Assembly (NCBI GenBank): GCA_024275165.1
Contig: JAJRZQ010000042.1
Location: 1-44,380, forward strand
Direction: 5' to 3'
DNA from: a bacterium
GTDB lineage: Bacteria > SAR324 > XYD2-FULL-50-16
DNA: 44,380 nucleotides
The translations under genes and the position numbers were made by a program. Shown piece after piece: positions 1 to 44,380 of the stretch (position 1 is its first letter; each line of letters starts with the position of its first letter). Under the pieces are notes generated by a model, which was given only the letters and a program-made list of their open reading frames with translations, made no database searches and was not told the origin of the DNA.

Positions 1-1
1 A

Positions 2-238
2 TTACATTTGGAAGCAAAGCGCCTGGTCGCGATATTCCAAGGAATTCTCGAAGGAGAACGGCTCTTAGGCCCGAAGGAAGCGCCTCATTACAAGGCGGCG
101 GATCGCTTTTATCTACAAATCCTGATTCAAGTAAAAAGCCTAACCCGCTTTAAGGGCCGCCTAAAGGCTCTTTTAGTGAGCGGCTCCTTGAAAAGCCCGG
201 CCCGCATCAGCTTTGATGTGGACCCGGCGACCGCTTAA
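2..238 (+). CDS. priA: Primosomal protein N' (PriA helicase), C-terminal fragment
   Basis: This is the 3' end of an open frame that enters from outside the window. About 78 residues and the stop codon are present; the frame is open back to base 2, so a TTG at base 8 is internal rather than a start. The segment matches the C-terminal domain of PriA, the 3'-5' helicase that reloads the replisome at stalled forks. The match rests on the pattern LGP near the middle, the YLQILIQ strand, and the terminal SFDVDP motif, which parallels the LDVDP ending of E. coli PriA. The helicase motifs and zinc cysteines lie upstream and cannot be checked. A weak intrinsic terminator follows the stop. Confidence 0.85.
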   Translation, partial: LHLEAKRLVAIFQGILEGERLLGPKEAPHYKAADRFYLQILIQVKSLTRFKGRLKALLVSGSLKSPARISFDVDPATA

Positions 239-261
239 AAAAAACTCGCCGCCCCTTTTTT
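225..261 (+). terminator. Candidate terminator after priA
   Basis: CGGCGA (225-230) can pair with TCGCCG (246-251) across a 15-base A-rich loop, followed by CCCC and six T residues (256-261). The stem is short and overlaps the priA stop codon. The convergent fecR-like gene ends at the T tract. It is plausible as an intrinsic terminator but weak. Confidence 0.4.
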
Positions 262-1240
262 ACTCTACGATTTTACCGGTGGACATATCCACGCGAATGG
301 TTCGTTGAATTTTTTTAGGAATGTCATAGGACAACAATGTTTCTCCCACACCCACTTCCATGGCCTGCTTGCCATCCATCACCGCGAATAGGGTGAGCTG
401 TCCATTTTTATAATCCGCTCTTTGGAAGGGTTTGATGATCGCCCGCACCCTTGCGTATCCGCGTTCATTTAATTTAATCTCTTTTGGGAAACTGAATTTG
501 TCATTATCCAAGGTGAGATAAACCCGCCCCTGGCGATGCAGGTTTTGACGGGATTTAACCTCAATCAACTGTAGGGTAAAGAAAATCTCTTCCTTTTCGC
601 CCGCTTCGGGTAACTTGATTCGATTTGAATCGGGCTTAATCGAAATCTGATAAGGCATTTCACTTACCTTATCTTGCATCATCCCGACACGCTGAACCCC
701 TTTTAAGCGATATCCCGCCTTCAGGCTCATCCGGTCTGTTTCGTTTTCCACCGAAACCTCTCCCTTAGAAAGGGCGATATCGAGACGGCTCCCTTTTTGG
801 GACAGGGCTACATTGGTTCCTTTGATCCCAATGGTCGCAGAAGGAGTCGCGATTTGAGTATGTTGGCGCCCCTTGGCAAAGCGGGCCCAGAAACTTCCCA
901 CAGAGAGTTTGAAATTATACAGCATACTCCGTTGCTCGTCCCCGGTTTCTTCGCTTTTTTCGATTATGAAACGAGTATTTTGAAAAAGACGAACCTCGGT
1001 GCCATCTCTAAAAATAATGGTGACCCGTCCATTGCCGCTGGTTAAAACGACATCCTTATCATTTAAAATCACACCCACCCTTCCCGGGATTTTTCTTGCT
1101 TCGCGCAAAACCTGTACATTCCCATCTAATTTACCAAAACTGGCTACCGCTTCGATAGCGAACACCGGTTCGGGCTTAAAAACTAAGAATAGGCTTAAAA
1201 ATCCGACAAGAAGCAAAATATAACTCGTCTTTTTCATCAT
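260..1240 (-). CDS. FecR-domain exported protein
   Basis: The product is an exported protein of about 326 aa. The chosen start (ATG at 1240; a second ATG follows directly) gives a classical signal peptide: MMKK, a long hydrophobic run, then a VFA cleavage site. An ATG at 1282 would add a polar 14-residue leader and has no ribosome site. The mature N-terminus carries a FecR-type fold: a hydrophobic strand, the pattern GNGRVTIIFRDGTEVRL, then ATPSATIGIKGTNVAL and LSKGEVSV, all typical of FecR domains outside iron-sensing systems. The C-terminal half (about residues 210-326) is beta-rich and unassigned. No sigma factor or TonB receptor gene is nearby, so regulation of iron uptake is not implied. 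A peptidoglycan or surface-associated role is possible but not shown. Confidence 0.7.
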   Translation of the reverse strand: MMKKTSYILLLVGFLSLFLVFKPEPVFAIEAVASFGKLDGNVQVLREARKIPGRVGVILNDKDVVLTSGNGRVTIIFRDGTEVRLFQNTRFIIEKSEETGDEQRSMLYNFKLSVGSFWARFAKGRQHTQIATPSATIGIKGTNVALSQKGSRLDIALSKGEVSVENETDRMSLKAGYRLKGVQRVGMMQDKVSEMPYQISIKPDSNRIKLPEAGEKEEIFFTLQLIEVKSRQNLHRQGRVYLTLDNDKFSFPKEIKLNERGYARVRAIIKPFQRADYKNGQLTLFAVMDGKQAMEVGVGETLLSYDIPKKIQRTIRVDMSTGKIVE

Positions 1241-1351
1241 AATTAAACCGAAAGAATCTTTTATATAAGATTTTTTTTGCATAAAACATGCAAAACTTTA
1301 TTTTATCTTTGATATCAAAAAAATAGCTCTATGCTTCCTCCTGGGGTTCGC

Positions 1352-1765
1352 CTATTTCGTCGAATCATCGACGAAATACAACCGCCTTTCTTGATCTGTG
1401 ACTTGTATTTTAATCTGAATGGAACAAAAAGCCAAGATTTCTTCAAAGGCATCGGCCCATTCAATCAAGGTGATTGCTTGAGGGTTTTCTAAACTTTCAT
1501 ATATTTCAATATATTCAAGGTCATTTAAATCCTCAACGCGATAAAGGTCAAAATGATGAAATAGATAACCCTCCCCCTCATAACAATGAAAAAGACTAAA
1601 ACTAGGGCTCGCTACCTCCTTTGCCAAACCAGGAGCCAGTTCACCGACCAGGGCTTTGACTAAGTGGGTTTTGCCTGAGCCAAGATCCCCTAAAAGAGCA
1701 ATTTTTCTACCTTTTAGGCCCCCTTGAAGGCATATAAGCTGTTTGATCAATGCCTTCAGAGACAT
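1352..1765 (-). CDS. tsaE: tRNA t6A biosynthesis ATPase TsaE
   Basis: TsaE is the P-loop ATPase that works with TsaB, TsaC and TsaD to make N6-threonylcarbamoyladenosine at position 37 of ANN-decoding tRNAs. The 137-aa product shows the Walker A motif GDLGSGKT (residues 26-33) and the family signatures SPSFSLFHCYEG and FHHFDLYRVED, plus IEWAD in the Walker B region. Length is close to the usual 140-160 aa. It starts about 90 bp from dnaA and is transcribed away from it. TsaB, TsaC and TsaD are not in the window. Confidence 0.92.
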   Translation of the reverse strand: MSLKALIKQLICLQGGLKGRKIALLGDLGSGKTHLVKALVGELAPGLAKEVASPSFSLFHCYEGEGYLFHHFDLYRVEDLNDLEYIEIYESLENPQAITLIEWADAFEEILAFCSIQIKIQVTDQERRLYFVDDSTK

Positions 1766-1853
1766 TTTTTTTCTCTCTTTTTTCCTTAACGAAATTCACT
1801 CAATTGGGTAAAATCATGCAAGTTCATGATGACCCCTTTAGAATAAATTCAAA

Positions 1854-3209
1854 TTGTTGAAATTACAAGAAATTAATAACCCTTCCTGGTCTACCGCCTT
1901 TACCTCTTTTTTAAGTTTGCTCCGTCAAGATATTGACCTAGATGAAGTGGAAGCTTGGGTTAAAAAGATTCAACTATTGGATTTTCTTCCCCACCGCGTC
2001 ACTTTAGGGAATTTAAATCAATTTTTTTGCAATTTCATTAAGTTACACCATAGAGATTTAATTCGGCACCATTTAATCTCTTGCTTTAAAAACCTCGGAC
2101 TTGAAGAAGACTTTGAACTCTTAATTCTCGCTCAGGGTATAACAGAAACCAACCCCGCCCTGCCAAAAAATCCGGAAAAGAAAGATTTTGAGCAAGATGG
2201 TCTCAACCCTTTATTTACCTTTGAAGAATTCATCAATGGGGGAAATTCAGATATCGCCTATGCGGCCGCTTTGGCGGTTGGAGAAAACATTAAAGAAAAC
2301 AAATACAACCCTCTTTTTATCTGTGGCGATGTAGGTTTAGGCAAAACCCATCTCTTGCAGGCGATTGGACTTAGAGCCAAAGAAAAAGAGACCTTAAAAA
2401 TCCGTTATGCCTCCTGCAAGGATTTTATCAACGAGGTTATTGAGGGAATCCGCTTTCAAAAGATCCAACAGGTCAGAAACAAATATCGTTTTGTCGACCT
2501 CTTAATGATTGATGATATTCAATTCCTTGAAAACAAAGAAAGCACCCAAGAAGAATTTTTCTATATCTTTAATGAGTTGATTCAAAACAATAAACAAATC
2601 ATTCTCACTTCAGACCGCTACCCTAGAGAAATCAAAAATTTAGAAGAGCGCTTAGTCAATCGCTTTAATTCGGGAATGGTGGCGCGAATTTACCCCCCTG
2701 ATTTTGAAACAAGAGTGGCCATCATCCAAAACAAGGTGGCCAAAAAACAGATTCCCTTAAATCAAGAAATCATCGACTACCTCGCAGGAGCGATTAAATC
2801 CAATGTGAGAGACATTGAAGGAATTTTGGTTCATATTGAGGCCAATCACAGCCTTTTAAGCCAATCCATTACCCTTGAGGCGGTAAAACGAATCCTGAAA
2901 GAGGTTTTAAACCTTGAAGGGGAACCAAAAACCATTGAAAATATTATCAAACTTGTTTGTGTTAAATTTGGGGTCAAGGCCTCCGACCTCAAATCAGACA
3001 AGCGCACCCAAGAGATTAGTAAACCCAGACAAATCGCTATGTTTGTCTCTAGAGAAGCAACGGGTTTAAGCTTTCCTGCCATTGCCGAGCATTTTGGCGG
3101 AAAAAATCACACTACCGTAATCCAAGCTTATAAAAAAACCAAGGAATGGATTGAAAAAGACGCAGAGATCAAGCAAACCATCAATAGCATTTTAAGAGAG
3201 CTTTCTTGA
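1854..3209 (+). CDS. dnaA: Chromosomal replication initiator DnaA
   Basis: DnaA binds and melts the origin and recruits the helicase. The 451-aa protein has all four domains. Domain I (about 10-85) has the W...F..WIK-like pattern. Domain II is a short linker (about 95-120). The AAA+ domain has Walker A GDVGLGKT (158-165), Walker B LLMIDDIQF (about 216-224) and the LEERLVNRF sensor region. Domain IV is a helix-turn-helix with FGGKNHTTVIQA (about 414-425), the DnaA-box reading signature. An in-frame stop at 1839-1841 forces a start after it; TTG at 1854 (or the adjacent TTG at 1857) is the only plausible start that keeps domain I complete. No good Shine-Dalgarno is visible, which may mean low or regulated translation. 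It heads the dnaA-dnaN-recF-gyrB cluster. Confidence 0.97.
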   Translation: MLKLQEINNPSWSTAFTSFLSLLRQDIDLDEVEAWVKKIQLLDFLPHRVTLGNLNQFFCNFIKLHHRDLIRHHLISCFKNLGLEEDFELLILAQGITETNPALPKNPEKKDFEQDGLNPLFTFEEFINGGNSDIAYAAALAVGENIKENKYNPLFICGDVGLGKTHLLQAIGLRAKEKETLKIRYASCKDFINEVIEGIRFQKIQQVRNKYRFVDLLMIDDIQFLENKESTQEEFFYIFNELIQNNKQIILTSDRYPREIKNLEERLVNRFNSGMVARIYPPDFETRVAIIQNKVAKKQIPLNQEIIDYLAGAIKSNVRDIEGILVHIEANHSLLSQSITLEAVKRILKEVLNLEGEPKTIENIIKLVCVKFGVKASDLKSDKRTQEISKPRQIAMFVSREATGLSFPAIAEHFGGKNHTTVIQAYKKTKEWIEKDAEIKQTINSILRELS

Positions 3210-3402
3210 TTCGATGAAACAACAAATTGTGCAAAACTAAGGTTTGACCCTGAGTCTTTTTTCCATTTTTCTCTTCCTTTACCTCAAGAACTCATCCTTG
3301 GGTAAAACCTTAGAAAATTTCACCAAGAGTTTTTTTGTTAAAATTCAATGATAATAAACAGTTATATCTATTTTTACTCCTTCCACAAGCCCTACTACTA
3401 CT
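3210..3402. other. Candidate oriC (dnaA-dnaN intergenic region)
   Basis: This 193-bp noncoding gap between dnaA and dnaN is AT-rich, especially 3335-3380. Seen: TTTTGCACA on the minus strand (3228-3236), which fits the relaxed DnaA-box consensus TTWTNCACA; CCTTCCACA on the plus strand (3379-3387), which keeps only the TCCACA core; and a CTA tract (3392-3403), four perfect repeats running into the dnaN ATG. A DnaA-box core, a short GC-containing spacer and a CTA tract (3'-GAT-5' on the other strand) resemble the DnaA-trio unwinding element described in Bacillus subtilis. The location is a standard oriC position. Strong consensus boxes (TTATCCACA) are absent, so this is a candidate only. Confidence 0.5.
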
Positions 3403-4517
3403 ATGAAAATAAGAATTCAAAAAAATATTCTTTTAGAAGCATTGCAGTTGATCCTTTCAATCTCGCCCAAAGCAACCAGTCTGCAAGCAATTGGAAATCT
3501 TTTAATTGAAACCGATGCAAATCAGGTCATCATCAAAGCGACCAATTTTGAGGTTACTTTTTTAGGTTCTTTTCCCGCTATCATAGAAAAAGAGGGAAAA
3601 GCCTGCATCCAAACCGCTAAACTTCACAATCTAGCTCGAAACTTTATTGCCAGTGAAGTGGTTATTGAAGCAACCAAGCAAAATTGGGTTTTGCTGCAAA
3701 ATGGAAATACGAGTTTAAAACTTCCTGGGATTGATCCAGATGCCTTTCCACCCATTGAGTTTAAACAACTTGAGCAAAATTTTGTTTTACCCAGTGAAGA
3801 ATTAAAATTAGCGATTGATCGAACTCTGTTTGCCATTGGAGAAAACGAGAGCAGAAAAAATCTAATGGGTTTGAATTTAGAAGTAATTGAGCCAAAGTCG
3901 ATCCGTTGGATGGGGGCCGATGCTTTTCGGATCGCTCAGGCAATTACGGATTTAGAAAGTGAAATCACGGCAAAAGGAAACATTATTATTCCTAAAAAAA
4001 GCTTAAATGAGGTTAAACGAATTTTAGATTATGCCCAGGGGCCGATCCAGCTTTCTTTTGATGAAAATACCTTTCAAATCGAAGCGGGAAAGATTTATTT
4101 TAAAACCCGTTTAATTGAAGCGGATTACCCAAATTTAGAACGAATCTTAACGGCCATGGGAGCAACGGAGGTGGAAGTTCCTAAAGGGGAGTTGACCCGA
4201 GCGGTGCGAATTTTAAATACCCTTTATGATGGGGACCCAAACGCGGTGATGAAACTGACTTTTATGCAAGATCAAATTATTGTGGAATCACAAAAATTGG
4301 AAAATGGGGAAGGAGTGGATCGAATCTATTGTCCCTATGCAGGAGAAGAAATTAGTATCGGTTTAAATATTCAATTTGTTTTAGAGGCTCTCCAGGTGTT
4401 TGAATCCGCGTCGGAAGAAACGATTCTGTTTAATTTTTCCGGGTCCGTGCAGCCTTTTTTTATTCGCACTCATGCTTGGCCTCAATTTAAAACCGTTTTA
4501 ATGCCCGTTAAGATCAA

Positions 4518-4524
<7 letters not shown>
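3403..4524 (+). CDS. dnaN: DNA polymerase III sliding clamp (beta subunit)
   Basis: The beta clamp forms a ring around DNA and tethers polymerase III and repair factors. The product is 373 aa, the normal length, made of three similar domains. It begins MKIRIQKNILLEAL. Family patterns visible are GADAFRIAQ in the middle domain, LIEADYPNLERIL, and the C-terminal PFFIRTHAWPQFKTVLMPVKI, which corresponds to the usual ...yvvMPmrl ending. The ATG at 3403 lies directly after a CTA repeat and has no recognisable Shine-Dalgarno. The gene overlaps recF by 7 bp, so the two are probably translated together. Confidence 0.97.
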
Positions 4525-7957
<3,433 letters not shown>

Positions 7958-8015
7958 CAGGGGCCCTTGTTGATTTCCGCAAAGCAACCTGCCTTCCAAA
8001 TCCTTTTGCAACCCG

Positions 8016-10136
8016 TTATGGAGCAGGGGTAAGATATTTTTTTAAAATTCGAATCACCTGTTTTTTCTCCACTGGTTTGGAAATATATTCGTCACAAAGC
8101 TCGAGAATCTTGATTCGATCTTGTTCTAAAACCGACGCGGTCAAAGCGATGATGGGGATATGGCGGGTTTTTGGGTTTGCCTTGAGTTTACGACTTGCCT
8201 CAAAGCCATCCATGACGGGCATTTTCATATCCATTAAGATGAGGTCGGGGGGGTTGTTTTGAACTTGCTCCAAGGCCTCTTGCCCGTTTTTCGCCGTGCT
8301 GATTTTTAAGCTAAATCCCTTTAACATGCTTTGGATTAGGCTACGATTGGGGGCAATATCATCAACGAGCAAAATATGCCCCTTTAGGTTTATACTGGAG
8401 CTTTCAAGAGAAGTTTTTGGGTTGTGGTGGACTCCTATGGTTAGTTCCGGCAAGGTGAGGGTAAAGCTCGTGCCCTTTCCGAGTTGGCTTTTTACCTCAA
8501 GGGCGCCTCCGATCAATTGAATGAGACTATCGGAGATCGAAAGTCCTAATCCGGTCCCTCCATAGGTGTTGTGGTCTTGGTTTGCCGGTTGATAAAAGGG
8601 GTCGAAAATATGGGGTAGGTCTTCTGAGGATATCCCTCTACCCGTATCCTTCACCTCGATTTTTAAGCCGCAACGCAGCGAGTTTGCGGAGGGAAGAGCT
8701 TGCATGCTCACTTGAATCGAACCCTTGTTGGTAAACTTCAAGGCATTCCCCGTCAGGTTGTTGATGACCTGGATTAAGCGATGCCCATCCACGACCAGCA
8801 ATGGAGGGAGCCTTTCGTCATAGCTAAATTCCATGTTTAATCCTTTTGCCTCTGCTTGATGCAGGAAAAGGTTTTTGGTTTCTTCCAAAATCGGTTTTAA
8901 GGCAAAGGGGTAGGGGTTTAAGTTGAGTTTTCCCGCATCGATTTTTGAGAGGTCTAAAACCCCGTTGATTAAGACCAAAAGGCTTTTTCCCGCTTTATGA
9001 ATGAAATCGACAAAACGAGCTTCCTCCTCTTTTAAGGGGAATTCTTTTAAAATTTCACTAAAGCCTAAAATGGAGTTCATGGGGGTGCGAATCTCATGGC
9101 TCATGTTGGCTAAAAAAACCGACTTGGCTAGGTTGGCTTTTTCTGCGTTTTCCATGGCCTGCTTGAGTTTGATGGCCGCTTGTTTGGTTTCGGTGATGTC
9201 TTGTAAGGAAAAGTTCAGAATTTTTGGTTTGGTTGTTGGGTCACTGCTGGCTCTCCCTTGATTGCGCACGATTCGGGCGATCCCGTCTTTACGGCGTATA
9301 GCGTGTTCAATCTCATATTCGTTGATCTCGCCGTGAATAAGCTGGCGAATTAGCTTGAGCAGCTTGGTTTGATCCTCAGGGGATAAAAATTCCTTAAAGC
9401 CTTTCCAGTTGTTGGCCAGTTCTCCTTTTTTAATCCCTAAGAGTTGATGAATCCCCGGGCTCCATTCCATTTCGTCTTGGCTTAAGTTCCAATAGGCGCT
9501 TCCTTGTTGGGCAATGTTTTGGGCTTCTAGCAGGCTTTCTTGGCTCCTTTGTAGTTGGGCTTCTGTTTGCCTTCGTACCTGAACTTCTTGATTCAGCGCA
9601 AGGTTTTGCTGGGTCAATCGTTGCTGGTAGTTTTGAGTGCGGAGCAAAAAAACCCACATCATGCCGAATAGGGCGATCAAAAAAATAAGTTCATCGATCC
9701 ATTCCTTATTCATGGGGGTATAGCCGTTGATACCCAAGAGCAGAAGGGTGAAGATGTTGACCAACCAAACCGCGATATAAAAATTTAGCTTTAAGAGTAA
9801 ACTACTTACGACAATGGAAGCGGCAAGCCATTTTAAGGAAAAGGAAAAGTCCAGCCCGCTTCCATACATGGCGTGGGGGGGAACGATGAGCGCCAAGGCA
9901 AAAAAGAACTTAGCCCCATTATAAAAATGGGTTTTATTGAGCCAAAACAAAATGAAGCTTACCACCCAAAAGGAAAGGAGAATTTTGATCCAACTGGGGT
10001 CGGCAAAGCTCAATTGAATAGGCAGGACAATTAAGATCAGCAGCAACATTTGGCTGAAGATCATCGCGCTGCGTTGCTCGCCTTCATCAAAAATCTTGGG
10101 GTAGGGGGAGAGGAGGGTTTGAAGTTTTGAGTCCAT
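8016..10136 (-). CDS. Orphan membrane hybrid sensor histidine kinase (PAS-HisKA-HATPase-REC)
   Basis: The product (706 aa from ATG 10136) is a membrane-bound hybrid two-component kinase. Residues about 25-165 hold around six hydrophobic segments forming an integral membrane sensor, followed by a Gln-rich coiled coil (about 165-205). A PAS fold (about 205-320) ends with the usual DITETKQA. HisKA carries the phospho-acceptor in MSHEIRTPMN (His347). The HATPase has NNLTGNALKFT, DTGRGIS and GGTGLGL. The C-terminal receiver domain has the acidic pair in LLVDD, the phosphorylated Asp in LILMDMKMP (Asp636) and the Lys in ISKPV. A TTG at 10148 is an alternative start. No response regulator or phosphotransfer gene is adjacent, so the partner and signal are unknown. 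It faces gyrB tail to tail. Confidence 0.9.
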   Translation of the reverse strand: MDSKLQTLLSPYPKIFDEGEQRSAMIFSQMLLLILIVLPIQLSFADPSWIKILLSFWVVSFILFWLNKTHFYNGAKFFFALALIVPPHAMYGSGLDFSFSLKWLAASIVVSSLLLKLNFYIAVWLVNIFTLLLLGINGYTPMNKEWIDELIFLIALFGMMWVFLLRTQNYQQRLTQQNLALNQEVQVRRQTEAQLQRSQESLLEAQNIAQQGSAYWNLSQDEMEWSPGIHQLLGIKKGELANNWKGFKEFLSPEDQTKLLKLIRQLIHGEINEYEIEHAIRRKDGIARIVRNQGRASSDPTTKPKILNFSLQDITETKQAAIKLKQAMENAEKANLAKSVFLANMSHEIRTPMNSILGFSEILKEFPLKEEEARFVDFIHKAGKSLLVLINGVLDLSKIDAGKLNLNPYPFALKPILEETKNLFLHQAEAKGLNMEFSYDERLPPLLVVDGHRLIQVINNLTGNALKFTNKGSIQVSMQALPSANSLRCGLKIEVKDTGRGISSEDLPHIFDPFYQPANQDHNTYGGTGLGLSISDSLIQLIGGALEVKSQLGKGTSFTLTLPELTIGVHHNPKTSLESSSINLKGHILLVDDIAPNRSLIQSMLKGFSLKISTAKNGQEALEQVQNNPPDLILMDMKMPVMDGFEASRKLKANPKTRHIPIIALTASVLEQDRIKILELCDEYISKPVEKKQVIRILKKYLTPAP

Positions 10137-10140
10137 GGAG

Positions 10141-10188
10141 TAACTCAAGGGAGTTAAAATTTTTTACCTGTGAGAATCCTATCACAGG
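10141..10188 (-). promoter_or_regulatory. Two inverted repeats upstream of the histidine kinase
   Basis: Just ahead of the kinase start lie TAACTC-AAGG-GAGTTA (10141-10156), a perfect 6-bp inverted repeat 4 bp from the ATG, and CCTGTGA-N8-TCACAGG (10167-10188), a perfect 7-bp inverted repeat. Either could be an operator, or a stem-loop in the leader of the kinase mRNA. The second contains TGTGA and TCACA but with an 8-bp spacer, so it is not a standard CRP site. Confidence 0.4.
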
Positions 10189-10268
10189 CGTGAGATTTAT
10201 AAAAGATCGTAGCAGGAGCGATTGATTTTTTTCCCAAAAGGGTGAAGAATCACTTTTAGCCAACTTAA

Positions 10269-10344
10269 GCGGGAATAGCTCAGTTGGTAGAGCGCCAGCT
10301 TCCCAAGCTGGAGGCCGCGAGTTCGAGCCTCGTTTCCCGCTCCA
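10269..10344 (+). tRNA. tRNA-Gly (anticodon CCC)
   Basis: This is a full cloverleaf with an encoded CCA end. The acceptor GCGGGAA pairs with TTCCCGC. The D arm has AGCTCAGTTGGTAGAGC. The anticodon stem CCAGC/GCTGG closes the loop TTCCCAA, giving anticodon CCC for GGG codons. The T arm has GTTCGAGCC. The discriminator base is T, as expected for glycine tRNAs. No integrase or phage remnant is attached to its 3' end. Confidence 0.96.
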
Positions 10345-10352
10345 GTTTTATA

Positions 10353-10479
10353 TGTGGGGGGCCGAAGCGTTTTAGCGCTTCATGCCCCCACACTCTCGAT
10401 TTCCTAATCGACTCGGGCGCTTCATGCCCTTGACTTTAATCATGGATGAGGCTCCTAGGGCCTAACCTCCCATTAGGGC
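10353..10479. repeat. Hairpin-rich noncoding stretch with a duplicated 13-mer
   Basis: The 253-bp gap between tRNA-Gly and the outer-membrane protein gene has no convincing ORF. Its first half holds several inverted repeats. A long hairpin (10353-10392) has outer arms TGTGGGGG/CCCCCACA and inner arms GAAGCG/CGCTTC. TCGATT-TCCT-AATCGA lies at 10396-10411, GGGC-N7-GCCC at 10415-10429, and CCTAA-N7-TTAGG at 10461-10477. The 13-mer GCGCTTCATGCCC occurs twice (10375-10387 and 10417-10429). It could be a structured RNA, a leader, or remains of a REP-like element. No T tract follows the first hairpin. Confidence 0.5.
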
Positions 10480-10502
10480 AGGTTGTTGGGGCCGTTGAAG
10501 TT

Positions 10503-10563
10503 GTGACAATGTCACTTTACAGGTGAAGGAATCAAGTATATATACTTGTTAGAACATTCTAAC
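10503..10563 (+). promoter_or_regulatory. Promoter with three palindromes for the outer-membrane protein gene
   Basis: A promoter-like pair, TTTACA (10516-10521) and TATATA (10539-10544) with a 17-bp spacer, lies about 54 bp ahead of the ATG at 10598. Three inverted repeats frame it. GTGAC-AAT-GTCAC (10503-10515) touches the -35 element. A perfect 16-bp palindrome, CAAGTATATATACTTG (10533-10548), covers the -10. GTTAGAA-CA-TTCTAAC (10548-10563) covers the likely transcription start. The arrangement looks like repressor operators over the core promoter with a further site upstream. The regulators are not identifiable from sequence. Confidence 0.5.
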
Positions 10564-10597
10564 ATATCTATGTTTAATTCATTTTTTAGGCAACAGC

Positions 10598-11116
10598 ATG
10601 AAACGACTTCTTTTTGTTTTAATGGGTTTGCTCCTCCTTGCGGCTCCAACTTATGCCGAGACGGAGCAAGAGGGGAATGTTTTTTTCCCTGTAGCTGAAC
10701 CCTCTTACCAGGGGAATCCCGTCCTTTCGCTATTGGGTGGGAGTTATTTTGATAAGGGGCTTTCTGCTTCGGTCCTGGGGCTTGAGCTTTCCTTAGACTG
10801 CCCTATGCTGCAAGTGAGCGCGGGAAATATTCGCCAGCAAATCAGTGTGAGTAGCGCCTCTTTCAAGGATGCGACAACGACCCTGATCGAGCTGAACCCC
10901 CATTGGATGACCGAAGTCGCTCAAGGTTTGACGGTTGGTTTTGGCCCTGGTTTGGGCTGGGCGCAAACCTCGGTAACCGGGGGGGAGAAAAGCAGCAAAT
11001 TTGCTCTTGGACTTGGCGTCAGCGCAGCTTACCAAATGGACGCGCTGCAACTGGGGGCGGAGTTTCGCAGTATGAACGGGAGCCGAGCTGTCGTTAAACT
11101 CGGGTTTGCCTTTTAG
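10598..11116 (+). CDS. Small outer-membrane beta-barrel protein
   Basis: The product is a 172-aa exported protein not assigned to a named family. The N-terminus MKRLLFVLMGLLLLAAPTYA is a clear signal peptide with an AxA-type cleavage site (TYA/ET). The mature part is built of alternating hydrophobic and polar residues rich in Gly, Ser and Thr, in strand-length units such as LTVGFGPGLGWAQTSV, FALGLGVSAAYQM and ALQLGAEFRSM. It ends VVKLGFAF; a C-terminal Phe with alternating hydrophobics is the usual BAM recognition signal of outer-membrane barrels. The size would fit an eight-stranded barrel. Palindromes over its promoter suggest tight regulation. Confidence 0.7.
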   Translation: MKRLLFVLMGLLLLAAPTYAETEQEGNVFFPVAEPSYQGNPVLSLLGGSYFDKGLSASVLGLELSLDCPMLQVSAGNIRQQISVSSASFKDATTTLIELNPHWMTEVAQGLTVGFGPGLGWAQTSVTGGEKSSKFALGLGVSAAYQMDALQLGAEFRSMNGSRAVVKLGFAF

Positions 11117-11148
11117 AGCCAACCCTCTCTGAGCATTTAGAGGGGGCT
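11117..11148. terminator. Hairpin between convergent genes
   Basis: AGCC (11117-11120) plus CCCTCT (11123-11128) pair with AGAGGG (11139-11144) plus GGCT (11145-11148) around a 10-base loop. It lies directly after the outer-membrane protein stop and overlaps the gatC stop codon. Neither strand has a downstream T tract, so it may be a weak bidirectional terminator or an mRNA-stabilising stem. Confidence 0.4.
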
Positions 11149-11422
11149 ATTCGATGATCGGGGGGACTTTAAAAAATTGGTTTTCCAAGTAAGGAGAAAA
11201 ATCTTTTGGGTGAACAGAAGAGTCAATCGCTTGGTCTGGTCGATACAGTTGTTGCAGGCTCTCGTCTTTGGTTGACAGTTCCCCTTCAATAACGACCTCG
11301 GCAATTTGGTCTACATAACCTAAGACCTGCTGAAATTTTTCCGTGTAGTCTTTTTCCTCTTCGGGGGTTAAGTTTAGTCGCGCTAAGCGGGCTACTTTTT
11401 TTACATCAATCTTATCGGTCAT
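11147..11422 (-). CDS. gatC: Asp-tRNA(Asn)/Glu-tRNA(Gln) amidotransferase subunit C
   Basis: GatC is the small stabilising subunit of the GatCAB transamidase, which makes Gln-tRNA(Gln) and/or Asn-tRNA(Asn). The 91-aa product has the family opening KKVARLARLNLTPEEE, the central FQQVLGYVDQI and the C-terminal FFKVPPIIE. Its ribosome site TAGGAG is strong. It is the last gene of the minus-strand dapD-to-gatC run. The catalytic partners gatA and gatB, often adjacent in other bacteria, are not here and must lie elsewhere. Confidence 0.9.
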   Translation of the reverse strand: MTDKIDVKKVARLARLNLTPEEEKDYTEKFQQVLGYVDQIAEVVIEGELSTKDESLQQLYRPDQAIDSSVHPKDFSPYLENQFFKVPPIIE

Positions 11423-11440
11423 ATCGCTTCTCCTAATAAG

Positions 11441-12373
11441 TCATTTTGCGCAAAAAAGGGATAAATTGCAAGGGCTAAGACTAGGTTGCAAGCTAAGGGT
11501 TTCTGCCTCGGGGATGAGGGTGACCCCCATTTGTTGTTGCGCCGCGGCTTGAATGCGCTTGGTTGCTCTCCAGACTTCCTTGAAGGTGGCCCCCCCTAGG
11601 TTTTCTAAAAAATTTGCGTGAATGGGGCTGATTCGGCAATGGCCAAACTGTTTGCCTTTAAAACCTAAGGCCTCGATAATTCGCCCCGCGTGATCCTCAG
11701 GGGGGTTTTTAAAGAGGCTGCCAAAGGTGCGCGCTTGGGTCGGTTGGCTTATTCTTCGTTGTTGTTGCCATTTTTTTTCCTGTGCGGCAATTTTTGAGGG
11801 GTTGCTCAGGCTGAGCCGGACTTGGGCGCGGAGGCAAATGCAGCGGGTTGATTGCAGTAAACTGGAACGATAACCCATTTGGAGTTCCTGCGGCTTTAAT
11901 TGCAGCAGTTCGCCTTCGGGGGTAAGAATTTCCGCCCATTCTAAAACCTCGGCAAGCTCGTGGCCGTGGGCCCCGGCATTCATATAGACCGCTCCTCCGA
12001 TACTGCCGGGGATGGTACCTAAAAACTCCACCCCGCTGAAGGCCAAAGAGCGGGCCTTTCGGGCCAGAGCCAGATCGCCCGCGCCCGCGCCCACCGAGAG
12101 GCGATGAGCTTTTTTGGGGGTAATTTCCTTGAAGGTCCCGCCTAATTGAAGAATCACGCCTTTTAGGGCTCGGTCGGGGATGATCAGATTGGTGCCGCGT
12201 CCCAAAAGAAACCAGGGCCTTCCCTCGGCTTTTAACCAAGCGAGTATGGTTTTGAGTTCAGCGGTATTGGAGAGGGTTAAAAAAAGTTCCACGGTTCCCC
12301 CCATGCCAAAGCTGCATTTGCGCGCTAAGGGCTGGTTTTTTTTAGGGGGGATTAAAAGGGGCGGCAGGCCCAT
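11441..12373 (-). CDS. murB: UDP-N-acetylenolpyruvoylglucosamine reductase
   Basis: MurB is the FAD- and NADPH-dependent enzyme that reduces UDP-GlcNAc-enolpyruvate to UDP-MurNAc in the cytoplasm. The 310-aa product has the FAD-binding GRGTNLIIPD and PGSIGGAVYMNAGAHG, the MGYRSSLLQ element, and the catalytic Ser region FGSLFKNP. The Glu near the end (LIPEAE) aligns with the proton-donor region. The length and the SLFKNP arrangement fit type II MurB. An 18-residue tail rich in Ser and Leu follows and looks unconserved. It starts 3 bp after lysA ends. Confidence 0.92.
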   Translation of the reverse strand: MGLPPLLIPPKKNQPLARKCSFGMGGTVELFLTLSNTAELKTILAWLKAEGRPWFLLGRGTNLIIPDRALKGVILQLGGTFKEITPKKAHRLSVGAGAGDLALARKARSLAFSGVEFLGTIPGSIGGAVYMNAGAHGHELAEVLEWAEILTPEGELLQLKPQELQMGYRSSLLQSTRCICLRAQVRLSLSNPSKIAAQEKKWQQQRRISQPTQARTFGSLFKNPPEDHAGRIIEALGFKGKQFGHCRISPIHANFLENLGGATFKEVWRATKRIQAAAQQQMGVTLIPEAETLSLQPSLSPCNLSLFCAK

Positions 12374-12375
12374 GA

Positions 12376-13617
12376 TTAAATGGTTTGAGATTGGAGCAGG
12401 TCTGCGATGTTTTCTCGCCGCCGTATCAGGCGCGCTTGCCCCTTATGGGTGATCAACACCTCGGCGGGGCGGGGCATGGCGTTGTAGTTGCTGGCCATGA
12501 CATGGCCATAGGCCCCGGTATCGCGTATCAAGAGCAGGTCTTTAGGCGCTAGCTTGGCTAGCAACCGATCTTTGCCGAGGTTGTCGCCGGACTCGCATAC
12601 ATTGCCCGTTACTTGATAGCGCAGTTTGTCGCCGCTGTTGAGGTTGTTGGCCTTGATGATTTCATGGTAGGCCTCATATAATTCTGGGCGGAGTAAAAAA
12701 TTAAAGCCGCAGTCCGTGCCCGCAAAGTGAACCCCTGAATTGGTTTTAACGCTTTGCACCTCGCAGAGCGTAGCCCCGGCCTCGGCCACGACAAAGCGCC
12801 CGGGCTCAATGGCGAATTGGGGGGCGCGTCCGGTCTCTTTCATCCAAGCGGTGAGTAGCAAGTCCAGCTTGTCGCCAAATTCTTGAAAAGGAAAGCGTTG
12901 TTCGTTTTGTCGATTATAGGGAACCCCGATCCCTCCACCAAAATCGAGGTAATCCACCTCGGGAAATTGTTTCGCCAGTTCCAAAAGCCCGGCAATGGCG
13001 GTCAACCAAGGGGTGGGGTCTAAAAAGAGGCTGCCGATGTGGAGCATCAATCCCTTGATTTCGCTCCCCTTTTCTTTGGCTAAGCGAAACGCTTGGGCGA
13101 GTTGTGGAACCTCAATCCCGAATTTCACCTTCCCCGCGGTGATCACCTTTTCGTGGTGGCCCGCTCCAAAACCCACGCCTGGATTTACCCTTAAATAAGG
13201 CTGGGTCGTCGGAGCGAGGTCGAGATAGCGTTTTAATTGATCGAGGCTGTCTAAACAGACTTGAATTTTTTTTTGGCTCACCGCAAAGAGATCGGATTCC
13301 TTGAGGTTGTTGCCTAAAAATAAAATCTCCTTGGGGGTAAAGCCCGCCGCCTCTTCTAGAGCCAGTTCGCCTAGGCTCATGGCATCGACCCTTAAACCCT
13401 CTTCCCGAATGATTTTCAACAAGGCGATATTGGCATTCGCCTTAGCGGAGTAATAGACCGTGAAGTTGTCGAGCTGGCTTAGGCTTTGGAGTTGACGGCA
13501 ATTTTTTCGTAAAATTTCTTCATCGTAGAGATAAAGAGGGGTGCCGAACTCTTCTGCCAAACGATGGGCGGAGATTCCTCGAAAGACCAATTCGTTATTG
13601 AGAGGCTGAAAGATCAA
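12376..13617 (-). CDS. lysA: Diaminopimelate decarboxylase
   Basis: LysA removes CO2 from meso-diaminopimelate to give lysine; it is a PLP enzyme of alanine-racemase fold. The 413-aa product has the PLP lysine in YYSAKAN (Lys59), the glycine-rich DFGGGIGVPY, EPGRFVVAEAG and the substrate-binding CESGDNLGKDR, followed by DTGAYGHVMASNYN. The start is TTG at 13617, overlapping the upstream kinase gene as TTGA and preceded by GAGG; no ATG lies nearby. It shares a run with dapD and murB, so diaminopimelate use for lysine and cell wall is probably coordinated. Confidence 0.95.
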   Translation of the reverse strand: MIFQPLNNELVFRGISAHRLAEEFGTPLYLYDEEILRKNCRQLQSLSQLDNFTVYYSAKANANIALLKIIREEGLRVDAMSLGELALEEAAGFTPKEILFLGNNLKESDLFAVSQKKIQVCLDSLDQLKRYLDLAPTTQPYLRVNPGVGFGAGHHEKVITAGKVKFGIEVPQLAQAFRLAKEKGSEIKGLMLHIGSLFLDPTPWLTAIAGLLELAKQFPEVDYLDFGGGIGVPYNRQNEQRFPFQEFGDKLDLLLTAWMKETGRAPQFAIEPGRFVVAEAGATLCEVQSVKTNSGVHFAGTDCGFNFLLRPELYEAYHEIIKANNLNSGDKLRYQVTGNVCESGDNLGKDRLLAKLAPKDLLLIRDTGAYGHVMASNYNAMPRPAEVLITHKGQARLIRRRENIADLLQSQTI

Positions 13618-14594
13618 GGTAAAACCTCGTTTAAAGCGGTTTTTAAATCTCCTTCAAAGCGGGGGCCCATCTGACCAACCACGAGGCTTGCCGCTTTAGA
13701 GCCAATCCGCCCTGCGTGAGCGGCGCTTAAGCCTTGGGTGATTCCAAAAAGATAACCCGCCGCAAACGAATCCCCGGCGCCGGTGGTATCTACGGCCTTG
13801 GTGGGAAAGGGTTCAATGAGAGAGATATTCCCTTTTTTGCTGATTTGGGCGCCTTGACTGCCTAAGGTGAGGGCCACTTCATCCACCTCCTTTTGCAGGG
13901 CCGTTAAAATCGCTGCCGGGTCGCTCAATCCGGTCATATGCCGCCCTTCTGCCTGGTTGCAAAAAACCAAGTCCACATAGTCGCGCAAGAGCATTTGAAA
14001 GGCCACCTTATTGCGCTCAACACAAAAGGAGTCCGAAAGGCTCAAGGCAATTTTCACTTCTTTTTGCTTCGCGGTTTTGACCGCGGTCATCACGGCTTCT
14101 TGTTGGCTTGGGGTATCCCAGAGGTAGCCTTCAATATAGAGGTAGCTGCTTTGCCCCAAGGCGCTTAGATTTAAGTTTTTTGGGTTTAGGTCTTGGCACT
14201 TGCCGAGGTGGGTGTTCATGGTTCGCTCTCCATCGGGGGTGACCAAGATCACGCTGGTGCCGGTCATCCCTTCCTCAAAATGAAGATAGCTCGATACCCC
14301 CGCTTGTTGGAGCTGTTTTTCATAGACTTTGCCAAAGTGATCCTGGCCCGCGTTGCCTAAGAAGGCGGACTTGCCGCCGAGTTGGGCAATCATGACCATG
14401 CTGTTTCCGCAAGAGCCGCCTAGGGCCTCTTTTTGGGTTTGTTGCCGGCAGTGGGCTAAAATCTCTTTTTGTCGTGCTTGGTCTACGAGGTTCATGCTGG
14501 CCTTTTTCAAGGCCAACTCTTCTAAAGCGGATTCATTTACCGGAATGATTACATCAATCAAAGGGTTACCGAGGCCGAATACATCATATTTCAT
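13614..14594 (-). CDS. PfkB-family carbohydrate/nucleoside kinase (adenosine kinase-like)
   Basis: This is a 326-aa ribokinase-fold sugar or nucleoside kinase. It begins YDVFGLGNPLIDVI, has the glycine pair GGSCGNSMVMIAQLGG, and carries the C-terminal PfkB signature DTTGAGDSFAAGYLFG, whose Asp in GAGD is the catalytic base. The opening GLGNPLIDVIIPV and the GNSMVMIAQLGGKSAFLG pattern resemble the bacterial adenosine-kinase-like branch more than fructokinases. Substrate cannot be fixed from sequence. A good AAGGA ribosome site precedes the ATG. It overlaps the acyltransferase gene upstream by 11 bp and lysA downstream by 4 bp. Confidence 0.85.
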   Translation of the reverse strand: MKYDVFGLGNPLIDVIIPVNESALEELALKKASMNLVDQARQKEILAHCRQQTQKEALGGSCGNSMVMIAQLGGKSAFLGNAGQDHFGKVYEKQLQQAGVSSYLHFEEGMTGTSVILVTPDGERTMNTHLGKCQDLNPKNLNLSALGQSSYLYIEGYLWDTPSQQEAVMTAVKTAKQKEVKIALSLSDSFCVERNKVAFQMLLRDYVDLVFCNQAEGRHMTGLSDPAAILTALQKEVDEVALTLGSQGAQISKKGNISLIEPFPTKAVDTTGAGDSFAAGYLFGITQGLSAAHAGRIGSKAASLVVGQMGPRFEGDLKTALNEVLP

Positions 14595-15273
14595 GGTTGT
14601 TTCCTTTTGCCCGCGCTTCGCAGGCTTTTACATTTTCGTTCATTTTGTTTTCAAACTGCTGGCGAACCTGGGAAAATTCCTCTTTATTCATGGTTTTGGG
14701 GACAAAAAAGGGTTCCCCCAATTCAACGAAGATTCGACTAAAAAACCGAGGGAGTTGGTGTTGATCCCAACTTTTTTTAAAAATACGGGGTCGACTGAAG
14801 GCCAAATGAAAGGGAACCAAGGGGCAACCTGTTTTTTGCGCCAAGATGATGACCCCCGGCTTCAGTTCATATTTGGGGCCCCTGGGCCCATCGGGGGTGA
14901 GGAGTCCCGATTGGCCCTTTTTGATCTTTTTGATCAGGCCCAACAGGGCTTTAGCCCCACCCTTACTGGAGGAGCCCCGTACCGCGTCATTGTGGAAGAG
15001 GTATAATATCCGGGCCGCGATTTCTCCTTCATAACTGGGGGAGGTCAAGCCTACAAAACCTTGATTTCGTAAGACATAGTTTGTCGCGGAGACATTTTGA
15101 TGCCAAAGGGAGTAAATCCAATTTTGTTTTTTTGCCTTCAAGGCCTCGATCTGTTCCTTTCCTTTCCAAACCTGCCGACAGGTCAGCCCTAATAACAGAA
15201 AGTACCATTTAAAAATTCGCGGCACCCAGGTCAGCGCCAGTCTTTTTTTAAAGGTGAGGTCGGTTTGCGGCAT
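14584..15273 (-). CDS. DUF374 lysophospholipid acyltransferase-like protein
   Basis: The product (229 aa) belongs to the DUF374 branch of the LPLAT/LpxL-like acyltransferases, inner-membrane enzymes related to lipid A and glycerolipid acylation. It has an N-terminal hydrophobic segment (FKWYFLLLGL), the acyltransferase motif with catalytic His in LWHQN, an RGSS block followed by GGAKALLGL, and the TPDGPRGPKYELKPGV motif typical of the family. The ATG at 15273 is preferred because it lies 5 bp after the dapD stop; an ATG at 15312 would overlap dapD. The acyl acceptor is unknown; a role in lipid A or lipid core assembly is inferred from family and Gram-negative context. Confidence 0.82.
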   Translation of the reverse strand: MPQTDLTFKKRLALTWVPRIFKWYFLLLGLTCRQVWKGKEQIEALKAKKQNWIYSLWHQNVSATNYVLRNQGFVGLTSPSYEGEIAARILYLFHNDAVRGSSSKGGAKALLGLIKKIKKGQSGLLTPDGPRGPKYELKPGVIILAQKTGCPLVPFHLAFSRPRIFKKSWDQHQLPRFFSRIFVELGEPFFVPKTMNKEEFSQVRQQFENKMNENVKACEARAKGNNHEI

Positions 15274-15277
15274 GGAC

Positions 15278-16327
15278 TCAGTTGTTTTGGTGCAATTCTT
15301 GGTTGAGCTCAATGGCGCTTTGGTTGGTCAAACATTCAATAGCGCCGCTTTGGCTGTTCCGGCGAAAGAGCAGGTCGCTTTGACCGCTCAGTTCCAAGGC
15401 CTTGACCTGTTTTACGGATTGCCCTTGCGCGTCAAGTAGGGTGACCTTGCTGCCCGCGGTGAGGTAGAGCCCCGCTTCAATAGTGCAGCGGTCGCCGAGG
15501 GGAATCCCCACCCCCGCGTTGGCCCCGACGAGGCAATTTTCGCCCAAGGCAATGCGGGTTTTGTTGCCTCCAGAAAGAGTGCCCATGGTCGAGCAGCCCC
15601 CGCCTAAGTCGCTGTTGTTGCCCACGACCACGCCAGCGGAAATACGGCCTTCGATCATGCCGGCCCCGAGGGTACCGGCGTTGAAATTGACAAAGCCTTC
15701 ATGCATGACCGTGGTGCCCTCGCCTAAATAGGCCCCTAAACGAACCCGAGCCCCGTCCCCGACCCGAACCCCAGAAGGTACGATATAGTCGAGCATGGGG
15801 GGGAATTTATCCACGCTACGCACCTGCAAAAACTTTCCCTGGCCTCTGGCCTCGGCTTGGCGAGCCGGCAATTCGCGCAGGTCAATGGGGCCTTCGTTGG
15901 TCCAGGCTAGGTTGGGGAGCCGGGCAAAGATTCCTTCCAGATTGAGCCCATGAGGTCGCGTCAGGCGGTGGCTCAAGGCATGAAGATGCAAATACACCGC
16001 GGGGACGCTTAAAGCAGGGGTTTGCAGATGAGAATGACACAAAACAATCGGCTGGGCCGAGTTGAGCCAGCTCATGGCAAGTTCGACTAGGCCCTTGGCG
16101 GCCTCAAGGGGGGCCAACAGGGTTAGGAGTTGGTGCATCTCTTTACTGAACAGTTCTTGGGTATAGTTTTCCTCTGCTTTTTCGCTTAAGATGGGTTGGA
16201 TTGCCTGGAGCAGGTCTGTACTCGGGTTGAGCACAGGGCTGGGGAAAAAGGCCTCTAGCCACTCCCCTTGCTGATTTTTACTGCCAATGCCCAAGGCGAG
16301 AATACTTTTTGCGGGATGGTTGTTCAT
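15278..16327 (-). CDS. dapD: Tetrahydrodipicolinate N-succinyltransferase
   Basis: DapD transfers succinate from succinyl-CoA to tetrahydrodipicolinate in the succinylase branch of diaminopimelate synthesis. The 349-aa product matches the longer Pseudomonas-type DapD (about 344 aa) throughout. Examples are SVDKFP near the middle, RLGAYLGEGTTVMHEGFVNF, GGCSTMGTLSGG, IPLGDRCTIEAGLY, and the tail DLLFRRNSQSGAIE. The left-handed beta-helix hexapeptide repeats span about 180-290. It is the first gene of the minus-strand run ending in gatC, diverging from the HIT gene. Confidence 0.95.
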   Translation of the reverse strand: MNNHPAKSILALGIGSKNQQGEWLEAFFPSPVLNPSTDLLQAIQPILSEKAEENYTQELFSKEMHQLLTLLAPLEAAKGLVELAMSWLNSAQPIVLCHSHLQTPALSVPAVYLHLHALSHRLTRPHGLNLEGIFARLPNLAWTNEGPIDLRELPARQAEARGQGKFLQVRSVDKFPPMLDYIVPSGVRVGDGARVRLGAYLGEGTTVMHEGFVNFNAGTLGAGMIEGRISAGVVVGNNSDLGGGCSTMGTLSGGNKTRIALGENCLVGANAGVGIPLGDRCTIEAGLYLTAGSKVTLLDAQGQSVKQVKALELSGQSDLLFRRNSQSGAIECLTNQSAIELNQELHQNN

Positions 16328-16472
16328 GTGAGATCAATGGGTGAGGGTTAAATCAAGAACGGGCTCGGGCCAATACTTTAAACTAGTGGAAAAAATGACC
16401 CGATGCAAGCGCAACGGCTTTGCAGGGCCCGGTAAATTTGTTAAGCTAAGGTAAAATCTTTTAGGAGCCCTC

Positions 16473-16817
16473 ATGAGCGATCCCTCTTGTATCTTCTGCC
16501 GTATTGTCTCCGGCGAGATCCCTGCGAAAAAAATCTATGAAGATGAGCAGATTATCGCCTTTCATGATTTGGAGCCCCAGGCCCCCTTGCATATCTTGAT
16601 CACTCCCAAAGAGCATATTCCAGACTTGCCCCATGTGAAGGTGGAGCAAGAAGAGTTGCTGGGCAAAATGCTCTTGGTGGGGTCCAGGCTCGCAGAGGGT
16701 GAAGGGGTGAAGGGCTACCGGATTGTAGCCAATACCCGGTCCCAGGGGGGGCAAACGGTTTTTCATCTTCATTTCCACTTGCTGGGGGGGAGGCAAATGA
16801 CTTGGCCGCCCGGTTGA
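16473..16817 (+). CDS. HIT-family nucleotide hydrolase (HinT-like)
   Basis: This is a 114-aa histidine-triad protein. HinT enzymes are small cytoplasmic dimers that hydrolyse nucleoside phosphoramidates and acyl-adenylates. The N-terminus has CIFCRIVSGEIPA with the two zinc-type cysteines. The core has HILITPKEHI, and the active site HLHFHLLGGR has His98, His100 and His102, with the middle His as nucleophile. The ATG follows AGGAG at ideal spacing. It diverges from dapD and is followed by tRNA-Leu. Confidence 0.92.
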   Translation: MSDPSCIFCRIVSGEIPAKKIYEDEQIIAFHDLEPQAPLHILITPKEHIPDLPHVKVEQEELLGKMLLVGSRLAEGEGVKGYRIVANTRSQGGQTVFHLHFHLLGGRQMTWPPG

Positions 16818-16870
16818 GGTATTCTTCTGCTTGACAGTTGTTTCTACTCCGCTTAAGCTTTTTAATTCAA

Positions 16871-16955
16871 GCCGAGGTGGTGAAACTGGTAGACACGCCA
16901 GACTCAAAATCTGGTGGCTTCGGTCGTGCCGGTTCGATTCCGGCCCTCGGTACCA
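16871..16955 (+). tRNA. tRNA-Leu (anticodon CAA)
   Basis: This is a class II tRNA with a long variable arm and encoded CCA. The acceptor GCCGAGG pairs with CCTCGGT, with a G-U first pair. The D arm has GGTGGTGAAACTGGTAGACACG. The anticodon stem CCAGA/TCTGG closes CTCAAAA, giving anticodon CAA (TTG codons). The variable arm is TGGCTTCGGTCGTGCC, and the T arm has GGTTCGATTCC. Discriminator A fits leucine. An intrinsic terminator follows at once. Confidence 0.96.
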
Positions 16956-16960
16956 GTGTA

Positions 16961-16988
16961 AAAAGGGGCTTTTAAGCCCCTTTTTTTT
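16961..16988 (+). terminator. Intrinsic terminator after tRNA-Leu
   Basis: AAAAGGGGCTT pairs with AAGCCCC and the following T run; GGGGCTT-TT-AAGCCCC is followed by eight or more T residues. It is a textbook Rho-independent terminator between tRNA-Leu and gpsA. Confidence 0.9.
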
Positions 16989-17015
16989 GCCTGCACCTGC
17001 GTTGAAGGGGTTTTG

Positions 17016-18035
17016 ATGGGTCATCGCTTTTTAAAGGTCACGGTTTGTGGTGCCGGTCGGTGGGGCACGGCAATGGCGATTTATCTCAGTCGGCAACAGG
17101 GGGTGAAGGTGCGTCTCCAATGCCATTTGGAGGCGGAATATCAATCCTTAAAGGAAAAGCGGTTTGCCCCCAATCTGCCGGGGTTCTCCACAGGTGGGCT
17201 CGTGGAGCCGATTTTGGATTTGCAAGCAGCGTTAAGCGGGGCCGACCTGATCGTGCTTTCTACCCCAGTCGCTTTTTTGCGGAGTCTGTTGGAAAAGGTG
17301 AAGGCAACCGGAGACTTAAGGGAATCGGTTGTTTTGGTGACGATTAATAAAGGGATTGAGCGCGCTAGCCTAGCGACGGTGCCCGAGGTCGTGCGGGCCT
17401 ATTTCCCCCATAATCCTCTTGCTCATTTAGGCGGGCCTTGTTTCCCCGAAGGCCTACTCAACGAAAACAGTCCGGCAGCAGAAACCCTAGCCTGCGAAGA
17501 CGATTCCATCGGGGCAGAGCTGCAAGCGCTTTTTTCCAGCCCCGGCTTTCGTGTTTATCGCTCCAAGGAGTTAAAGGGGGTGGCCCTTTTGGGGGCCTTG
17601 AAGAATGTTTACGCCATCATCGCGGGGATTGCCGATGGAATGGGAATGCATGAAGAGGCAACCGCGGTTTTATTGACCCGAGGTTTAACGGAGATGCGCC
17701 GTTTTTGCGAAAAACTCTCCATTCCCCTAGAAACGCTTTACGGTTTATCCGGTTTGGGCGACTTGGCCTTAACCTGTTATAGCCTGAAGTCAAGCCACAA
17801 CAAGAACTTTGGCCGTCGTTTGGGCCAAGGGGAGAGCGTGGAGCAAGTTTTGACCAGCATGCAGGGGGAGGTCGCCGAGGGGTATTACACAACTCAATCG
17901 GCCTGGGGTTTGGCTCAGGAGTTGGGCCTTGATATGCCGCTGGCCCAAATGGCCTATGAGATCATCTATGAGGGGAAATCAACGGGAAAGGCCTTGCGGG
18001 AATTGATGTCACGGCCCTTAAAAAGCGAGGATTGA
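17016..18035 (+). CDS. gpsA: Glycerol-3-phosphate dehydrogenase [NAD(P)+]
   Basis: GpsA reduces dihydroxyacetone phosphate to sn-glycerol 3-phosphate, the backbone for phospholipids. The 339-aa product opens with the dinucleotide-binding VTVCGAGRWGTAMAIYL. It has the central GGPCFPEGL (usually GPSFA/PE), the catalytic Lys region GALKNVYAIIAGIADG, and the C-terminal GLSGLGDLALTC motif. The ATG at 17016 has an AAGGGG ribosome site; a TTG just upstream is less likely. Its stop overlaps the folC ATG, so the two are coupled. Confidence 0.95.
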   Translation: MGHRFLKVTVCGAGRWGTAMAIYLSRQQGVKVRLQCHLEAEYQSLKEKRFAPNLPGFSTGGLVEPILDLQAALSGADLIVLSTPVAFLRSLLEKVKATGDLRESVVLVTINKGIERASLATVPEVVRAYFPHNPLAHLGGPCFPEGLLNENSPAAETLACEDDSIGAELQALFSSPGFRVYRSKELKGVALLGALKNVYAIIAGIADGMGMHEEATAVLLTRGLTEMRRFCEKLSIPLETLYGLSGLGDLALTCYSLKSSHNKNFGRRLGQGESVEQVLTSMQGEVAEGYYTTQSAWGLAQELGLDMPLAQMAYEIIYEGKSTGKALRELMSRPLKSED

Positions 18036-19306
18036 TGCGGCCTGACTTTGATTCCCTCTTTCAATTGAGAGGCGGGGTCAAGCTCGGATTAGCCCAAACC
18101 CAAGCCTTAATGGGGCTTTTGGGCAACCCCCATTTACGCCCCGGTGTGGTGCATTGCGCCGGCACCAACGGCAAGGGGAGCAGTTTGATCTTTCTTGAGT
18201 CCCTGCTTTTGGCCTCTCGGTATTCGGTGGGTTTGACCACCAGCCCTCATCTGCTTCGGCTCAACGAGCGCTATCGCTTAGGGGGCCGAGCCGTAGAGGA
18301 TGAACCCCTTTTCCAAGCCTTCAGCGAAGTGGCCCACGCTTTGGGGATGAATCCGCACAAGCCCCTTGAGGGCTACGGGCAACTCCCCTTGCGGGCTAGT
18401 TTTTTTGAAATCTCCATTGCCCTGGCCTTTATTTTACTGCGAAAAAGCGATTTTCTTTTGGTAGAGACCGGGCTTGGGGGCAGGCTGGACGCCACCAATG
18501 TGATTGTCTCCCCCCAAGCCTTGATGCTCACCCCCATTGGGTTGGATCACCAGGAGTATTTAGGCGCTGAGTTGGCCGATATTGCTTACGAAAAACTCGC
18601 CATTGCCAAGGGGGAGGCCCCCTTTTTTATCGGCAAGCAATTGCCGGAGCTGTTGCCCCTGATTCGTGCCGCGCGGGGGCAAGCCCCGACCTATTATTAT
18701 GGAGAGGATTTTTTTTGGCAGGGGGAGGAGTTTTGTTTTCCTGCCCAGGGTTGGCGTTTGCGGGTACCTCGCTTGGGGTTGGAGGGGCGGCATCAAAAAG
18801 ATAACGCCGCCTTGGCCTTGGCGGTTTACGCCGCTTTGCTGCCCAAAGAAAAAAGGCCCCCCTCTAGGTTATTGGCGCAAGCCTTGGCCGAGACCCGCTG
18901 GCCGGGAAGGCTCGAGTGGGCCGCGCCCAATCTATTGCTCGACGGGGCGCATAATTCCTTAGGGCTGGAGAGCCTATTAACCTATTTGAGAGAACACCAA
19001 GGGAAGCGGAAGATTCTCCTCGCCTTGGGTAGCTTGCCCCATAAAAATTGGGTTTCTGTTTTAGCGGCAGAAGCGAAACGGAAAACAGAACGCTTGAACC
19101 TCACCCTGCTGCCCTTAGGTTTTCCTTTGCAAGGCAGCTTGACGGGTCAGGCCCTGGCCAAAGAGCTGAAAAAGACCCCTTGGCCCCTTTTGCCCCCCTC
19201 GACGCTCAATGAATTTCAGTCCAATCCCCCGCAGGGCTATGACTTAACGGTACTTACGGGCAGCTTATACCTGCTTGGCGCTTATGGGCAAAGCAAAAGG
19301 GACTAG
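18035..19306 (+). CDS. folC: Folylpolyglutamate / dihydrofolate synthase
   Basis: FolC adds glutamate to dihydropteroate and/or reduced folates. The 423-aa Mur-ligase-fold product has the P-loop GTNGKGS (near residue 44), the TSPHL element that binds substrate, ETGLGGRLDATNV, the GLDHQEYLG motif with metal-binding His, and LLDGAHN in the C-terminal domain. The ATG at 18035 (TGATG with the gpsA stop) has GAGG upstream; a TTG at 18032 is an alternative. Whether it is mono- or bifunctional cannot be told from the sequence. Confidence 0.94.
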   Translation: MRPDFDSLFQLRGGVKLGLAQTQALMGLLGNPHLRPGVVHCAGTNGKGSSLIFLESLLLASRYSVGLTTSPHLLRLNERYRLGGRAVEDEPLFQAFSEVAHALGMNPHKPLEGYGQLPLRASFFEISIALAFILLRKSDFLLVETGLGGRLDATNVIVSPQALMLTPIGLDHQEYLGAELADIAYEKLAIAKGEAPFFIGKQLPELLPLIRAARGQAPTYYYGEDFFWQGEEFCFPAQGWRLRVPRLGLEGRHQKDNAALALAVYAALLPKEKRPPSRLLAQALAETRWPGRLEWAAPNLLLDGAHNSLGLESLLTYLREHQGKRKILLALGSLPHKNWVSVLAAEAKRKTERLNLTLLPLGFPLQGSLTGQALAKELKKTPWPLLPPSTLNEFQSNPPQGYDLTVLTGSLYLLGAYGQSKRD

Positions 19307-19351
19307 TCAAAGCCAGGCCGGTAGGGCAAACTGCAAAAAACCTATTTTACT

Positions 19352-20604
<1,253 letters not shown>

Positions 20605-20608
<4 letters not shown>

Positions 20609-21372
20609 GTCTCGAAGCTTTCATCCGCCAGGAGTTGAGCGAAAAACCGATTTTACTCATGACTCACTTGGTTTTGGGATACCCGAGTTTGGAGGAAAAT
20701 AAAAAGACCCTTGCCGCCATGGTGGCCGCCGGGGTGGAGTTGATCGAGTTGCAGATTCCCTTTTCAGAACCCAGTGCCGATGGCCCGATTTTAGTGCGGG
20801 CCAATGCGCAGTCCTTAGAGCGGGGGACCAAGGTCGAAGATTGCATGGAGTTTGCCCAAGAGTTGTGCAGGGAGTTTCCAAAAACCACCTTTTTGTTTAT
20901 GACCTATTATAATATCCTCTACAAGCGAGGGGTAAGCCTTTTTTTAGAGCAGGCGCAAGCAGCGGGGATCAAAGGTTTGATTATTCCCGACTTACCCTGG
21001 GAAGAAGCGGGTGAAGTGATCCAAGGCTCCAAACAGCGGGGTTTGAGTAATATTTTGATTTTTACCCCCACCCATCAACCCAACCGCTTAGCCCTGTTGG
21101 GCGCTCATTCTCAAGGCTTGGTTTATTGCGTCGGGCGGCGCGGGGTTACGGGGCAGAAAACGGATTTCTCCCCAGCCTTAGCCGCGCAAATTGCCCTATA
21201 TCGGCAACATACGCGGCTTCCCTTAGCCTTGGGGTTTGGGGTGGCAGGCAAAGAGGATGTGGATTTTTTAGTCGGTAAAGCCGATATTGCCGTGATTGGT
21301 ACCAAGTTGATACAGCTTCATCAAGAAGCAGGGGCCCAAGGAGTAGGCGCCTTTTTATCTGAATTGCGTTAG
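20605..21372 (+). CDS. trpA: Tryptophan synthase alpha subunit
   Basis: TrpA cleaves indole-3-glycerol phosphate and channels indole to TrpB. The 255-aa product starts at GTG, overlapping the trpB stop (GTGA). Catalytic residues are kept: Glu in ELIELQIPFSEP and Asp in SADGPI. The phosphate-binding GFGVAG and the GVTG loop are also present. The usual PFSDPLADGP reads PFSEPSADGP, a mild departure on the active-site strand. Coupling with trpB fits the alpha2-beta2 complex. Confidence 0.94.
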
Positions 21373-21414
21373 GCCAAGGTAGGCTGCCGCAGGACGAAGC
21401 ATTCGGGGTGACCC

Positions 21415-24216
21415 TTGTCTTTGTATAGTCTTCTTTCTAAGAGTATCCGCTTAGGCGAGGAACGGCAGGCGATGCTTCGCCAAGCCTTGACGGACGGGTC
21501 TAAGTTCTACAAGCGCTTTAACGATACCCGGATGCGGCTTGCCTTCGACCTCTTTAGCGAGGACATGAAGAAGGCCCTTTATGAAATCCTTTTTTTCCTG
21601 CATGTCAACGACCCCAAATATGCCAATCACCACTTTCCCTGTAAAGAGATTCAAGAGGTCAACGGGGTTAAAAAAGAGGTTGAGATTGAAGGAGAAATCA
21701 ACCTTTTTGTAGAGGGTGCCCCTACTGGAGTGGTGGGGATTGAGCACCTCAACGCGATTTTCCGAGAAGATTTTATCGAGTTTGTGACCCAAGAACTGCA
21801 AGGCAACCTTACCGAGGTACAGGGTTATGCCCCCATTTATTCGGTTGCCAGCTTAGGTAGCATTGGCACGGTGGGCCACAAGCAAATAGCCAGCGATCTC
21901 GATTTGCAGGTTCAGTATGAGCTGGCGCCCTTTTTAATTTCCCCTGAAGAATTAGATGATGCCAAACTAACCTTGATGGCCAAGGGGTTGTCGCAGTATT
22001 ACGCGAGGCTTTTTGGGAAGAAAAAGGGCCTCAAAGCACAGCAGATGCGGGATCCAGAGATAAAAAAACAGTTGTTGGCCCTAGGGCGCAAGGAACTGAT
22101 AAGGCGCTTTCCCAAGCTGTACGGGCTTTTGTTGACCCCTCGGGCCGCTGCCGCGCGGGGGAGCCTAAAGGATCTTAAATTCGCCGCGGCCACCATTGAT
22201 GAGATCATTCGGCTGCACAAAGATCACGCGCGCTTTGTGGAGATCAAAAAGCGCAAAGAGTTGGACGCGATACTGAAAGATAAAATCAGCCGTATTCAAA
22301 CCTATGTGCAGAAAAAATATCCAGAAGCGGAGGTGTATCTTTTTGCCTATTCCAATGACGATTACCGCGCGGGGAAGCACGGTACGACTTTAGAGTCGAA
22401 AGAGGCCTCGGGCTCGGCCTACGAAAAGATTTTGAATTACGAGACCTTGATGCCCGGGATTCAGTTTACCCCCATGGTGCCCGTACATTTCCTCATGCCT
22501 CCTGAGGTGAATGCCGACGCGGCGCAATATGAGCGGCTGGTTAATTATTCCAGGTTTCATTTTATTGAAATCTATGATTTTTATCGGCCGAAAATGGTTG
22601 ATTTGGGCAGCACTCCTCCCTTAACCAGAGAATATATGGTCGCCCATGCCGGGGCGATTTACTGGGAGGCCTTCAAGGCCAGCTCCGGCAACCTGCCCAA
22701 AGCTCTGCTCAACCTCTTGCGCATTGAAATGCTTTTTGATCCAAAGTTCAATCGCAGCATCATCGAGTTGATCAAAGACCCTGCTAAATTTGATGGCTTG
22801 ATCCCCCAAACGAAAAAGTCAGAGACGCAAGCCCCCCCCCTCCCACCTTGGGACGAGGATTTTTTCATCGATTATGGGAAAAAGCCGGATGCCTTAGGGC
22901 TGGAGAAGATTGGCAGGGACGAAAAAGACCAAAGCGGGGGCCTGCCGATCGCGGAGATCTTAGAGTTTGAGGCAGACCAACCCATACTGCGCATGGATCC
23001 TTGGTGGCTCCGTTATAAGGCCTTAAAAATCGCCTTTGGTCCGAGCAATAAAGCGATTGGAAAAACAGAGCAAGACCTTTTGAGTCGGATGATCGACCTC
23101 TGCTTTGCCCTGCATTTAAAGATTGCCGATGTATTTGGGAAAAAAGATTGGAAGAGTTATCGGGAAAAGGTTTTAGGCCGTTTTTTAGCCTATGCTTTTC
23201 CCAAGGTGCGGCGGGGTTACTTAGAGCATATCTTCAGTGGGGAGGTGGCAGCGGTCAATCGCTTTGAATTGGAGCTGAAGTTGGTGTTTAAAAACTCCAT
23301 GAATCGGGTCAACCAATTGGTGGAGCGCTTGCAAGGGCAAGATAAGACCAACCGGGATGAGTATAAAATCTGGTACCATTATTATGAAAAGAACTTTGAG
23401 CCTCCGGAGAATCAGGTTCGGCAAGATATTTTGGGGCATCTGCGCCAAGCGAGGGGTCGCTTGCAAATGGGGTATCGCTTAGATAAAAAGCTCTGGTATT
23501 TTAAGTCCATTCAAAAGGGAACCAAGTACACCAAGGCCGGGGATTTAGATCACCTTCCCGACGAGGTGCTGCTTTTTTCTCATCCCAGCTTTTTGCACGG
23601 CATCGCCCATTGCGTGATGAACAGTTATTATGGGGTCTACAACCAGGGCACCTTGATGGAGTCTCGCACCAGCGTTGAATTTGATTTAAAGGGCATGAAA
23701 TTGGGGAAGAGGTCTGCCGACGAATACGGATACATTACCCCGGATATGGCGGTGCGGTTATTTGAAAAGATTGACCAGGCCTTACCCCCGCAAAAAGAGG
23801 ATTACCGCGATTGTATCTATAAAAAGCGGGAGGTGGTCGATATTTTTGTGGCCCTCAATTTAGCCGAGTTTGGCCGTCTTTCGATTTTGTACCGGGACAA
23901 TTTAAAAATCTGGAAAGTCGAAGAGGTAGATCATCCTAATCTAGAGGCAAAAGCGGAATACTATCACAGTCACCCTGATAATTTCTGGGAGCAGCATGAA
24001 CTCTTTGAAGGGCTGGATAACTTTTTGATGGACCAGGGGTTTGAGGTAGACCGAGAAAAGCTACAGCACATGACCTTTTGGGTGAACCCCAATAGCCTGC
24101 TCGGTGGCGGCGCCAAGCCAGAAAAGAAGGAAGCGGAGCTTTCACGCCAATTTGAGCAGGCCTTTTTGGTCAAGCTCGGTTATAGCGAGTCCAGTGAAGA
24201 GGAGGGGGTGACCTAA
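21415..24216 (+). CDS. cyaA: Class I-type adenylate cyclase
   Basis: The 933-aa product resembles class I (enterobacterial-type) adenylate cyclases, which make cAMP. The nucleotidyltransferase signature is at about 147-165: LGSIGTVG followed by SDLDLQV, matching the GSTSSVG...SDLDIWV site of E. coli CyaA with its metal-binding Asp pair. A second conserved block, VYLFAYSNDDYR...GSAYEKILNYETLMPGIQFTPMVPVHF (about 310-365), parallels the E. coli region leading to the DEFYRT block. It is followed by a YWEAFKASSGNLPKALLNLLRIEML segment like the SLWQLYKSIDSPYKA block. An insertion of roughly 100 residues separates the first two blocks, and the C-terminal half looks divergent. The TTG start at 21415 follows GGGGTG, and an in-frame TGA sits just before it. 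Activity and product are inferred. Confidence 0.75.
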   Translation: MSLYSLLSKSIRLGEERQAMLRQALTDGSKFYKRFNDTRMRLAFDLFSEDMKKALYEILFFLHVNDPKYANHHFPCKEIQEVNGVKKEVEIEGEINLFVEGAPTGVVGIEHLNAIFREDFIEFVTQELQGNLTEVQGYAPIYSVASLGSIGTVGHKQIASDLDLQVQYELAPFLISPEELDDAKLTLMAKGLSQYYARLFGKKKGLKAQQMRDPEIKKQLLALGRKELIRRFPKLYGLLLTPRAAAARGSLKDLKFAAATIDEIIRLHKDHARFVEIKKRKELDAILKDKISRIQTYVQKKYPEAEVYLFAYSNDDYRAGKHGTTLESKEASGSAYEKILNYETLMPGIQFTPMVPVHFLMPPEVNADAAQYERLVNYSRFHFIEIYDFYRPKMVDLGSTPPLTREYMVAHAGAIYWEAFKASSGNLPKALLNLLRIEMLFDPKFNRSIIELIKDPAKFDGLIPQTKKSETQAPPLPPWDEDFFIDYGKKPDALGLEKIGRDEKDQSGGLPIAEILEFEADQPILRMDPWWLRYKALKIAFGPSNKAIGKTEQDLLSRMIDLCFALHLKIADVFGKKDWKSYREKVLGRFLAYAFPKVRRGYLEHIFSGEVAAVNRFELELKLVFKNSMNRVNQLVERLQGQDKTNRDEYKIWYHYYEKNFEPPENQVRQDILGHLRQARGRLQMGYRLDKKLWYFKSIQKGTKYTKAGDLDHLPDEVLLFSHPSFLHGIAHCVMNSYYGVYNQGTLMESRTSVEFDLKGMKLGKRSADEYGYITPDMAVRLFEKIDQALPPQKEDYRDCIYKKREVVDIFVALNLAEFGRLSILYRDNLKIWKVEEVDHPNLEAKAEYYHSHPDNFWEQHELFEGLDNFLMDQGFEVDREKLQHMTFWVNPNSLLGGGAKPEKKEAELSRQFEQAFLVKLGYSESSEEEGVT

Positions 24217-24247
24217 AAAACGGCCCTTAGCCCGAGGCCGTAAGGGC
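24215..24247 (-). terminator. Intrinsic terminator of the yjbQ-proA-rnhA operon
   Basis: On the minus strand, GCCCTTA (24247-24241) pairs with TAAGGGC (24229-24223), followed by CG and six T residues (24220-24215). It overlaps the rnhA stop and lies in the 10-bp gap to the convergent cyclase gene. An alternative CGGCC/GGCCG pairing is also possible. Confidence 0.7.
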
Positions 24248-24805
24248 TGCTTCGCGCGCGAGTTGGTCGCAGCGTTCGTTTTCCTCATGGCCGGCGTGGC
24301 CCTTGACCCAAAGCCATTCTACCTTGCGCTCTTGGCAGAGTTCATCAAGCCGTTTCCATTGCTCTTGGTTTACAACGGGCTCCCCATCCGACTTTTTCCA
24401 GTTTTTCTTTTTCCAGCCGTGAATCCACTGGTTGATTCCCTTGACCACATATTGGCTGTCGGTGGTCATCCGCACCGGGGTGCCGGGGGGCACCGCCTCC
24501 AAGGCGCGAATCGCGGCGGTGAGTTCCATGATATTATTGGTGCTTTTGGGACTGGAGCCGAACCCTTCTGTTTCTTGGCTCCCCTGGCGCAAGACAAAGG
24601 CCCAGCCGCCAGGGCCGGGGTTGCCTAAGCAAGAGCCGTCTGCCCAAGCCTCGACTAAGCCTGCTTGAACCTTCAAGGGTTTGGGTTTAGGGCGATTTAG
24701 CCAGAGCAGGAGGCCGCGCAAGCGTTCTTCGATCTCCGGGATTTGTTCGGTGGGGGCTTTTTCAATCGCCTCGCCCAAAGCGTTTAAGAGTTTTTGGCTG
24801 TTCAT
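24227..24805 (-). CDS. rnhA: Ribonuclease HI with N-terminal extension
   Basis: RNase HI cuts RNA in RNA-DNA hybrids. The 192-aa product has all catalytic residues at a constant offset of 46 from E. coli: Asp56 (WADGS), Glu94 (IMELTAA), Asp116 (TTDSQY), His170 (VKGHAGH) and Asp180 (RCDQLA). A 46-residue N-terminal extension (about 1-46) with helix-like [13 protein letters not shown] replaces the usual short start; it is not an obvious hybrid-binding domain. The ATG overlaps the proA stop as ATGA, which fixes the start. Confidence 0.94.
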
Positions 24806-26112
24806 GGTTGGAGGGGTAGGGGTTGATGGAGGTAGCTTTTTCCCTTTGCTCCGCCATAGGCGCTGATTTTTTGGCCGGAGCCCCGGAGCTTGTATTTGTA
24901 GATGACCAAGCCTTCTAAACCCACGGGCCCACGGGCATGGGTTTTGTTGGTGCTGATCCCCACCTCGGCGCCGAGACCGAAGACAAAACCGTCCGAAAAG
25001 CGGGTACTGGTGTTGTGAAAGACGCAAGCGGAATCCACCTGATTTAAAAAGGTCTCCGCTTCTTTTTTGTCTTCTGTTAAGATGCTGTCGGTATGTCCGG
25101 AGCCATATCGGTTGATATGGGCGATCGCCTCATCCAGTCCGGCCACCTGCTTGATGGAGAGAATCAAATCGGTATATTCGGTGGCCCAATCCTTTTCCGT
25201 CGCGGTCTTGAGGTTGGTGCCATAGGCGAGCAAATTCGCCTCTACCCGCAACTCCACCCCGGCGTTTTGCAAGCGGGTGAAAAGCTGGGGGAGGATTTGA
25301 GGGGCGAGCTTCTCCTCGACCAAAAGCGTCTCTAAGGCGTTGCAGGCGCTAGGGTAGTCGGTTTTGGCATCGAAAACCAAGTCCAGCGCCTGATTTAAAT
25401 CAGCGGAGCCGGCGAGGTACATATGGCATAAGCCCTCGGCATGGCCCAGTACGGGGATGCGGGTGTTGTCTTGAATGTAGCGGACAAAGGCGTTCGAGCC
25501 CCGGGGGATGATCAAATCCACAAACTCCTCTTGGTTTAAGAGAGCCTGAACATCCTCTCGGCTTTCCATCAGGGCCACCGCTCCTGCTAAGTCCCATTGG
25601 GTTAAAACCTCGTTGATCAGTTCCCAAAGGACTCGGTTGCTGTGCGCCGCTTCTCTCCCCCCCTTGAGCAGCACGGCATTTGAAGACTTGAGGCTCAAGG
25701 CGCTGACTTGAATGACTACCTCGGGCCGACTCTCAAAAATCACCGCCAAAACTCCCAAGGGGCAACTCACTCGCTCCAAGTCCAAACCCGTATCGAGCCG
25801 CATGGCGTATTGGCGAATCCCCACAGGATCGGGCAGCTTGGCAACCTCGGCGAGATAATTACCCAATTGGTCGATTTTCTCCCCTTGCAGGTTTAAGCGC
25901 TTGACCAAGGGCTGGGAGAGTTCGCCTTGGGCGAGCAGAGTGCTGGCCTCGTCGAGGTCTTTTTGATTGGCCTCGGCGATGCGGGCCTTATTTTTGTTTA
26001 AACGCTCGGCTAAGGCTAAGAGGAGTTGGTTTTTCCTCTCGCTTTCCATCTGGGCAAGCCTAAAGGCCGCGTTTTTTGCTTGCTTGCAGGCCTGTTTGAT
26101 GCTGTGGCTCAT
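24802..26112 (-). CDS. proA: Gamma-glutamyl phosphate reductase
   Basis: ProA is the NADPH-dependent second enzyme of proline synthesis. The 436-aa product has the family sequence [16 protein letters not shown], the GGREAAHSN element, [22 protein letters not shown], the catalytic Cys in [12 protein letters not shown], and the C-terminal [22 protein letters not shown]. The ATG at 26112 overlaps the yjbQ stop, and its own stop overlaps rnhA, so the three genes are tightly coupled. The partner kinase proB is not in the window. Confidence 0.95.
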
Positions 26113-26519
26113 GGGTTGCTGGGGATCGGGGTTAAAAAAACTTCTCTGTTTCTGGGGCCGTCGAACTCGCAGAGGTAAACCCCCTGCCAAGTGCCCAGTT
26201 GCAAGCGGTGGTTTTGTACCGGCAGGGTCAACTGGCAGCCTAAAAGACTGCTTTTTAAATGGGCCGCGCTGTTGCCCTCGCGGTGTCGGTCTTGGGGGTG
26301 GCGCCAGGGGGCCAGCTCCTCTAAGCGAGTCAGTAGGTCTCGCGCCACATCGGGGTCGGCGTTCTCATTGATGGTCAGCCCGCAGGTCGTATGGGGGGTA
26401 TAGAGGTGCAGCAGGCCCTCGGCGAGCCCGGTTCGGGCGAGTTCTTCTTCCACCTGGGCGGTGATTTCCAACAGCTCTGCCTGGGCTTGTGTTTGAAAGG
26501 TCAGCTTGAGGCGGCTCAT
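26109..26519 (-). CDS. YjbQ/UPF0047 family protein
   Basis: This 136-aa protein belongs to the YjbQ family, a small trimeric fold with a conserved His/Asp/Glu cluster; E. coli YjbQ has a weak thiamine phosphate synthase activity. Family motifs are LLHLYTPHTTCGLTINENADPDV, WRHPQDRHREGNSAAHLKSSLLG and LGTWQGVYLCEFDGPR. The length matches the usual 130-140 aa. It is the first gene of the coupled yjbQ-proA-rnhA operon, diverging from the Nudix gene. The physiological role is not established. Confidence 0.88.
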   Translation of the reverse strand: MSRLKLTFQTQAQAELLEITAQVEEELARTGLAEGLLHLYTPHTTCGLTINENADPDVARDLLTRLEELAPWRHPQDRHREGNSAAHLKSSLLGCQLTLPVQNHRLQLGTWQGVYLCEFDGPRNREVFLTPIPSNP

Positions 26520-26592
26520 GCTTGTTGTTTTGTCTTGCTCTTGTTACTCTGGATCAATTACAGCATAGGGGAAAGGCGAAAAAGCCGCAAGC

Positions 26593-27222
26593 ATGGAAGA
26601 AATTTTAGAAATCCTAGACTTTAAAACCGGCCTGCCCACGGGGGAAACAGCCCCCCGGAGCCAATGCCACGCCCGGGGCTGGGCTCATAAAGCGGTGCAT
26701 CTGTGGGCGCGCCTGCCCTTTGAGGGGCAGGCTTGTTATCTCTTTCAGCAGCGCTCTTTTTTAAAGCCAAACTACCCGGGGATTTTTGTCGCCACCGTGG
26801 GCGGTCATGTTTCTGCTGGGGAGGGGAAAGCTTCTTTACGCCGAGAAGCGGCAGAAGAGGTTGGGCTTGAGCTTGATTTAGATCGGGTGGTGTATCTGGA
26901 ATCCCATCCCTTTGTCTTGGAATTGCCCGGGTACCATGATTACGAATGGATTGATGAATATTTTTATGAGGCGCAAGGGGACTTGAGCCAGTTTTCTTTT
27001 CCCGATCAAGAGGTGATTGGCTTGGGAATCTTGCCCCAATCCGCCCTGGCTCGTTTGGTGGCCGATCCTACCGGGAGTGAAACCGGTTGGTACTGGCAGG
27101 GTAGGGAGCCCCAAGTAAAGCGGTTCACCGCAGAGCATTTTATCCCTAAGTTTTGGGAGATGCCGATTGCTCGTACCTTAGCTCAAGGGCCCACAAATTC
27201 GGTGGATTTTTCTCTTGGTTAA
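26593..27222 (+). CDS. Nudix hydrolase (IPP-isomerase-like subgroup)
   Basis: This is a 209-aa Nudix protein that would hydrolyse a nucleoside diphosphate-linked substrate. It has the HKAVHLWARLPF strand and YLFQQRS. The Nudix box is GHVSAGEGKASLRREAAEEVG, with Glu residues of the REAAEE helix for metal binding. The overall arrangement resembles IPP-isomerase-like Nudix proteins. By direct reading, the segment between the first Glu and RE is six residues, one shorter than the standard seven. It diverges from yjbQ. Substrate unknown. Confidence 0.85.
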   Translation: MEEILEILDFKTGLPTGETAPRSQCHARGWAHKAVHLWARLPFEGQACYLFQQRSFLKPNYPGIFVATVGGHVSAGEGKASLRREAAEEVGLELDLDRVVYLESHPFVLELPGYHDYEWIDEYFYEAQGDLSQFSFPDQEVIGLGILPQSALARLVADPTGSETGWYWQGREPQVKRFTAEHFIPKFWEMPIARTLAQGPTNSVDFSLG

Positions 27223-27244
27223 AAAGGGGGGCGTGCTTTATTCT
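27215..27244 (+). promoter_or_regulatory. Candidate promoter for rubrerythrin
   Basis: TTGGTT (27215-27220) and TATTCT (27239-27244), with an 18-bp spacer, lie about 33 bp ahead of the rubrerythrin ATG. The -35 overlaps the end of the Nudix gene. The match to sigma-70 consensus is moderate. Confidence 0.35.
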
Positions 27245-27276
27245 ATAACCATCATTCACCCAGAGAGGAGACCTCC

Positions 27277-27798
27277 ATGAGCCAAACCCATGAGAATTTA
27301 CAAGCGGCCTTTGCCGGCGAATCCCAAGCGAGAAACAAATACAGTTTTTTTGCTCAAGTCGCCCGCAAGGAAGGCTATAACTATATTGCGAAGATCTTTG
27401 AAGAGACCGCCGAAAACGAGGTGCGGCACGCAAAAGACGAGTTCAAACTTTTAGGGGGTCTGGGGGATACCTTGGCCAACTTAAAGGCGGCCATCGCGGG
27501 GGAAGACTATGAAGTCCAGAGCATGTACCCCGAATTTGCCGCAGCAGCGGAAAAAGAAGGGGAAAAAGAAGCGGCAAGGCTGTTCCGCCAGATTGCCAAG
27601 GTGGAGGCTCATCATCGGGATCGATTCCAACGGCTTTTAGCCTTGGTTGAAAGCGGTAAGGTCTTTGAAAGAGAAGAGCCGATTCGCTGGAAGTGCGGCC
27701 AATGCGGGCACATCCATGAAGGTAAGCGGGCCCCTAATAAATGCCCGGTGTGCAAGCATGAGCAACAACATTTTGAGCCGGCCAACCTCGACTTGTAA
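27277..27798 (+). CDS. Rubrerythrin
   Basis: Rubrerythrin is a cytoplasmic diiron peroxidase that removes hydrogen peroxide, common in anaerobes and microaerophiles. The 173-aa protein has the N-terminal ferritin-like four-helix bundle with iron ligands in AGESQARNKY, EETAENEVRHA, and the later YPEFAAAAEKEGEKEA and KVEAHHRDRF. It ends in a rubredoxin-like domain with WKCGQCGHIHEG and KCPVCKH, the four-Cys iron site. GAGGAG gives a strong ribosome site. It stands alone and converges with atpC. Confidence 0.96.
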   Translation: MSQTHENLQAAFAGESQARNKYSFFAQVARKEGYNYIAKIFEETAENEVRHAKDEFKLLGGLGDTLANLKAAIAGEDYEVQSMYPEFAAAAEKEGEKEAARLFRQIAKVEAHHRDRFQRLLALVESGKVFEREEPIRWKCGQCGHIHEGKRAPNKCPVCKHEQQHFEPANLDL

Positions 27799-27804
27799 GT
27801 AGAA

Positions 27805-27852
27805 ACTTTCGCTTGGGTTGATCAACTCAGGCGAAAGTATTCCCTGAGTTGA
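27805..27852. terminator. Overlapping alternative hairpins between rubrerythrin and atpC
   Basis: In the 59-bp convergent gap, ACTTTCGC (27805-27812) pairs with GCGAAAGT (27831-27838), with an inner palindrome around GTTGATCAAC. The segment TCAACTCAG (27822-27830) can instead pair with CTGAGTTGA (27844-27852). Since the two stems share bases, they cannot both form. No T tract follows on either strand, so it may act as a bidirectional transcript end or a stabiliser. Confidence 0.5.
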
Positions 27853-27857
27853 AAAGA

Positions 27858-28268
27858 CTATTGCAGAATCCGGCCCGCCTCAATCCGACTGAGGGAGCGG
27901 AGCAGCTTTGCTTCCAACTTGGCTTGTCGTTGCTCCTCGTTGCGATCCAAAACCCTTAGCTCTTCTTCAGCTCTTCGTTTGGCCTCGCGGGCCCGATCCA
28001 TGTCGATGGCCTTGCCCTGCTCAACCAGTTTGGCCAAGACGGTAATTTGATCCCGGTGTACCTCGGCAAATCCATAATGCCAGGCGTAACGGGTTTTGAC
28101 CCCGCCCTTGGAAAAGGACAAAACCCCGCTGCCGATGCTGGTCAATAGGGGGAGGTGACTCGGTAAGACGCCGAGTTCACCGAGTTCGCCGGGAAGGGTG
28201 ATGTAATCGGCGTCGGTCTCTAAAACCTTGCGCTCGGGAGTTACGATTTCAAGATGCAGCTTTGCCAT
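27858..28268 (-). CDS. atpC: F1Fo ATP synthase epsilon subunit
   Basis: Epsilon is the rotor-stalk subunit that regulates ATPase activity. The 136-aa protein has the N-terminal beta-sandwich (LHLEIVTPERKVLETDADYITLPGELGELGVLPSHLPLLT) and a C-terminal helical region (about 90-135) rich in Arg, Glu and Gln. It is the last gene of the minus-strand ATP synthase operon, 3 bp after atpD. Confidence 0.95.
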   Translation of the reverse strand: MAKLHLEIVTPERKVLETDADYITLPGELGELGVLPSHLPLLTSIGSGVLSFSKGGVKTRYAWHYGFAEVHRDQITVLAKLVEQGKAIDMDRAREAKRRAEEELRVLDRNEEQRQAKLEAKLLRSLSRIEAGRILQ

Positions 28269-28271
28269 GGA

Positions 28272-29684
<1,413 letters not shown>

Positions 29685-29717
29685 TTATTTGCTTCTTCGG
29701 TTTAGTTCGGTCGGGTG

Positions 29718-30584
29718 CTAGACAGATTGAGCGCCGGAGATGATCTCGGTCAGCTCGGTTGTAATGGCGGCCTGGCGCGCTCTGTTGTATTGCAGGGTCA
29801 GGCTGCTGATCATTTCGCCCGCGTTCTTGGTGGCTCCGTCCATTGCGGTCATGCGCGCGGCATGCTCACAAGCGAAGTTGTCCAACAAGGCGGTGAAGGC
29901 TTGATTTTCAATATATTGGGGCAGGATTTTATTTAAAATCTCGGTCTTGCCCGGCTCTAACAAAAACTCCATTTGCTCTGCTTTCTCTTTTGTTTCCTCT
30001 TGAGGCGGCTCTAAGGGGAGGACCTGCTGGATGATTTGCTCTTGGCTAATCACATTTTTAAAGTGATTATAGGCAATAAACAGCTTGGCATAAGCCCCTT
30101 TTTCATAGTCTTGAATCAGTTCTCGCATAATCTCGTCCAAGGCTTTGGCCGTATCGGATTCGCGTTGATCCCGCACCACCTTGCTGATGGAGATATCCAA
30201 CTTTTTAAAGAATTCGTGACCCTTTTTGCCAATCGCGATAATCTCGATTTCCTCGCCCAGCTTGGTACGATGTTCCGCTAAGCGGTTGACGGCTTTGTTG
30301 AGGTTGGCGTTGAGGCCTCCGCAGAGGCCTCGATCTGTAGTGATCAATAAGATCAGCGTCTTTCCCTCGCCGTGCTTTGCCAACAGGGGGTGACCGTCTT
30401 GTTCCAGCCCTTCGGCTAGGTTGCCCACGATTTGGCGCAGCTTATCCGCGTAGGGCCGAGCCTGCTTGATGCGGTCTTCGGCCCGTTTCATCTTCGAGGC
30501 GGAAACCATCTTCATGGCCTTGGTGATCTGCTGCGTGCTTTTGACGCTGCGGATCCTAAGCTTGATGTCTTTTAGGGTTGCCAT
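29718..30584 (-). CDS. atpG: F1Fo ATP synthase gamma subunit
   Basis: Gamma is the central rotor shaft. The 288-aa product starts MATLKDIKLRIRSVKSTQQITKAMKMVSASKMKRA, contains the conserved DRGLCGGLNAN, and ends with the long C-terminal helix NRARQAAITTELTEIISGA. It lies between atpA and atpD with normal spacing. Confidence 0.97.
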   Translation of the reverse strand: MATLKDIKLRIRSVKSTQQITKAMKMVSASKMKRAEDRIKQARPYADKLRQIVGNLAEGLEQDGHPLLAKHGEGKTLILLITTDRGLCGGLNANLNKAVNRLAEHRTKLGEEIEIIAIGKKGHEFFKKLDISISKVVRDQRESDTAKALDEIMRELIQDYEKGAYAKLFIAYNHFKNVISQEQIIQQVLPLEPPQEETKEKAEQMEFLLEPGKTEILNKILPQYIENQAFTALLDNFACEHAARMTAMDGATKNAGEMISSLTLQYNRARQAAITTELTEIISGAQSV

Positions 30585-30589
30585 GCCTT

Positions 30590-32113
30590 TTACGCCACCT
30601 GTTCCATAGCGGCAAACTCACCGGCAAAGGTTTCAATCGCGGAAATCAGACTGCTCTTGGTATCCTCGCTCACCTTGTTCTCAGAGGCGATGGTTTTTAG
30701 GATCTGGGGCTGTTTAGAGCGGATGAAGTTCAACAAACCTTTTTCAAAGGCCTGGATGGATTCAACGGCAAATTTGTCGGCATAGCCGTTGGTGACGGCA
30801 AAAATGCTGATCACCTGCTCTTCCATGCGCATGGGTTGAAATTGGCCCTGCTTTAATACTTCCACTAAGCGCTCGCCCCGAGCCAACTGCTTGCGGGTGG
30901 TTTCGTCCAAGTCCGAGCCGAATTGGGCAAAGGCGGCTTTTTCGCGGTATTGGGCCAAGTCCAGGCGCAGGGTGCCGGCAACCGACTTCATGGCCTTGGT
31001 CTGGGCGGAGCCCCCGACCCTCGAGACGCTGATCCCTACATTGATGGCGGGACGAATCCCGCTGTTGAAGAGCTCGGATTCTAAAAAGATTTGCCCATCG
31101 GTGATGGAAATCACATTGGTGGGGATGTAGGCCGAAACATCACTCGCTTGGGTTTCGATAATCGGTAAAGCGGTGATGGAGCCGGCGCCCAAAGAATCGT
31201 TTAATTTGCAGGCGCGCTCCAACAAGCGGCTGTGTAGATAAAAGACATCTCCAGGGTAGGCTTCGCGGCCCGGGGGGCGGCGGAGCAGCAGGGAGAGTTG
31301 GCGATAGGCAACCGCTTGCTTGGAAAGATCATCATAGATGATCACTACATGCTTGCCCTGTTTTAAAAAATACTCCCCCATGGAAACCCCGGCAAAGGGG
31401 GCGATAAACTGCATGGGCGCGGGGTCGGCGGCAGTCGCGGCAACAACAATGGTATAATCCATGGCCCCGTATTCGCTTAGCTTTTGGGTTACCTGGGCGA
31501 CCGTGGACTTCTTTTGGCCGATGGCGACATAGATGCAGACGACATCCTGCCCTTTTTGGTTGATGATGGTATCAATCGCGATGGCGGTTTTACCGGTTTG
31601 GCGATCTCCGATGATCAATTCGCGTTGGCCGCGCCCAATGGGCACCATGGCATCAATGGATTTGATCCCCGTCAACATGGATTCGTGGACGGATTTACGG
31701 GCTACGATTCCTGGGGCGACCACCTCTAAGCGATTGTGCCCGGAGGGGGTAAAGGGGCCTTGGCCGTCAATGGGCTCCCCAATGGGGTTGACGACGCGGC
31801 CTAAGAGGGCCTCCCCCACCGGAACCTCGGCAATGCGGCCCGTGCGGTTGACTTGGTCGCCTTCTTTGATGTTTTTGTCTGAGCCGAACAAAACGACTCC
31901 CACATTGTCTGTCTCTAGGTTTAAGATCATGCCCGTGGTGCCCTCGGGAAAGGTGACCAATTCCCCGGCCATGGCCTGATCTAGGCCGTAGATGCGGGCA
32001 ATGCCGTCTCCGACACTCAAGACGGTGCCGACTTCTTTGACTTCGACTTGCGCGTCAAAGCTTTGAATTTGTTCTTGGATGATTTTGCTGATTTCAGCGG
32101 CTCGAATCTTCAT
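30590..32113 (-). CDS. atpA: F1Fo ATP synthase alpha subunit
   Basis: This is the non-catalytic nucleotide-binding subunit of F1. The 507-aa product begins [17 protein letters not shown], has Walker A GDRQTGKT, the [32 protein letters not shown] region and the [15 protein letters not shown] element with its Arg finger. It is 3 bp from atpH upstream and 5 bp from atpG downstream. Confidence 0.98.
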
Positions 32114-32116
32114 CGC

Positions 32117-32656
32117 TTAAATACCCTTAGAAATGGTTTCACGAAGGCGTTTCAATCTGTTTTGAATGCTCCCGTCAAAGACTTGGCTGCCGATTTGAGC
32201 TACGGCCCCGCCTAAGATGGCCGGGTCGAGTTGTACCTCTAGGGTGACATCCTTTTTTGTGACGAAGGAGAGTTGTTTTTGAATCTTGTCTAAATCAGTG
32301 GGATTGATTTCCTCCGCCAAGGTGAGTTTGGCTTTGGTTGTTCCCAATTTTTTTTCCGCTTGGGCGGTAAAGCTGCCGGATACTTGCTCAATGACCTCAA
32401 AGCGACCTTGATGAGTCAAGAAGCGGAGAAAGTGAACCACTTCCTTGCCGCATTGTGCCTTTTGGGCGATTGCGCCAACGGCTTGAATTTTGTTTTGCAG
32501 GCTGTATTTAGGCGCGCGAATCAGTTGTTTGAACTCCGCGCTTTCTTGGTAGAGCGCTGCGATGTGGGCGAGTTCTTCTGCCGTGGTCGCTAATTGTTGG
32601 GTCGCGGTTAAGTTGATCAGGGCCTTGGCGTAGCGCCGGCCGATGACTCCATTCAT
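32117..32656 (-). CDS. atpH: F1Fo ATP synthase delta subunit
   Basis: Delta (OSCP homologue) links the peripheral stalk to the F1 head. The 179-aa product opens IGRRYAKALINLT, has a helical N-terminal domain and the C-terminal LDPAILGGAVAQIGSQVFDGSIQNRLKRL, which is the family signature. Spacing to atpA and atpF is 3 bp each. Confidence 0.93.
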   Translation of the reverse strand: MNGVIGRRYAKALINLTATQQLATTAEELAHIAALYQESAEFKQLIRAPKYSLQNKIQAVGAIAQKAQCGKEVVHFLRFLTHQGRFEVIEQVSGSFTAQAEKKLGTTKAKLTLAEEINPTDLDKIQKQLSFVTKKDVTLEVQLDPAILGGAVAQIGSQVFDGSIQNRLKRLRETISKGI

Positions 32657-32659
32657 GGG

Positions 32660-33232
32660 CTAGCCTACTTGCGTTAGGGTTTGGGTGTATTCGTTGATGA
32701 GAGCTTGCTTTTGCTTTGTCCCGATTTTTTCTTTTAAATCCGCTTCGGCTTGCTCTGCCGCTTCTGTGGCCAAAAACTCACGCAGTTCGTGTTTAGCGCG
32801 GGCCAGGTTTTGAGCGATGCGTTTTTCCATTGCCTTTCCAATGCGTGAGGCTTGGGCCTCTGCGTCGGCAATGATTTTTGCCCTTTCTTCTTTGATGGTT
32901 GCTAGGCTTTCTGCTTTGCGCTGTTCAAGCTCTTGGGTCATGCGGTCGATTTTCGCGGTAATCTCAGCTAATTGAGCTTCTTTATTGTCCACATCTTTTT
33001 GGGTCAGTTCCATTTCGTCGCGGGTCGCGGTGGCAGAGGAACGAAAGGCATTGAGCAGGGGTTTTTTAGCGTAGATGTGCAGTAAGATCAAGAGGGCCAA
33101 AAAGTTTGCCGTCTTAAAGGCCATGTCCAAAGTCCAGAGCCCCGCTAAACCTCCCTCGCTTTGTTCTGCGCCGGCAGCGAGAAGCATGCCGGGGGTCAAG
33201 GCCAAAAGGGTAAAAGTAAGCCACTTTTTCAT
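32660..33232 (-). CDS. atpF: F1Fo ATP synthase b subunit with signal-like N-terminus
   Basis: This is the peripheral-stalk subunit, 190 aa. It has two hydrophobic stretches: a signal-like start (MKKWLTFTLLALTPGMLLAAGA) and a membrane anchor at about 38-55 (ANFLALLILLHIYA), then a long charged coiled coil (about 65-180). The AxA-like site after the first hydrophobic run suggests a cleaved leader, a feature of b subunits in some deltaproteobacteria. It pairs with the b' gene next to it to form a heterodimeric stalk. Confidence 0.9.
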   Translation of the reverse strand: MKKWLTFTLLALTPGMLLAAGAEQSEGGLAGLWTLDMAFKTANFLALLILLHIYAKKPLLNAFRSSATATRDEMELTQKDVDNKEAQLAEITAKIDRMTQELEQRKAESLATIKEERAKIIADAEAQASRIGKAMEKRIAQNLARAKHELREFLATEAAEQAEADLKEKIGTKQKQALINEYTQTLTQVG

Positions 33233-33234
33233 GC

Positions 33235-33690
33235 TTATCCGTTGAGTACCTTGGTTTGAATTAAGCTTGCCAACTCCTTGGCTAGGCCTTTTGCTTCTTT
33301 GGTCGCTTGGCTCATCTCTTGGTCAATCTCGTCGGTGGCGGCGCTTAAGGTTTGTTGGGCCTTTTCTTTTGCCGCTTCCGTGATTTGGCTTGCTTGTTGT
33401 TGGGAGGCGGCCATGGAAGCTTGAAATTCCTCGCCGACTTCGGCCAACATTTTTGCCTGAGCTGCCTCAAAAGCAGCTTGAGCCGCTTCCAATTCCGTTT
33501 GAATCGCTTCGAGACGCTCATTGCCTTGGCTTAAGATCAAGGCCCGCCCTTCTAGTGTTCGGAGCAAGGGCTTGAACAACAAGAGGTTTAATAAGAGCAT
33601 CGTTGTGCTGAAAACAACGAGAATGAAAAGAGCGGTAGGCCATTCCAGGTGAAGAATGCCGTAATTGAAGATGGCTCCGTACTGGTGCAT
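33235..33690 (-). CDS. F1Fo ATP synthase b' subunit
   Basis: This second stalk subunit has 151 aa from ATG 33690. It has one membrane segment (about 15-40, TALFILVVFSTTMLLLNLLLF) followed by the typical KPLLRTLEGR and a long Ala/Glu/Gln coiled coil. The frame continues upstream to a TTG at 33774, but that adds an unlikely Cys-rich leader. It is the first gene of the operon. A separate b' alongside b is seen in cyanobacteria, alphaproteobacteria and many deltaproteobacteria. Genes for a and c (atpB, atpE) are not in the window. Confidence 0.88.
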   Translation of the reverse strand: MHQYGAIFNYGILHLEWPTALFILVVFSTTMLLLNLLLFKPLLRTLEGRALILSQGNERLEAIQTELEAAQAAFEAAQAKMLAEVGEEFQASMAASQQQASQITEAAKEKAQQTLSAATDEIDQEMSQATKEAKGLAKELASLIQTKVLNG

Positions 33691-33777
33691 AGTGTAAAAG
33701 GCTGAAATAAGAAAGTCATTAATCTGTTTTGAGCAACAAACCCACAAGTACCAGCGAGGCTTAAATGCTGTCAACCC

Positions 33778-33783
33778 ATTATA
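33778..33783 (-). promoter_or_regulatory. Candidate -10 element of the ATP synthase operon
   Basis: A perfect TATAAT on the minus strand lies about 88 bp upstream of the b' ATG, in the divergent gap with ispD. No convincing -35 sits 16-18 bp further up. A TTGACA occurs a few bases downstream (33774-33769) but has no good -10. Confidence 0.35.
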
Positions 33784-33875
33784 CTTTAAAAAAGGTTGGA
33801 ATAGTTTGCAAGGGGTTTTTTTACTTGATTTTTAGAGTAAATTCCGACCCCATTGATGAATGACAAGGATACCCT

Positions 33876-34610
33876 ATGATTGATTGCATTGTGGTGGCGG
33901 CAGGTCAGGGCCGGCGGATGGGGGCGGGCGGCAATAAGCTCTATTTGCCGCTTTGTGGAAAACCGATCCTCTACTACACTTTGGCCAACTTGGCCGCCTT
34001 ACCGCAAATTTCGCGCATTTTCCCCATTATCCGACAGGATGAACTGGAGCTGTTTCAAGGCCTAGAGCCGCTGGATAAGCTTCAAGCCCCGGTATGGGGG
34101 GCGGCGGAGCGGCCCGATTCGGTGCGGGAGGGGTTGAAGGCCCTGTTGGCAAAAGGGCAGGCCTCTATTGTTATGGTGCATGACGGGGCCAGGCCCTTTA
34201 TCGACGAAGCCTTGATTCAGCGCCTGGCCAAAGCCGCGCAAGGGGCTTGCGCCTTGCCCGTGCTTCCGGTCGCGGATACGGTAAGGGAGGTGGACCAAGC
34301 AGGTCAAAGCTTGCCCACGCGACCAGGAGACTCCACGAAGGTGCTGGATCGTTCTCGGTTGTTTTTGGCCCAAACCCCCCAAGCTTTTCCCCGCAAGTGG
34401 GTTGAAGAGGTTTTTTTGCAGGAGGCCGCCTTGAGGCAAAAACTGACCGATGAGGGGAGTTATTTCGAGGCCTTGGGCAAGCCCGTGGTACTGGTGGAGG
34501 GGCGGGCGGAGAACTTTAAAATCACCTATCCTAGCGACCTCTTGCGCGCCGAGGCGATTTTAGCGGGGGGCAAATGCCTTGGATCGAGAAAAGGCAAGAG
34601 ATTCGTTTAG
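33876..34610 (+). CDS. ispD: 2-C-methyl-D-erythritol 4-phosphate cytidylyltransferase
   Basis: IspD transfers CMP to methylerythritol phosphate in the non-mevalonate isoprenoid pathway. The 244-aa product has the N-terminal nucleotide loop VVAAGQGRRMG, a GKPILYYTL strand, VHDGARPFI, LPVADTVREV, the AQTPQAF element, TDEGSYFEALG and the final NFKITYPSDLLRAE. The usual PK of the loop reads NK. The ATG follows AAGGA. Its 3' end overlaps a small membrane ORF in another frame. ispF, often adjacent, is absent. Confidence 0.94.
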   Translation: MIDCIVVAAGQGRRMGAGGNKLYLPLCGKPILYYTLANLAALPQISRIFPIIRQDELELFQGLEPLDKLQAPVWGAAERPDSVREGLKALLAKGQASIVMVHDGARPFIDEALIQRLAKAAQGACALPVLPVADTVREVDQAGQSLPTRPGDSTKVLDRSRLFLAQTPQAFPRKWVEEVFLQEAALRQKLTDEGSYFEALGKPVVLVEGRAENFKITYPSDLLRAEAILAGGKCLGSRKGKRFV

Positions 34611-34684
34611 CCAAAAATTGGGGGTTTTGGTTTATTGTTTTTTTTGGCCTCTTTTACTATTTATTGCTCTTATCTCAAAATTAA
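34574..34684 (+). CDS. Candidate 36-aa single-pass membrane microprotein
   Basis: A short ORF starts at ATG 34574 inside the end of ispD (+2 frame relative to it) and ends at TAA 34684. A GGGGGG run lies 4 bases upstream of the ATG as a possible ribosome site. The protein has a charged N-terminus (MPWIEKRQEIRLAKN) followed by an uninterrupted hydrophobic stretch (WGFWFIVFFGLFYYLLLLS) and ends QN, the classic layout of a single-span inner-membrane small protein. It stops 8 bp before the rimO ATG, filling the gap. No homologue is recognised; function unknown. Coding status needs comparison with relatives. Confidence 0.5.
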   Translation: MPWIEKRQEIRLAKNWGFWFIVFFGLFYYLLLLSQN

Positions 34685-34692
34685 AGCCCTAC

Positions 34693-36030
34693 ATGGAAAA
34701 TAAGGTCTACTTTGAAACCCTCGGTTGCGCGAAAAACCAAGTGGATAGCGAGATCATGCTCGCGGTGCTGCAAGCGGGTTCTTATGTTTTAACGCCTCGC
34801 CCCGAAGAGGCGCGGGTGATTGTGGTCAACACCTGCGGGTTTTTATCCAGTGCCGTGGAAGAATCCATTCAGCGGATATTGACCTTGGCGGAATACAAAA
34901 CCCAGGGCAACTGCCAAGCCTTGGTGGCGGCGGGCTGCATGATCACGCGGTATCGGGAGCGGCTTTTAAAAGAGATCCCCGAACTCGATGGGCTCATGGG
35001 GACGAGCGACTACACCCGTATTTTGGGGCTGGTAACGCAAATCTTAGGGCAGCAAGAGCGAGTGAGCCTTTTAGAGCCTCGGCCCCGTTACAGCGAAGCC
35101 AACGACCTCGCTCCCCGTTTGCTGAGCGGGTCGGGAGTCGGCGCTTATCTCAAAATCGCCGAGGGCTGCTCGAACGGGTGCAGCTTTTGCAATATTCCCG
35201 CCTTGCGGGGTGGGTTTCGCAGCAAAGCCATTGCTACCGTGGTTCAAGAGGCGAAGTCGCTGCTGGGGCAGGGGGTGAAGGAGTTGACCTTGATCAGTCA
35301 AGATACGAGCAGCTTTGGGTTGGAGAGGGGCGAAACCCTCAAGGCTTTGCTGGAAGAATTATTGAAAGAACCGGGGGATTATTGGTTGCGCTTGCTCTAC
35401 GCTTACCCGAATCGCTTTCCCTTAGGTTTGCTCGACCTCATGGGAGCGGACGCGAGATTGGTTCCCTATTTGGATATGCCGATTCAGCATATTGCCGATG
35501 GGATTTTAAAAAAAATGAACCGTAAAATCACGGGAAGGCAGATTCGCCAGCTTTTGGGGACGGCCCGGGCCAAGCTGCCGAGCTTGGCCTTGCGGACGAG
35601 TTTGATTGTCGGTTTTCCAGGAGAGAGTGAGAGCGATTTTCAGGCGCTGTTGAACTTTGTGGAAGAAGGTTGGTTTGATCATCTTGGGGTGTTTGTCTAT
35701 TCTGACGAAGACAATATTCCAAGCCGTAAACTGAGCCCCAAGGTGGAACCTACGGTAGCGGAAGAACGACGCGAGCGGATTTTGGCAGCCCAGCAAGAGG
35801 TGAGTTTAAAGAGGAATCAAAAGCAGATTGGCCAGATTCAAAAAGTTTTGTTAGAAGGGGTGTCTGAAGAAACAGACCTCCTTTTGCAGGGGCGCAACGC
35901 CAGGCAAGCCCCAGAGGTCGATGGCGTGGTCCTGATCAATGAGGGGGAGGCCCAGGCCGGGAGTTTTGCGCGGGTAGAAATCATTGAGGCTCATCCCTAC
36001 GATTTGGTGGGCCGCATTATCGAAGGGTGA
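34693..36030 (+). CDS. rimO: Ribosomal protein S12 methylthiotransferase RimO
   Basis: RimO is the radical-SAM enzyme that methylthiolates an Asp of ribosomal protein S12. The 445-aa product has the N-terminal cluster cysteines in TLGCAKNQVDSE (Cys12), NTCGF (Cys47) and AAGCM (Cys81). The radical-SAM cluster GCSNGCSFCNIP carries Cys158, Cys162 and Cys165. YLDMPIQHI and RTSLIVGFPGE follow, and the C-terminal TRAM-like domain begins about residue 380. ATG 34693 is chosen; an upstream in-frame ATG at 34579 would read through the small ORF region in another frame. It is followed after 3 bp by yebC. Confidence 0.94.
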   Translation: MENKVYFETLGCAKNQVDSEIMLAVLQAGSYVLTPRPEEARVIVVNTCGFLSSAVEESIQRILTLAEYKTQGNCQALVAAGCMITRYRERLLKEIPELDGLMGTSDYTRILGLVTQILGQQERVSLLEPRPRYSEANDLAPRLLSGSGVGAYLKIAEGCSNGCSFCNIPALRGGFRSKAIATVVQEAKSLLGQGVKELTLISQDTSSFGLERGETLKALLEELLKEPGDYWLRLLYAYPNRFPLGLLDLMGADARLVPYLDMPIQHIADGILKKMNRKITGRQIRQLLGTARAKLPSLALRTSLIVGFPGESESDFQALLNFVEEGWFDHLGVFVYSDEDNIPSRKLSPKVEPTVAEERRERILAAQQEVSLKRNQKQIGQIQKVLLEGVSEETDLLLQGRNARQAPEVDGVVLINEGEAQAGSFARVEIIEAHPYDLVGRIIEG

Positions 36031-36033
36031 TAC

Positions 36034-36795
36034 ATGTCGGGACACAGTAAGTGGAGTACAATCAAGCACAAGAAGGGCGCGGCGGATGCCAAGCGGAGTA
36101 AGGTCTTCACCAAAATCATTCGGGAGGTGACCACTGCCGCCCGTTTAGGCGGTGAAGACCCTAGCGCCAACCCCCGCTTGAGGGCGGCGATTCAGTTGGC
36201 CAAGGCCAACAACATGCCGGCGGAAAACCTAAAGCGGGCGATCCAAAAAGGGGCCGGTGGCGGCAAGGAGGAGGGCTATGAAGCGGCGACCTATGAGGGC
36301 TATGGCCCTCACCAACTAGCGGTGATCGTGGAATGCCTAACGGATAATAAAAATCGGACGATTGCCAACTTGCGGACGATTTTTAATAAAAACGGCGGCA
36401 ACTTGGGCAGCGCCAACAGTGTAGCCTATAACTTTGATTTAAAAGGGGTGATCGAGATCGATAAAGCGGGGATGGAGGAAGATCAATTGACCGAGCATGC
36501 CATTGAGGGCGGGGCGGAAGATATAGATACTTCGGGGGAGGCTGTTTACCAGGTCATCACCGAGGCGGCGGAACTGCATCAGGTCACGGGGTATTTAGAG
36601 GGGCAAGGGATAGAGATTCAAACGAGCGGCCTCGCCTACCTCCCGAAAAGCCATCAAGAGGTGAATAGCCTAGAACAGGCCAAGGCGGCCCTGCAATTTT
36701 TAGAGGCCCTTGAAGACGATGACGATGTGCAAAAGGTGCATTCAAATTTTGACCTCAGTGACGAGGTTGCCGCTGCCTTAGAAGCGGAGAGATAA
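36034..36795 (+). CDS. yebC: YebC/PmpR-family protein
   Basis: The YebC/TACO1 family acts on translation of polyproline stretches and was earlier described as a DNA-binding regulator. The 253-aa product starts MSGHSKWSTIKHKKGAADAKRSKVFTKI, a near-universal opening, and shows NMPAENLKRAIQKG, YEGYGPHQLAVIVECLTDNKNRT and GNLGSANSVAYNF. It directly precedes ruvC and ruvA, a common arrangement in many bacteria. Confidence 0.95.
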   Translation: MSGHSKWSTIKHKKGAADAKRSKVFTKIIREVTTAARLGGEDPSANPRLRAAIQLAKANNMPAENLKRAIQKGAGGGKEEGYEAATYEGYGPHQLAVIVECLTDNKNRTIANLRTIFNKNGGNLGSANSVAYNFDLKGVIEIDKAGMEEDQLTEHAIEGGAEDIDTSGEAVYQVITEAAELHQVTGYLEGQGIEIQTSGLAYLPKSHQEVNSLEQAKAALQFLEALEDDDDVQKVHSNFDLSDEVAAALEAER

Positions 36796-37290
36796 TTGCG
36801 CGTTTTAGGGGTGGACCCCGGGAGCCGCTATACCGGGTATGGGGTGGTGGAGCTGCGGGAGGGCCGACTTTGCCGGATTGCCAGTGGCCGGGTGGAAGCC
36901 TTTCGGGCAGAAGGGTTGCCCCAGCGGCTTTTAGTCATTTACCAAGAACTTTCCCAAGTGATTCAAACCCATCAACCCTTAGCCTGCTCCTTGGAAAAAA
37001 TCTTTCATTCGGTGAACCCTCAATCGAGCTTGATTTTGGGTCATGCTCGCGGGGCGGCCATGCTCGCCTGCGCGGAAGCGGGGTTGGAGGTCTTTGAATA
37101 CTCTCCCACAGAGATCAAAAACGCGATTGTGGGCCAGGGCCGCGCCTCAAAGGGTCAGGTAGCGGCGATGGTGACGATTTTATTGAATCTACAGGGGCAG
37201 AAGCTTACAGAAGACGAGGCCGATGCCTTGGCAGCGGGGATTTGCCACGCTCACAGCGCCTCTTTGGGGCAAATCAAGAGGAAGGGATGA
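36796..37290 (+). CDS. ruvC: Holliday junction endonuclease RuvC
   Basis: RuvC nicks Holliday junctions. The 164-aa product has catalytic Asp7 (GVDPGS), Glu67 (LEKIF), Asp140 and Asp143 in TEDEADALA, as well as the HSVNPQSSLILGHARG motif. The start is TTG at 36796, immediately after the yebC stop, with GGAGAG upstream. It overlaps the ruvA ATG by 4 bp. Confidence 0.95.
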   Translation: MRVLGVDPGSRYTGYGVVELREGRLCRIASGRVEAFRAEGLPQRLLVIYQELSQVIQTHQPLACSLEKIFHSVNPQSSLILGHARGAAMLACAEAGLEVFEYSPTEIKNAIVGQGRASKGQVAAMVTILLNLQGQKLTEDEADALAAGICHAHSASLGQIKRKG

Positions 37291-37907
37291 TCGGCTGGTT
37301 AAAGGGAGAGGTTTTGGCCATTGAAAAAGACGAGGTCTTAGTCAATGTGGCGGGGGTGGGCTATTGGGTCGCCTTGGGTCAGGCGACCCGTCAGCGCTTG
37401 GGCCTGGAAATTGGGAAGAAAGCGGAATTATATATCTATACTTCGGTGCGAGAAGATGAGATTCGCCTTTTTGGTTTTAAGGACTTAGAAGGGCGCAAGC
37501 TCTTTTTATCCCTTTTGTCGGTGAATGGAGTGGGCCCAAAGGCAGGGGGGGCTCTGCTGGATCAATTGAGCCCCGGGGAGATGGTTCAGGCCATCCAAAA
37601 GGGGGATTATAAAGTCTTTACTCAGGTCAGCGGAATCGGCGCCAAGACGGCGCGGCGAATTGTGTTTGATTTAACGGGCAAGATAGAACCCCTCCAGTTG
37701 GAAAAAGAGAGTTCGCCCTCTGCTCAAGCCACTTTATTTGCCGGGGGACAGGTTGCCGCCGACGCCCGTTCTGCTCTGGCTAATCTGGGAATCCCCGATA
37801 AAGAAGCTGACAAAGTCATTCAAAGTCATTTAAAACCGGATATTACAATTAACGAATTGCTTCGCCTTTGTTTGTCGGATCTGCAAAGAAACGGCTCCGG
37901 GCGTTAA
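37287..37907 (+). CDS. ruvA: Holliday junction branch migration protein RuvA
   Basis: RuvA holds the junction open for the RuvB motor. The 206-aa product begins MIGWLKGEVLAIEKDEVLVNVAGVGYWV. It has the helix-hairpin-helix pair (LLSVNGVGPKAGGALLDQLS and VSGIGAKTARRIVFDL), and a C-terminal domain that would bind RuvB (about 155-205). The ATG overlaps the ruvC stop and follows AGGAAGG. ruvB does not follow and is not in the window. Confidence 0.95.
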   Translation: MIGWLKGEVLAIEKDEVLVNVAGVGYWVALGQATRQRLGLEIGKKAELYIYTSVREDEIRLFGFKDLEGRKLFLSLLSVNGVGPKAGGALLDQLSPGEMVQAIQKGDYKVFTQVSGIGAKTARRIVFDLTGKIEPLQLEKESSPSAQATLFAGGQVAADARSALANLGIPDKEADKVIQSHLKPDITINELLRLCLSDLQRNGSGR

Positions 37908-37985
37908 GCGAGCGAGAAAGGCAACAGCTTATTTACTCAACCCTTCTGCTTTGGCAGAAGACCTTGCACAAGAGGAAGAAAAATC

Positions 37986-38513
37986 ATGGGGAATCTCAAT
38001 AAGGTATTATTAATCGGCCGCCTCGGGCAAGATCCGGAAAAACGGATCACGCCCTCGGGCAGTTCGGTGGTGACGGTGAGCCTCGCCACCTCGGAGCGCT
38101 TTAATGATCGCCAGGGGCAAAAGCAAGAACGCACCGAGTGGCATCGGGTCGTTTTTTGGAACCGTCTGGCTGACTTGGTGGAGCAGTATTGTAAAAAGGG
38201 GAGCCAGCTTTTTGTGGAAGGGAGCATCCATACCAATGAATGGCAGGATAAAGACGGAAACAAACGCTATACCACCGAGATTCAAGCACGGAACATGCAA
38301 TTTTTAGATCCTCCCTCAGGGGCGGGGGCCGGTTCCGGTGGCGGAGGCTATGCCGCTTCCGGCGGAGGCTATGCCGCGCCCGCGCAAGGGGGGTACAACG
38401 CGCCTACGGGGGGGCAGGCTCCGGCAGGCGGCGGTTACGGCTCCAATACTCCTCCCCCCGGCCCTGTTGGCGGCGGTGGGGATGACTTTATTGAAGATGA
38501 CATTCCTTTTTAG
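37986..38513 (+). CDS. ssb: Single-stranded DNA-binding protein
   Basis: SSB coats single-stranded DNA. The 175-aa product has the OB fold (about 1-108: NLNKVLLIGRLGQDPE, TEWHRVVFWNRLADLV, FVEGSIHTNEWQDKDG), a Gly/Ala/Pro-rich linker (about 109-165), and the acidic tip DDFIEDDIPF that binds partner proteins. The linker contains two copies of a 16-bp unit (38341-38356 and 38362-38377) encoding GGGYAA with a 21-bp period, indicating recent internal duplication. AGAGGAAG supplies the ribosome site. Confidence 0.96.
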   Translation: MGNLNKVLLIGRLGQDPEKRITPSGSSVVTVSLATSERFNDRQGQKQERTEWHRVVFWNRLADLVEQYCKKGSQLFVEGSIHTNEWQDKDGNKRYTTEIQARNMQFLDPPSGAGAGSGGGGYAASGGGYAAPAQGGYNAPTGGQAPAGGGYGSNTPPPGPVGGGGDDFIEDDIPF

Positions 38514-38516
38514 GGC

Positions 38517-38540
38517 AAGGGGCTGAGCGCCCCTTTTTTT
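38517..38540 (+). terminator. Terminator after ssb
   Basis: AAGGGGC-TGAGC-GCCCCTT followed by five more T residues makes a 7-bp stem intrinsic terminator. It overlaps the miaA stop codon, so it may serve both convergent transcripts. Confidence 0.85.
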
Positions 38541-39441
38541 ATGTTTCTAAAAAGACACGAACCCTTTTTTGCAAGTCCTCATAGTTTTTCACCTCCCTTA
38601 AGTTCATCCCTTCTTTTTGCATGTAACGGATAAAGGTCATTTGCCGTTTGGCGAATTTCTTGATCTCTAGAGCGAGCTTGTTTTGCATGGGGGCTGATTC
38701 GATCTCTCCCAAGAGGTGGCAAGTGATCCATTTGTATTCGAGTCCGTAGCGTTTGAGCCGTGTCGCGGGCACACCGCTGGATAAAAGCCCTTCGACTTCT
38801 TGCGCCAGTCCTTGAGAAAAACGCAGAGCCAGCCGCTCCTCAATGCGCTTGCGGAGTTCGTTGCGCTCTGGTTCAAGGTAAAACCCTTGATAATCGTATT
38901 GCGCCGCAAAGTTCGGGGGGGCAGTGGATTTTTTCTCCTGCTGTTTTTTTTCGATCCAGCGGGCCAGCCTTCGTTTGCTTTCTTGGGACCAGTTTTTTTG
39001 ATGATCCTGTTCCAATTCTTGCAGGCGTTTTAAAAGCTCTTTTTTGGAGAGGGATTCCAAGGCGAGGGAGGTTGTTAAGTCGGTGGGGGGGTGGGTGAAG
39101 TGATAGTCTTGCGCCAAGGCTTTGAGATAATGCCCGCTGCCTCCGCAGAGGATGGGGAGTCGCTTTTTTTGAGCCACTTGCCGCAGCGTTTTTAAAGCCT
39201 GTTCTTGGAATTGACGGACGGAAAAATCCGCTCCCGCGGGGAGGAGGTCAATGAGGTGATAGGGAACCCCATCGTATGCGTGGAGGTCTTTTCCGCTCCC
39301 GAGGTCCATGCCTTGAAAAACCTGCCTTGAATCAACAGAGAGGATTTCACCCTGAAATTCCTTGGCTAGGCGAACGGCCATCTCGGTTTTTCCCGAGGCG
39401 GTAGGGCCGGTTAAGAGGACGACCTTTGGTTTGTTGCCCAT
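38539..39441 (-). CDS. miaA: tRNA dimethylallyltransferase (divergent MiaA)
   Basis: MiaA adds a dimethylallyl group to A37 of UNN-decoding tRNAs. The 300-aa product has P-loop GPTASGKT (12-19), DSRQVFQGMDLGSGKD, VPYHLIDLLPA, and LCGGSGHYLKAL. The C-terminal FAKRQMTFIRY is the usual KRQxTWxR element. The common IGYxE motif before it is replaced by RYGLEYKWI, so this is a divergent branch. The ATG at 39441 is chosen because the longer frame adds a basic 19-residue leader without homology. It converges with ssb. Confidence 0.88.
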   Translation of the reverse strand: MGNKPKVVLLTGPTASGKTEMAVRLAKEFQGEILSVDSRQVFQGMDLGSGKDLHAYDGVPYHLIDLLPAGADFSVRQFQEQALKTLRQVAQKKRLPILCGGSGHYLKALAQDYHFTHPPTDLTTSLALESLSKKELLKRLQELEQDHQKNWSQESKRRLARWIEKKQQEKKSTAPPNFAAQYDYQGFYLEPERNELRKRIEERLALRFSQGLAQEVEGLLSSGVPATRLKRYGLEYKWITCHLLGEIESAPMQNKLALEIKKFAKRQMTFIRYMQKEGMNLREVKNYEDLQKRVRVFLET

Positions 39442-39561
39442 CTTTAGGAAACTCTGAAAAACGCGGAGTTTCCTGGCGAGGCAGGGATGCCTTGCCAAAT
39501 CAAAAAGAGCAACTTATTGATTTGCATTGAGGTTGTGGATTTTAGTCACCGCCGAAAAGAC

Positions 39562-39586
39562 TAAAAAACTCCAAGGAGGGAGTTCT
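39562..39586 (-). terminator. Intrinsic terminator of the TPR protein gene
   Basis: On the minus strand AACTCC (39584-39579) pairs with GGAGTT (39572-39567), continuing into a T run (39568-39563). It lies about 60 bp past the stop of the TPR gene. A second inverted repeat, TTTAGTC/GACTAAA (39541-39547 and 39559-39565), follows. Confidence 0.6.
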
Positions 39587-39623
39587 TCAGAGGTTCTTTT
39601 ATAGTATAGCATGCCTTGAAAAT

Positions 39624-39639
39624 TGTTTCACGTGAAACA
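39624..39639. promoter_or_regulatory. parS centromere-like site (ParB-binding palindrome)
   Basis: TGTTTCACGTGAAACA is a perfect 16-bp palindrome identical to the canonical bacterial chromosomal parS site bound by ParB/Spo0J. It lies 8 bp past the stop of the TPR gene and before that gene's terminator, in a short noncoding gap, about 36 kb from dnaA. This fits the origin-proximal clustering of parS. parA and parB are not in the window. Confidence 0.9.
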
Positions 39640-39646
39640 TCCTTTT

Positions 39647-42553
39647 TTATTTTTCCTTCAATTGCCCTCGCAGTTTTTTGCTTTGATCCACCAACTCAGG
39701 GGCTAAGGCGGGGTTGAACTTGTCGAGGTATTCTTTTGCCGAGGCCTGATCTCCTTCTTGAAGGTAAAGGCGAGTAAGTTTTAAAAGCAGTTCTTGTTTT
39801 TCCAATTGGCTGTTCCCCTTGCGATAGTAAAGCCGCAGCAAATTGCGCAAGGCGCTTTTGGCGTCGCCGCTTTGGGCTTTCATTTCCGTTTGCAGTTGGA
39901 GGGCCTCTTTATAATGATGAATCTCTCGGTACTGGTTGGGGTCGCCTAAGGTTTGGTCGCCCTCGGCAAATTGGCCGAGCTTATAGAGGTTTTTTGCCCC
40001 TAAGAGCCGCGCCTGGAGTTGGAGTTTTTTGGGGGCCTGGGACGCGATTTTTTTAAGGGTTTCTTGGCTCGCTTGATAACTCCCCTGATGATACCTCGCC
40101 TCAGCTAAAATAAGGGCGATTTCTCCTTGGCGATACTTACTTTTCGCTCTGGCCAGTTCCCGCTCCAGCTTGGCGAAGACCTCCTTCCCTCGTCCGCTTT
40201 TGATTGCGCAGCGAGCAAAAAGAATCGACTGATCCCGGGATTCAAATTCGTTGGGTTGTTCTAAAGGAACCTCGATTTGATCGGCGCAGAGGGTATAATT
40301 CCCTCGGTCATAGGAGGACTGAGCTTGACGGAGGCGAATCTGGTTTTTTTTGTAGCGGTGATGCTGGATATAGTCGCTTAGCAAGGCATCGGATTGACGG
40401 ATTTGGCCTGATTCGAGGTAGTGGTTGCTTAAAACCTGGGTCAATTGGTAGCGGGTCGGGGGTTCTAAGGCCGCCTTGAGGGCGAGGGCCGCCTCGGGCT
40501 CAAAGGCCTTCATGTCCTTTGCCGCATAACTGCACATGGCTAGATTGAAACGAGCCAAGGCTTGTTTTTTGGGGTCCTTGGCCAGGGCGATAGTAGCGGC
40601 AAAATGCCGGTGGGCCGCGCTGTACTTTTTTTGATTAAAGTAAACATCCCCTAAGATCAGGTGGTAGTTCAGGCGTTCGGTATCGTTTTTGGCGGATTGG
40701 AGCAAGGGGGTGACCCGCTGAACGATCTTTTCGTATTTTTGGTTGACCAGCCAGACCTCGACATGCAAATCGAGCAGTTCTTTGCCCTTAAACCTCTCTT
40801 CCTCCAAAATCCGCATGGCTAGGGGAGCGCGATTCAAGGCGAGTAGGGATTTAACTCGGTAGCGCAATAAATCCTTAGAATGCAGGCCGCTATGTTTCGC
40901 GGCTAAATCTAAGGCTTGTTGGTATTTCCCTTGTTGGTAATAGGCTTGCGCGGCGTAGCCCAAGGCCTCGGGTCGTTTGCCCTGCTCCCAGCCGTATAAA
41001 AAAGCTTGAATCGCTTCGGGGTGACGCCCTAGCCCGTAGAGCAGGCTGCCTTTCATCAGGTGGACCTCCCATTGGGCCTTTGCCGTCATCTCCGTTAAAT
41101 CGACCTGAGGGAAGTAAGCCAAAAAGGCCTTTGCCTGTTTTTGCTGATAATAGGCGTAGAGGAGGTGGTAGCCCAGCCAAAGCTTATTCTTCGGGTTTTT
41201 TTCTTGCGCCAGCTCCTTAAATATCCTCGCCGCCTTGGGGTAGCGGCCCTGATTTAAATGAACCAGACCCATGTCGTAGCGGGCGATCCAGTATAAGTTC
41301 GCGTCGCTATCCACACTCAAGGCAGTAAGAAAATTCTTCTCCGCTGCCTCAATTTGCCCCTTTAAAAAATGAGCTTGCCCCTCCAATAAAGCGGTGTAAA
41401 AGCGCAGAGCGGGAAAGTGCAAGGGCTGGCCGATGACCTTGGCCTTGAGTTTGGGCTCTTGGTTGAGGTTTTTGTAAAAGGCGCGAATTTGAAAGGAGGC
41501 ATAGGCGGAAAAGGGGGAGCCCTTGGGAATGCGCTCTAAGAGGGTCGCCAAGTTTTGCCCCTCTTGCAAGCGCACTTTGGAGGCGATGAGGAGATAGGTC
41601 AATTCGGCTTGGGCGGGCGAAAGCCCTAAGGCCAATTCCTCCCCCGCTAAACGCTTGGATTCTGTGGGCCGGCCCGAAAGGTAATAGAGCCAAGCCTGCA
41701 CCCGGCGGTGGCGGCTCTTGCTCCAAGCCCCGGGCGAAAGCCGTTGCGCCTCTTTATAGGCTGTCAGCGCTCTGGGGAAATCGTTTTCCGCATAGGCGAT
41801 GGCCCCTTCGAGCTCTTTGATTTTTCCGTAATAAGGGCTGTAGGTGATTCCTGTTTGGGCAAAATCCGCTAAAAAAGTCCTCGCTTCTTTCCATTGTTTA
41901 TTTTGTACCAGATTGACCAGTTGGAGATAGCGTAGGCGAAAGTTCCAATCTGCGGGTTGTAATTCTTTCTTTGCTTTCGCCAACCATTGATTGAGCTTGA
42001 CCATCTGGGCAGAGCGCAAAAAATGCAAGCCCGCCAGATAGAACCCCTCGGCCCGCAAGCGGGGGGCTTTGCTTTGGGTTAGGTCTTGGGCGAGGTTAAA
42101 GGAGGCGTCCATCTCTTCTAATTTATAGAGAGTCCAGGCTTGCCAGGCCACCGCCTTTTCCCAGACCTCGCTGGTTCCCTTGTCGATCAAGAGGGCAAAG
42201 CGGCCTTTCGCTTTTTCATATTCCCCTGCTTGATACTCGATGATCCCTGCGTCGAGCAACCCCTTGGAACCCATGACCGCGCCGGCCAGCCCAGGGGAGA
42301 GGCGGGCCAGCCAGGACTGGGATTCAACCAGACCGTTTTCTTGCGGGAGCTCTACAGGGCCGGGGCCGAAGTCGGGGCTGAAGGGTTCTAAAGCCTTATC
42401 GGGCCGACGGGGATCATATTGGTGCCCCTTGACCTGAGGGCGAATGGGGTTTGCTGGTCGCAAGGCAATGATCTTGACCTGTTCGGGGTCTAGGTCCTGA
42501 CCGAAAAGGGAGCAACTCAAGCTTAAAAAAAGCAGCAGTACAAAGGGCTTCAT
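39647..42553 (-). CDS. Large exported TPR-repeat protein
   Basis: The 968-aa product is an exported helical-repeat protein of unknown function. The N-terminus MKPFVLLLFLSLSCSLFGQ is a signal peptide; a Cys is present in it but the surrounding residues do not form a good lipobox. From about residue 90 to the end there are repeated 34-residue-like helix pairs with the TPR pattern (A...Y..G.Y..A), such as YQAGEYEKAKGRF, LNQGRYPKAARIFKEL, YQQGKYQQALDLAAK and FNQKKYSAAHRHF. Such proteins usually act as protein-binding scaffolds in the periplasm. It has no coupled neighbour. A parS site sits in its 3' flank. Confidence 0.8.
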   Translation of the reverse strand: MKPFVLLLFLSLSCSLFGQDLDPEQVKIIALRPANPIRPQVKGHQYDPRRPDKALEPFSPDFGPGPVELPQENGLVESQSWLARLSPGLAGAVMGSKGLLDAGIIEYQAGEYEKAKGRFALLIDKGTSEVWEKAVAWQAWTLYKLEEMDASFNLAQDLTQSKAPRLRAEGFYLAGLHFLRSAQMVKLNQWLAKAKKELQPADWNFRLRYLQLVNLVQNKQWKEARTFLADFAQTGITYSPYYGKIKELEGAIAYAENDFPRALTAYKEAQRLSPGAWSKSRHRRVQAWLYYLSGRPTESKRLAGEELALGLSPAQAELTYLLIASKVRLQEGQNLATLLERIPKGSPFSAYASFQIRAFYKNLNQEPKLKAKVIGQPLHFPALRFYTALLEGQAHFLKGQIEAAEKNFLTALSVDSDANLYWIARYDMGLVHLNQGRYPKAARIFKELAQEKNPKNKLWLGYHLLYAYYQQKQAKAFLAYFPQVDLTEMTAKAQWEVHLMKGSLLYGLGRHPEAIQAFLYGWEQGKRPEALGYAAQAYYQQGKYQQALDLAAKHSGLHSKDLLRYRVKSLLALNRAPLAMRILEEERFKGKELLDLHVEVWLVNQKYEKIVQRVTPLLQSAKNDTERLNYHLILGDVYFNQKKYSAAHRHFAATIALAKDPKKQALARFNLAMCSYAAKDMKAFEPEAALALKAALEPPTRYQLTQVLSNHYLESGQIRQSDALLSDYIQHHRYKKNQIRLRQAQSSYDRGNYTLCADQIEVPLEQPNEFESRDQSILFARCAIKSGRGKEVFAKLERELARAKSKYRQGEIALILAEARYHQGSYQASQETLKKIASQAPKKLQLQARLLGAKNLYKLGQFAEGDQTLGDPNQYREIHHYKEALQLQTEMKAQSGDAKSALRNLLRLYYRKGNSQLEKQELLLKLTRLYLQEGDQASAKEYLDKFNPALAPELVDQSKKLRGQLKEK

Positions 42554-42714
42554 AAGACGATCAATCTAGGTTTTAGGCATTGTAACAAAGCTCTTGCGAT
42601 TCTCCTAGCCCTTTCAGCAGCCTCCCTTTTGAAGCCCTTGCCTTGGGGCTTGATTGGAAATTCCCCCTCTGTTACCTTAGCTCTTTACAAAGCAACCGAT
42701 TTCTTAAGTTTATT

Positions 42715-43341
42715 ATGTTAAAAATTGGCGAGTTTCTTTTTCGCTATCGTGACTATACCCCCTTGCCTTTTATTTTGGTGATGGTCTTTTTTGCGCACGC
42801 TGACTCGACCAGCCTGCTTATCGGGGGGGGGATGATGCTGCTGGGCGAATTGATTCGCGTGCATGGGGTCGCTTATATCGGCGGGGTCAGCCGTACCCGC
42901 AGTTACTCCACGGGCCAGAAGGTGATTACGGGAGGGCCTTTTTCCCATGTGCGCAACCCTCTTTATGTGGGCAATTTTTTTCTCAGCACGGGCCTAACCG
43001 TTGCCGCCTGGGTTGATTTCCCCTTTACGGGCCTGGCCCCGCAAGAAAATGCCCTGGCCTTTGTGGTGTTGTTCGTTTTGATCTTTTTTCTACAGTATTA
43101 TTTTATTGTCGCTTGGGAGGAAAACAACCTCACCCAACGCTTTGGCGAGGCCTATTTGCGGTTCATGGCGGCGGTGCCCCGCTGGGTTCCTCGTCTTAGC
43201 GCCGCAAAACTGGGGGAGCAGGAAAAGATTGAGGGGGATTACTCCATGGCCTGGCGCTCGGAAAAAAACACCCTGATGATTGCCTTAACCCTGCTTGCCC
43301 TGGTCTTGTGGCGAAGCGGTTTTTTTAATTTTGGAGGCTAG
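42715..43341 (+). CDS. Isoprenylcysteine carboxyl methyltransferase-family membrane protein
   Basis: The 208-aa product is a multi-span membrane protein of the ICMT/PEMT-like family. The methyl-donor region has GGPFSHVRNPLYVGNFFLSTGL and, further on, EENNLTQRFGEAYLRFMAAVPRWVP, both typical. About four hydrophobic segments are visible, including PLPFILVMVFFA, NALAFVVLFVLIFFLQYYF and a C-terminal one (TLMIALTLLALVLW). ATG 42715 is preferred over an upstream in-frame start at 42643 that would add a non-conserved leader. Bacterial members modify lipids or small molecules; substrate unknown. kdsA starts directly at its stop. Confidence 0.82.
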   Translation: MLKIGEFLFRYRDYTPLPFILVMVFFAHADSTSLLIGGGMMLLGELIRVHGVAYIGGVSRTRSYSTGQKVITGGPFSHVRNPLYVGNFFLSTGLTVAAWVDFPFTGLAPQENALAFVVLFVLIFFLQYYFIVAWEENNLTQRFGEAYLRFMAAVPRWVPRLSAAKLGEQEKIEGDYSMAWRSEKNTLMIALTLLALVLWRSGFFNFGG

Positions 43342-44163
43342 ATGCAACTGACCGATCAAATCACCTTAGATGGCAGTAAGCCGCTGCTCATGGCGGGCAA
43401 TTGCGTGTTGGAAAGTCGTGACATTGCCTTTCGCACTGCCGAGTTTTTAAGCGAAATGGCAGAACGGCTCCAGGTGCATTATGTGTTTAAGGCGAGTTAT
43501 AAAAAGGATAACCGTTCAAACGCCGCTTATTTCTCGGGGATGGCGCTCCCTGAGGCCTTAGAGATTTTTCGGGCGATCAAAAACGAATTCGGCGTGCCTT
43601 TGGTAACCGATGTTCATTACCCCACTGAATTGGCCGAGGGGGTTGCCGAGGTGTTTGACATCTTGCAGGTTCCCGCTTACTTGGTCATGCAGACCGAGTT
43701 GGTGTTGGCCATTGCGAAAACCGGCAAAACGGTGAACCTGAAAAAGGCCCAGTTTCTACACCCGGCGGATATGGGTAAGGTGGTCAAAAAGGTAGAGACC
43801 ACCGGCAATAAGAAGATCATGCTCACCGAGCGGGGTTCTACCTTTGGTTATCGCGATTTGGTGGTGGACCCGAGAGGCTTTCATATCATGAAGGAGTTTG
43901 GGTACCCCGTACTTTTTGACGCCGGGCATTCCATCCGCAAATACGGGGTCCCCTCATCAGACCCCAAGGGGGGGGCCAAGGAATTCTTGCCCACCTTGAT
44001 GTCCACCTCCGCGGCAGCGGATTTAGCGGGATTGTTTATCGAGGTACACCCCGACCCGACCCGTGCCCAGTGCGACGCGGCCAGTCAGTTGAGTTTTGCG
44101 GAAGCGGAGAAATTGATCCCTCGTTATTTTGCGATTGCGGAGTTTGTACGGGAACTCGCTTGA
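43342..44163 (+). CDS. kdsA: 3-deoxy-8-phosphooctulonate synthase (metal-dependent type)
   Basis: KdsA condenses phosphoenolpyruvate with arabinose 5-phosphate to KDO 8-phosphate for lipopolysaccharide. The 273-aa product has AGNCVLESRD, FKASYKKDNRSN, TDVHYPTE, TERGSTFGY, FDAGHSI and the late EVHPDP. Cys21 replaces the Asn of the metal-free E. coli enzyme; with His196, Glu234 and Asp245 it completes the metal-ligand set of the Aquifex-type, metal-dependent class. The ATG abuts the upstream stop. Its own stop overlaps the kdsB start. Confidence 0.95.
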   Translation: MQLTDQITLDGSKPLLMAGNCVLESRDIAFRTAEFLSEMAERLQVHYVFKASYKKDNRSNAAYFSGMALPEALEIFRAIKNEFGVPLVTDVHYPTELAEGVAEVFDILQVPAYLVMQTELVLAIAKTGKTVNLKKAQFLHPADMGKVVKKVETTGNKKIMLTERGSTFGYRDLVVDPRGFHIMKEFGYPVLFDAGHSIRKYGVPSSDPKGGAKEFLPTLMSTSAAADLAGLFIEVHPDPTRAQCDAASQLSFAEAEKLIPRYFAIAEFVRELA

Positions 44164-44380
44164 AAATTTTGACGGTCATCCCCGCGAGGCTCGGCTCGGA
44201 GCGGTTGCCCAATAAGCCTTTACTGCAAATTGAAGGGGAGAGCATGATTCGCCGGACCTTGGAGCGGGTTGTTGCCAGCGGGCTCAGCCCGGTGGTGGTG
44301 GCGACCGATGCCCAGGCGATTATAGAGGAGGTGAAGGGCTTTGCGGGAGTGATCCCCCTGATGACTCGTATGGATCATAG
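44160..44380 (+). CDS. kdsB: CMP-KDO synthetase, 5' fragment
   Basis: The open frame runs off the window after about 73 codons. It starts at TTG 44160, overlapping the kdsA stop, and reads KILTVIPARLGSERLPNKPL, the nucleotide-binding opening of KdsB, then SMIRRTLERV and VVVATDAQAI, and reaches the start of the MTR..H segment. KdsB activates KDO with CTP for transfer to lipid A. Pairing with kdsA supports the identification. Confidence 0.9.
   Translation, partial: MKILTVIPARLGSERLPNKPLLQIEGESMIRRTLERVVASGLSPVVVATDAQAIIEEVKGFAGVIPLMTRMDH

Follow-up and report, generated by a model that had tools for sequence, protein, structure and literature searches.

A single origin-proximal parS site, very probably part of a canonical ParABS system, in an uncultured bacterial lineage

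Does a perfect 16-bp palindrome next to a TPR gene and miaA mark the centromere of this bacterial chromosome? The palindrome lies in a contig of 44,380 nucleotides (hereafter the window, meaning the whole stretch of DNA that was analyzed) from a metagenome-type genome whose phylum we take to be SAR324/Candidatus Lambdaproteobacteria; NCBI ranks Lambdaproteobacteria as a class. The DnaA of the host shares 65% identity with the DnaA of Candidatus Lambdaproteobacteria bacterium RIFOXYD2_FULL_50_16, a relative from the same family. The site and its surroundings are as follows.

39624..39639, no strand assigned: parS, TGTTTCACGTGAAACA, a perfect 16-bp palindrome (pattern match and conservation in relatives)
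39647..42553, minus strand: TPR-repeat protein gene, 968 aa, with a signal-peptide-like start (orthologs at the same place in relatives)
38539..39498, minus strand: miaA, tRNA dimethylallyltransferase, the downstream neighbor of parS (TIGR00174, above cut-off)
39603..39631, minus strand: promoter-like GTGAAA-17-TATACT (consensus match only; not conserved in relatives)
39561..39590, minus strand: terminator-like hairpin between parS and miaA (consensus match only)

The first-pass annotation had read a perfect 16-bp ParB site at 39624-39639, and the exact 16-mer is found there. The genome-wide search that it had proposed was run at up to two mismatches, and returned a single origin-proximal copy rather than scattered ones; "clustering" near the origin has no meaning for a lone parS. 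No second match at two or fewer mismatches occurs in the whole 2,694,447-base (2.69 Mb) assembly, a count that holds for 47 contigs at 98.35% completeness, where a gap could hide a second parS. Within the window, there were no other matches at three or fewer mismatches (shuffles predict 0.17), and a reversed-pattern control gave 0 matches in the whole assembly. From composition (50% G+C), chance predicts ∼0.0006 exact and ∼0.7 matches at two or fewer mismatches per genome, so that an exact copy is well beyond chance. A palindrome that arose by chance and has no function could still be proposed, given that only one copy is present and that the gene neighborhood alone would not predict a parS; against this stand the expectation of 0.0006 per genome and the comparisons with relatives below.

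Of the nine same-family genomes, eight have the site where miaA begins, at its 5' end or shortly upstream of it; the site is exact in seven and has one mismatch in G008. The ninth, G005, is without an exact parS; it is 79% complete and its miaA junction was not recovered. On the other side of parS, the TPR gene is found in seven of the eight, with another stretch intervening in G002; no TPR gene was found in G004. In an ungapped comparison anchored on parS (nine sequences, one of them from the window genome), identity is 99% over the 16-mer, versus 24 to 31%, the random level, in each adjacent 16-nt window, as expected of a site conserved by selection. The coding context shifts from genome to genome. 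The site is intergenic in the window genome, G001, G003, G006 and G008; G007 and G009 have it inside the long TPR frame. In G002 and G004 it belongs to the 5' end of the miaA frame, and its letters would read FHVKH after a TTG start or start at the GTG. Sixteen conserved base pairs, random flanks and a shifting coding context show that selection acts on the parS DNA itself, not on a peptide or an RNA.

The pattern extends across the phylum. Exactly one exact parS is present in 39 of 52 phylum genomes and two copies in none (0/52), and the reversed control is found in 0/52. Several of the remaining genomes have a one-mismatch parS, and the two that were checked both have it at the same address. 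That address differs between families. In families f3 and f4, parS adjoins cmk (cytidylate kinase) in 20 of the 20 loci inspected (L094-L113), where four of the genes were confirmed by model score and the others were assigned solely from the P-loop and N-terminus. The cmk-adjacent copy in L096 is a one-mismatch site. The distance from the site to the cmk start codon in f3 is 6 to 9 nt, and 8 nt in most f3 genomes. On the far side of parS, f3 encodes a long TPR protein, which matches the window TPR protein in a profile comparison with a probability of 99.8, although repeat proteins can align without common descent. In family f1, cmk is located elsewhere; the rimO-yebC-ruvC-ruvA-ssb cluster is near parS in f1 and is also close in several f4 loci.

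These comparisons bear on the chance reading, which is refuted by the family data: eight other family members have the palindrome at this junction between flanks that cannot be aligned, and it occurs in 39/52 phylum genomes versus 0/52 for the control. We give a functionless palindrome next to no credence.

A further reading is that the 16 bp are a transcriptional element of the TPR-miaA junction, such as an operator, part of a promoter or a terminator hairpin, and not a centromere. The TPR stop codon (39647-39649) is separated from parS by a 7-nt gap on the minus strand, and the true miaA start is likely the ATG at about 39441. The promoter-like sequence, in which TG precedes the second hexamer (extended -10), overlaps parS with its -35-like half, and a terminator-like hairpin follows; in G007, moreover, the site centers a 50-bp perfect palindrome. 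However, among the relatives compared, conservation extends neither to the promoter-like sequence nor to the terminator-like hairpin, so we gave them no functional weight and rejected their overlap as a real signal. Conservation is confined to the 16 bp, which two other families have next to another gene, cmk, and which are identical to the known ParB site; this makes a transcriptional element highly unlikely. The parS reading is thus retained at this junction. The first-pass annotation had also held that parS, between a stop codon and its terminator, is transcribed by read-out of the TPR gene, with a possible effect on ParB loading. The anatomy of stop codon, parS and terminator-like hairpin is true of the window, where it makes read-out across parS from the TPR gene plausible, but the layout is not conserved (G002, G004, G007 and G009 differ).

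Next to be placed is the origin of replication, with these features.

1854..3209, plus strand: dnaA, which marks the origin region (TIGR00362)
3403..4524, plus strand: dnaN (TIGR00663)
1..360, plus strand: contig overlap inside the 3' part of priA (361 bp of the end of contig C20, 99.2%)

The cumulative G-C minimum falls at 3651, consistent with an origin at dnaA-dnaN. No DnaA box within one mismatch of TTATCCACA was found in the gaps flanking dnaA (1766-1853 and 3210-3402), and the origin was therefore placed by dnaA and GC skew only; DnaA boxes near dnaA may have diverged. The window has a G+C content of 38 to 45% over 1-10000, the origin region, and 49 to 55% in the rest. parS lies 36.4 kb from the end of dnaA, in agreement with the "about 36 kb" of the first-pass annotation, and 37.8 kb from its start (1.4% of the genome), near the replication origin as for a chromosomal ParABS. 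Where both are on one contig, parS and dnaA are similarly spaced in relatives (∼31 kb in G003 and G006, 30 kb in G007, and 33 kb in G028).

The overlapping end of C20 corresponds to L083:19625-19985, and the 361-bp, 99.2% match indicates that C20 and the window contig adjoin and that the assembly is joinable there. C20 carries gyrA-parA-parB-bactofilin-priA, as well as pyrG and uvrA, and the joined order is gyrA-parA-parB-bactofilin-priA-tsaE-dnaA ... parS. The order gyrA-(TPR lipoprotein)-parA-parB-bactofilin-priA-FecR-like-tsaE-dnaA is intact in G001 and G002, and an ATP synthase operon is inserted in the gyrA-to-dnaA order in G004. Since the contigs adjoin, parB is ∼4.7 kb to the left of dnaA (parAB ∼5 kb to the left); parS is to its right, on the opposite side from parAB and ∼42 kb from parB. 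In the window genome, pyrG (CTP synthase) lies ∼7 kb from parA.

The partner genes, which the first-pass annotation had suggested looking for, are one canonical ParB and an adjacent ParA ATPase.

L083:15105-15884: parA, adjoining parB
L083:15881-16747 (C20:58980-59843): parB, directly after parA

gyrA is upstream and priA downstream of parAB, and parB is followed by a bactofilin-like gene, a name given by eye from the sequence with no family model positive. A profile search identifies a single ParB_N protein in the genome (E 2.8e-35). Most of the protein can be aligned with solved Spo0J/ParB structures (the best being Spo0J, PDB ID: 1vz0, 1e-58), and it has the CTPase motif GERRLRA (GERRxRA type) and a helix-turn-helix. 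With the residue register counted by hand along the helix-turn-helix against the parS contacts in PMC7383237, Q162, G170, K171, R173, N178, G201 and R204 (Caulobacter numbering) are present; N replaces S at position 172, and M occupies the variable position 179. The genome also encodes SMC (870 bits) and ScpA.

Noc, the nucleoid occlusion protein, is a ParB paralog with a similar 16-bp palindromic site, and among NCBIfam models the Noc model TIGR04285 gives this ParB its highest score, so that the palindrome could be a Noc binding site. Noc sites are many per chromosome, which counts against this reading, and the sequence here is that of parS. The protein scores 254.9 against the Noc cut-off of 315 and is above the general ParB cut-off. 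R173 and G201 are described as invariant in ParB and as altered in Noc (PMC7383237); the sole ParB of this genome has both specificity residues, and neither the Noc residues Q173 and R201 nor a full Noc model score. A Noc site is therefore extremely improbable.

Taken with a unique, near-origin site that is kept at the same junction in relatives, these partners make it almost certain that this is a real centromere of the ordinary kind, and we consider it very probable that the palindrome is the functional, and probably the only, parS of a canonical chromosomal ParABS. The first-pass proposal that the chromosome is segregated by a ParABS system with this parS is supported by the single origin-proximal site, the ParAB pair and the conservation in family and phylum. 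We infer binding, CTP gating, segregation and SMC loading at parS from what is established for ParABS systems. The single ParB would recognize parS through its helix-turn-helix, bind CTP, close into a clamp and slide onto neighboring DNA. A partition complex would thus build ∼38 kb from dnaA and would be moved by ParA, whose gene lies with parB ∼5 kb from dnaA in the opposite direction, and SMC-ScpA would probably be loaded at parS.

Such a system resembles the ParABS of Caulobacter, Bacillus and Pseudomonas in its 16-bp parS, canonical ParA, CTPase ParB, origin-proximal site and SMC-ScpA, but differs in that a single parS, located across dnaA from parAB, takes the place of a cluster. In Caulobacter, at least five parS lie ∼8 kb from ori, and according to a 2017 study most species carry more than one (PMC5815017). 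Bdellovibrio bacteriovorus shares the parA-parB-bactofilin order of the window genome and has two parS near oriC (PMC10547168), whereas the single site here is far from parAB. ParABS with a single parS is already known: Xanthomonas campestris likewise has one parS with a canonical ParABS, as cited in PMC7333895. Unlike that case, the single copy here is the rule over an uncultured phylum and has a conserved gene address, a combination that we regard as mildly unusual. One of the four origin-proximal parS of Pseudomonas aeruginosa suffices (PMC4368675), and the variation in parS number, though one is often enough, is a question raised in a 2020 review (PMC7333895). The site is very probably the centromere of this uncultured lineage. 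One exact parS per chromosome, at a stable gene address, appears to be the rule in the phylum, and a lineage held at one parS is a useful comparative case for the question of parS number. parS is also of practical use as a marker of the origin when the contigs of these metagenome bins are put in order.

Given that ParB is a CTPase and that parS adjoins the starts of cmk and miaA, we speculated that occupancy of parS by ParB might tune expression of the gene next to it, which would ancestrally have encoded an enzyme of the CTP pool, and thereby couple centromere state to nucleotide supply. None of the papers searched links parS with cytidylate kinase. We view this coupling as doubtful in the extreme; simple inheritance of the parS address is far more likely than ParB-tuned expression.

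In f4, an orphan ParA-like ATPase is encoded near parS, on the side away from cmk (L097:10068-11042, L095:5974-6753, L099:496-1293, and others). It was rejected as parA, being ∼25% identical to the window ParA; in G028, the only f4 genome examined for this, the contig with parS is not the one that carries the canonical parB. In G008, which is without an exact parS, there are three one-mismatch sites, two of them 5.6 kb apart (L093:6805 and 12453), near ispD-rimO and at the miaA-TPR junction; these sites are possibly an early multi-site cluster. The extent of perfect symmetry around parS also varies: the 50-bp palindrome that it centers in G007 spans L086:9984-10033, and perfect palindromes of 30 bp in G003 (L089) and of 16 to 20 bp elsewhere surround the site.
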